A stretch of DNA of 64,000 nucleotides from Sipunculus nudus (taxonomy: Eukaryota; Annelida; Sipuncula; Golfingiida; Sipunculidae), in assembly GCA_026874595.1 (NCBI GenBank), contig CM049308.1, positions 48,491,327 through 48,555,326 on the forward strand, read 5' to 3'. The stretch's first letter is position 1; the number at the start of each line of letters is the position of its first letter. Shown piece after piece: positions 1 through 64,000 of this stretch. The notes under the pieces were generated by a model. It did no database searches. It had not been told where the DNA came from and saw only the letters and a program-made list of their open reading frames with translations. A program made the position numbers and the translations under genes.

Positions 1-668
1 AGGCGTCATGTTATCTGTCTGATGTTTCTGTGACACAGGCACTGTTCATGTTCTGCTGCACATCAAGCGTCATGTTGACTGTCTGATGTTTCTGTGACAC
101 AGGCACTTTTCATGTTCTGCCATCCATTGCGCGTCATGTTGTCTGTCTGATGTTTCTGTGACACAGGAGCTGTTCATGTTCTGCCATCCATTGCGCGTCA
201 TGTTGACTGTCTGATGTTTCTGTGACACAGGAACTGTTCATGTTCTGCTGCACCTCAAGCATCATGTTGACTGTCTGATGTTTCTGTTACACAGGTACTG
301 TTCATGTTCTGCTGCACATCAAGCGTCATATTGACTGTCTGATGTTTCTGTGACACAGGCACTGTTCATGGGTTGCTGTCCATCAAGCGTCATGTTGACT
401 GTCTGATGTTTCTGTGACACAGGCACTGTTCATGTTCTGCTGCACATCAAGCGTCATGTTGACTGTCTGATGTTTCTGTGACACAGGAACTGTTCATGTT
501 CTGCTGCACCTCAAGCATCATGTTGACTGTCTGATGTTTCTGTTACACAGGCACTGTTCATGTTCTGCTGCATATCAAGTGTCATGTTGACAGTCTGATG
601 TTTCTGTGACAAAGGAACTGTTCATGTTCTGCTGTCCATCACGCGTCATGTTGTCTGTCTGATATGGC
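1..668. repeat. 64-bp minisatellite, cut by window edge
   Basis: About ten head-to-tail copies of a 64-bp unit. The shared block GTCTGATGTTTCTGTGACAC recurs at 17, 81, 145, 209 and 273 and so on at a constant 64-bp step. Copies differ mainly in the CTGCTGCACATCAAGC versus CTGCCATCCATTGCGC segment, and the two forms are interspersed. The array starts before the window. Each unit carries TTTCTGTGACACAG, which looks like a weak 3' splice site on the plus strand. Confidence 0.95.
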
Positions 669-2934
669 CATCCCTGTTGGGGCTCAGTGCTCGAATTGTT
701 GAGAAAATTATGTGTAGCAGAACTGCTTATCCAGACCTGGACATATTGTGCGAACGATCGTTTGGGTTATGCAAGGGTTATGCAAAAGGAAATTGGCGCG
801 AACGGATTTTTGTTGGAGCAAACCAGATGACAGTAAAAAGAAATGTACAAGTTAGAGCCAAGTACAGAGTCACTGTGTACCAATCCTCACTTTCATCCTA
901 AAATGGACTATCATAAAACCGTGTCCGATATGTAGAATATAACCTTCAGTTATATTACTCCGTAACAGTCCGTGCGATACATGTAGAGCCCTGTTTTTTC
1001 CGTTTTATAAATATTTATTTTCCCTTTTAATAAAATCAATTCCAGAATTGAATTTTCTGTTTTATCTTTATATTTTATGTAATATAACTGCTACATACTT
1101 TAGAGTTTAATCTTGTAAAATCAGGATGATTAAATGAATTATGTGTTCAATAAGCTGTTTTTAATTTAAATATTGCTAACATTGATGCCATAGTTACTTA
1201 TGTATATTTAAAATTATACTGGGGTCCTCCGCATAAATGGTTCTTCGTCAGGCCCCACGTAAGTAATCCAGCACGTGGGTTCACTGAATCAGCAAGACAG
1301 TTGGTCTTCATCTGTCAACAAATCAGTAAGGACCTGTTCTGTCTGCGTTTTACTGTAGATCGTTTCAGTCATTTGAAACAAGTATGGTAATATTATATTC
1401 AAAGCTATTTCGCCTCAGAGATGCTATGACATGCGGTAAGATCGGGCTTTCCCGCTAGAAGATTTTGGTCTGTTTACTTCTTTAATATGGTTATGCGAGA
1501 CAACGGCTAGAACTCCTACATCCAAAAAAATTTCACATCTTTGGTCAGCAATCATTTCTTTTAACCTTTGTAAAACGTTTGTTTAATGGACCTAAGAATT
1601 GAATCTGGAATAATTCTGATTTGGTTCGGCTGATTACCACCGCACAGTGAAACTGCGTGTATGTCACACAATGGCCGTATCACCATTTCGTTAATAATCT
1701 TAACATCGAAGCTTCATGCTTACTGTAACGGTTGTGAGCCAAAATTGGCAGAATTTGCTTAAGTCAGTAGACAACTGGTGCAGTTTGAGAGATTTTTTTA
1801 CAAGATATAAGCTCAGAATTTCTTTATTTGCAGTTTAAATCTGCTATAAATTCGTCCCTTCCGCCGTATTCTGTGCATTTAATATAATTCCTTTTTTGAA
1901 CCCTTACTCCGTTTTCGAACCCTAATTCCGTTTTTCCGTCCGTTTTTCCGTTAAAACGGAAAAACAGGGCTTTACACATGGTACTGTGAATCCTGGTTTG
2001 CCAGAATACTTTCACTGACTGCTGATAGATGGCGCTGCAAAAGGGGATTTCCGGAAGTCAGACCGTCTAGAAAATACATTGATATCTCAGACTTCCCTCA
2101 TAATTAGGCTTAAATAAATCTGTGTTTTTTATTGCGTTTCTTTGGTTTGAATTAAGTATTTTTAATGTAGGCCTCTCGCTGTTCGGCAGTGACAAATATG
2201 CATGCCGTAATTGGAACACACAGCTGTATTTGCATACGGAATCTCTCGGCTAATAGTCCCGGCAATACTCGTAATACTGTAAATGCAATTATTGGCAACT
2301 GGCAAGTTCAGTCGAAGGTTTCCTAAACTTGTTTAGGACGATGGGTGCAAAATAAATCCTGAAGCTGGTAGTGAGGAAAATCGACTGGTTTATAATAAGT
2401 GTACGGATATGATGATTCATGCTTTGTAATTCAATTTTATTTAACATTCTCTGGATATATTAATTTCATTTCTAATTTCATTTATTTAAACGACAAAAGC
2501 ATTTTGTATTGATCATATAGCCATCACTTAAAAGATCAATTTCCAGACAGAAATGATTTTTTCCCCAATGACATCAGTAGATGTTTGATATATTATTGGC
2601 AACATTACATGGCACCAAAGTTCCCTTATAAAACTTTATTCCCTGAATATATTTTATTTTTGTCATGAAGCCACCTTTAATTAACATTTTTTTCTTTCAT
2701 AGCTAAAACACTGTCTGAGTGCATGGTATACATCTGTATATTAAAAGTTTATTTTTTGTGCTTTATTCTTTTCTTTGTTGTATGACTGCTGCAAATTCTT
2801 TGGTATTAAAACAATCTAAGAATAAACACAACCATAAGGTTTTCAATAGTGAATTTATTTAATGGTGTATACAGAGACAGTATACAAATATAATTGGCAT
2901 CAGATTATAAATAATTCCATCATTCTAAATTCAT
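669..2934. other. AT-rich non-coding DNA, no gene seen
   Basis: No open frame here shows recognisable protein similarity or convincing splice sites. The longest frames (74 codons at 677-901, 63 codons at 1824-2015) look like chance. TA-rich runs and short T tracts are common. It may be intronic or intergenic. Confidence 0.6.
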
Positions 2935-2968
2935 TCTCTCTCTCTCCTTCTCTCTCTCTCTCTCTCAC

Positions 2969-3001
<33 letters not shown>

Positions 3002-3012
3002 ATATATATGTC
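2935..3012. repeat. (CT)n then (TA)n microsatellite
   Basis: A CT-dinucleotide run passes directly into a TA-dinucleotide run. It borders the palindromic island that follows. Confidence 0.95.
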
Positions 3013-3212
3013 AGAGATGAGATTGAAATCCAGGTGGATTTTAAATTCGCCTAGAAGAGATTGCAATTGACATATTGTGATCTCACCTAGGCGAGATTGC
3101 AATTGTGATCTCGCCTAGACGGATTTTAAATTCGCCTAGACGAGATTATAATCACAATCTGGCCTAGGCGAGATTAAAATCCATCATGGAACAGGCCAGG
3201 ATTTTAATCTCG

Positions 3213-3213
<1 letters not shown>
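3013..3213. repeat. Palindrome-rich island between two (TA)n tracts
   Basis: About 200 bp built from repeated and inverted versions of one word. Near-palindromes centred on CGCCTAGGCG occur around 3081-3100 and 3154-3175 (GATCTCACCTAGGCGAGATT and a variant). GATTTTAAATTCGCCTAGA appears twice and GATTTTAATCTCGCCTA once near the right end. (TA)n runs flank both sides. It could fold into several hairpins. It may be a small non-autonomous element or a complex satellite; I recognise no named family. Confidence 0.7.

Positions 3214-3262
<49 letters not shown>
3214..3262. repeat. (TA)n microsatellite
   Basis: Uninterrupted TA run closing the palindromic island on its right side. Confidence 0.95.
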
Positions 3263-3266
<4 letters not shown>

Positions 3267-3504
3267 GCTTAAACTTCATATATTTCAGATAGAAAAATTA
3301 GATGGGTTATGCTAAATTGAATGGGTTACGCAAACTGGAATTTACATAACCCACAAATGGGTTATGCCAAATTCTAATTTGTCCAGGCCTGAAATCAAAT
3401 TAAAATTTGATTAACAATAACAGAATTTTGATTAGCAATTTTTGTATTTATCAGATTTGATTTAAATAAAGGGTTGAAATGTTGTCATGCACACTATTTG
3501 GTAT

Positions 3505-3545
<41 letters not shown>

Positions 3546-5894
3546 CAGTATAAATGATTCAGTTAATGGTTAATTTGTATATTTATTTAATAGTGGGCAA
3601 AACATACCTATACAAGTCATAGATATTCAAAATTAAAATGTATATATGATCACCTCATAATTTTTAATTAATTGCTTAGCTGAAGATTGTGAATATTATA
3701 TTTATTTGAATGTATGTTTTACTAAATTTATACTTAACCATCTAAACTGTTGTAACAATAAAGATAACTCAATTGTGGATTAGGATTAATAAAACAAACT
3801 AGTAAATCATGGGTGTTTCCAGAAAATTATCATTGTCACCAGTTTAAAGTTTCAGTGGACAAATCAGGCTTGATGAGTTGTTTAGCTTCAGGGGATATTC
3901 AGGTAAAAAAAAACATGTTTCTTTAAGTTTTTACTGTCATTATAGGGAAAGTTACAAAGGAGCATGATTTAAAAAAAAAAACTAACATATGAGCTGTCAA
4001 GAGCAATAAACTAAAAGGATATCATTGTCAGCTGTTTATTGAATGAATTGAATCAAATAAATAATATATCGAAGCAATGACAAAAATTATATCATTTTCG
4101 CAGTTCTTGTATAAATATTTGCATTCCCATCAAAGGGTTTAATAAATGTGCTGTCCATGACAGTTGTGAAGATCCTTATAACAATACTGTGTACTACATT
4201 CTGTAACATTGCATATGCGTCACTTATGTTTCGTATGTTTTATAGAAACATGACAAGTTCATTTTTTTATAGGTTCATTTTTTATGGCCAGTTTTTTTAT
4301 ATAAATTTGTATAATAATATAACAGATAAGCTTCCAAATATAGCACAAAACAAACTTTTTCTGTTGACAAGTGAGCAGGACTTTTTCGTGGGCGGGTATT
4401 TTTGAGTTGTAGATCTATCGTCACTGTGACAGAACGCAATGCCCAGAAAAGCGGATCAGACAATAAGATAGGGACATAAAAAAACATTATTTATTCTTAT
4501 TTTCACCACATTTTATTGAATCAGGAATTTACTTATAATGTTGAATTGTCACTAACTATGTTAATTAAGGCCAACATCGCCGCCGTCAGCACTTTATTAG
4601 GCTTGGTTATGATTAATTTGATGAAACAAAACATTTGTTAGGCTTAGTTATGATTTTTTTGATGAAACAATAAAACATAGGCACATTGAAAGTGCATATG
4701 GCCCGTTTAATAAATATGGATAATTTTGCTTTGTTAAAATAAAAACAGATAGTTTGCTTTCTGATTCACATTGGTGAACGCTATGTAGCAGGTCAAGTCC
4801 ACCAAAGTGGGACTGTTTTGTCAGTGTAAAAAAAACAGCTGTCAGACAGCACCAGCTTGGTTGGAGGTCAGATGATGTGTATTCAAATAAAGTTGAGGTC
4901 AACCAATTGATGCATGGGTCAAATGACGTCGAAGCAATGTCAACCAATGGGTGTGTGGGTCAGTTGTCACAGGTATCAGTAGGATTGAGTTTCCGGGAAA
5001 ATTATGCAGCAAGCACGTGTTATGTTGTACATCCTCTAACAAAGCTCACTCACATAAGAATTAACCGAACACTACGGTCTTTGTCATGCACTTGCATTTC
5101 TTATGTACATAATTACTGATCCGTTTACACTGCATTTCACCATGCAGGGGGTCCCAGAAATCATTCACCTCAAAAGGCCAGACATGCATTTTTACTGATT
5201 CGCTAACAGAGCGATACAAAAGGGAAATTGGTTCGCACCGGGTCTGTTTTGTGTCGCAAATTGCAATGTGATACCGGTCATTTCTAGTGCTGTGGCATAT
5301 ATGGGAATATCTCTTATTTTAGCAAAACTCAGGTTCTGCCAGTGGTTGAAATTGAGAAGTTCACTCTGTTAATCTATATATACTTCATATCTAAAGATTT
5401 TTTATTTTTTTGGCCATTCTTTATCAGTATATCATGAAATAATGAAGAACACAACACTTTTCTTGGAATGAAACAGCATATAACACTGCAACAGTACTAC
5501 ACATTTATTTACACAGATGTACAATACAACAAACACATTGAATACCACATTGTTTGAGCCTATGCTACAATCTGTATTGCTCAGTCTACATCTTCTCATA
5601 CAATTACTGACTTCTGAATTTAATGAAACCAAGTTTTATTTTTGCATTAGCCATGGAAAAAACTGTGTCAGGAGATATATAAATAACTACACAGGTGGTG
5701 TTCACAATGTAAATCTACATACTGTGTGAATGTTTCAGCTCTATGAGTACCCTAAAAATATTAAGTAAAAGATTTAAATTTTGACACGATCCCTTATTGT
5801 CCTGTTCATAATGTTTATTACCAGACAGGATTGAATTATATATGACAGCAAATTTCAGTATGATGTTCATACATCATATATGTATGGATTTATA
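3263..5894. other. AT-rich non-coding DNA with short (TA)n
   Basis: Contains another TA run at about 3507-3543 and short direct repeats of GGGTTATG near 3303-3365. No gene is recognised. The small open frames at 4148-4405, 4648-5119 and 5432-5729 overlap each other on both strands and have no codon bias or splice context that would support coding. Confidence 0.6.
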
Positions 5895-5918
5895 TATTTA
5901 TATATATATATATATATA
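5895..5918. repeat. (TA)n microsatellite
   Basis: Short TA-dinucleotide run. Confidence 0.9.
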
Positions 5919-6139
5919 AACAAAATAACATTAACATAACAAAAGCAGTTTCACCAGATAAATCAACCACAATGCGTTTGCAGCTTACATGGTCAGCCTA
6001 AACACAGGACAGATAAGGTATAGTTTTCATGAAGTCACAATAAACGAGCAGTAAAACAGAAATGTATACAAGTAAGGTGATGTGAGGCTTATACTCTCCT
6101 CCCCTGTACTGTTGGCTGTACAAAGGGCCTAATCATGAT

Positions 6140-6636
6140 GGTGGGTTTGGAGTGGGATTAAGCCATTGCTTTTTACTGGGGTGGCATGCAAAGGGGTTAG
6201 CCGATAGGCTTATTAATGGAGTGGAATGAGAAGGGGTTACAGATAGGCTTATTACTGGAGTAAGAGTTAGCATATGAGCGTATTACAGGGATGGGGGTTA
6301 GCAGATGTGCTTTTTACTGGGATGGGAGTAAGCAGATGTGCTTATTACTGGGGGCAGGGGTTAGCAGATGGGCTTATTACTGAGATAGGAGTTTGCAGAT
6401 GTGCTTATAACTTGGGTGGGGGTTAGCAGAAGGGTTTATTAGTAATATTACTGGGGTGGGTTTTAGCAGATGTGCTTATTACTGGGGTAGGTTTTAGCAG
6501 ATGTGCTTATTACTTGGTTGGAGGTTAGCAGATGTGCTTATTACTTGGTTGGAGGTTAGCAGATGTGCTTATTACTTGGTTGGAGGTTAGCAGATGTGCT
6601 TATTACTTGGTTGGAGGTTAGCAGATGGGCTTAACT
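6140..6636. repeat. About 31-bp minisatellite
   Basis: Degenerate copies on the left grade into near-perfect 31-bp copies at 6500-6630. The core word is GTTAGCAGATGTGCTTATTA. The gradient suggests recent expansion at the right end and decay at the left. Confidence 0.92.
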
Positions 6637-6963
6637 TTCATCCTGCACCACTTTCACCGACAACAGGTGTCAACCATAAATCTTAACCTGAATCATATAC
6701 CTGTACTATATGGTGACCAGATAAGGGATTTAGACTTGGGTTGGCTCATTCCATTGCTAGTGAATCATCTGGCATCATAGTTGTTAGGATGAGTATTCTT
6801 CTTCTCTTTTTGATTTCTCACTTAATTGATCTACACCGGCCATGTGTTTTTACAGTGGTAAGAACATGTTGTACTTAATCAGATGGCAGTGACCTGATGA
6901 ACATTTAGACTTTGAATACACAAACTTGAATTACATTTGTATGTCATCAACATCTGTAATGAA

Positions 6964-7210
6964 TCCACTGTATTCAGGTGCTATAATTCACTGTAATCAG
7001 ACTTTGTAGTCAAGATTAATCAGGCTCTGTAATCAATCCACTATAATCAGGCTCTGTAATCAATCCACTGTAATCAGGCTCTGTAATCAATCCACTGTAA
7101 TCAGACTATGTAATCAATCCACTGTTATCAGGCTCTGTAATCAGTCCACTGATCAGGATCTGTAATCCACTGTAATCAGACTCCGTAATCCTGTGTGATC
7201 AGATGGTAAT
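6964..7210. repeat. 27-bp minisatellite
   Basis: Copies of a 27-bp unit with the core AATCAATCCACTGTAATCAG. The steps at 7021 and 7048 fix the period. Copies degrade to the right. Confidence 0.92.
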
Positions 7211-7424
7211 CCACTTATGAGGTTCTGTAATTCACTGTAATCAATCTCTTACACATCAACCATCCAAGCTGTAGTGGGTGTGTCAGCAAGTCACTAACTG
7301 TTCACCATGCAGGCACTAGCTGTATTACTGACTGTAGAAACAGCATGTTTTGAAGGGTATGGAAATATACACATTAATCTGAAGCCCGCTGTAGAATCAA
7401 AGTGTATATAAACACCAACTGTAG

Positions 7425-7640
7425 AATATGTCATTATCATGGTCAATCCTGACACCAGCTCATGGTATATTGTGACACCAACTTAAGAACATGTCATAGC
7501 CTATCGTGACACCAACTTCAAGTCATGGTCTATTGTGACACCAGTTTTTGAACATGATATAGTCTGTCGTAAAAAACAACTTTAGACATGACAAAGTCTG
7601 TTGTGACCTCAACTTTATAACATGTCATAGGACATATCTA
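7425..7640. repeat. Degenerate minisatellite of about 38 bp
   Basis: Five or six diverged copies of a unit around TGACACCAACTT...ACATGTCATAGTCTAT. Confidence 0.8.
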
Positions 7641-7715
7641 GACATAAGCTGAATAAACAAGGATTATGTGTATCACTGTACTCCGCTGATGCTTTCATTT
7701 TTTTTATCCAGTGAC

Positions 7716-7719
7716 TATA

Positions 7720-7806
<87 letters not shown>
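7716..7806. repeat. (TA)n microsatellite, about 90 bp
   Basis: Long TA run just downstream (minus-strand sense) of the 259-aa reading frame. Confidence 0.95.
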
Positions 7807-7808
<2 letters not shown>

Positions 7809-7941
7809 AGTGTCTGTTTGTTGACTCAGCTTGCTGAGTGATCCTGGCAGTGATGATATTTGTAGCCAGGGTGTACTTGGCTATAACTTGGCAGTGATGA
7901 TACTTGTAGCCAGCACCAGGTGTTGATGCTGGCTGTCTCTG

Positions 7942-8721
7942 TTATAGTATGAGTGTTGAGTGACGATCTAGTATCTTGTCACAGCTTTGTAGACACTTGG
8001 CCACAGTATCTCTGGTGTTCACGATACTTGAAGATGATGCTGAGTCGTCTGTGCCTTGGTATAATCCGAGCTCCTCTTTTTCTATAATTTTATCCCAGTT
8101 TTTTATAGTGTCATTCCAGTCCTGTTTAATATGTGCCAGGTGTTCCCGGGCTTGTTCCTGAACCCGAGTGGACTTTTCTAAAACCTTATTCTCCACCTCC
8201 TCTTCAGACTTGTAGACAAGCTTCACCCGATTTGATCGAAATGACTCATTTCTTGACATATTGCTCAGAGAAGAGTCCCGACTCATGAGTGACCTCTCAG
8301 GTGACCTTGAACTGTAGGGCAGTGACCCATGCCAGCTGCTGCTTGACCGACACTGAGTCAGTCGGTCAGCTGAACTTTGTCTGTCGGGAGATGAAGCTTT
8401 TGGGGACACTTTTGAACTGAGTGCTGAACGATAACTCTGAGATCTGCGAAAATGAGTTGTGCTTGAGGATTTTGAATTTGGCATGGAATGTAAAATTTTG
8501 GAAATGTTATCAGGAATGATTCCATCATTGCTTTTAATTTTAAGAATGCGCTGTAGCTTGTGCCAGAGTCCCTCCTCGGCTTGCTTGCTGAAGTTCCACG
8601 ACAGCGTCAGCGTAATCTTGCCGGAGCTCCCGCTGATGTTCCATCGTAGCAGGTCTTTGTGTTCTTCCATGTGCCTCAGGAGGGTAGCCACCGTATACGG
8701 CAGCCCGTATGCCCCGCTCAT
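7942..8721 (-). CDS. Unrecognised 259-aa protein, Ser/Arg-rich centre
   Basis: An open frame of 259 codons without introns, by far the most protein-like frame in the first 40 kb. The function is not recognised. Residues 1-65 look like a compact domain (start MSGAYGLPYTVATLLRHMEE, then alternating strands around RWNISGSSGKITLTLSWNF). Residues 75-165 are a low-complexity Ser/Arg-rich linker with several SRSPERS or SSPDR-type sites suited to phosphorylation. Residues 170-255 are charged and probably helical, perhaps a coiled coil. The start ATG at 8719-8721 has A at -3. A TTTGTAG 3' splice-like site lies about 35 bp upstream, so an untranslated first exon is possible. The frame stays open for 9 codons before the ATG, so a spliced N-terminal extension through a CAG just upstream cannot be ruled out. 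The stop is TAA at 7942. Minisatellites flank it on both sides. Confidence 0.7.
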   Translation of the reverse strand: MSGAYGLPYTVATLLRHMEEHKDLLRWNISGSSGKITLTLSWNFSKQAEEGLWHKLQRILKIKSNDGIIPDNISKILHSMPNSKSSSTTHFRRSQSYRSALSSKVSPKASSPDRQSSADRLTQCRSSSSWHGSLPYSSRSPERSLMSRDSSLSNMSRNESFRSNRVKLVYKSEEEVENKVLEKSTRVQEQAREHLAHIKQDWNDTIKNWDKIIEKEELGLYQGTDDSASSSSIVNTRDTVAKCLQSCDKILDRHSTLIL

Positions 8722-9039
8722 CTTAACATCTGGCTCAGGGCCACATAATCATCATCTACAAACAGTACAAATGGAGATTATATATAAGTTGTAAGACAAG
8801 AACAGTTTTACTTGTGAACAGCTGCTACACATGAATCAACTTAAAAATGGAACACAACAATACCAGTTAATCTTAATGGTTTATAAATTTTGCTCTGCTT
8901 ATGTTTATAGGAATGAAAAAAATCTGTTTAGTGAGTTGATTCTGTGTGTGTGTCTACCAGATATCTTACACAGGTTTGGGTTAAAATGTACCCGAAGGGT
9001 CTTATTGTGAATGATTATCAGTCAGTCCACACAGTAATC

Positions 9040-9275
9040 ACCCCATTGACCATGTGATGATTAAAGCAGGTTATGACCCAGACACACCCATTATATTTTC
9101 CCCTGATCATGTGATGATTAAAGCAGGTTATGACCCAGACACACCCATTATCTTTTCCCCTGACCATGTGATGATTAAAGCAGGTTATGACCCAGACACA
9201 CCCAGTATCTATTTCCCCTGTAGCAGGTTATGACCCAGACACACCGAGTATCTATTTCCCCTGACCATGTGATGA
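9040..9275. repeat. 58-bp minisatellite, first block
   Basis: Copies of a 58-bp unit with the core ATGTGATGATTAAAGCAGG followed by TTATGACCCAGACACACCC. One copy is internally shortened. A copy of the unique-looking flank (GAATGATTATCAGTCAGTCC) is present at both about 9008 and 9295, so a larger segment was also duplicated. Confidence 0.92.
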
Positions 9276-9499
9276 TTAAAGCAGTGTCTTATTGTGAATG
9301 ATTATCAGTCAGTCCACACAGTAATCACCCCATTGACTTTACACATAAACTGCTGCTTACTGAATCTCCATGTTCAGTCACTTCATTACATAATGATGGC
9401 TGTTACAACTCAGCAAAACCACAGCACACGTGAGTTATATCTCAACACAACCATTTAATAAATTAATGTAATGTTATAATCCTGAAAAACAACCACCCA

Positions 9500-9775
9500 T
9501 CATCACCCATTATGATCATATGATGATTAAAGCAGGTTATAACCCAGACATACCCCATATCTATATCCCCTGATCATGTGATGATTAAAGCAGGTTATAA
9601 CCCAGACATACCCTATATCTATATCCCCTGATCATGTGATGATTAAAGCAAGTTATGGTCCAGACACACCCAGTATCTTTTTCCCCTGACCATGTGATGA
9701 TTAAAGCAGGTTATGACCCAGACACACCCAGTATCTTTTTCCCCTGACCGTGTGATGATTAAAGCAGGTTAAAGC
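9500..9775. repeat. 58-bp minisatellite, second block
   Basis: Same unit and orientation as the block at 9040-9275, separated from it by about 220 bp of different sequence. The two blocks are probably one array split by insertion or duplication. Confidence 0.92.
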
Positions 9776-12700
9776 ATTGTGGTTAAAGCTGATATCTGTA
9801 ACATAGAGTGAAATGTGTTTCATACAAAATGTGACAAGAGCACAGTAAACTTTGTTTACTTTCTATACAGCATTGTGTAATGTTTATGTCATGCTGTGGG
9901 CAGGAGATAAACCTACGTCAGAGTATTATCTAATGAACACAGGTTTGTTATCAACAATGAACATTCCTCATTCCCTGAATTGTAATGCAGCCTCAGGGAG
10001 TTTTGTCATGTTTATCATTTCTTAATAGTCTAGTATAGCTTAGAATCCCTCCAAAAATGATGGAAGTCACCACATGTAATTATAGAATAGTGAAACAGTC
10101 CCTCAATCTGCTCTCAGTCTCAGGAATATACCACAGTTCTCAAAATAAATTGATTTTTCTAGTATTCAGAAGAGTTCCTGTCGTAGCTGCTAGCATTGGA
10201 CTTTCACAGAAAATGAAAGCATCAGCTTAATCCTGTGTGATTCTGGACTGCAGTGCTCATTAAAATAGCAATTTTATACTGTTGTTACCATAAAAAATGC
10301 AGGAGGAAAAAAATCACTGCTTGATTAACTTCACTTTTAACATGCTGCTGCTTGAATAAAAGACATTTTCTTTAATAACCATTCCCCAGTCAATTTAATT
10401 AAATCCACAAAACCACCACAAATTGGCTCCTGACAACTTGGTGTTTCACAGAATTCAGCTTGTTTCTCTTTGTTACTATCACCAGGCTGGTCCTAGCTGT
10501 AATATCAGTAAATGATGAAATCTATAATAGATTATGGAGCATGACTCAGGTTTATATTTTAACATGGCCCTACACATATATCTTAATCTGATATCTTTAA
10601 CATTATTAGGTTACAGCCACTGAGCTCAGGGACTGCTTGCAGTATTTTTGCTTGATTCAGCTCTATATTTAAACTAGATAGAAGACCTCTTCTCAAACTG
10701 AATTACATTCTGCCCAATATTGCTGATTTACTCCGCTTTAATACTATTTATTTTCCAGCTAATATCTCTTTATCTATTACCTCTCCATACTTCCTTTCAT
10801 ATTTCTATGCTTACCTAGAATATTATCATTTAATGTATATTATCTGCAATTTTAACAGATAATCTGCTGCAGGAATTTATATTTTTTAATAAATATATTG
10901 TAGATTCAGATAATATTATGGGCTTAAAATTTTGTGGTTTTGTGCAAAACACATATCGTGGGGTATTTGAATTCATGGAAAGAGAATGTAAATGTGAGCA
11001 ATTCGTCCTTTATCATTATTTACATTTACACATGCAGGATGAGAACATATACACCGGTAATACACCGATGGCTCGACTCAGATTCTTATCACACGTTGCG
11101 CCTGCATCACCGTCAATTGGGTCAGTGTTGAGCAATCATGCCTCGCAGGATGAGAACCTAACGATGGAATCAGTCATCCAAGACTGACCCGTGCATGGCG
11201 GCTTTTGGTTATTACACCGAATCACGCCACATTCACAGAAATTGTAAACCTTCACTTGAACGAGGGGAAAATATGGAACGGGAGCGTCCACAAGAAGGTT
11301 TAAAAAGTTTTCAAATCAAGTCCATGGCGGTAATTGCATCTATTGGCTATAAATTGCAGAAGGAGCTATGAGACAAAACGGCATTCAGTGTGCCAGCTGT
11401 TAGGAGATTTTAAGACATAAGAAATTGGCAGACAAGACAGGATTTTTGCTTATCTGAAAATTAACATGGCATATTTTGCATACTAGTATTCTGTGAGGCT
11501 TACTTGCAGCTCACAGTTATATACAACTGTCAGCAATATTTGGAAACACGGCAAGGTCCTTTATGGCCCACTTTTATGCATAAACTATAGTTAGCAGTAT
11601 ATAGAGTAAGTGTTTTTACATTCCCGTCCTGGGTTATGTAAATGAGTTTATATGGCCCTTGTCTTTAAAGCCAATGAAAAGCTCCCCCTCAGTAACCGTG
11701 ATTATGAACATTAGAACATGTGTACCGTTCATGTAGTGTAAGAACTTTGCGTGATAGAAATGTGGTATTGTTCTTTAATATTACACCCTAAATGTTGTAA
11801 AAAGGAAATGTGGGAAATGTTTTCAGTTTAAAGTAAATAATCGTCGTTTCAGGGGACCATGTTTGTGGGATATTAGGGGAAAATGATGGTATGGACAACA
11901 GAATATTTATAAAACAAGTAGTATTATAAGTAATTTAAAGGAAAAGTAATTCAGCACATTTATAATATATACCATTCATAAAATATAGCATTCACAAAAT
12001 AGTAATAAACAATTTTATGTACCTGTATTGTAAACTCATCAGCCAGCAATAATAACTATAGATGAAGTCGGCCACCAGCTGCCATCAAGATATTATCTGA
12101 CCATGTGATATTTTGATTGTTAGACACATGAATTTGTGGATAACCCTGAACCATGAAAACCACGAAAAATAAAATCCCAACTAATATTTCTGAATCTATA
12201 GAATCTCTCCTTTTCCCTCTCCTTTACCCCCTCTCTGTCTCTATCAGTTGGTTTGTGAGAGACTGGGTCCCTACTAGCACGCCATTTATTTTTCCAAATA
12301 ATTATGCATTACTGACCGACCTGTTTAAGTCCTTCCATTATATGCTTTATTTGGCAGATAGAAATCTGATGTCTTTTGTAAAGCAGGAGGTAATACGACT
12401 ACATACAGGACAAAACCTCACACAAACCCCATAGACGGAATCCTCTCAAACAGAACCAGTCCTAAGTAAAAAGGATAAATCCTCATCCTTGCACAGTGAC
12501 AGGCAGGTCCTCCTCATTTATCATTATTATTTGTTTATTTTGTATTTATCTACTTTTACCATTCAAGTCGCTTATGAGGATGTGATTCCATAATCAGTGT
12601 TTATAAAACACACACTTAAAACATGCAGATTTTAAAGAGAACCCAAAGGTCTCATCATGTCAGCAGCCAACTAGCTGGGGGAGGGTTAAACAAAGGTAAT

Positions 12701-14739
12701 GGTGATTTATTCAGTCAGCTACTAATTACCGTGATATATGTGTGAGTGATGATTACCACACATGATAATGTAACCTTTACAGCCGGGGGTTGTACCTTTT
12801 GTGTTCCCATCAAAAAGCAGCCTGTCTCTATGGCATTAAGGTGCAGCAGTGCATAAATCTTGTGATGTATGAGGGATTGCGTACCTGTGAGGAGCCGCAG
12901 TGGAAACTTATTGTGTTTATTTAGTGCTTTATATTTGAGTCTCTGCGTTGTAGTGGAATGCCTGGTTTTGAGGACAGGAACTTTTTGGGCTTGTACTGGC
13001 TGGTTAATTTTGAAACTGGCAGACTTAGTTGTTTGAATTGATTGTGCTTTGATGAGCACCCCTTGGTCAGTTTCCTTTACTAACAGTCACAGTGAGGGCA
13101 CAGTCTACATGTTACAAGGGATCTGTTACTGATAATGTGATATATATTGTTGCTGGTATAACCCGGCCCTATCACAGTGTAACACACAAAAGGCCATGTT
13201 ATTGTCAAGTCTTACAGGGATTCAACAAAGGACAAACATACCTGTGACATAAAGAGGCCACTTAACCCAGCAGATCACAAGACCTGGCTACATACGCTCT
13301 GCCCACTGAACAGAGCCATGTTCAGCCTTCATTTATCGTAGCATTGCCATTATTTTTGTATATAGTCACAGGTATTCACTCTCAATTCACTTACCTGAGA
13401 TAAGTGTGAAATGTCTCTTGCGTAATTACTGAGCTGTTATAAAGTTTCCTGTGTAGTCATCCATGTAGAGTTCTATTCCTCATTTATAACACAGCTCCCT
13501 GTATTCCAGATTACTCATTGGTTGTTAATAATTAAAGAGTAAGTTGGTCACACATGTATACTCCTGGCAGCACGTATAGAGGTGATCTGGACTAAGCCAT
13601 CTGTCGCTGCAAGTCCCCACTATTTACCCACCACCATGGAGCTTCACTGATAGTTACAGTTTGCACAAAGTCGCCTCCGCATGGCTCTTTTATGCGCGGG
13701 ACGCTTACACAGGTTTTATTGAGTATTGACCTTTGCCCTCCATAGTTTCCTGCTTTATCATTGGGACCCCTGTGGCCTCTATTTGATCAATTGTTTTATG
13801 GGTACCTGAGTACATTTAGATTTCACTTCCAAGCTAAGTATGCATATTAGTTATGTAGTTGAATTTGCATTAAGCTTTCCTGTGCTCTGTGGCAGTCTTT
13901 ATCATATATAACTATAACCTCTGTAGTGCGAGGTGAAAGCCACTTGATGTCATGGCCTGGAAGACCTCAGAAGGCCTTAATTGATAGCATCTGATCATGG
14001 ATACAAAAACTCATTGTCTTCTTAATTTACCAAATTAAGTGTAACATTTGTAAAGATGTTAACAGTTTGTGACTACACCCTCAGTAAGTCTACGCTGTAT
14101 ATTCTGTAAACCTTAAAGCTGAATAATAGTATATCATTTCTGTCATGAGATTACCTTCATCATTGCCCAACTCAGGGTTTGAATGTCCTTAAAAAGTTAT
14201 GATTGTAGAGATTTGAAAAATCAGTACTTAAAAAGTTATGATATTTTGGTAATTTTTCAAAAGTCATAAAAAAATGTGAATTTTCATTTTCTAACTGTCT
14301 TAAATGTTTTGTATCAACATTATTATATATACTTAAGATTAAACCTACATGATACATGAAAACCACCTTAACGAGACTAGATGCACGTGGGCATTTTTCC
14401 CCTTAACATAGGTTAACATCCCCTCTTCAGTATATCTTTGCCGTCATTCCATTCTTATGAAAACTTCCGTAAAAATATGGCAGAGCTGTCTTCATTTTGC
14501 TAAACATGCAGTTGAGATATAAAATTTCAAGTCTTGCCTTTTGTTTCAGGATACCAAGTGAACCAAATTCTAAACTTTTCTGTAATGGAGTATTCGCTGC
14601 AATGGCAAGTTTTGTGAAAATGCAGGTTCACATCACAAGAGAAGCTTAAAATGACCAGGGTCCTAAATTTTCTGTCAGCTGGTCTTAAAAAGTCTTGAAA
14701 AGGTCTTAAATTTGCTTTGCCAAGAGGTGCAGGAACCCT
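9776..14739. other. Non-coding DNA, no gene recognised
   Basis: About 5 kb without arrays or recognised elements, unusual for this window. Open frames at 10918-11187, 12153-12434 and 12715-13059 have no recognisable domains. Parts around 11050-11300 and 13560-13800 have a more mixed base composition and could hold short exons or regulatory DNA, but I see no supporting signal. Confidence 0.5.
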
Positions 14740-15060
14740 GAGTTATTGTATCTGCCAAAACAAAGTTTTGATGATGTTTTTGCCCAGCTCGCCGCCATGG
14801 TCGTTTCTGGAGAACTCCTCTGAGACCTTTGGATCGATCTTTCTGAAACTTGGCATAGTTATTTCCCTCACCTATGTAGTTCTGCCTTACAAAGACAGGT
14901 GCCACCTGCAGTCTTTAATGTGCAGTATGAATCTGGCTGTTTTTGTAATAACAGCCCATATCTCAGGAGTGGTTCAATGTATTGTGCTGAAATTTTGCAT
15001 GTCAGTAGATCTTGGATCTCTCCATCTTGTTCATGAGACTGGTGGCACCATCTACAATCA
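14740..15060. repeat. Dispersed repeat, copy 1
   Basis: Carries phrases repeated at 18110-18480: CTCAGGAGTGGTTCAATGT, TAGATCTTGGAT, and GGTGGCACCATC-like words. It is related in style to the larger GGTGGCGCCACC arrays at 36 and 57 kb, which also alternate a ligand-like phrase (NTCAGGAGT / GAGATATGAG) with the palindrome. Non-coding. Confidence 0.6.
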
Positions 15061-15074
15061 TATTTGTGTGGCGT

Positions 15075-15265
15075 CTGTTACGACCCATAATGTAATAACC
15101 GGCCCAAAATGTAATAACGGCCCATATTGTAATAAAAACGACCCATAATGTAATGACGGCCCATAATGTAATAAAAACGGCCCATATTGTAATAACCATA
15201 CCCTGCCCATATTGTAATAAAATCGCAAGTTGGTTAACCGACCCATATTGTAATAAAATCGCAGG
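15075..15265. repeat. Short-period array of CCCATATTGTAATAA units
   Basis: About ten degenerate copies of a 17-20 bp word (GGCCCATATTGTAATAA and variants with AATG). The reverse complement of the same word forms the arrays at 17385-17560 (degenerate) and 17815-18085. Confidence 0.9.
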
Positions 15266-15505
15266 TCGATAAAACGGCAATTAATTTTAAAATTAAAATT
15301 TCATGCAAATTAACTTAGGCAATTCAAATATTGACTTCTAGTGACACGAATGTGTAAGTGAACATACAAGTATGAAAAACCACTGGATATACATAATAAC
15401 TAACTGTTTAAAACTGTGACCAAGCTTATATCAGCGAAATATGGCAATGATTCACGTTTATCCTTTTGTTGAATCAGTGTCTAAATGTGATGATAATTTT
15501 TAAAA

Positions 15506-15507
<2 letters not shown>

Positions 15508-15547
<40 letters not shown>

Positions 15548-15557
15548 TATATATATG

Positions 15558-15591
<34 letters not shown>

Positions 15592-15598
15592 TATATAC
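15508..15598. repeat. (TA)n microsatellite with TG interruptions
   Basis: TA run broken by single substitutions. Confidence 0.95.
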
Positions 15599-15718
15599 GG
15601 TTGTTGGCGTCTGTATAAAACCCAACAAAAACAGGTATTGAATGTAATTTTGGTTTGCTGAAAACACCTTTCCTGGGTACATTTCTAGGATTTAGGAGTC
15701 CATTAAAGCTAATATACT

Positions 15719-15777
<59 letters not shown>
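15719..15777. repeat. (TA)n microsatellite
   Basis: Second TA run, about 120 bp after the first. The long Tyr-Ile frames read from it are artefacts. Confidence 0.95.
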
Positions 15778-15780
<3 letters not shown>

Positions 15781-16260
15781 CCAAAAATGTAAATATTTTG
15801 ACAATTTTATCAGATAAACCTTTAAAACTCTCATTTTGTATACATTTTATTTTAATTCTTGTTAAAAATATAAAAAGAAAATTTAAATGTCAATGCGTTT
15901 TGCCCGATGTATCATAGAGAATATTTCATATGATCTATCGAAACCTCCCTAGATCTAGAAAGTATAAAAGTATGTACTGCTGCAATTTGTCCTGTGTCAA
16001 CCCACGGACGACTGCCATCGATTTAGAAATCGAGAGATCATATTTTCTTATATTCTATGATAAGAAAAAATCAGTCACGAATAAAAGTTTTTTTGTGCAC
16101 ATATATGCATAGGTTATGAAGTCTTAGGTCAATATGTATAACACGTCGTATAGATTAAGAGCTTTCAATACACGTATTTGAAGTTAAAACCTGGATGCGC
16201 TTCAAGAGTGACACTGATACAATTTAATCAAACGCCCAAACAACAAAACATGAAAATGCC

Positions 16261-16545
16261 GGTTTCTGTTTTCTAGAGGTAGAGCACAGGGCTCAGAGCG
16301 GGGAGATTGGGTGTTCAAATCTCAGGCGAGGAGCGGTGAGATTTGTCATGTTCGGCAACTATCCAAGGTGAGCGATCTGCATAATGGGACGGCTGTGCCC
16401 GTGTATCACTCACAAACGCGTGCAAAATTTGGCGAGTTTCTCCATGTTTTGACCCAGTAATTGGGGTGATTACACACTCAGGACCCGCAGGTGCGGTAGT
16501 TACCTGTCACCAAGTAGTTATCTGACTCCAGGATATAATATAAAT
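16261..16545 (+). mobile_element. tRNA-derived SINE, older copy
   Basis: The head resembles a tRNA: TAGAGGTAGAGCACAGG as a decayed A box and GGTGTTCAAATCTC as a decayed B box about 35 bp later. The body (CGGTGAGATTT, then GGTGAGCGATCTGCATAATG, then TGTATCACTCACA, then GATTACACACTCAGGAC) matches the copy at 20711-21110 in the same order. This identifies both as one SINE family, here on the opposite strand. No clear target-site duplication was found. Divergence in the B box suggests it is older. Confidence 0.8.
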
Positions 16546-17018
16546 GACAGGAAGCGTGTGCTATCGCCCTGTCACGAATTCCAAACCGAAATAGATTTAT
16601 GCAAATATGCAAACAGGTTAAGATTAGTTAAGGAAGTGGTTGCATTCACAACAAAATATATACCTTTTTCCTTCAAACTCAGAAACGTTCTACAGATAAG
16701 GTTTAACTCAGTAGTGTAGTATAAAAACAAAACACTTTTTCAAGACCTATCTTGATATGTTATACTGAAGCACTATAAGACTGACAGTTATTTTGTCTAC
16801 CTAAAGGATCGACGAACAACTATAAAGACCTATAAAGACCGAACGCCACCAGCTGAGCCATGGAGAGTGCCTCCCAGTAATCATAACAATTATTTGTACA
16901 ATTCATGTAAAACCAAATGTTTACAATCGCCTAGCGATCGCAAGTGAAGCCTCCCTCAGCCTTCTCGATCCACCCTACCCGCTACCCCAACCCCACTCCT
17001 CACGGTCTAACACTAGCC

Positions 17019-17040
17019 CCCCCCCCCCCCCCCCCCCCCC
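17019..17040. repeat. Poly-C tract
   Basis: About 22 consecutive C, read as G on the minus strand and able to form G-quadruplex-like structure. Confidence 0.95.
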
Positions 17041-17275
17041 GGTTACCCGCAAATGATCGGTATTAGTAAGTGCGTGGGAAAGGAGTAAAGTTTGCTTCAC
17101 AGTTACTTAGTCAGTCATGCGCTTTATTGATATTTACTATTTTTGCTAATTACAATTCATATCATTATGTAAATGTCGTGGCCTCAAAGAAATACAGAAA
17201 TGTCGCCATTTACAAAATGAATCTGAACAATATGCCTAACCCCATTCCGTTGGCCTGTTGTTAGGGGTTTAGTAT

Positions 17276-17375
<100 letters not shown>

Positions 17376-17384
17376 CCGTTATTA

Positions 17385-17560
17385 AAATATGGGACGGTTA
17401 TTATTACGATCGTTATTCAGACTCATATTGTAATAACCGTAACCGTCCAATATCGTAAAAATAGTCATAATTGTAGTAGAAATGGCCTATTTTGTTGTAA
17501 AAACGGCCAATATTATAATAATGGCCAATACCGTGATAATAAATGAGTAACATTGTACTA
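17385..17560. repeat. Degenerate ATTGTAATAA array
   Basis: Old copies of the 15.1-kb word, in mixed orientations (CATATTGTAATAACCGT and its complement). Confidence 0.7.
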
Positions 17561-17814
17561 ACTTTACCTCACCTTTACTGTAATCAGCATGGTGGGGCTA
17601 AAATGGGCAAAAAGGCAAATATTGTAAAAAAATGCAGTTTAGAAAATTATGATTAAATATACGTAGACAGCATAAATGTTGACTGTTTCACTGGATTTCC
17701 ATTATGACGGCATCCCATATACCAATGAGGAACCAAAATGGCTGTCATTTTAGAAGGTATTCTCAAACGACATTTCGCCTGTTAGATTTGGGATTATTCT
17801 TGAGCTTAAACATG

Positions 17815-18085
17815 GGTTATAACAATATGGGCCGTTTTTCCCACTTCCCGTATTATTACATTATAGGTAGGGTATGATTATTACAATATGGGTCGTTTTT
17901 ATTACAATATGGGCCGTTATTACATTATGGGCTGTTTATTATTACATTATGGGCCGTTATTACAGTATGGGCCAGTTTTATTACAATATGGGCAGGGTAT
18001 ATTTATAACATTATGGGTCGTTTTTATTACAATATGGGCCGTTATTACATTATGGGCCGGTTATTACATTATGGGTCGTAACAGC
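17815..18085. repeat. Short-period array, inverse of the 15.1-kb array
   Basis: Copies of TTATTACAATATGGGTCG and variants with TTACATTATGGGCCG. This is the reverse complement of the unit at 15075-15265. Together they form a large inverted repeat with about 2.5 kb between the arms. Confidence 0.9.
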
Positions 18086-18109
18086 GTCCACCCATGCATT
18101 TGCCATCTG

Positions 18110-18500
18110 TTCTTCTTACTGATTGGTTCGATGTATTTGGCTAAAATTGAGCATGTCCATAGATCTTGGATACCCCCATCTCTTACTCAAGACTGATGGC
18201 GTCCATCAGTTTTGCTTTTGGGTGAAAATTGCTCGTATCTCAAGAGTGGTTCAATGTTTGTGTCTGAAATTTGGCATGTCCATCTTCGAGGGTAATCTTG
18301 TAGATAAATGAATGCCCTTTTCTCAGGAGTGGTTTGTTGTATTGGGCTGAAATTGTTCCTGTGTGGCATTCATCCATGCGTTGTCTTTGAGTAAAAATTA
18401 CTCGTATCTCAGGAGTATTTAAATTCATTGGTCTGAAAATTGGCATATCCATCCATCTTGGAGAGTAATCTCGTAGACCAAACAGGTGGCGCCACCTTCG
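18110..18500. repeat. Dispersed repeat, copy 2
   Basis: At least three tandem partial units sharing CTCGTATCTCAGGAGT, TGAAATTTGGCATGTCCAT and GGGTGAAAATTGCTCG. It matches 14740-15060 in the same orientation even though the neighbouring short-period array is inverted. Confidence 0.75.
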
Positions 18501-18514
18501 TTCCAGTTTTTGTG

Positions 18515-19205
18515 AGGCTCAGTATTGGATGAGACAACAATATTTGTGAGGCTCTGTATTGGATGAAAATACAATATTTGTGAGGCTCTGTATTGGATGA
18601 GACTACAATATTTGTGGGGCTCTGTATTGGATGAGACTACAATATTTGTGGGGCTCTGTATTGGATGAGAATACAATATTTGTAAGGCCCTGTATTGGAT
18701 GAGACTACAATATTTGTGGGGCTCTGTATTGGATGAGAATACAATATTTGTGAGGCCCTGTATTGGATGAGACTACAATATTTGTGGGGCTCTGTATTTG
18801 ATGAGAATACAATGTTTGTGAGGCTCTGTATTGGATGAGAATACAAAATTTGTGAGGCTCTGTATTGGATGAGACTACAATATTTGTGGGGCTCTGTATT
18901 GGATGAGAATACAATATTAGTGGGGCTCTGTATTGGATGAGACTACAATATTTGTGAGGCTCTGTATTGGATGAGACTACAATATTTGTGAGGCTCTGTA
19001 TTGGATGAGACTACAATATTTGTGAGGCTCTGTATTGGATGAGACTACAATATTTGTGAGGCTCTGTATTGGATGAGACTACAATATTTGTGAGGCTCTG
19101 TATTGGATGAGACTACAATATTTGTGAGGCTCTGTATTGGATGAGACTACAATATTTGTGAGGCTCTGTATTGGATGAGACTACAATATTTGTGAGGCTC
19201 TGTAC
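18515..19205. repeat. 34-bp minisatellite, about 20 copies
   Basis: Unit of 34 bp with the core TATTGGATGAGACTACAATA. Copies on the right (18950-19200) are almost identical. Those on the left carry GAATAC/GACTAC and GAGGC/GGGGC variants, which points to recent spread from the right side. Long frames read from it are products of periodicity. Confidence 0.96.
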
Positions 19206-19865
19206 AGAACCTCCGTTTATGAAGCAGGACGTCAGGTTTCACTTGGTGGCTGGCATCCTGGCTAATCAATATTCAGCCACAGACTTAGTCATTATATGTG
19301 CTTCAGTTCACTTTTTCCTTGATTTTATACGAAGGAAGAATTTTTTTATGTTTTTTTTGTAATAAGGGATCTTCTGAAGAAGTATGCAGTGCTATACATT
19401 GTTGAAGCAGTTAAACATAGCTGTATCTGTAGCTGACAGTTACAGGTTCTGTGAGTCCAGCTGGTCACATTGTTTATTTTGGTGATATTAATCACAAAGA
19501 GGCATGTCTGTAGGCTCACTTTTAATCTCTTAGTAATTCCACATTCCTGACCTTTGTGATGAGCTGTCCTCTCTGTGTGTTATGTTTAAATCCTTAAGAC
19601 TTGACTCCGGAGCCTATCAGAACCCACGACAAAACCAGTGTCTCTAAAATACTTTGGCGGCATTGGCATGAGAAGTTAACAATGAAAAAATTTATTTTGT
19701 TGATCTGGAGAATCTATTTGTTTTATATATTCATACTTTGACATTAGTTTATAAACAGGATGGTTTCAGAATTCACCATTCATGCTGGTGCTAAAATAAC
19801 ACAGCATTACCACTTAGAAATTTGCGTATTTGTAGCCATTTTGAGAGAGAAAGAGAGAGAGAGAA

Positions 19866-19913
<48 letters not shown>

Positions 19914-20692
19914 ATGATACAGTATAGTTGAGTGTCTGTGAGCTGTGTTCTGCTTGTGATTTTAAGGAAAGATAGATTTTAAAGACCATCAAATAAAGGC
20001 AGTGAAAGCAGAGCAGTGTTGAGCCTGCTGGTTATGTACAGTCATGCAGCGGCTGGCCAGTTCTCCCTCAAGCACTGTGATTTTCATATACAGCAGACAG
20101 TCATGCTCAGCTGTGTCATTTTGATATATTTAAAAATTACCTTAAGCATATTCACCCATACATGCAGATTAATATTTTATACAAACAGTGGTCGTCATCC
20201 TGATTAGACCAAGCATCATCACCATCACATAACTGGCAGGCCTACTACAAGCTGTACAGTCTTACTGACCAAATGTCACTAAGAAACAAAGCTTGATCAC
20301 TGGAATGTTTTCATTTTACTGAAGAAGTGAACTCATCTGTCCGTGAGCTCATAGTGAATTTTTAACCTGTGTTTATGAGACAGCTCAGCTCATGTTTTAT
20401 CCAGCTGTTTCACATTATTAATCATAATGGTTTTACAAGTCTGGTAAAATGGCAGGTAAAACCTGTTAAAACCCTGATTACCTGTGGTGGTGAACACCTG
20501 GTGTCAGTCATGGAGGTTGTAGTACTAGCGTGTTAGATGTAATGTTACACTGATCCCGGCTTCAGCTTCTGCTGTTTCTTTCTAGTCAGGGGATGAGGCT
20601 TCATCATCCTAGTGTTACAGAACTGTCTCGTGTGTTTAAACATTATTTCAGGTTTTCCTTAATACCAGCCTGTCCTAAACTGCCCTGGGACC
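19206..20692. other. Non-coding DNA with (GA)n
   Basis: Contains a GA run at 19844-19908. No gene is recognised. A short frame starts in the last repeat unit and runs to 19362 (residues FMKQDVRFHLVAGILANQYS) but has no family match I can name. Confidence 0.5.
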
Positions 20693-20710
20693 ATTTGACA
20701 TGTACATTTT

Positions 20711-21110
20711 TTTTTGGTGGAGGTTACCACCTCAATTTTTTATTGGTGACTTATCTAATTCTTAACCTAAGTATGTATATCTGCAGAGTTTCCATTTTGG
20801 TTTGGGACTATTTTTTTTTCAATATCTTTTTTTATTTTGTATCCTGGTGTCACCCAGGCCCGCTGTCTACCACACCTGCACGTCCTGGGTGTGTAATCAT
20901 CCAGCGATGGGGAATAACACTGAGAAACCCCCCAAAGACGCACTTATATGTGAGTGATACACAGCTGTGGGGCACAGCCTTCCCATTAAGCCTGCAGAGC
21001 GCTCACCCTGGATGGGTCGACTGTGAAAAATCTCACCGCCTAGGCTGGGATTCGAACCCACAATCTCCTGGCTTTGAGTCCTGCACTCTACCCCTGAGCT
21101 ACAGAAGCCG
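20711..21110 (-). mobile_element. tRNA-derived SINE with target-site duplication
   Basis: On the minus strand it starts at 21110 with a tRNA-like head: TAGCTCAGGGGTAGAGTG (A box) and GGGTTCGAATCCC (intact B box), so RNA polymerase III transcription is plausible. The body has the same ordered blocks as the SINE at 16261. It ends in an A-rich tail near 20711. The flanks are an 18-bp direct repeat with one mismatch, ATTTGACATGTACATTTT at 20693-20710 and ATTTGACATGTTCATTTT at 21111-21128. That is the expected mark of LINE-driven insertion. Total length 400 bp. Confidence 0.9.
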
Positions 21111-21149
21111 ATTTGACATGTTCATTTTCTAAAGGTTAGAAGCATATCA

Positions 21150-21400
21150 CTCTCATCATGTTCCTTATTTAAACATTATTCACTCTCTTCAAGTACGTCA
21201 TTGAAACATATCACTGTCTGCTTGTGCCTCATTCAAACATATAACTCTGCATGTGCCTTACTTAAACACACTTGTATTGTCTGCATGTGCCTCATATAAC
21301 ATATAACTGCATGTCTGCATGTGCCTCATTTAAACATATAACTATTTGCATGTGCCTTATTCAAACATTCAACTGTCTGCATGTGCCTCATTCAAACATA
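21150..21400. repeat. Degenerate 30-bp minisatellite
   Basis: Seven or eight copies around TGCATGTGCCTCATTTAAAC followed by ATATAACTGTC. Confidence 0.85.
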
Positions 21401-23204
21401 TAATGATGTTTGTGTAATTGATGCTGGTACTTGGGTTCAAAATGTTAGGGACTTGCTTTGTAAATGTACATGCCACATACGTACTTGAAAATAATAATAA
21501 AGTACTTTTCCAATAATGGTCAAACATTTTATCATGGAAGCATTATACCGGATGACTATCCCATTGCACAGGTTTGCATTTTGCCTGTAGGCCTTGTTTT
21601 TTTTACAGTTATATTGAATATCATGTTCTCATGAGTTGCATCATTTATCGTTTTGAAATTGTGAAAATAGGTGTTCCCAAAGATTTTTACTCCCATTCCA
21701 CATACCACCTAATTTAAATTATCAGATGTATTTTTATTTTTAATATTTCACAAGAATGGCTTTTTGCTGAGATCTGAATTTTTTTTCTCATTCATCTTGA
21801 TATCCAGTATCTTTTGAACATGACTTATGGTGCCCCCAATGTAGCATGTCAGTTGTTAAGGTTACAAGACAAGGCCTATTTAAAAGTGGTTCTTCCTAAG
21901 TCTGGAGATCCTTTTTCATCTCAAATGCCAGATTTTGATACAGTACATGCCTTAATTTGTTTGCTCCTCAGTGCTTTGTGGATACATAGTGGTCCTTTGT
22001 CCATTGCCAATATTCTGTTTGTACTGATTACTATTCTAATCTTGGTGAAAACAGAAGAATTCCCTCTTTTAACACTCCATCCATGATAATTCAGCATTAC
22101 AGGCTTATTATGCTGTTAAAGTATGTCACATCAGACCTTTTCACATATATTTTAAAACAACTAGACTTAGAGGTACTTTAGATAAGGTCACCAGTGACAT
22201 GTATGTATTTGTTGTGTGTTTATGTACTGCTGGATCTTTCATATCACCAAAATTAACATTCTATAAATGTATGTTTGCATACACATACACACACACATAT
22301 ACAGATAGATTTAACAGACAGATAATTGGATGAAGGATAAATAGATAATCTAAAGAGTATACAGAATGGGAAGATAAGCCATTGGTCCTTAACATTAATT
22401 TCAGATAGTTGACAGTGGTTGAGAAATTGACTGACCTGCCCTTAAAGGGTTCTTTTGTGAATTGATAATCCATCAATGGACCAGGCATTCATTTATTTTC
22501 ATGTTCTGGTGAGGGCTGTGGAATGAGAGTAGGAGATAGGAGCAGGGCCAGCATACTTTTTTTCTCCTGTGGGTGAGTTTCACCCCCATTACTGGGGACT
22601 GATAGGTGTATAAATAGTAGCTCCAGAACAACATCAGTCTCCGTGATTAGCCGTCCATCTGGGAGAGAATTCTGGCAGCCACTGGTGAGCAGTTTCGTGG
22701 CCAGTGGTGCAGTTATATTGGATGTGACCTTGTCGGATAAAGCAGAGAGAAGTAGTGGCTTGTTCATTCAAGTTGACTAGAACAAGAGTAATATCCCGCT
22801 CCCACGAACCAAGCCCCGGCCGTAATGACAGGTGTCCCTGTGCCCGCCCTGAACAACAATTTCATGGTCAGGTTGCCATTCCCATGAATCCTCTAGCCAC
22901 CTGACATGACGAGGGAAGAGTGACACCCTGTCCACTAGTGACTCGTTAATATTACCTGATCCTGCGTTGTTACGCTAATGAAAGCCAGTCTTCATGGCCA
23001 TACACAGTAGGTGGGTTAAAACTGACACATGTGACTGAACATTGATCATCTGTTATTATAAATACTGGTAGCTCTTGATATTAAGATCTGTGTATAAAGT
23101 TGTATACCTGGCTGACTTTGTGACAGTGAGTTTTGTGTTTGCTTGGTGCCCTTGATGAATTTTAAGTGAGCTATTATAAATGTTCTAGCTCTACTTTATG
23201 GAAG
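21401..23204. other. Non-coding DNA, weak coding hints only
   Basis: A 92-codon frame on the minus strand (22489-22767) is the longest here and lies behind a TTGTTCTAG acceptor-like site, but no domain is recognisable and a second frame in the same stretch is also open. I do not call a gene. Confidence 0.5.
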
Positions 23205-23345
23205 GGCTCATATCAACATGAGTACAGGCAGTCTGAGGCAGGGAAGGGTACATTTATAACAACATGAGTACAGGCAATTTGAGTCAAGGAAGGGTACATG
23301 TCAACATCAGTACAGGCAGTTTGAGTCATGGAAGTAAGTGGACCA
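23205..23345. repeat. Three-copy tandem repeat, about 57 bp
   Basis: Three diverged copies around ATCAACATGAGTACAGGCAG. Confidence 0.8.
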
Positions 23346-25257
23346 TAGTAAGGTACATCCTTTTATAAAATCAATAAGATTGGATGATAAAGTGTCAGAA
23401 TAATAATATAAATAAGAAGAATAACAGGAAACCAAATTTCTACTTACAGAGAACACCTAATTCTTCAGAATGTCATGGACACATTTGTCACCTTGGCAGA
23501 CATAGCAGACATAACAGGTAAAATAGCAGATTGCTGAAAATGAAAGATTTATGACTGAAATTAATCTGTGCAGTATAAAAAATATTTGCAGGTGAGCTTG
23601 GGTCCTTGGCCCTTGTTTTATTTCTTAATTTATATAATGGACTGTTAGCTTAGAGAAAAAATCTGTGTTCTTTTCATATGTACTGTTTGTGAGCCAGAAT
23701 ATTACACAGATTCAGAAAACTCATTTAAAGAGAGGCAAAATGAAAAGTGAGAACACGGTGAGAACTTGAGGATGACTGGCTGGTGTGTTGGAGCTGGAGA
23801 GCTTGCTCTAGGTTACCTGTATTGTGCATCAGGGTCCGCTGTGACAGGACATGGAGGTCAGGGTTATTACACAGCCAGCACACCCACAAACATCCATGTC
23901 CACTGAGTCCGCTCATCAGCTAGATTAACCAAGTAGTGTGCAAACCCAAAGGACGATCAGCATGGTTTTAGAGTGATCAGACTCAGTTATAGTAATAAGT
24001 AACCTCACTTAGAAAGCAATAACTGCAGAATGGAAATCCCAGCAGGAACATGGTGAGCCTGTTAATAGTAAGACAGATAGTTATCTGGTCTCACAGTGAG
24101 GATATTCATCATCTGACTTCATCCTCCAACAAACTTGATACTGATCACACTCTCTCAGCCTTCTTGTAGATTTTCACATGCCATTGGAATTTGAATTAGA
24201 AAATATTTTCAGCAATAATTTTTTCTTTTCATGGAAAAATTACCAAGATTGAAGTGCATTTATTATTTGTCCTGAAAAGTTTTATTTTCATAGATTCTGT
24301 CATTGTGGTTTTATAAAACCAAAGAGTTAACAGAATAGTGTCCCATGGAATATGATGCTTATTCTAGTCATGCACATATACTCATCAAGATTAACATTAA
24401 CAGGGATGTAACATTATTTAATCAAGATTCAATTGAATACCCAAAATTAGTTCTGAATTTTTCAAATTTTATAAGTTATTAGTATAAATATAAAATTAGT
24501 ACCTTAAATTTTGCCCAACTGTGACCATGGCACGTTTGTTTCCCGTGAGCACTGTTGATATAATTTTCATATCATGCAAACATAAGGATTTCAGCTTTTT
24601 AGTTTAGAAAGCTGAAAGAAATTGGCCAAAAATTGTAGCTTTTATTAATGTTTTTTATGAGACCCTGTCAGACTTTGGCTCTCTCCAGCCCCTCTTGAGT
24701 CACCTGTATTATGCATGCTTGAGGCGAGGCATACACAGAATCCAGGCAGCTTATGGCCAGCCACAGTTGATCCAGGTGTCCAACCCAACTCATCTAGTAG
24801 TTTTAACCAACAACATAACAATAAACAATAAATTAATAAATTTTTATTGGTTTTTAATAACAAATTAAAGAAAAATAGAAAAGGAATTTGTTAGTTTATA
24901 ATAACAGGAAATTAACTTGCAGTTACTGATGATATAAGAATCTTGTATCGATGGGTAGAATGTCACATATTCCAAATAACACCATGCAGTCACCTATGGC
25001 ATTTTTCAGTTCAATTTTAATGATAAAGAAGTAAATCATATTATTCATTACTAATCATTAGGGATCATATGAAGGAAATTAATGATAGACAAAGATGCAG
25101 TTGATAATAATCTAGATTCCTACTGTGTCTAGTGTGTACATTGATGTGAAATTAGTCCAAAATGAATTTTTTACAGTTATTTTTTAATATAAATAAAAGC
25201 AATAAAACCAGGTACTTATGATCATTATTTAAATGTGTGAATTTTGTATATTCTGGA
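23346..25257. other. Non-coding AT-rich DNA, no gene seen
   Basis: Two minus-strand segments near 23820 and 24710 share the word TGCATAATACAGGT or close variants. Otherwise nothing recognisable. Confidence 0.5.
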
Positions 25258-25857
25258 TTCTCAACATCATTGTTTGGTTAAAACTGAATAAATACCAGAC
25301 ATGGTGCGAATACTTTGTAATTGTATTTAAATACGAATATGATTATGTACTCCATTATAAAATTTCTTGCATAAAGAATGGGAATTCAGGTAAAAATGAA
25401 AGTATATGAATACTCTTGCAAATACTTTCAAAATGTATTCATGAATGCATTCATGAATATATTCTTTAATATTATTTTAATAATCATTTCAGTTCTATTT
25501 CATTTTAAAAAAATCATATGATTCTCTTATTATTTTTAATAAAAATTATATTTGGGACAATATTTGTAATTTTTTTTTAATAAATAGTTGAACTCTTATA
25601 TTATATGTTCTGCTTATAAGTTATATGGCCAAATCAAAATCTGTGTGACAATAGTACTCCATTTGTTAATAAAATAAATTAAATCAATCCTCTTCCCTGT
25701 CTCCAAAGGAACTATCAAAATCATACATAAGCAAAACAACAACAACTCTTAATACAGCTTATATTTATAACCACACAAAACCAGCATGTACCTCATTTCT
25801 AAATAATATTTTTTTATCATATATAACAGCTGAGCGTCGTGACCCATAGGTCCCTTG
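25258..25857 (-). mobile_element. Fragment of CAAGGGACCC element, reverse copy
   Basis: Its 5' end on the minus strand reads CAAGGGACCTATGGGTCA then CGACGCTCAGCTG. The rest matches 53306-53900 in order, including the phrases on TATTTGCACCATGTCTGG and ATGTTGAGAATCCAGAATAT. The 3' end of the full element was not found. No open frame. Confidence 0.85.
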
Positions 25858-26501
25858 TTTAGAAATCACTGCAGGCGGGCAGTATTATATTTTTTACCTT
25901 TATTGTAAATTTTGATAAAAATGTCATATGATCAGTGAAAAGCATGAAAATAACAGGTTTTTTTGCTTAACAGGTAAAAGCAGTACATAACAAAAGAAAT
26001 AGTATCAAGATTGTATTATTTTATCTTCTTGAAAGATGAAAATCAGAATCAAAATGTTTGATGCGGGGGGTTTTAAATTGATGCGGGCTGTGCCTGAGAA
26101 CCATACCTTTTATTTTTTTTGGCCTCATATTATGTTTTTGAGTTAACATGTATAAGGGCACAACTGTAAAAAAAATTGAGTTAATTTGAGTTTTATATAC
26201 ATCAGCTGTTAAGGTCAAAGTTTTTTTATGAATCATGAAAATGTGGCTTCATTGAGAAGAAAAAGCATTTGATAATACAGTGTATGGCAAACAGCAGCTG
26301 TAACTTTATGTTGATCATGATGTAATGATCATGAATATTCTGATTATTATTGTCTTCTACAAAGACCATATGAAGCCTGCACTGACTGGAGTGTGTTGCT
26401 TTGATATCCGACATAACCTGTGTTTTCTTTAACACACAGTTTATTCTGTTGAACATCACACCCACTGCTTCACAATTGAATGAGATAAAATAACTGTTTC
26501 C

Positions 26502-27316
26502 TGGCTTGAACATCTCTCAGTCTGCCTGTCAGTATACCTGGCATGAACATCTCTCAGTCTGCCTGTCAGTATACCTGGCTTGAACATCTCTCAGTCTGCC
26601 TGTCAGTATACCTGGCATGAACATCTCTCAGTCTGCCTGTCAGTATACCTGGCTTGAACATCTCTTAGTCTGCCTGTCAGTATACCTGGCTTGAACATCT
26701 CTCAGCATGCCTGTCAGTGTACCTGGCATGAACATCTCCCAGCATGCCTGTCAGTATACCTGGCTTGAACATCTCTCAGTCTGCCTTTCAGTATACCTGG
26801 CATGAACTTCTCTCAGTCTGCCTGTCAGTATACCTGGCTTGAACATCTCTCAGTCTGCCTGTCAGTATACCTGGCATGAACATCTCTCATTCTGCCTGTC
26901 AGTATACCTGGCATGAACATCTCTCAGTCTGCCTGTCAGTATACCTGGCTTGAACATCTCTCAGTCTGCCTGTCAGTATACCTGGCATGAACATCTCTCA
27001 GTCTGCCTGTCAGTATACCTGGCATGAACATCTCTCAGTCTGCCTGTCAGTATACCTGGCTTGAACATCTCTCAGTCTGCCTGTCAGTATACCTGGCATG
27101 AACATCTCTCAGTCTGCCTGTCAGTATACCTGGCTTGAACATCTCTTAGTCTGCCTGTCAGTATACCTGGCTTGAACATCTCTCAGCATGCCTGTCAGTA
27201 TACCTGGCTTGAACATCTCCCAGCATGCCTGTCAGTATACCTGGCATGAACATCTCTCAGTCTGTCTGTCAGTATACCTGGCATGAACAACTATCAGCCT
27301 GCCTGTCAGTAAACCT
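26502..27316. repeat. 37-bp minisatellite, about 22 copies
   Basis: Unit of 37 bp around GAACATCTCTCAGTCTGCCT. It alternates CATGAAC and CTTGAAC versions in a partly regular higher-order pattern. A block of units with CAGCATGCC appears twice (about 26700 and 27185), which points to duplication of several units at once. Confidence 0.96.
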
Positions 27317-29984
27317 GGGGGACTAGCACAACGATGTGTGTATATCTTTATAAGAAGTGTAAACTAGCTCTGGTCTAAATGTCATTATGTATGAACATGG
27401 TTAAGCCTTCACTGAAAAGCTAACTGGCTATGATATCCAGCTGAACGATTATGTCTTATTTATCTCAGCATCAAATCTGGGCTCTCGCTAGCCGCTTGCC
27501 AAGTCGCCAAATGCGAGTAATTTGTCCAAAATGTGAGGAAACTTTTTGCAGAAATCTCCACGGTGGCAATTAAAAAATCATACACAAATCTCCATGAAAA
27601 TCTGGTTAATATACTCTTTTAAATATAACATTGATTATTCCGTGATTGTGTTTGTTTACAACTTACCAACTAGAAACCATGTTAATGTGGGTCTGTCTAA
27701 AATTCGGAGAAAAATATATTTGGAGATGTTTATGTTCAAGTAACATGAACAGCCATAATTAATCTCTGGCTCTCGGAGAATTCTCTGACAGATGCCCATT
27801 ATTCTTTTAAAACAAAAACTAACTCTGCTCTGATTGGTCAGTAATTGAGCATGGAACTTGGCTAAGCTCTCATTGGACAGAAGGTATATTTCGCTGATCA
27901 TCTGTAAGTTGTTACATGGTTTACGTGTCAGTATATGACAATATTACGGTGATTGATTTCATACACCGTAATAAATAAAGCGTACTGGGTAATGCGTTTT
28001 CTTAATTAAAGTGTAATTTGCCAGCATCTTACAAAGATTTTTGTCAGTGGTTAATATACCGCCTTATGGTCTTGTAACAATGGCCACTATAGTCAGCAAA
28101 ATATAAGCTTTTCTTGAACGGAGAAGTTCTTCAGTCAAATAATAACTGCTGAAGATCGTTTCGTGTGTTCCCGCACGTGCCTCATGTCAGAGGCAGCATT
28201 ATGTGTGGACATATAATCTGATTTCAGAGGAAAAAGTAATGTCAGTAAAGATAACAGAATTCTTCACACATTCCGACACAGGACGGCCGTAGTCTGAGCA
28301 TGTTGTGAATGATGCCATTGATCGGACCGATCACACAGAAATTGTGCCTAATAAGAAATGTCGGTACAACCGAAATAAAAATAGATCAATTGTTCAAGCA
28401 TGGTTTATGACGTGAAAGACTGTCGGGATGGGATGTTTTTTTTTGCAAGACTGTATTGCCAACAAAAAGCAGAATATATTCACCAAAGGAAAACAGTAAT
28501 AGTAACTAAAAGTAATAGCTATTAATTTATTATCCTCTTACTATTACTATTATTCATAATTTTTTTATCACTTTTTTTTCTATTACTGCCTATTACTGAT
28601 TAAATGTTTTGGAATTGCTGCCTATTGCTATGGTCTATAATATGTTATGTATTAATCAGCTGAAAAGATTAAATTCAGCTAAACTCATTAAATGTTTCCT
28701 ATGGTTAACAGAAGTTAGCTGTGGCTAATGATTTTTCCACCTAATTAGCCACAGTGGCTAACCAGTTTCTGTGGCCACCGCTAGCCCAGCAAATGTTTAT
28801 GTTATGGTGAAAGAGACATACTTTGAAAGTATAAAACAAGAATACAGCTTATTCAGATCTACCATTGATCTGTAATAAGGATCTTGTCACATTTATGAAA
28901 TACACTGCAACCCACATATGTGAGAACAGGCTTTATAGGAGGGTGAAACATACTTAATAAAGCCAAAATCTGTCATTGTTACTATTGAAGCCTAGTGCAT
29001 AAATCATCACACAGAACCAGGGGGTGAACAGCAAAGTCAAATACATCAAGTCTCATATACTCCACTCTCATAACAAAGCCACAAGAGCTGATCATCTCAG
29101 CAAATTTAACTTACTACTGTTTATACACTGTGACTTCATGAAACTGAGCACACTCTATAAAGCAAACATGAACACGGGCTCCCTGGTCTGAGGTGTTTGC
29201 ACAAGTAAACTTACCTGTGTAATCAGCGTGACAGGGTTCACCAGTGTGTAGGTGCTCCTACATTGTATATCCTTGCTACAGTAACACACCAGACCATGTA
29301 GAAGTGTCAGTCACTAGATGGTGGTAGTGACTGATTCTCTACTGGTTCATCAGCAGATTTTGTGGTAGTTACAGATTCTCTACTTCAATAAGGAATGTAG
29401 TTGACTTCTGTGACAGTGTTAGATTATGCAGTGTGACACCAGTACAAGCTAGTCAGCATGGATGTTTGCCCTAGATCTCGTTTGAACTCTCTCAGTGTCC
29501 TCAGTGTCACTGCCTCTGTAATTTGCTTCCAGCCCGCCCCCTCCTATGTCTCTTACTGACGTCTCAGACTATCACAGCGCCTCCCCTCTTTCATTTTTAT
29601 GCTGCACAGATTAATTGCTGGTATGTATAAAAAAAGCATGCAGGATATACATATCATGGTTCATACAACATTTGATATCAGTCATGGTATTTAGTGTTAA
29701 TACATGCATATATAGTCTGTGCTGCTTATTCATTCTTTATCTAGAAATACAAGTGAAAATGTTGTGTCACATAATTATGAGTGGTGAGAATAAAATATTT
29801 TTCATGAGTTTCTGTGCTTTAAAATATTTAAGCAAAACTAGTGCAAAATAGAAACTGTATTGTTCCAGAAAATATTATCAGAGTGTTCATTTTTCACTGG
29901 CAGCAGTTTTAAACTTAATTTAAAAATTTATAAACATTCATTACAGCCATGGAAATGGAAAGTGTTCTGATATGTACAATGTTG
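27317..29984. other. Non-coding DNA, no gene recognised
   Basis: Mixed AT-rich sequence. Short repeats of GGCTAA/TTAGCC occur at 28710-28790. No convincing exon. Confidence 0.5.
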
Positions 29985-30985
29985 TCAACCTAATGTGAGG
30001 GTACACTATCTGCCTGTGACCTAATGCTTGGGTACACCATATGATTGTGACCTAATCCTGGGGTACACCATCTAATATGACCTAATGCATGGATACACCA
30101 TCTACCTATGACCTAATGCTGGGGTACACCACTTACCAGGGACCTAATGCTAGGGTACACCATCTACCTATTATCCAATGCTAGGATATACCATCAGCCT
30201 GTGACCCAAAACTAGGATAAACCATCTACCTAGTATTACCTAATGCTAGGATAGGCAATCTACCTATTACCAAATGCAAGGGTACACCATCTGCCTGTGA
30301 CCTAATACTGAGGTACACCATCTATCTTTGACCTAATGCTGGGGTACACCATCTGCCTATGACCTAATGCGAGGGTACACCATCTGGAAGTGACCTAATG
30401 CTTGGGAACACCATCTGCCTGTGACCTAATGCTAGGGTACACGATCTGCATGTGACCTAATGATAGGGTACAACGTCTACCTATTACCCAAAGCTTGGGT
30501 ACACCATATGATTGTGACCTAATCCTGGGGTACACCATCTGATATGACCTTATACAGGGGGACACCATCTGCCATGCCGGAACCTAATGCCAGGGTACAC
30601 CATCTACCTATTACCCAATGCTAGGATACACCATCTGCCTGTGACCTAATACTGGGGTACACCATCTGCCATTGACCTAATGCTAGGGTACATCATCTAT
30701 CTGTGACCTAATGCTAGGGTACACCACCTACCTGTGACCTAATGCTAGGATACACCATCTGCCTGTGACCTAATGCTAGGGTACACCATCTACCTATATC
30801 CCAGTGCTAGGATACACCATCTGCCTGTGACCTAATGCTAAGGTACACCATCTACCTATTACCCAATGCCAGGATACACCACCTGCCTGTGGCCTAATGC
30901 TGGAGTACAATGTCAATCTACCTATGACCTAATGCTGGGGTACACCATCTACCTGTGACTTATGCTAGGATACTTCATCTCTCTA
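29985..30985. repeat. 31-bp minisatellite, about 32 copies
   Basis: Unit of 31 bp around GACCTAATGCTAGGGTACAC followed by CATCTACCTGT. It is fairly diverged, with many single-base variants, so it is probably an old array. Confidence 0.95.
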
Positions 30986-31659
30986 TTGCCTTCTGGTTGC
31001 TTTACTTAAGCAGAGATGAATATATTCTCACCTCATTTTTGTACAACTACATATATATTGAGCCAAGTGTACAACAGAAAATGTTTTTTGATGCCCCTGT
31101 TCCTGTTCTTTGTTTGCTGTTGTGGAAAAGGTACTTTTTTGGTACACTCAGCTGTTACTAGGGAGACCAGTACAGATGTACATAATCTCTGTACAAAATG
31201 TGAACAAATCTGGCCCAGTCAGATCTTCACAACTGTCATGGACATATTTATCAACTTCAGCACATTTTCTTTTTAATTCTGAAACAAAATTAAAAGCTCT
31301 TCATCAATAATGATTTTCACCAAGTAGGTCATATGGTCATTTCTTATACTATCTACATTTGTAATGATATTCATTAATTCCAAAATAATTGTTATGAAAG
31401 GCAATTCAAGCCTGATAGACTGGCATCATGCGTTTGTTATGAAAAGTAAAAGAATGTTCATCAGGCCCACTTTTGTTTCTGTTATGAGAACGATTTTCTC
31501 CAGATTTAAAAAATGTTTTGATATATAATATATTGTCTGATGCACAGGTGAGCCATGTTGGTTTATCATTGGTAATTTGGCATTCATTTATAATTAGGTC
31601 CCCAATTGAATCAGCGGGTGCCCCATATAAATCACCCTGTCATTTTGTCTGTCCAGCTG

Positions 31660-32230
31660 TCTGTCCATTCACAAATTCGTTTCCAGATGTTAACTCCAGT
31701 TTGGATTGACATATGGATTTCAAACCTATCATATATATGGCCCACCACTAAAGCAAGAACCCTACTGATTTTGGGGTCATGAGGTTAAAAGTCAAGGTTA
31801 CAGGACCCACATTTTAAAAATGTTTGTGGGTGCATTTTAAGCCAAACTTTTCATTCCAGACCTCCAATCTTGCACATGTAGGACATCTGCCAGTATGGGA
31901 AGACCTCTATTTATCTTGGGGTCATAAGGTCAAAGGTCAAGGACACAGGAGCTATCCGTCCACAAATTTGTTTCTGGATGATAACTCCAGTTTTGATTGA
32001 CACATGGATTTCAGACTTGATGTATAAATGGTCCACCACTTATTTAAGAATCCTATAGATTTTGGGGTGAAGAAGTTAAAGGTCAATGCCACCACACACA
32101 AATCTTTAAAAAGTTTGTTGAGGCTTTGTAAATGATTCATCCAAAATATTTCACTTTTGGATGACCTAACAATATGGGTAGAACCATATTGATTTCATCA
32201 TCAAAAGTTCTTGGCTTAGTGTTTAAATAC
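31660..32230. repeat. Two tandem copies of a 290-bp unit
   Basis: Copies start near 31670 and 31962. Shared blocks include ACTCCAGTTT, GGATTTCA, GATTTTGGGGT and AGGTTAAAAGTCAA-like words. Diverged and non-coding. Confidence 0.8.
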
Positions 32231-33055
32231 TGTTTTGGGTCAGTTTCCTCTGTCTCTGCATGTTATCAGGTCTTTTTATTTTATTTTTTTTGAATCATCA
32301 CTCAGTGTGCACTAGAAGTCCATGAGCCTTTTGTTGGGCCCTTTCTGACCTGTCAGTATTCTAGTTTCATGCTTGATCCCTTCAGTTGGGACTCAGGTTG
32401 TTAAAGATTCCTTTGTTATACCTGCCTGTTACCAATGAACATTTAAAGAAATCTGAAAAAAGACAGTTAAGCATGTCAGTGACCAGAAAAAGGAACAAAT
32501 ACAGTTAACAGGGTATCTTTACAAGCACACTGGTTGATAACTTTAAGATCCCTGCTGCTGTTGGTGGACTGTCAGCTCTAAGGGTGTAGTTATTGAACAG
32601 AAGTGGAGTTTTATGAAGAGATAATGCTAACACATCTGGTTTATGAGCAATTCAGCCACCAGTGGTCAAAGATTGTCTTAATGTACCTGAAATTAATAGT
32701 AAGAAAGCTGTATAACTTACCCACAGGCCACGACCAGTACGAGACAACAGCCACCAAAGTTACTGAATGATGTGCTGCTAGGAATTAATGACAGCACATC
32801 TCAGCTCTTCCCACCAAGTCCACAATCAATAGTACATCTGAGCTTGATTTTCTTACCAATTTCCTTCAGCTTTCACGGTTTTTGTTAGGACCATGTGTGT
32901 ATGGACCACAGGAGTCTGCAGTGAAGGACGGGGTAATGGGACAGTCTTTAAAACTGTGTGAGGCTTAATGTATTACACACTTGACCTTGAAGTAAAAGGG
33001 GTGGGTTGACAAAAAAAGTCTCTCTGAGAAATGAGGAACAATGAATTGGGACCAG
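32231..33055. other. Non-coding; one weak exon candidate
   Basis: At 32728 a CTTACCCACAG acceptor-like site is followed by a plus-strand frame open for about 50 codons (ATTSTRQQPPKLLNDVLL at its start). It lacks a clear donor and I recognise no family, so no gene is called. Confidence 0.4.
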
Positions 33056-33059
33056 TCCT

Positions 33060-34215
33060 CACTAGTTTAACTCCAGCAGTCCTATCACTGTTGCCACTGA
33101 GACAGCTGTGTATTGGTGTAGGTGCCATATTAAGACAGCTTGTCACAAGGGTTGCCACTGAGAGGACTGTGTGGAGATGTAGGTGCCATATTAAAACAGC
33201 TTGTCACCAGGGTTGCCACTGCAAGGGCTGTGAGGTGATGTAGGTGCCATATTAGACAGTATGCCACCAGGGTTGCCAATGAGACAGCTGTTTGGTGGTG
33301 TAGGTGCAATATTAAAACAGCTTGTCACCAGGGTTGCCAATGAGACAGCTTTTTGGTGGTGTAGGTGCCATATTAAAACAGCTTGTCACAAGGGTTGCCA
33401 CTGAGAGGGCTGTGTGGTGATGTAGGTGCCATATTAAAACAGCTTGTCACCAGGGTTGCCACTGCAAGGGCTGTGAGGTGATGTAGGTGCCATATTAGAC
33501 AGCTTGCCATCAGGGTTGCCACTGCAAGGGCTTTGAGGTGATGTAGGTGCCATATTAGGACAGCTTGTCACCAGGGTTGTCACTGCGAGGGCTGTGAGGT
33601 GATGTAGGTGCCATATTAAAACAGCTTGCCATCAGGGTTGCCACTGCAAGTGCTTTGAGGTGATGTAGGTGTCATATTAGGACAGCTTGCCACCAGGGTT
33701 GCCACTGAGAGGGCGGTGTGGTGATGTAGGTGCCATATTAAAACAGCTTGTCACAAGGGTTGCCACTGAGAGGGCTGTGTGGTGATGTAGGTGCCATATT
33801 AAAACAGCTTGTCACCAGGGTTGTCACTGCAAGGGCTGTGAGGTGATGTAGGTGCCATATTAAGACAGCTTGCCACCAGGGTTGTCACTGCGAGGGCTGT
33901 GTGGTGATGTAGGTGCCATATTAAAACAGCTTGTCACAAGGGTTGCAACTGAGACAGCTGTTTGGTGGTGTAGGTGCCATATTAAAACAGCTTGCCACCA
34001 GGGTTGCCACTGAGAGGGCTGTGTGGTGATGTAGGTGCCACATTAAAACAGCTTGTCACCATGGTTGCCACAGCGAGGGCTGTGTGGTGGGGTAGGTGCC
34101 TGCGTAGCTTGGCACCAGGGTTGCCACTGTAAGGGCTGTGTAGTTGTGTAGGTGCCATATTAAAACAGCTTGCAACCAGGGTTGCCACTGAGAGGGCTGT
34201 GTGGTGGTGTAGTGT
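33060..34215. repeat. 61-bp minisatellite, about 18 copies
   Basis: Unit of about 61 bp with the core GATGTAGGTGCCATATTAAA. Variants with CAAGGGCTG, GAGAGGGCTG and GAGACAGCTG are interspersed. Confidence 0.95.
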
Positions 34216-35045
34216 TGTAGGACACTGCTTACAAGATGTATTGCCCATTACCAAATTTTGATCATGTGACATGTATGATTATGTAAACTACAGAAGATGC
34301 CGCTTATATTAACACATTTCCTATGAGCTGAAATCATATATTTTTTTCTGTGAATTTTTCCACACTTTTAAGCTATAGGTAGTCATGACTTCAGCATACT
34401 GCAGTATTTTTTTCATTGTTACCCATACTTATACACTGTTTTGCACAGAGTGATTGTAAAGAATGACAGACTACAACCATCAGTCTGATACTTAGAGTGG
34501 CACAAATGGTGACCATTAAAACAAGGATGTCAAAACTTCATAATACACAGACACATTCTTGAAAAGTCTTTCTTGCAAATCCAAAATAAGATCACTTGTG
34601 ATCTACATTTATGTGCTGTGGCCTTAAGTAGTTTCAGATTCAGCTTGGCCTCATGTCCCATGGTCCATTAGTTCTTTGAACATCAGCCTCTGAATGTTGT
34701 AGGTCCTTTGCCAAAACCCATCCTAGTTGCCCATTGTTATATACTATGTAGGTAACAGCAGCAGGACTAATACAACATTATTACACATTACCATACACAT
34801 TTCCATACAAACTGCCGTACACACAACCATATACATTACCGTAATACACAGTGACAACAATCATTAAGTTTAAAAAAGTTCTAAACCAGAAGGTTAAAGC
34901 AGATTATATTCCTATTTTTCTGTCTCTTTGCATTTATTAATGAGACTGAATAATTACATCAGTTGTCTGTTTCTCAGTATTTTGTATGCTTATTGACTAT
35001 GGATAGTTTATCAAATCGAAGAAGACATTTGGGACCATCTTTCTT
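34216..35045. other. Non-coding DNA, no gene seen
   Basis: Ordinary mixed sequence. ACATTACCATACACA-like words repeat at 34780-34850. Confidence 0.5.
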
Positions 35046-35046
35046 T

Positions 35047-35375
35047 GTGGAGCATGGTGGCGTAATGGTAAGGGTGCTAGACTTGTGACCGCAAGGTTGA
35101 GGGTTCGTGTTCAGTTCTGACTGCCGTCTGCACCAAGACTCCAAGCCAAAGTCTTTACCACAAGGGTACACTCGCTTAACCCAGGCGTGAATGGGTACTG
35201 GTCATGGGCAGCAAGCAAATGTAGAACCAATAACCTTCTAATGCCTGATATGGCTAGTTGGCTTGTATGCTCCACAGGGAGCTGAGAAAAACTACAAGAA
35301 TGAACGGGCCTGAAAGACCAGGAAGGCAAAGTGTAAAGTCAGATGGGACTGACACCGTCAGAAATATCAGACTAT
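35047..35375 (+). mobile_element. tRNA-derived SINE, second family
   Basis: The head resembles a tRNA: GGTGGCGTAATGGTAAGGGT (A-box region) and GGGTTCGTGTTCAG (B box) about 40 bp later. The body differs from the SINEs at 16 and 21 kb and includes CTTAACCCAGGCGTGAATGG. The 3' limit is uncertain, and no target-site duplication was identified. Confidence 0.65.
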
Positions 35376-36059
35376 TAACCCCAACCTTTACCTTTTCTTT
35401 AATGCACTTTTTTACACTACCTAATTACAACATCTGCATTGTAGGTCCCTCAAAAATCCTAACGGTTAAGGCCTAAAATTTTCAAAATCTGCGCTGAGGC
35501 TTAATCTGTCCTGTCTGTTTTCCAGTATGCTGAGTAAACAAGGGACCTTTTGGGTCTCATTGTTTAGCTGAAAATCATTCTTAGAATATTTGTATAAAAT
35601 TCTAGTGGTTCTGTTGACTGTGCACTTTGATGGACTACATGAAAGAATCAGGAGTCTCTCATGATCACAAACATGTATTTGTAAAAGTTTCAGTATTTCA
35701 AATAAGTGACTGTAATATGCATGAGAATGTATCCACTGGGAACATACAAAACCCTGAAAATTATACAATAATGGGCATGAGCTGAAGCATAATAATAACA
35801 AGTGACCAATGGGTCATGACGCTCAGCTGACTGGGAAGAGATTCGCAAAAGGAAATTTTAACATCAGAATGGTAGTATATACTCATTCAACTGAAACATC
35901 AAACAGATTAACCAACAGGCAAAGATTAAGTCTGTATTTATATATCTCAAAAATAGAGAAAAAATGTGTAAACTTTAAAAACTAGAATATGGGTAGCCGA
36001 CAAGTGACTACGTGTATCCGTCAAAATCAGAGTGGAACGGGTGAAGTGAGGCATGGATT

Positions 36060-37345
36060 GAGTGGCAAGGGGAAATAGAGTGAGGTATGTTGCATATTAG
36101 CATGAATGTCAGCAGCCTAAATGTGTATGTAGGTTGTGCCACCTACCACAAATCCAGAAAGCTGTTCAAGTTGTATACATATGCAAAATTTTAGGCAGAA
36201 AAGTCAAACCACTACATGTATATGAGTGATTTTAGCCCACAGCAGACAAACAGACAGACGCTGTGCAAAATGGTTGCAGGTGGCCCCTTCAGTTTTGTGT
36301 ATGATAAAGACCAAGTGAGATCTAAACACATACACAATTTTGGCCCAATCGGTCAAATGGTTCCTGAGATATGAGCTTGGATGTGTGCAGTGCTAACTAG
36401 AATTTAGGTGGCGCCACCTGTCATAAAATCACAAAAGCTGTCCAGGATGTATAAACCTGCAAAATTTTAGGCAATTATGTCAAACCACTACAGAGAAATG
36501 AGTGATTTTAGGCCTCGGCAGACAAACAGACAGACGCTGTGCAAAATGTGCAAAAAAGGATGCAGGTGGCACCACCAGTTTTGTGTATGATAAAAAGCTA
36601 TGTGAGATCTATACACATGCAAAATTTTGGCCAAAGTGATTTTAACCCAAGGCAGATGAACAGATGGACACTGTGCAAACATGGTTACAGATGGCGCCAC
36701 CATTTTTTGTGTATGTTATAAAGCTATCCAAGGGCTACATTTGTATTAATTTTATTTCCTGATCGGTCAAACGGTTCCTGAGGTATGAGCTTGGATGTCA
36801 GAAGCGTGAACGTGAATGTAGGTGGCGCCACCTGTCATAAAATCAAGAAAGCTATCCAGGATGTATACGCATGCCGAATTTCAGGTGAATAAGTCAATTC
36901 ACTGCAGAGATATGAGTGATTTTTAACCCAAGGCAGATGAACAGATTGACACTGTGCAAACATGGTTACAGGTGGCGCCACCATTTTTGTGTATGTTATA
37001 AAGCTATCCAAGGGCTACATTTTATATAAATTTTTATTTCCTGATCGGTCAAACGGTTTCTGAGATATGAGCTTGGATGTCTGCAGCGTGAACATGAATG
37101 TAGGTGGCGCCACCTGTCATAAAATCAAGAAAGCTCTCCAGGATGTATACGCATGCTGAATTTCAGGTGAATTAGTCAATTCACTGCAGAGATATGAGTG
37201 ATTTTAACCCAAGGCAGATGAACAGATGGACACTGTGCAAACATGGTTACAGGTGGCGCCACCATTTTTTGTGTATGTTATAAAGCTGTCCAAGGGCTAC
37301 ATTTGTATAAATTTTATTTCCTGATCGGTCAAACGGTTCCCGAGA
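36060..37345 (+). repeat. Array of about 290-bp units with GGTGGCGCCACC
   Basis: About four and a half units. Each holds two copies of the perfect 12-bp palindrome GGTGGCGCCACC (or a near variant), one after AATGTAGGT and one after TTGCAGGT, and the shared phrases GATATGAGCTTGGATGTC and GGATGTATA. The same unit forms the larger array at 57190-60110. Open frames of 60-70 codons inside it are incidental. Confidence 0.9.
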
Positions 37346-37539
37346 TTTGAGGGTTTATGTGTGGATACAGACGCACAAATGGATGCTGGGCAGAGAGGAA
37401 AGGTCAGAGGTCAACGCAGATTGGTTAGGCACCAGTTCACATGTGACCCTATAATCGGTGTTAGGTTTCAGAAAAATGGTGTTGTAGTTATTGAGATACT
37501 GCAGTTTTTGTATCAAATTTTCCATTTTTCTGGGGGGTA

Positions 37540-39390
37540 TTTTGAAGCCATACAGCTTAAAGAATATGGGTAACAGAGACCTTATTTCAGGTTTCCATGG
37601 AGACTTTTCATGGGTCTCCCTGTGTGTCAAGAATGAAGATTCTATGTCCAGTTTTTATGATTTGTGCCCTGTTAACAGATGTTCATATCTTAAAAGGTCT
37701 CAAAAATAGAGAAAAAATTCGTAAAAAAAACCCAACAAATACAGGTGGCGCCATTAGTCTGCAGATACTGATGAAACTCTCCATGATCAATATCCATGCA
37801 AACAATTATGGTGATCTCTGCATTAATTGTTCAGATACTTCTGCTTTTGTATCAAATTTTTCATTATTCTGGGGGGGGGGGGGGGGGGGGGTAATTGGGA
37901 GCCCCCCACAGCTTAAAGTATATGGGTAACAGAGACCTTATTTTAGGTTTCCATGGAGACTTTTCATGGACCTCTCAGTGTGTCAAGAATGAAGATTCTA
38001 GGTCCAGTCTTTATGATTTGTGCCCTGTTAACAGCTGTTCACATTTTTAAAGGTCTCAAAAATAGAGAAAACAATTCGTAAAAATTGAAAAATACAGGTG
38101 GCGCCACCAGTCTGCAGAAACTGATGAAACATCTCATGATCAATATGTATGCCAAAAATCATGACCATCAGTGATGTAGTTAATGATATATTGAAGTTTT
38201 TGTATGAAATTTTTTACTATTCTGGGGGGTACTTTGTGGCCCCATAGCTTGAAGGATATGGGTAACAGAGACCTAATTTCTGGTTTCCATGGAGACTTTT
38301 CATAGGTCTCTCAGTGTGTTGAGAATGAAGATTCTAGGTCCAGTCGTCATGATTTGTGCCACGTTAACAGATTACAGCATCCTTAAAGGTCTCAAAAATA
38401 CAGGAAAAAATAGTAAAAAAAATCGAATACAGGTGGCGCCACCAGTCTGCAGGAACTGATGGAACATCTCATGATCAATATGTATGCCAAAAATCATGAC
38501 CATCAGTGATGTAGTTATTGAGACATTGAAGTTTTTTTATGAAATTTTTTACTATTCTGGGGGGTACTTTGGGGCCCCATAGCTCGAAGGATATGGGTAA
38601 CAGAGACCTAATTTCTGGTTTCCAGGAGACTTTACATAGTTCTCTCAGTGTGTCGAGAATGAAGATTCTAGGTCCAGTTGTTATGATTTGTGTCAAGTTA
38701 ATAGATGACAGCATCCTAAAAGGTCTCAAAAATACAGGAAAAAATCGTTAAAAAAAATCGAACAATACAGGTGGCGCCACCAGTCTGCAGGAACTGATGG
38801 AACAGCTCATGATCAATATGTATGCCAAAAATCATGACCATCAGTGATGTAGTTATTGAGACATTGAAGTTTTTTTTAAGAAATTTTTGACTATTCTGGG
38901 GGGTACTTAGGGGCCCCATAGCTCGAAGGATACGGGTAACAGAGACCTAATTTTTGGTTTCCATGGAGACTTTTCACAGTTCTCTCAGTGTGTGGAGAAA
39001 GAAGATTCTAGGTCCAGTCGTTACGATTTGTGCCAAGTTAACAGATGACAGCATCCTAAAAGGTCTCAAAAACAGAGGAAAAAATCGTAAAAAATCGAAC
39101 AATACAGGTGGCGCCACCAGTCTGCAGGAACTGATGGAACATCTCATGATCAATATGTATGCCAAAAATCATGACCATCAATCAAGTAGTTAATGAGATA
39201 TTGAAGTTTTTGTATGAAATTTTTGACTTCTCTGGGGGGTACTTTGGGGCACCATAGCTCAAAGGATATGGGTAACAGAGACCTAATTTCTGGTTTTTTC
39301 ATGGACCTCCCAGAATCCCAAGTTACAAGGTTCTAGGTCCAGCGGTTACGATTTGTGCTTGGTTAACAGATGGACAGACGGACAGATGGA
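37540..39390 (+). repeat. Array of about 335-bp units with GGTGGCGCCACC
   Basis: Five to six units sharing GATATGGGTAACAGAGACCT, GAAGATTCTAGGTCCAG and CAGGTGGCGCCACCAGTCTG. A 21-base poly-G tract (37871-37891) replaces the usual CTGGGGGGTA in one unit. A diverged relative of this unit lies in an ERCC2 intron at 50290-51180. Confidence 0.9.
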
Positions 39391-39437
39391 CAAAGAGTGA
39401 TCGCTATAGCTCAGATGACTTTCAGTCAGCTGAGCTA

Positions 39438-40428
39438 AAAACCTAATTTATTAACTGAAATAAAATGCTGTAAAAAATTAAAATTTTTCATTTTCAGAAG
39501 AGCATAAAATAAATTTGATGAGGAAGTTAAAACAAGCCAATTAGGTATACACTGCATCTGCACAGTGTAATATATGAAACTTGCAGCATGAAACCATTTA
39601 ATAGGAAAGAAATAGTAATTTTTTTAGCATATGCATTTTTGCATGAATAGTTTTTAGCATTTTCAATTTTTTTTTTCAATTTCACAAATTTATATATTGC
39701 ATTAGAAAAATTCTGAAAAAATTTATTCAGAATTATTTTAGAATTGTAAGGTGCATCATTAGTTATTCTTAGTTGGGCTAGGCAGAGGGGGATTTCAGCT
39801 TAGCTGAGTCAAGGGAGATGTCACCGGGAGTAAAGCAGTTACATAACATAGGCGAGGGCTGCATCTCCCACTACAGACCACTGGACAGGGTTGGCTTGAT
39901 TTAAACAACACTTGACATTGTTTATGAAACTTGAATAAAAGGTACTCTTTTTCACCAATTCCTATAAAATTTCAGATGTTATAAGCTTAAAACCTTAACA
40001 GTCCATCATGTGAAAATTAAAATGAATGTACATACAGGGAAAAATGTGCCATAGTCAAAGTTGAGCAAAATTTAAGTTTCATAATTTAACATTTATGCTG
40101 TTAACTTAAAAAAAAATACAAAATTTTGTTCTAATTTCTGGTATACAACTAAAACTAAGTTGAATATAGATATATGATTGTAATAAGCTCTCTAGCTAAA
40201 CACTCATATCATGTTAAGTGAGTAAATATTTTTCCTGTTGTTTGACAAAGTGCATTATGTTTAGCACCATAACTTCAAAGATTTAAGCAATATTGGCCTA
40301 ACTCCTGGCATGTAAATATAAATATATGTGTAAATATATGCAGGATTGGTTATATCAAATTTGGATAGATTAACAACAGAGGTTTTCATATTGGGCAGTT
40401 TTGAAGTGCAACAATAGGTTATTACAAA
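39438..40428 (+). mobile_element. Decayed relative of the element at 40429
   Basis: Contains a diverged version of the GGCAGAGGGGGA...TTACATAACATAGGCGAGGGCTGCA block seen in the elements at 40429, 53901 and 61653, followed by the same AACACTTGACAT and GGTACTCTTTTT phrases. Both ends are missing. Confidence 0.6.
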
Positions 40429-42644
40429 CAAGGGACCCATGGGTCACGACGCTCAGCTTAAGTTTGAAATTTTTGCAAATGCAAAATTTTCTATTTTAAT
40501 GTTTTTCATTTATATAAGCATATGAGAAGCTAAGAGGAAAGAGGCCCTCCTACTTGGTTATAGTAAATTTCTAAATATATGATTGCAAACTAATACTCTG
40601 ACAAGACTGTCATGAAGAAAAACAGTAAAAGTTTTGAGATACTGTGATGCATATGAAAAATTTACAGATGGACAGGCCAGTGGACAGAATGGACTAATAC
40701 CTTTATTTCACCTTCAAGGGAATAATGCATTTAAGTTTATATATAAGCCTATTATTTAAGCATATCCACTTTTTCCATTAAAATAGTTTTTATCTTTATC
40801 TGGTTAATTTTTTTTATTTACAAGTTTTATAAATTTGTATTAAAAATCACTGAAAATATAAGTTAAAATATTAGAATTCTAAGTTGCAATCATTATATAT
40901 CCAGAGTGTAGCTCATATTGGGTCATATTATGCATACACATATATTTAAAAGAAAATAATGCCACAACATGGTATCTACAAGATTATTCCTTGAATCACT
41001 ATTAAAAAGTTTTGCACATTGGAGTTTTCAGTACATGCTTAATCTTATTCACCAAAATAAAATAAAAGATTCAGTAAATTTGGTAAAATAAAAACATCTT
41101 TTCAAATAAAATATACACACTGTTGGTTGAATGAGGGACAAACAATATCATTATGCTAATTACAATCTAAGCTATAATTTATTACTGGAATTAATAGTCA
41201 ATTTACACCTGGTGAAGTTTTTACTCTTCTCAAGTAAGGAATTACTTATCTGATAACATCCACACTTTCACAGCTATACACCACTTTGTGGACACAATTA
41301 AATGTGCACTTTAATCATTGTAACCCTGGTGGTAAATACAAAATCTAAAATGTAGCACACTGCATAGCCAAGAATAAAATGACATACAGAAAATTATAAC
41401 ATTCATCTGTAGTTAATGCACCATCTGGGGGGGGGGGGTGCAGGGCAGAGGGGAAGCCTGCTAGTAGTGGCCAAGCTGAGCCAAGGCAAGCTGCCTCACT
41501 GGGGTGGGTTACATAATGCAAGTGAAGGCTGCACTACTAGGTTGGCTAGATGTAAACAACACTTGACATGTTGTATGAAAACTTGAAGAAAAGGTACTCT
41601 TTTTGAATCAATTCCCTTGAAATTTCAGATTTTAAAAGATTAAATCCTTATGTATATATGCTGTGAAGATTAAATCAATAGTGCTTACAGGGAAAAAAAC
41701 GTGCCATTGCCACAGTTGGACAAAATTTTAGGTATTGATTTTTTATTTATGCTAATAACTTGAAAAATTTGCTAAATTCAGATCTAATTTTGGGTAAACA
41801 ATTGAATCTTGATTAAATAAAGTTACATTCCTGAAAAAAAGTCTCAAGCTTCAGCAGTTCTCATCTTGGGTGAGTAAACATATTTCTTGATTTTTTAAAA
41901 AGTGCATTATGTTTGGGCCCATAACTTAAAAAAATTATGCATCATTTCTGGCATGTGCATAGTGAATGTATAGAAAAATATGTATATTACATATGATCAA
42001 AGTCAGAACAGTGGTTTTGATATTAGGCAGTCTTAAAGTGTAACAATGGGTTTTTAATGGAAAAATGAAGTTTTTCATTAATATCTCAAAGGAATTAAGT
42101 CCTAGTTACCAAATTCTGATAGGGGATTTTGGAGACATCTAACTGTAAGCCAAATTTAAGGAACTTAGAGCTGAAGCTGGGGAGCTGAGCTCTGGCAAAC
42201 TGCATAACATTAGCTTGATGTAAACAATATGTGACATGGTGCTTGAAAACTTGAATAAAATCTACAGTTTTTGATCAACTGGTTTCAAATTTTTTGTGTA
42301 AACAGTTGAAATTGGTCAAATTGGACAAAATTTACATAGGCACTATATAGAGGATTATTTATGGTAAATGTGAGGAAAAACAGATGAGTGGTTTTGATAT
42401 TAGGCAGTCCTGAAGTGTGATAATAGGTTTTTAATAAAAAATTGAGGTTTCTTCTTAATTTCTCAAAAGAACGAAGCCGCAAAGACCCTTTTTTCGGCTT
42501 GGTAGGATATCTTGGGGACATCTAACATTATGCCAAATTTTGGATTCCTAGGTCTTACGGTTTCAAAATGTGCCACATCTACAGACGGACGGACGGACGA
42601 TGGACCACGACTATAGCTCAGATGACTTATAGTCAGCTGAGCTA
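40429..42644 (+). mobile_element. CAAGGGACCC element, full-length copy
   Basis: Starts CAAGGGACCCATGGGTCA then CGACGCTCAGCTTA and ends AGTCAGCTGAGCTA after ACGGACGGACGG. It holds a G tract at 41427-41438 followed by TGCAGGGCAGAGG. It is collinear with 53901-55759 and 61653-62943 but longer. No open frame of note, so it is non-autonomous. The A-rich flanks (TTACAAA on the left, AAAA on the right) recur at other insertions. Confidence 0.8.
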
Positions 42645-42840
42645 AAAACAGAGGTTTTCCTTAATTTCTTGAAAGAACAAAGTCACAGTGACCCAGTTTC
42701 AGGTTTGGTAGGAGAACTTAGGGGCATCAAACTGTATATCAAATTTTGGATTCATTTGTCAAACGGTTTCAAAATTTTGCCCTGTTAGCCAGCCGGAAGG
42801 AAAAAAGGACCATGATTTACAGTCAGCTAAGCTAAAAACT
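42645..42840 (+). mobile_element. Extra 3' end of a CAAGGGACCC element
   Basis: A second, diverged copy of the last 190 bp of the preceding element, ending in CAGTCAGCTAAGCTAAAA. It is a tandem duplication of the 3' end or the remnant of another insertion. Confidence 0.7.
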
Positions 42841-42929
42841 AATTTATGCATACCATTTAAAGGCCATATATTTGTGTATGCAGAAACCTTTATTATTTGT
42901 AAATTCAGTGATTGACCATCTGGCCTTTT

Positions 42930-44704
42930 AGCAAACCTGTGAGCTTATGCAGTGGTCTGGCATTGTCTGTACATTAACCCATACTATCTCAAAAACAGCA
43001 GGAGCTAGCATCGCCAAATTTTATACAAAAAATCAGTCATCTAAAAATCGATATAGGATTTTGCTTCCTTTATTTTTTGCTATCTGCATATACTTAGTTT
43101 TTATAGGCAAAAAGCTGAAATACCGTTAAAAATCTTCTTCTCCGAAACTGTTCAGTCATATTGTTCAATATTTCACAGAAATAATCCCTGAAACAATCTC
43201 TTTCAAGTTTGTTTGAATGGTTCCAGTTCGATGAATTTTGACTAAGTTACAGAAAGCTGAACTTGTCATTTGGCAAAAAAAAGATGCCTAAAAGGATACT
43301 AAAATTACAATATCAGAAACGGCTGGAGCTATCATCACCAAACCTAGTGCAAAAATCTTTCACATATCAAATTTTTTGTGATTGAGCTTTTTGTGACGCC
43401 ACCTGCATCAGGGAAAAAGCTTGAAACCTTTGAAAATCTAGTTCAAAATCATTCAGCGAAATTGTTCAATATTTCACAGAAATTATCCTAGAGAGGAGCT
43501 CTCTCAAGTTTGTTCAAATGGTTTGGGTTTGATGAATTTTATTAACTTGAACTTAGTCATTTTGCCAAGTAAGCATATTCTATAGCTAACATAAGAATCT
43601 CAGAAACAACAGGAGCTAGCATCACCAAGTTTTGTGCAAATGTTGGTCACATGACTCATTTGAATTTGAGGTTTATGTGGCACCATCTACATCCTCCAGT
43701 TTTTTTACGGGCAAAAAACTTGTAATTTTAGCCTCTTTCAGCTTAAAAATGTTTCATAATGAACTGTCAAGCTGAATCGTTTAATTTTTCACAAGAATTA
43801 TCCTAGGGTAGGATTCTTTCAGTTGTATAAGAATAGGTTGTGTTCATTGGTAGAATCATAGAAAGCTGTAGTTGGTCTTATGGCAATTAGTAAGCCTATA
43901 TCAAACTAAGGGCTGCAATAGTCTTTCTCTGCAAAACTGTTGTTTCAACTTATGTAACATTGCACAAAGATTATTCTTGGTGGCATTTGTTCAAGTTTAC
44001 TTAAATGATTTTTTGCCAGAATTATTGGACCTTTAACAATGAAAGAACTGTGAGATACTTTGGTAAACAAAGTAGGTAGATTAATTGTGTTAACAAACTG
44101 AGCTCTTTGGGTATAAAAGCACAGCTGTACAGGCAACATAAATAAATTGTTCTATGTCAAGCTTTTGTGTAAGATAAATCCATGATCTGTATTCTGATTT
44201 TGCTTTCAGTAGGCACCTGTAATTATTCCAAACATTTTCATATATCTTATGAATATGTAAGGTTGAAAAATGAAAAGTAACCAAAGTCTTACAGTATGTG
44301 TAAAAAGATTTACCAACAGGCCAAGATTGTTTATGTATCTATAAATAGCTAGGCAGACTGTCAATTATTTCAGATTCTGCAACAGGCCAATTTCAGTCTA
44401 TATCTATTTTTAGCTTTGGCAGACTGCCAATTATTTCAGATTTAACAACAGGCTAAGTTTAAGTCTGTATCTATTTTTAGCTTTGGCAAACTGCCAACTG
44501 TATCAGATTAGGCAACAGGTCAAGAGTTCAGTCAGTGCAGCCTGGTACAGGTCAAGAGTTCACCCAATGCAGTAGCTGCACCTTGTGTTAGTTCCGATTC
44601 ACTTTGGGGAGCAGCTACCTTTCACAGCTGAGCTTGGTCAGTCCAGTGCACCTGACTCATGAGAAGAACCTGAAAAATTCGCATTAGGCCTGAAGGCCTT
44701 GTTT
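42930..44704 (+). mobile_element. AAACCTGTGAGCTT element
   Basis: Begins near GCAAACCTGTGAGCTTATGC and ends GCATTAGGCCTGAAGGCC then TTGTTT. It holds two or three diverged internal units around AAACTGTTCA, TTCAATATTTCACAGAAAT and GTTTGAATGGTTCCAG. Other copies are at 45660-46450 (plus), 56430-57000 (minus) and 57011-60945 (minus, interrupted). Non-coding. Confidence 0.65.
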
Positions 44705-44831
44705 AGTAGTTCTGTAAAAATCCACATTATGTTTTAGTTTTACTGGAGGACACACTGTCTCTTGGCATATAACTACAGGGAAATTCCTTTTACTTTTTGA
44801 ATGTTCTCACTATCTCTTGTTTGTTTTCTAG

Positions 44832-44961
44832 GAATGCTACCTATGGCCCATTGTTTGACAAGTTTTTTGACACCCTGCTGAACATCCCCAGCTGTGATGA
44901 GATACCCGATCTGGCAGGCCTGCGTCAACAGTTTCAACAGATTACCGATGTGACAACCTGA
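44832..44961 (+). CDS. Last coding exon of an unrecognised gene
   Basis: After a strong acceptor (TTGTTTTCTAG ending at 44831) the sequence stays open for 42 codons to TGA at 44959-44961. The intron is in phase 1: the first G completes a codon begun in the upstream exon. The peptide starts NATYGPLFDKFFDTLLNIPS and ends with a DLAGLRQQFQQI stretch, amphipathic and probably helical, typical of a real C-terminus. I cannot name the family. The next exon upstream was not found within 2 kb, which is occupied by repeats. The gene points toward ERCC2 on the other strand, with the two stop codons about 2.4 kb apart. The final seven codons and stop are the first unit of a tandem array running into the 3' untranslated region. 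Confidence 0.7.
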
Positions 44962-45165
44962 ACAGAGGCCACTTGTATACAACAGATGACCAATCTGAAA
45001 ACCTGAGCTCGGGCTACTTGTATACCACAGATTACCAATGTGAAAACCTGAACCAAGGCCACTTGTATATACAACAGATTACCAATGTGAAAACCTGAAC
45101 CAAGGCTACTTGCATACAACAGATTCCCTATGTGAAAACCTGAACCAAGACCACTTGTATACAAG
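44941..45165 (+). repeat. 45-bp array made from the CDS end
   Basis: Five copies of a 45-47 bp unit. Unit 1 is the end of the coding exon itself, ATTACCGATGTGACAACCTGA plus 3' flank without break. The next units read ATTACCAATGTGAAAACC then TGA. The coding bases CAACAG before unit 1 also recur before each unit, so the repeated segment spans coding sequence, stop and 3' untranslated region. Most units keep the stop. Confidence 0.92.
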
Positions 45166-45659
45166 CTGTGGTTACGTTCCGACTCCCATTATGACACAAC
45201 AAAAGTGAAATTGACTTCAAACAGCAGATTACTGCCAGGTGTCTAAAATCAAAGGTTGATTTGTTTTCTAGTATAGACCATTTATATTGTCATAAGAGCA
45301 CTGTGCAACCTATGTACAAGTATCTTGTTACCCGACTGTTTCCTGTTGGACATCCAGTGAATAGCTGGCTGCATGGTGCAGAATTCCGAGTGCTGCACAG
45401 TTATGAAATTTTCAGTATATTCAGTATATCATGTAGGAGTACCTTTGCACCAAAACACATCACTATCTGTATGTTTGAGTACTAGATTTTTACTATGTCT
45501 AGATTATGTATTTCATGTCCATGTTTTAGTCGTAAAGGCGAGAGGTGCATCAAACAAGTCCACATCACATAAATTAATGTGTTCATCATATTTAAGTTTC
45601 ATTAAACTGCTTATGATATTCTTTTAATTTATTTTTTCTTGGTTTGTTTCTGAGGCTAG
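45166..45659 (+). other. Probable 3' untranslated region and intergenic DNA
   Basis: Follows the stop-codon array of the plus-strand gene. AT-rich, with no further exon seen. An AATTTATTTT-rich stretch near 45626 contains no perfect AATAAA. Confidence 0.4.
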
Positions 45660-46450
45660 AGTTTTTTTTACCAAACCTGTGAGCTTCTGCAGTGCAGTGG
45701 TGCTGTCCGTCTTCTGCATGTTAGTCTATACTATCTCAAAAACAGCGAGAGCTGGCATCATGAAATTTGATGCAAAAAATCACGTCTCCTAAAATACTTT
45801 GGTTATCTGCACTGATTTGATTTTAGGAAGTGCTAACTGTTCAGCCAAATAGTTCAGTATTTTGCAGAAATAATCCAAGAAGCAGTCTCTTTCAGGTGTG
45901 TTTGAATGGTTCCAGTTTGGTGATTTTTGGCCGAGTTACAGGAAGCTGAACTTAGTCATTTGGCAAAAAAAAAACATACTATAATCACAGTCTCAGAAAA
46001 GGCAGGAGCATCAATAAAATTTATGCAAATGTTGGTCACATGACTCATATTTGAAATTGAGGTTTTTGCGGCACCATCTACATTGATCTGGTTTTTTTTA
46101 TAGGCAAAAAACTCTTTCAGCTTCTACATTAAAAATGTTTTGTGATGAAACTGTCAATCTGAATGGTTTAATTTTTCACAAGAATTATCTTAAGGTGGTA
46201 GGGTTCTTTCAATTGTGTAAGAATAGGATGGATTCATTGATATTTGGTAGAGTCACAGAAAGCTAAAAATGGTCTTGTGGCTAAGTAAGCCTATTTCAAA
46301 CGGAGGGCTGCAATAATCTTCTTCTGCAAAACCAATGTATCAAATTCTGTAACATTGCACAAAAATGATTCTAAGTTGGCTTTTGTGCAAGTTATACTTA
46401 AATGATTTTTGGCTGAATTATTGGACCTTTAACAATGAAAGATTTACTGA
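45660..46450 (+). mobile_element. AAACCTGTGAGCTT element, partial copy
   Basis: Starts CCAAACCTGTGAGCTTCTGC and follows the element at 42930 for about 800 bp. The 3' half is absent. Confidence 0.75.
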
Positions 46451-47384
46451 ATTAGCAGTAATGGGCCATCCCAAAACATTAGGGATAAAATATGCACTAT
46501 CTTAAAACAAGGATTCTAGATTTCAGCAGATTTGACCTTGAAGATCAAGGTAAAGGTCACTGCTTTTCGAACTGCAATGACATTTTGGGAAAAAGAACTG
46601 GTGTGTAAAATTTGAAGAAAAAATCTTCAGTACTTCCAAAGTTATGGGGGTCACAAGAACCCTAGAATTACATAAATTTGGACTTGAAGATCAAGGACAA
46701 GTTTACCAGTTCCTAAAATATTCTGAATTTGTCTGTTGAATGTGAAGGGAAAAATATGCAATTCTTAAAAAGTGATTGTGTTCAAAAGAAAATAACTATA
46801 ATTCGGTTGATTAGACCTTGGAAGATCTTAAAAATTAGCTGGGAAATTTGCCTCCCTGAAGCAGAGAAATTTGTTGCTTTGGCCATGATTCACGATATTG
46901 TTCAATAAAACCTCAAAACTGCTGCTGAATGATGAGCAGGGCTCCAGTCAGTGATAAGCATAACCATGATTATAATTTTTACCATGGTCAGACTAGTAGA
47001 CTAGAAATCAAGACAAAGTATCTGTCACTCATTTTTGAGTACATTACTAAGAAAACAGAAAAACATTGATAAATGAAGTCAAATAAATAATATTTTTATT
47101 AGAAAATATACTTGATCTACTTGTTTCTATGTATTTTTACATTTCTGCACAAAAATGTCTCATCTATAACATCTGCCAATCCAGGCTTTAGCGGATGCAT
47201 GGATCCAGTGGTGGCTGTCAGACATGCCTACATTGTTGATGAAACGGTACTAAATCCAGCACCGAGTATGTCAGGAATCTGCTAGTTGATGTATTTAACT
47301 GTCCAGTATCATTCCCCTGGTTCAAGAAGCCTTTCCTGGACCATTCAATTATTATAGGATATACTCTTTTGCTGTGATGATGGG
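46451..47384. other. Intergenic / ERCC2 3' untranslated DNA
   Basis: Two diverged phrases around GACCTTGAAGATCAAGG repeat near 46530 and 46680. The right part is probably the ERCC2 3' untranslated region. Confidence 0.5.
47095..47100 (-). promoter_or_regulatory. Possible ERCC2 poly(A) signal
   Basis: AATAAA on the minus strand about 285 bp after the ERCC2 stop codon. In such AT-rich DNA this could be chance. Confidence 0.35.
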
Positions 47385-47477
47385 TCACGTCTGATGTGTG
47401 CGTTCCTCGATCTTTTTCTGAATGTCCTCAGATTCTAGTTGCTCTAGAGTCAACAGGGAGAGGCCAAGCTGGTCCTC
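47385..47477 (-). CDS. ERCC2: ERCC2/XPD last coding exon
   Basis: Thirty codons plus TGA (47385-47387). The peptide begins EDQLGLSLLTLEQLESED, nearly identical to the human XPD C-terminus from residue 731. It has the same length to the end (human 760), and the lysine at the position of the human Lys751 polymorphism is kept. The last residues (IEERTHQT) differ from human. The acceptor is GATGTTTTGCAG just after 47477 on the plus strand, phase 0. XPD is the 5'-to-3' DNA helicase of TFIIH, used in nucleotide excision repair and held in an inactive form during transcription initiation. The C-terminal tail contacts the p44 subunit region in TFIIH structures. It converges with the plus-strand gene ending at 44961. 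Confidence 0.95.
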   Translation of the reverse strand, partial: EDQLGLSLLTLEQLESEDIQKKIEERTHQT

Positions 47478-47959
47478 CTGCAAAACATCAAATTACTGGT
47501 TAAACCTGTCAAGGGAAATATTCTTTAGTTCTCTGGAAGTATACTGCATACAAAGACGCTGCAGTTAAGGTTATTTTAAATAAAAGTGCTTACCAGTTGT
47601 GAGATCATTATAAAACATTCAGTTCACCTCGGGGAGCAACAAAGATAAGGAATGAAGTCATATCAGCTGACAGTGTATTTTTGTTCCTGGTCTTGTTGCT
47701 GCTGGTGGCTGTATTCCCAGTAACACACTTTTATTTCTTATTAATCTGATACCCCTCAGCCACTCTTGTATTATTAACTAAAACTGATGATGTTTTTCTG
47801 GAATATCCCATTGCTTCAAATGATATGATATTGATTAAAACCACCACTGCAAGTAGTATTCATTGTAAAACTAAGGAATATCACAAAACTAGCAATGTTG
47901 TCTGATCCCTGCATTACCAGAACAGTGCTGGGGATGAATATGGGTTTTGTTTAATGAAT

Positions 47960-50001
47960 TTGTGCTTGAGATGACATACCTTCTTGAAGATGACTTACCC
48001 TGATGAAGATGACTTACCCTGCTGAAGTTGACTTACCCTGATGAAGATGACTTACCCTGATGAAGCTGATGAAGAGAACTTACCCTGATGAAGATGACTT
48101 ACCCTGATGAAGATGACTTACCCTGATGAAGATGACTTACCCTGATGAAGATGACTTACCCTGATGAAGATGACCAACTCTGTTAAAGATGACCAACTCT
48201 GTTAAAGATGACCAACTCTGTTACAGATGCCTTACTTTGTTGAGGATGACTTACTCTGTTGATGATGACTTACTCTGTTACAGATGCCTTACTTTGTTGA
48301 GGATGACTTACTCTGTTGATGATGACTTACTCTGTTACAGATGCCTTACTTTGTTGATGATGACTTACTCTGTTAAAGATGACTTACTTTGTTGATGATG
48401 ACTTACTCTGTTAAAGATGACTAACTTTGTTGATGATGACTTACTCTGTTAAAGATGACTTACTTTGTTGATGATGACTTACTCTGTTACAGATGCCTTA
48501 CTTTGTTGACAATGACTTACTATGTACAGATGACTTACTTTGTTGAGGATGACTTACTCTGTTGATGATGACTTACTCTGTTACAGATGACTTACTTTGT
48601 TGATGATGACTTACTCTGTTACAGATGACTTACTTTGTTGATGATGACTTACTCTGTTAAAGATGAATTACTTTGTTGATGATGACTTACTCTGTCAAAC
48701 ATGACTTACTTTGTTGATGATGACTTGCTCTGTTAAAGATGACTTACTTTGTTGATGATGACTTACTCTGTTACAGATGCCTTACTTTGTTGACAATGAC
48801 TTACTCTGTTACAGATGACTTACTTTGTTGAGGATGACTAACTCTGTTGATGATGACTTACTCTGTTACAGATGACTTACTTTGTTGATGATGACTTACT
48901 CTGTTACAGATGACTTACTTTGTTGATCATGACTTACTCTGTTAAAGATGAATTACTTTGTTGATGATGACTTACTCTGTTGAACATGACTTACTTTGTT
49001 GATGATGACTTACTCTGTTAAAGATGACTTACTTTGTTGATGATGACTTACTATGTTACAGATGCCTTACTTTGTTGACAATGACTTACTCTGTTACAGA
49101 TGACTTACTTTGTTGAGGATGACTTACTCTGTTGATGATGACTTACTCTGTTACAGATGACTTACTCTGTTGACGATGACTTACTCTGTTACAGATGCCT
49201 TACTTTGTTGATGATGACTTACTCTGTTAAAGATGCCTTACTTTGTTGATGATGACTTACTCTGTTACAGATGCCTTACTTTGTTGACAATGACTTACTC
49301 TGTTACAGATGACTTACTTTGTTGAGGATGACTTACTCTGTTGATGATGACTTACTCTGTTACAGATGACTTACTTTGTTGACGATGACTTACTCTGTTA
49401 CAGATTCCTTACTTTGTTGATGATGACTTACTCTGTTAAAGATGACTTACTTTGTTGATGATGACTTACTCTGTTACAGATGCCTTACTTTGTTGACAAT
49501 GACTTACTCTGTTACAGATGACTTACTTTGTTGACGATTACTTACTCTGTTGATGATGACTTACTCTGTTACAGATGCCTTACTATGTTGATGATGACTT
49601 ACTCTGTTACAGATGACTTACTTTGTTGACGATGACTTACTCTGTTACAGATGACTTACTTTGTTGACAATGACTTGCTCTGTTACAGATGACTTACTTT
49701 GTTTACAATGACTTACTCTGTTACAGATGACTTACTTTGTTTACAATGACTTACTCTGTTACAGATGACTTACTTTGTTGACGATGGCTTACTCTGTTAC
49801 AGATGCCTTACTTTGTTGATGATGACTTACTCTGTTACAGATGCCTTACTTTGTTGATGATGACTTACTCTGTTACAGATGACTTACTTTGTTGATGATG
49901 ACTTACTCTGTTACAGATGACTTACTTTGTTGAAAATGACTTACTCTGTTACAGATGACTTACTTTGTTGACGAAGACTTACTCTGTTACAGATGACTTA
50001 C
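47960..50001 (-). repeat. 19/38-bp array of 5' splice-site copies in ERCC2 intron
   Basis: About 2 kb of 19-bp units, mostly paired into a 38-bp composite. On the minus (transcribed) strand almost every unit contains GTAAGTCATC. By hand I count about 80 GTAAGT, the ideal 5' splice-site core. The array abuts the true donor of the exon at 50002-50145 with no gap. At its far end (47990-48180) the units read CAGGGTAAGTCATC, and the 20 bases at 48008-48027 (GATGACTTACCCTGCTGAAG, plus strand) are identical to the exon-intron junction at 49992-50011. So the unit descends from the splice junction. The rest of the intron (47478-47959) is unremarkable. Confidence 0.95.
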
Positions 50002-50145
50002 CCTGCTGAAGGGCTGGGCCATGCTCCTGAGGAATCTCTTCGCAAGCTGGACAGCTTCATCCGTGGACAAGTTACACACAACATCAGGAAGGTGCACCTG
50101 GATCCACTTGGGAAGTTTACCTCGTTTATCTGAACGACCAAACCT
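50002..50145 (-). CDS. ERCC2: ERCC2/XPD penultimate coding exon
   Basis: 144 bp, exactly 48 codons, phase 0 at both ends. Acceptor TCGTCTTCCAG, donor AGG then GTAAGT. The peptide starts [16 protein letters not shown] and ends [15 protein letters not shown], matching human XPD residues 683-730 with the same length. Arg683 and Arg722, both sites of human disease mutations, are present. It forms part of the second helicase domain and the C-terminal extension. If the true donor is skipped for any downstream copy in the array, the reading continues V-S-H-L and stops at TAA, so wrong donor choice would truncate the protein. Confidence 0.97.
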
Positions 50146-51358
50146 CTGGAAGACGAGATTCAAAGCTTTGATCAGGATCAGCAAGCTGATAGATCACAGC
50201 AAATTTTAATCAATCAGCTGTTCATTAATGACAAAACATACACCACCTAGTTACTTCAGTCTTGATCCAGACTATATATTGAACTGCTATGATTTGTGTC
50301 CATCTAACTTATCTGATGCTAAATGCTCACAGAATATTGGTCACAGAGACCTTATATAGGGTTTCTAAGAAGAGTTTACAGGTCCCTTACTGGATCTTTA
50401 GTGAATTAGAATTTCTGGGTCTACTGCTGCCTTTTGTGTCCATCTGACATTTAGGGTGCTAAAAATCATGTTAAATCACATAGCTCAAAGAATATAGTCA
50501 CAGTTACCTTATTATGGTTGTCCAAGGAGACATTACTATCACTTTCTGGGATCCAACATACAAGATTATGGCCACATCTGACTTTCTGGGTGATCAAAAT
50601 TAAGTTTTCTGCTCGAACCTCATACAAGATAGGGCATCATGAGCTAATCTCAGGTGCTAAAGGAGACTGAATTTTAAGATAGATGAGGTTCTTGATCCAA
50701 CAGTTATGATTTGTGCCCATCTTGACTTTCACTGTACTAAAATCATGACCTAATTTCAAGATTCAAACGGGACTTGCAAAAGTCCTCCCTCGATTTTACA
50801 ACAGAAAGTTCTAGGTCCAACAGTTAAGTTTTGAGCCCTATGTGACTGTTTAGTGCTCTGAATCATGTTGTTTGCCAGTAGCTTGTAAAATACAGGTCAC
50901 CATGACCTACTTTCAGATTCCGAGGAAAATGGATATCCTGTCTGTCTGGGAGCTCAAAATCATATTTTTGGTCCGCAGCCCACAGAATATAGGTCACCAT
51001 GACCTAATATCATGTTTCCAAGGACTTTTGTCCAGCACCTCCCAGAATTAAAGTTAGAAAATTCAAGGCCTAATGGATCAAACGTGTGCCCTGTATGACT
51101 GCCAGGGTGCTCAAAATCATGTTTTCGGCCCATAGGTTGCAGAATATTGGTCACCATGACCTAATTTCTGGTTCAACACTGTTATCATTATTGCATGTGT
51201 AAATTGCATGAAAATGATTTATTTGTGGGTCAAATGCTGGTTGCCGCACAGGTTCCATTTGGATTTTGCACAGACAAAATCTGCATGTACTGAAAGGCAT
51301 CCTTAAACAAATCTGTGGAATGTAAGCATGCACAACTTTCTGGAGGTTGATGACATAC
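50146..51358 (-). repeat. ERCC2 intron filled by diverged repeat units
   Basis: Between 50290 and 51180 about six diverged 140-190 bp units share phrases such as GTGCTCAAAATCATGTT, ATATAGGTCACCATGACCTA and AGGTCCAACAGTTATGATTT (plus strand). They resemble, at low similarity, the 335-bp units at 37540-39390. No coding sequence. Confidence 0.7.
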
Positions 51359-51502
51359 CTTGTCTGCGAAGCACATGATACCATAGTCCGTCTTTCCTCT
51401 CATTGCTCGCCCTACACACTGGGCTGCGTGTCTCATGGCGTCAAACGTCAGGAAGTCATTCTCCCGGATATGAAACTGCTCTCTCAGGTACTCTAACCGG
51501 GC
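51359..51502 (-). CDS. ERCC2: ERCC2/XPD exon with helicase motif VI
   Basis: 144 bp, 48 codons, phase 0 at both ends. Acceptor CCTGTATTCCAG, donor AAG then GTATGT. The peptide begins [20 protein letters not shown] and contains [16 protein letters not shown], helicase motif VI of the XPD (SF2) family, whose arginines contact ATP. It corresponds to human residues 635-682 with the same length; Asp681 is kept. Met in GRAMR and MC in GIMCF replace human Ile and MV-type residues, conservative changes. Its frame on the opposite strand means nothing. Confidence 0.97.
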
Positions 51503-51623
51503 CTGGAATACAGGGTTACTATTATAATTATAATTTATATTTTAATAATTTAACTGCTGGTATGTCTTTCTAAGCTGCAGAATATTAAACTCAAAAATAA
51601 AACTAGATGTGTCAGAACGACAA

Positions 51624-52841
51624 ATGCCCCCGCCTGGGGCAAATTAGAAAAATTTGTAAAATTTTGAAAAATTTTTAAGTTCAGGAGGTGTCGTATGGTC
51701 AAAAGTAGGTCAACAAGGGCAAAATGCAAAATAAATCTGTAACGGGTCATTATCAAGCAACACCCCAAAAATCATGCCAGTATATATGCAGGCACTGTGA
51801 AAAAAAAAGTCCATACATGTGCATTTTCCATAAAAATTTCTGTCTTTCATGAAATTTTCTATGTTTAGGAGCCATAAAACAATCAAAAGTACATATGCAT
51901 TTGTTATGAAAATTTCTATTTTTCATGAAACTTTCTATGTTCAGGAGCAGTCAAATGGTCAAAAGTAGGTCAACTGGGACAAAACAAGAACTCGATCTGT
52001 AACTGGTCATTATCTGCCTACACACCAAAAATCAGGCCCGTATCTGCAGGCACTGTGAAAAAAGTCCATACATGTGCACTTTTTTATGAAATTTTCTATG
52101 TTAGAGCACTGTCAAATGGTCAGAATTAGGTCAACTGGGACAAAACTTGAACTCGATCTGTAACTGGTCATTATCTGCCGACACACCAAAAATCAGGCCA
52201 ATATCTGCAGGCATTGCGAAAAAAAATCCGTATATGTGTATTTGTCATGAAATTTCATATTTTTGATGAAATTTTCTATGTTCAGGAGCCGTAAAACAGT
52301 CAAAAGTAGGTCAACCGGGACGAAACCTGAACTCGATCTGTAAATGGTCTATATCTGCCCACACACCAAAAATCAGGTCAATATCTGCAGGCATTGCGTA
52401 AAAAGGTCCGCACATGTGTATCTGTCATGAATATTTCTATTTTTCATGAAATTTTCTAAGTTAAGGAGGCATAAAACGTTCAAAAGTAGGTCAACCGGGA
52501 CGTAACGCAAACTCGATCTGTAACTGGTTATTAGCTGCCCACACACAAAAAATCAGGCCAATATCTGCAGGCATTGCGAAAAAAAGTCTGTACATGTGTA
52601 TTTGTCATGAAATTTCTATTTTTTATGAAATTTTCTAAGTTTAGGAGCCGTAAAACGGTCAAAAGTAGGTCAACCAGGACGAAACGCGAACTCGATCTGT
52701 AACTGGTCTATATCTGCCCACACACCAAAAATCAGGCCAATATCTGCAGGCATTGCGAAAAAAAGTCCATACAACTGTTTGATTTCGGAAGGACGGACAT
52801 GGGTAAAACTATATGCCCTGGCCACTTTGTGGCGGGGGCAT
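51624..52841. mobile_element. Element with ATGCCCCCGCC inverted ends and core repeats
   Basis: Left end ATGCCCCCGCC (51624-51634) and right end GGCGGGGGCAT (52831-52841) are perfect reverse complements. In between are six units of roughly 160-180 bp around AACTCGATCTGTAACTGGTC and CAATATCTGCAGGCATTGCG, then a GGAAGGACGGACATGG phrase near the right end. No open frame, so it is non-autonomous. It sits inside an ERCC2 intron. A target-site duplication is not clear (A-rich flanks). Confidence 0.8.
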
Positions 52842-53145
52842 AAAAACACAAGTAACATTTAGGACATGGCAGTCAGCTTATGAACACAAACTGTAAAATC
52901 TTATAACATTGATTCAACTGAAAACATAATAAATACACAAGGTTTAAGGGCACTAGATAAAACTTAGTTTGAACAGATGTTTGGTTTTGATCTGTTGCTT
53001 GATGTAATTTATGAGGTCACACTAGTTAACTACAGGATTTTTTTTATTTTTACCTGCTGATTATTACACCTGAACTCAAAAATCATCCAGTAATTTGAAA
53101 CAAGCAAACTACAACGTGAACTGTCATGTAACTTCAGAAACACTA

Positions 53146-53900
<755 letters not shown>

Positions 53901-55759
53901 CAAAGGACCCATGGGTCACAACAAAAGTTTGAAATTTTTGCAAATGCAAAATATGAAAAATATTCTATTGTAATGTTTTATATTTATATAAGCATATGAG
54001 AAGCTAAGAGGAAAGGGCCCTCCTACTTGGTTATAGTAAAGTTCTCAATATATGATTGCAAACTAATACTCTGACAAGACTGTCATGAAGAAAAACAGTA
54101 AAAGTTTTGAGATACTGTGATGCATATGAAAAATTTTCAGATGGACAGGCAAGTGGACAGAATGGACTAATACCTTCATTTCACTTTCAAAGGAATAATG
54201 CATTTAAGTTTATATATAAGCCTATTTTTTTAGCATATCCACTTTTTTCATTAATAGTTTTTATCTGATTCATTTTTTTTTTATTTACAAGTGTTATAAA
54301 TTTGTAATATAAAAGTGAAAATATAAGTTTAAATATTAGAATTCTAAGTTGCAATCATTATATATCGTGATTGTAGCTCACATTAGGTCATATTATGCAT
54401 ACACATATATTTTATTATTTTTAAATCAAATGTTTAAACTGAATGTAAAAGAAAATAATGCCACAACATGGCATCTACAAAATTATTCCTTGAATTCCTA
54501 TTAAAAAGTTTTGAACATTGGAGTTTTCAGGACAAGCTTAATTTTATTCACCGAAATAAAATAAAAGATTCAGTAAATTTGATAAAATAAAAACATCTTT
54601 TCAAATAAAGTATACACACTGTTGGTTGAATGAGGGACAAAAAATATCATTATGCTAATTACAATCTCACCTATAATTAATAACTGGAATTAATAGTCAA
54701 TTTCACACCTGGTGAAGTTTTACTCTTCTGAAGTAAAGCATTACTTATCTGATGAACAGCCATACTTTCATAGCAATTCATCACTTTGTGGACACAATTA
54801 AATGTGCACTTTTGTAAAATACAAAATCTAAAATGTAGCATGTCCAAGAATAAAATAAAATACAGAAAATTATAACATTCATCTAGTTTATGCACCAGCT
54901 GGGGGGGGGGGGGGGGGTGAGTGCAGGGCAGAGGAGAAGCCTGCTAGTAGTGGCCAAGCTGGGTCAAGGCAAGCTGCCTGGGGTGGGTTACATAATGCAA
55001 GTGAAGGCTGTACTACTAGGTAGGCCAGATATAAACAACACTTGACATGGTGTATGAAAACTTGAATAAAAGCTACTCTTTTCAAACAATTTCTTTGAAA
55101 TTTCAGATTTTAAAAGATTAAATCCTTATGTATATATGCTGTGAAAATAAAATCAACAGTGCTTACAGGGAAAAATGTACCACTGCCAAAGTTGGACAAA
55201 ATTTAAGGTATTAATTTTTTATTTATGCTAATAACTTGAAAAATTTGCAAAATTCAGATCTAATTTTGGGCAAAAAATTGAATCTTGATTAAATAAAGTT
55301 ATATTCCTGAAAAAAAAGTCTTCAGCTTCAGCAATTCTCATGTTAAGTGAGCAAATATATTTCCTGATTTTTAAAAAACTGCATTATATTTGGGCCTATA
55401 ACTTCAAAATAATACCCAATACTGACCTAATTTTTGGTATGTGCACAGAAAATGTATGGAAGAATATGAATACGAAATATGATCAAAAACAGATCAGTGG
55501 TTTTGATATTAGGCAGACTTGAAGTGTAAAAATTGCTTTTTTATGGAAAACGGAGGTTTTTCCTTAATATCTCGAAGGAACGAAGTTCTAATGACCCAAT
55601 TTTCGGTATGGTAGGAGATTTTGGGGACATCTAATGGTATGCAGAATTTTGGATTCGTAGGTCAAACGGTTTTAAAACCTGCTCTGTTAAAGACAGACGG
55701 ACGGACGACGGACAAAGGACCAGGACTATAGCTCAGATGACTTATAGTCAGCTGAGCTA
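53901..55759 (+). mobile_element. CAAGGGACCC element, full-length copy
   Basis: Starts CAAAGGACCCATGGGTCA and ends AGTCAGCTGAGCTA after GACGGACGGACGACGG. It is collinear with 40429-42644 and 61653-62943, including the G tract (54901-54917) followed by TGAGTGCAGGGCAGAGG. It and the fragment before it separate the two parts of the acceptor-derived array, so they arrived after the array had formed. Confidence 0.85.
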
Positions 55760-56165
55760 AAAATGACACAACGTCCATAGTGGTGGTCTGAAAAACATAA
55801 TGACACAACGTCCATAGTGGTAGTCGGTAAAACATAATGACATAACGTCCATAGTGGTGGTCTGTAAAAAAATGACATAATGTCCATACTTTTGATCTGT
55901 AAAACATTAGGATACAATGTCCATAATTGTGCTCTAGTAAACATTGTGACACAATGGCCATAGTGGTGGTCTGTAAAACATAATGACACAATGTCTATAG
56001 TGGTTGTCTGTAAAATATAATAACACAACTTCCATAGTGGTGATCTGTAAAACATATATATAAAGTCCCTAGTAGTGATCGAGAAAACATATAAACATAA
56101 CGTCCATAGTGGTGATCTATGAAAACAATGACATGATGTTCATAGTGGTGATCTATATGACAAAC
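55760..56165 (-). repeat. 37-bp array made from an ERCC2 3' splice site
   Basis: Eleven copies of a 37-bp unit. On the minus strand a unit reads TTTTACAG then ACCACCACTATGGACGTTGT then GTCATTATG. That is eight bases of intron and the first 29 or so bases of the HHYGR exon. The exon sequence ATTATGTTT and the intron TTTTACAG are joined through shared T bases. About half of the copies keep ACAG; others have decayed. The array lies in the ERCC2 intron upstream of the true acceptor. Confidence 0.92.
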
Positions 56166-56429
56166 AACTATAAATTTCTGGCAATACAGACACCACATCC
56201 CCTTCTTTTCAAACATACTTGGACACTTACAAGGTCAGGTCACCAATGTCTGAACATTATCAGCGATTCTATATGAAATAAATTTAAGGGAAAAATTTTG
56301 GGGTTAATCTGAAAAATTGTTGATCTTAAATTGAAAACTGAACTCAAATAAATTTTGACTGTTTATCTGCAATCCAAATCTAAATGTCTAGAGGCATGAT
56401 GTAATGGATGCTGATAAACTGGTGCTAGG
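56166..56429. other. Intronic DNA, nothing recognised
   Basis: Inside the long ERCC2 intron. I looked here and beyond for the next upstream XPD exon (motif V, GKVSEGID) and did not see it before 64000. Confidence 0.5.
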
Positions 56430-57000
56430 CTAGATGTATCTGCTTCACACAGCTAACATATATGGTAAAATGACTCAATTCAATCTTTATAATTCAGCCA
56501 AAATTCATTCTTTGGAACCATAAAAGACAATTATTGTAAGAATTATTCAGGGGATTGTTCTTGTAAAATATTAAACAAATTGGCCTCAGTGGCGTCAGTC
56601 AAAAACGTTTTACAGGTTTATAACTCATATGGGAAAATACAGCAAAATGGCTAAGTTAAGCTTCTCATAACTCAGCCAAAAATCACTGAACCAAAACCAT
56701 TTGAACAAACTTGAATTATCAACATCTAAGGTTAATTAATGTGTGAGATTTAAGAATTTGGCCCAGTGGTTTTTGAGGAGAAGATCATATCTTTGTAGCC
56801 ACTGAGCTTAAATGGGCTGTTACAGCATATGACTAAATTCAGCTTCCCATAACTCGGCCAAAAGTCACAGAACTGAGACCATTTGAACAAACTTCAGAAA
56901 GCACAACCCTAGGATCATTTCTGTGCAATATTAAACTATTTGGCCATATTGTTTCAGAGGAGAAGTTTTTTGTAGCCATCAGTATGATACGGGCACTGAT
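56430..57000 (-). mobile_element. AAACCTGTGAGCTT element, partial reverse copy
   Basis: Two to three reverse-oriented internal units with ACTCGGCCAAAAGTCACAGA and CCATTTGAACAAACTT, complementary to the phrases of the copies at 42930 and 45660. Confidence 0.7.
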
Positions 57001-57010
57001 GACCCCATAC

Positions 57011-60000
57011 AAACAAGGCCTACAGGCCTAATGCGAACCTGTGCAAAGTTTGGGAGTATGAATGGAGGTTTATTTTTTAAATGTAATATTGATCCTCTTA
57101 AGTCCTGCATATCTACCTTAGTCATTATGATTTCAGCAAAATGGACATTTCGGACCTGCAAGTTTCAGACTAGGGCATTTTAAAACTAGTATATGGGTAG
57201 TCGACAAGCGACTGTGTATCCACAGAAATCAGAGTAGGCAGGTGAATTGAGGCATGGATTATGGGCAAGGGGAATAGAGTGAGGTGTGATGCATATTAGC
57301 ATGGATGTCTGTAGCATAAATGTGAATGTAGGTGGTGCCACCTGTCTTAAAATCGAGAAAATTGTCCAGGATGTATAAACCTGCAAAATTTCAGGTGGAT
57401 AAGTCAAACAAGTGCTGAGATATGAGTGATTTTATCCCAAGGCAGATGAACAGATGGAGGGTGTTCATAAGTGGTTGCAGGTGGCACCACCAGTTTTGCT
57501 TATGATGAAGAGCTATGCAAGATCTATACACAAGCAAAATTTCGGCCCAATCGGTCAAACGTTTCACGAGATATGAGCTTGGATGTCTGCAGAGTAAACT
57601 TGAATGTAGGTGGCGCCACCTGTCAAAATTAAGAAAGTTGTCCAGGATGTATAAACCTGCAAAATTTCAGGTGGATAAGTCAAACTACTTCTGAGATATG
57701 AGTGATTTTATTCCAAGGCAGATGAACAGATGGACGCTGTGCATAAGTGTTTGCAGGTGGCGCCACCAGTTTTGCCTATGATGAAGAGCTATTTCAGATC
57801 TATACACATGCAAAATTTTGGCCAAATCAGTCAAACAGTTCCCAATAATGAGCTTGGATGTCTGCAGAGTAAAAGTGAATGTAGGTGGCGCAACCTGTCA
57901 TAAATTGAGAAAGCTGTCCAGGATGTATAAACATGCAAAATTTCAGGTGGAAAAGTCAAACCACTCCTGAGATATGAGTGATATCATCCCAATGCAGATG
58001 AACAGATGGACGCTGTGCAAAAATGGTTGCATGTGGTGCCACCAGTTTTGCCTATGATGAAGAGCTATGTGAGATCTATACACATGCAAAATTTTGGCCC
58101 AATCTGTCGAACGGTTTCCCAGATATGAGCTTGAATGTTTGCAGAGTAAACTTGAATGTGTGGTGCCACCTGTCATAAATCCAGAAAGCTGTCCAGGATG
58201 TATAAATCTGCAAAATTTCAGGTGGATAAGTTAAACCACTTCTGAGATATGAGTGATTTTATCCAAAGGCAGATGAACAGATGGACGCTGTGCATAAGTG
58301 TTTGCAGGTGGCGCCACCAGTTTTGCCTATGATGAAGAGCTATGTGAGATCTATACACATGCAAAATTTTGGCCCAATCAGTCAAGAGGTTCCAGAGATA
58401 TGATCTTGGATGTCTGCAGAGTAAACATGAAAGTAGGTGGCGCCACCTGTAATAAAATCGAGAAAGCTGTCCAGGATGTATAAACCTGCAAAATTTAAGG
58501 TGGATAAATCAAACCACTTCTGAGATATGAGTGATTTTATCCCATGGCAGATGAACAGATGGGTGCTGTGCATTAATGGTTGCAGGTGGCGCCACCAGTT
58601 TTGCCTATGATGAAAAGCTATGTGATATCTATACACAAGCAAAATTTTGGCCCAATCGGTCAAACAGTTCACGAGATATGAGCATGGACGTCTGCAGAGT
58701 AAACGTGAATGTAGGTGGCGCCACCTGTCATAAATCGAGAAAGCTGTCCAGGATGTATAAACATGCAAAATTTCAGGTGGATAAGTCAAACCACTCCTGA
58801 GATATGAGTGATATTATCCCAATGCAGATAAACAGATGGACACTGTGCAAAAATGGTTGCAAGTGGTGCCACCAGTTTTGCCTATGATGAAGAGCTATGT
58901 GAGATCTATACACATGCAAAATTTTGGCCCAATCGGTCGAACGGTTCCCCAAGATATGAGCTTGGATGTCTCCAGAGTAAACTTGAATGTAGGTGGTGCC
59001 ACCTGTCATAAATCCAGAAAGCTGTCCAGGATGTATACACCTGCAAAATTTCAGGTGGATAAGTCAAACCACTGCTGGGATATGAGTGATTTTATCCAAA
59101 GGCAGATGAACAGATGGACGCTGTGCATAAGTGTTTGCAGGTGGCGCCACCAGTTTTGCCTATGATGAAGAGCTATGTGAGATCTATACACATGCAACAT
59201 TTTGGCCCAATTGGTCAAATGGTTTCTGAGATATGGGCTTGGATGTCTGCAGAGTAAATGTGAATGTAGGTGGCGGCACCTGTCATAAAATCGAGAAAGC
59301 TGTCCAGGATGTATAAACATGCAAAATTTCAGGTGGATAAGTCAAACCACTCCTGAGATATGAGTGATATTATCCCAATGCAGATAAACAGATGGACGCT
59401 GTGCAAAAATGGTTGCAAGTGGTGCCACCAGTTTTGCCCATGATGAAGAGCTATGTGAGATCTATTCACATGCAGAATTTTGGCCCAATCGGTCGAACGG
59501 TTCCCCAAGATATGAGCTTGGATGTCTCCAGAGTAAACTTGAATGTAGGTGGTGCCACCTGTCATAAATCCAGAAAGCTGTCCAGGATGTATACACCTGC
59601 AAAATTTCAGGTGGATGTCAAACCACTAATGGGATATGAGTGATTTTATCCAAAGGCAGATGAACAGATGGGCGCTGTGCATAAGTGTTTGCAGGTGGCG
59701 CCACCAGTTTTGCCTATGATGAAGAGCTATGTGAGATCTATACACATGCAACATTTTGGCCCAATTGGTCAAATGGTTCCTGAGATATGGGCTTGGATGT
59801 CTGCAGAGTAAATGTGAATGTAGGTGGCGGCACCTGTCATAAATCGAGAAAGCTGTCCAGGATGTATAAACCTGCAAAATTTCAGGTAGATAAGTTAAAC
59901 CACTGCTGAGATATGAGTGATATTATCCAAAGGCAGATGAACAGATGGACACGGTGCAAAAATGGTTGCAGGTGGCCCCACCTTTTTTAGTGTATGTTAT

Positions 60001-60945
60001 AAAGCTATCAAAGGGCTACATTTGTGCAAAATTTTTAGCCTGATTGGTCAAACGGTTCCCGAGAAATGCGGCTTTATGAATGGAAACAGACGCACAAATG
60101 TAATCTGGGAATTCTGCATCTAAACATTCTTTCTAGACGTCTAGACGCTGTGTCTAGACACCCCCCCCCCCTCGAGCCAGGTCAGTTGCTATGGTGATGT
60201 CTGGACCCAACCTGTTTGTACTGAGTGACCTCTTAACTTGGCTGCTGAAACTCAGCATGTGGTCAAATCTGTTTTCAAATACAGAAAGCCTTTTTCAATT
60301 GGCTACAATGCTTTTTTAAAACTGTATTTACCCAATCTATTCTTATAAAACTGGCAGAATAATTCTTGTAAAGTTTAAACCAATCAGCTTAACAGTTTCA
60401 TCATAAATCAGTGTATAAGCTGGAAGAGTTTAAAATTACATTTTCGCTTGTAAAAAACACATCAATGTAGGTGGCGCAACCAATACCTCAAAATCAGACA
60501 TGACATGTGACAAACATTGGTATAAAATTTGGTGATTATAGCTCTAGCCGTTTCTGAGATTTTAATTTTAGTGTGCTTTTTTGGACCGATGACTAGGTTT
60601 AACCTCCTGTAACTCTGCCAAAAATCTCGGAACAGGAACCATTCGAACAAACTTGAGAGAGATTGTTCCAGGGATCATTTCTGTGAAATACTGGACAATT
60701 TGGCTGGACAGTTTCAGAGAAGAAGATTTTTAAAGGTTTTTAAGCTTTATCTCGATCAAATCTAAATTAATGCAGATACCCAATAATAAGCTCCATGTGA
60801 CTAATTCTTATATGTAATTTGGAGCTGCTAGCTCTGACGGTTTCTCACTAACAGCCATGGACAGCGAAAAGGCAGCCCTGGACGGCGGATGACTGACGAC
60901 AGACTGACGACGCTGCGCCATCGCATAAGCTCGCAGGTTCGCTAA
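57011..60945 (-). mobile_element. AAACCTGTGAGCTT element, reverse, interrupted
   Basis: On the minus strand it starts near 60945 (GCGAACCTGCGAGCTTATGC) and ends at 57011 with GCATTAGGCCTGTAGGCC then TTGTTT. Both ends match the plus copy at 42930-44704. The interior is interrupted by the plus-oriented palindrome array at 57190-60110. Near 60135 there is a small palindromic patch, TCTAGACGTCTAGACGC, and a C run. Confidence 0.6.
57190..60110 (+). repeat. About ten 290-bp units with two GGTGGCGCCACC each
   Basis: The same unit as at 36060-37345, in the same orientation and starting with the same TATGGGTAG(T/C)CGACAAG lead. Each unit has a palindrome after AATGTAGGT and another after TTGCAGGT. 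Several have decayed to GGTGGTGCCACC or GGTGGCGGCACC. Units 58770-59340 and 59340-59890 are almost identical, a two-unit duplication. The open frames of 75-135 codons it produces on both strands are by-products. Confidence 0.92.
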
Positions 60946-61265
60946 AAATGAAATAATATTCAACAATAAAATAAATTTTGATTTTCCATGGCCAATTGGC
61001 AATAATTTCAGTTCTTTTCACATGATAAACTGACTGATTAATTTGTTTAAAACCTAACAAAAATGCTGTTGTCAATATTCATTTAGACAAGCTTAATAAA
61101 TTTATGTCTGTCAATCTCTGGTAAAGTCCAATGCTTGCTAGCAGGTTGGCAATCAAGGGGAATCATTTATCTGATAGTCGTTTATCCAAACCAAAACCCT
61201 ATCCCCTAAGCTTTTCAGATAAACAAAGCTCTAATGTACTTTGAAACATATGGATTTAACAAAAA

Positions 61266-61652
61266 CAAGGGACCCATGGGTCACATTGTTCAGCTGAATT
61301 TTGGAAAATATTAGTAACTGCAAAATATTTTTTATTTCTTATGGTTTTTCCATGTATATTACCATTTGAAAAGCAAAGAGAAAATGGCCCAGCTTAAATA
61401 AAACTCTGTAAATTATAGAATAACGGACATAAGTTAAAGCATATGGACTGTGTAATAAATTAAACCTTTGGCCTGGAACCATTTAGTGATGCACCAAGGG
61501 AAAAAATGGGCCTTCAGTAAGTGTCATATAAAAGTTCCATTTCATAAACAAATAATGTGTGAAGGTAATTAAGTTTTCAAAAGTTAAATATATGGCCATA
61601 TGAGTTAAAAATTAGTCCCACAAAGTTTGACCAATATTCCTAATTTTAAAAA
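61266..61652 (+). mobile_element. CAAGGGACCC element, 5' fragment
   Basis: Begins CAAGGGACCCATGGGTCA then CATTGTTCAGCTGAA. It diverges from the other copies within 100 bp and is cut by the next copy at 61653. Confidence 0.7.
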
Positions 61653-62943
61653 CAAGGGACCCATGGGTCATGGTGCTCAGCTGAAGTTAAAAAATTTTTG
61701 CAAATGCAAAATTTGCTATTGTAGTGTTTTTCATTTATATAAGAATATGAGAAGCAAAGAGGAAAGGGCCCTCCTACTTGGTTATAGTAAAGTTCTAAAT
61801 ATACAATTGCAAACTAATACTCTGACAAGTCTGTCATGAAGAAAAACAGTAAAAGTTTTGAGATACTGTGATGCATATGAAAATTTACAGATGGACAGGC
61901 AAGTGGACAGAATGGACTAATACCTTTATTTCACTTTCAACGGAATAATGCAATAAAGTTAATATATAAGCCTATTTTTTTAGCATATCCACTATGTAGC
62001 ATAGTCTATGATAAGAATGAATCAAATACAGAAAATACTAACATATTAACAATAATCAACTTGTTTATGCACCATCTGGTTGGGGGGGGGGGGGGGGGGG
62101 GGGAGTGCAGGGCAGAGGGGAAGCCTGCTGGTAGTGGCCAAGCTGAGTCCAGGCAAGCTGCCTGGGGTGGGTTACATAATGCAAGTGAAGGCTGTACTAC
62201 AAGGAGGGCTAGATGTAAACAACACTTGACATGGTGTATGAAAACTTGAATAAAAGCTACCCTTTTCAATAAATTCCTTTGAAATTTCAGGTTTTAAAAG
62301 ATTGAATCCTTATGTATAAATGCTGTGAAAATTAAATCAACAGTGCTTACAGGGAAAAAACGTGCCATTGCCAAAGTTGGACAAATTTTAAGGTATTGAT
62401 TTTTTATTTATGCTAATAACTTGAAAAATTTGTAAAATTCAGATCTAATTTAGGGTAAACAATTAAATCTTGTTTAAATAAAGTTATATTCCTGAAACAT
62501 AGTCTATAGCTTCAGCAATTCTCATATTAGGTAAGTAAATATATTTCCTGATTTTTTGAAAATTGCATTATATTTTGGCCCATAACTCCAAAATAAGACC
62601 CAACACTGACCTAATTTTTTGTATGTTCATAGAAAATGTATGGAAGAATATGAATACTAAATATGATCAAACCCTGATCAGTGGTTTTGATATTAGGCAG
62701 CCTTGAAGTGTAACAATGGCTTTTTTTATGGAAAACAGAGGTTTTTCCTTAATATCTTGAAGGAAGAGGTCCTAATGACCCAATTTTCAGTATGGTAGGA
62801 GATTTTGGGGACATCTAATTGTATGCAAATTTTGGAATCGTAGGTCCAACAGTTTTAAAACGTGCCCTGTTAACGGACGGACGGCCGGACGACGGACAAA
62901 TGACCATGACTATAGCTCAGATGACTTATAGTCAGCTGAGCTA
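61653..62943 (+). mobile_element. CAAGGGACCC element, shorter full copy
   Basis: Starts CAAGGGACCCATGGGTCA then TGGTGCTCAGCTGAAG and ends AGTCAGCTGAGCTA after GGACGGACGGCCGGACGACGG-like sequence. G tract at 62082-62103, then the GTGCAGGGCAGAGGGG block. About 600-900 bp shorter than the other two full copies through internal deletion. Confidence 0.85.
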
Positions 62944-64000
62944 ACTAGGTTTAACCGTGTTATTCTGACCTAGGCCCCGCCAACTTTAAGAGATACGAAT
63001 GAAATGCTACCAAGTATTTATATCTTCTTAAATCTTGTCAGTTAGCACTAACATTAGGTCCAAATATTTTACCATATTTGAATATTAGGATTAAATTCCT
63101 GAACATTTTTTCCTTTAAAAAAAAATCAAAATTGTCAAAGTCTCAACAAAAAGTATTTTTTTAACATTAAAATTATAAGCTTTTTCTTGTATATTAGTCC
63201 TGTGTATCGACGCGGTGGGTCAGGGAGGGGTCTCTGTTGTTACTGTTCATCGCTGAAAAAATGTGAAATTATAAGATTCATCATGTTTAGAGTACAAGTC
63301 TGTCAACAGAATGGGGTGGGGGGGGGGGGGGGAGAGAAAGGCTCCCTGTGGTATTTATGCTGGTAGCCTGATCAAGCTCAACACCAGAGAGGGATTGCTG
63401 GAGTGATGGGATTACATAACAATCTGGGGAGCATAGAGTGTTGCACTGAATGACCTACAGTGACCTCAGTGGACTGCTTGACAATTTAAGGGAATACAAC
63501 AAGGGCCTCCTAAATTTTGGTATGCACATAGGAAATGTATGGAAGAATATGAATATTTACAATTACATCTAACATTATGCCAATTTTTGGATTACCAGGT
63601 AAGCAAAAGTAGGGTCATGATGCTAGAAAATACAAATACATTAAGGCTTCTATTATTAAAAAAACTTCAATAGATAGACTATTTTTCAAGCTTATACTTT
63701 CAAATTCAAAATTCATCAGATTAAATCCATCTGTAAACTGGCTGTGAAAATTAAATCAAATGTACTTATAAGAAAAAAACGTGCCATGGTCAAATTTAGG
63801 CAAATTTTAAGGTACCAATTTTTTATTTTTGCTAATATTTTAAAAAATTAAATAGATTTTGATCTAATTTGGGGTATACAATTTAATTTTGATTAATTAA
63901 GGATATATTACTGGAAAAAAAGTCTATAGCTTTAAAATATTTTGTGTTAAGTGATCAAATATCTCTCCTGATTTTTTACAAAATGCATTATGTTTGAGCC
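62944..64000. other. Intronic DNA with a decayed element copy
   Basis: A G tract at 63313-63332 followed by AGAGAAAGGCTCCCTG and TTACATAACA, then a diverged version of the GTGCCATTGCCAAAGTTGG and TATGCTAATAACTTG phrases, indicates an old relative of the CAAGGGACCC elements that continues past the window end. No ERCC2 exon was seen. Confidence 0.6.

Follow-up and report, generated by a model that had tools for sequence, protein, structure and literature searches.

A 19-bp minisatellite that probably descends from a 5′ splice junction occupies most of the last intron of ERCC2 in an animal genome

The stretch of DNA analyzed here (the window; 64,000 bases, C3:48491327-48555326) comes from an animal genome assembled into 153 contigs (1.43 Gb) and carries exons of ERCC2, the gene encoding XPD, on its minus strand. 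The last three of these exons matched solved XPD chains with an E value of 2e-59. Using the window together with neighboring stretches, with human XPD as the query, we placed 19 ERCC2 exons that cover human residues 83-760 with small gaps and extend over about 83 kb, from coordinate 130112 to 47385. All ERCC2 coordinates are given in the frame of the window, with numbers above 64000 lying outside it. No match to residues 1-82 was obtained in the window and the neighboring stretches searched. The exons that matter most here are all on the minus strand and encode residues 612-634 (53194..53264, 23 residues), 635-682 (51359..51502), 683-730 (the penultimate exon, 50002..50145, ending in FSR with the donor AGG|GTAAGT), and 731-760 followed by the stop codon (the last exon, 47385..47477, preceded by the acceptor TTTTGCAG). 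The exon frames are open and align to XPD, and both the true junction and the coding frame are intact. A Pfam scan of 10 of the 118 open frames listed for the window gave none above the curated cut-off, and an Rfam search of the window returned no matches.

The last ERCC2 intron is 2524 bases long, of which 2033 are occupied by a 19-bp array (47961..50001, minus strand) comprising 107 units, all in register with the true donor. Tandem Repeats Finder delimited the same array as 47969-50011, with a period of 19 and 107.1 copies. Between successive units on the minus strand, the spacing was 19 bases in 104 of 106 cases, the two exceptions being one of 18 and one of 28. Units begin with GT in 105 of 107 cases, with GTAAG in 97, with GTAAGT in 82, and with GTAAGG in 14. 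Across the whole window, GTAAGT occurs 90 times on the minus strand, 82 of them inside the array, and 10 times on the plus strand. The initial annotation had described an ERCC2 intron following the penultimate exon and built from a 19-base repeat, and both the exon (residues 683-730 matched to XPD) and the array (107 units, almost uniformly spaced) were confirmed. It had also counted about 80 perfect 5′ splice sites; the number holds, but the word “perfect” does not, since 72 of the 82 GTAAGT units carry A instead of G at position -1. The complete AGG|GTAAGT is present in 10 of the 107 units, namely, the true donor and nine far-end units. The true donor, AGG|GTAAGTCATC, and the first unit lie at 49982..50001 (minus strand), and reading through this donor yields VSHL and a stop, the same V-S-H-L extension that the annotation had predicted.

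The array is not uniform along its length. The first 94 units mostly alternate between two unit types (identity of 0.90 at lag 2 and 0.78 at lag 1). Beyond unit 94 come three GTTGGT units and then a far-end block of GTAAGTCATCTTCATCAGG (units 98-106, 47980..48159, minus strand), whose members have the junction form TTCA(T/G)CAGG|GTAAGTCATC. A 20-mer spanning the true junction (49992-50011) recurs exactly at 48008-48027, as had been claimed, and its 21-base extension occurs exactly twice in the 1.43-Gb assembly, namely, at these two positions. This longer identity may be due to the chance change of a single base, and we therefore place no weight on it. The donor of the preceding exon (51361-51349) and the last, most diverged unit (47982-47970) also share 13 identical bases, AAGGTATGTCATC, on the minus strand.

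The far-end units consist of 9 exonic and 10 intronic bases. The 9 bases before their donors are mostly TTCATCAGG and, once, TTCAGCAGG; the latter is the true exon end, which encodes F-S-R within the conserved stretch AQPFSR (AQPFHR in human). Compared with the last 9 exonic bases, far-end units, in exact register, agreed at 7 to 9 of the 9 positions (mean 7.8), versus a mean of 2.2 for random 9-mers of the window, only 0.035% of which reached at least 8. Near units matched at about 5.2 of 9 positions. Since the exon is conserved with human XPD, the exon is the source of the copies. Counting against a junction origin, the shared exonic piece is only 9 bases long, and 3 of these fall within the donor consensus.

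Longer coding pieces were found in three other ERCC2 arrays. The first, which lies inside the window but is absent from the initial annotation, is an acceptor array of 11 copies of a 37-bp unit (55762..56155, minus strand), which derives from the exon for residues 612-634: the unit, TTTTACAG followed by ACCACCACTATGGACGTTGTGTCATTATG, corresponds to the acceptor junction of that exon together with coding bases for HHYGRCVIM. An extra copy of this acceptor junction (53265..53305, minus strand) stands directly before the exon and is separated from the array by about 2.4 kb of other sequence. The copied acceptor, 33 bases upstream of the true one (53194-53305), is in frame, and its use would insert 11 residues. 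The other two are donor arrays outside the window. One, of eight 44-bp units, follows the exon for residues 551-585 (73701-73352) and repeats 30 exonic bases encoding TSLALYNYQQ; the other, of 27 units of 41-43 bp, follows the exon for residues 317-372 (110509-109365), with an exonic part that corresponds to VCIERKPLR. Junction-derived arrays are thus present in 4 of the 18 introns between the ERCC2 exons found. A 33-bp array of about 149 copies (78693-73785, outside the window) is in register with ATCAG|GGTAT, the acceptor of the exon for residues 551-585, and probably represents a fifth, with about five exonic bases shared. It stops 24 bases from that acceptor. Because it adjoins this acceptor, the exon for residues 551-585 has tandem arrays on both sides. 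A further ERCC2 array (99326-99643, also outside the window) begins about 10 bases downstream of the exon for residues 494-515, within the following intron, and has no visible exonic sequence. The proposal of the initial annotation that the minisatellite arose from the splice junction itself is borne out by the far-end register, the conserved exon, and the three sister arrays with their longer coding pieces; judged from these alignments, descent of the 19-bp array from the 5′ splice junction is well supported.

To place these arrays in the context of the genome, the assembly was searched for three CAGGTAAGT motifs at spacings of 5-35 bases, and the result was compared with that for the reversed motif. 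Triple matches numbered 256 genome-wide versus 133 for the reversed motif. Among the matches listed for the two motifs (the first 100 places of each), over the territory common to both (C1 to C9:11.65 Mb), grouping by hand gave 18 donor-motif arrays, one of them in ERCC2, versus 4 reversed ones (one-sided binomial P = 0.007). Given that single motifs numbered 15,332 versus 12,946 reversed, the base rate does not account for this difference. We viewed 11 of the 17 arrays outside ERCC2; judged by eye, the first unit came after an exon-like open stretch in six, and in the other five such a stretch was absent before the first unit or beyond judging. One of the six was an exon of an ABCC2-like transporter (E = 4.7e-8 to solved ABCC2) and another was weakly PH-like (E = 0.016, under the Pfam cut-off). 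None of the remaining four matched Pfam, and the one of them that was compared with solved structures matched none of these either. In the CCT chaperonin genes, judged from Tandem Repeats Finder arrays, one donor-junction array was found in seven regions holding 32 Pfam-matched exons by hand count; two further multi-exon CCT loci, on C1 and C12, lie outside these seven. The CCT4 array consists of 16 copies of 112 bp and starts with the last 9 exonic bases. At this locus (C3:50270221-50272009), the true donor is AAG|GTGAGA and all 15 scored copies are AAG|GTAAGA.

Few other minisatellites of the window have a donor-like unit. A 64-bp array of 10 copies (3-663) has a unit with an acceptor-like TTTCTGTGACACAG. 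Arrays with long units of about 180-340 bp are located at 36635-37351, 37904-39296, 52080-52773, and 57293-59982; similar unit lengths appear again in arrays of the CCT regions, and these long-unit arrays are perhaps tandem mobile elements. Uninterrupted frames of the groEL and COX1 families were also encountered on C60, C61, C62, C66, C72, C73, C74, C75, C89, and C99, marking bacterial DNA in the assembly. Among the best 80 matches to the C61 groEL, identity does not exceed 69%. Besides bacterial contigs, the search for cytochrome oxidase yielded a single weak chromosomal match and no mitochondrial sequence. Genes that by eye appear to encode a cbb3-type oxidase (C123:5001-15000) point to a second bacterium.

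We then estimated donor strength from the computed pairing with the 5′ end of U1. The true ERCC2 donor reached -9.7 kcal/mol, versus -6.1 kcal/mol for AGAGTAAGT and -5.3 kcal/mol for AAAGTAAGT; with A at position -1, pairing is computed at about -5 to -6 kcal/mol instead of -9.7. Among 105 decoys scored in the 19-bp array, 96 were weaker than the true donor, nine were equal, and none was stronger, the nine equal ones all being 1.8 kb or more downstream. All 25 decoys scored in the 27-copy ERCC2 array were weaker than the true site. However, six of the seven decoys of the 44-bp ERCC2 array equal their true site, and the 15 decoys of CCT4 are practically equal to theirs as well (-9.5 versus -9.6). 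The ABCC2-like array, identified through a perfect-donor pattern, has 20 equal and five slightly stronger decoys among 39. These three arrays count against the explanation preferred below. This scoring disregards the first “site” of the PH-like exon, a spurious match far upstream, and most of the nine rows at C1:102.0, which are spurious too. Weakening of decoys as a general rule was rejected on the basis of the 44-bp ERCC2, CCT4, and ABCC2-like arrays. Since decoys match the true site in several arrays, weak decoys are not the general reason for which such arrays are tolerated. Each of the three ERCC2 donor arrays brings an in-frame stop already in its first unit when the true donor is read through.

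Taken together, we consider it likely that the 19-bp array is a junction minisatellite of the kind called mirages in amphioxus (see below), most probably a tolerated by-product, with the first donor presumably being the one used. A stretch across the 5′ splice site, comprising 9 exonic and 10 intronic bases, would have been duplicated in tandem, and the copies would have extended into the intron through ordinary minisatellite turnover. The exon side would have stayed fixed because it encodes conserved XPD. Copies near the exon would have diverged, lost the G at -1, and acquired their two-unit alternation, with the far-end block retaining the junction form. As for splicing, the first donor may be favored because it is joined to the exon, transcribed first, supported by exon definition, and better paired with U1 than the near copies. 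Splicing at the first decoy would append V-S-H-L followed by a stop codon, and from general knowledge of splicing, misspliced RNA would be expected to be removed by nonsense-mediated decay. The consequences suggested in the initial annotation, which remain hypothetical, were competition at the true donor, sequestration of U1, protection from early polyadenylation, and tolerance through the strength of exon definition.

Alternatively, the array could be functional and under selection: U1-binding copies might define the last intron, suppress premature polyadenylation, or provide spare donors, or unproductive ERCC2 mRNA might act as a brake. The 81 additional GTAAGT on the transcribed strand, the presence of arrays at several ERCC2 junctions, and the stops brought in by decoys would fit such a role. 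However, the exon-proximal copies no longer have G at -1, and the decoys of one ERCC2 array are all weaker than the true site, unlike what a selected U1 platform would show. Acceptor arrays, moreover, do not bind U1, and like arrays at unrelated genes suggest a general mutational process. Selection for function is therefore an unlikely explanation. It is still less probable that an unrelated intron minisatellite resembles the donor by chance or through common donor-like motifs. Minisatellites abound in the genome (of 400 random 45-mers taken from the gene, 127 have at least two nearby copies), and the common exonic piece spans 9 bases, 3 of them in the donor consensus; yet chance resemblance would leave the exact register, the far-end match at 7 to 9 of 9 positions, and the coding sequence in the three sister arrays of ERCC2 unexplained.

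That the repeats record the origin of the intron itself, whether it was made through tandem duplication or through a mobile element that generates introns, we regard as highly improbable. The intron lies between XPD residues 730 and 731, where the human XPD gene presumably has an intron too (codon 730/731), and its 3′ end consists of 490 unrelated bases with an acceptor of its own, features that speak against this view even though duplication of AG|GT has been proposed as a route to new introns (PMC3087553, PMC2812944). Least probable of all is an assembly artifact that inflated or invented the array: tandem arrays are prone to assembly errors and the evidence comes from a single assembly, but the units vary in an orderly arrangement, the far-end block being distinct, and like arrays occur at several loci.

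Whether junctions are preferred sites of such arrays was addressed in ERCC2 by two tests. The rotation test revealed no excess of arrays at ERCC2 junctions, either by arrays (3 versus 1.9 expected, P = 0.26) or by junctions with arrays (3 versus 4.3 expected), a result that counts against our preferred explanation. In a placement test that kept arrays out of exons, which was devised after the rotation test, with a tolerance chosen by the analyst and for a single gene chosen because of the finding, 5 of 14 ERCC2 arrays were at most 30 bases from an exon boundary versus 0.35 expected (0 of 3000 simulations). With a tolerance of 15 bases, the count was 2 of 14 (P = 0.012; P = 0.17 without the 19-bp array). 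Selection against transposon insertions near exons may simply let arrays there persist longer; birth of minisatellites seeded at junctions is also possible. We tentatively put forward, as a conceivable and rather uncertain extension, that splice junctions throughout the genome of this lineage are favored birthplaces of minisatellites, with introns again and again starting or ending in tens to hundreds of copies of a splice site, some of them as strong as the true one. If this were the case, position and exon definition would have to govern donor choice, and such arrays would offer a natural, length-variable test bed for donor choice outside the cephalochordates.

With more than 100 copies of one junction, four junctions affected in a single essential gene (a TFIIH helicase), and further cases in other genes, each array can be seen as a natural experiment on how the spliceosome selects a single donor from near-identical copies. 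Since the junction has been copied about a hundred times, the splicing machinery must choose among look-alikes. The arrays also raise the questions of whether minisatellites arise especially often at splice junctions and whether new introns can originate in this way.

The closest known systems are the mirages of amphioxus, described as minisatellite-like tandem duplications of exon/intron boundaries in Adh3 and in the globins BflGb6 and BflGb9 (PMC3087553), with troponin C also named among them (PMC3902484); the initial annotation had not connected the array with this known kind of structure. In amphioxus, mirages are reported to occur at 5′ and 3′ boundaries and to vary in length, at Adh3 somatically too, and RT-PCR suggested regular splicing past them (PMC3087553, PMC3902484). 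As in amphioxus, the units of the ERCC2 arrays span the boundary and carry AG/GT, donors and acceptors are both affected, and an intact true junction adjoins (PMC3087553, PMC3902484). At the level of sequence, the 19-bp array thus has the features of a mirage: boundary units, splice signals, and an intact junction. In contrast to BflGb6, for which 3 and 6 copies are given in two haplotypes, the ERCC2 array has 107 copies, and unlike the amphioxus cases as described, four junctions of one gene are affected in a host that is probably not a cephalochordate. At 1.43 Gb, the assembly is far larger than the roughly 0.5 Gb of Branchiostoma, and a muscle-myosin exon came closest to squid and scallop chains, with human cardiac myosin not far behind; a search for a molluscan haemocyanin domain gave no match, which says little about the host.

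Human segmental duplications provide a second comparison. Their variable internal tandem repeats at exon-intron boundaries have units of about 30 bp and 4 copies on average and, in recent paralogs, mostly lengthen exons or make new introns (PMC2812944). Both there and in ERCC2, boundary minisatellites add extra or cryptic splice sites, whereas the ERCC2 arrays are long, confined to introns, and located in an old single gene (PMC2812944). The Rogers model, as cited in PMC3087553, likewise invokes tandem duplication across AG|GT, there as a means of intron gain, whereas in ERCC2 an existing junction was multiplied. TERT VNTR6-1, an intronic repeat with a 38-bp unit that alters splicing, resembles the ERCC2 array as a long intronic minisatellite in an important gene but differs in that its effect on splicing has been shown and that a junction origin is not stated in the opening of the abstract (PMC11830802). 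An intron minisatellite of abalone is not said, in the available part of its description, to span a junction (PMC6905558). Titles and abstracts in the open-access literature searched revealed no multiplied splice junctions beyond the amphioxus and human-paralog papers. Mirages are a known but little-studied kind of repeat, of which this genome seems to contain many examples; new in ERCC2 are the number of copies and their recurrence at several junctions of a single gene, and probably also a host outside the cephalochordates.
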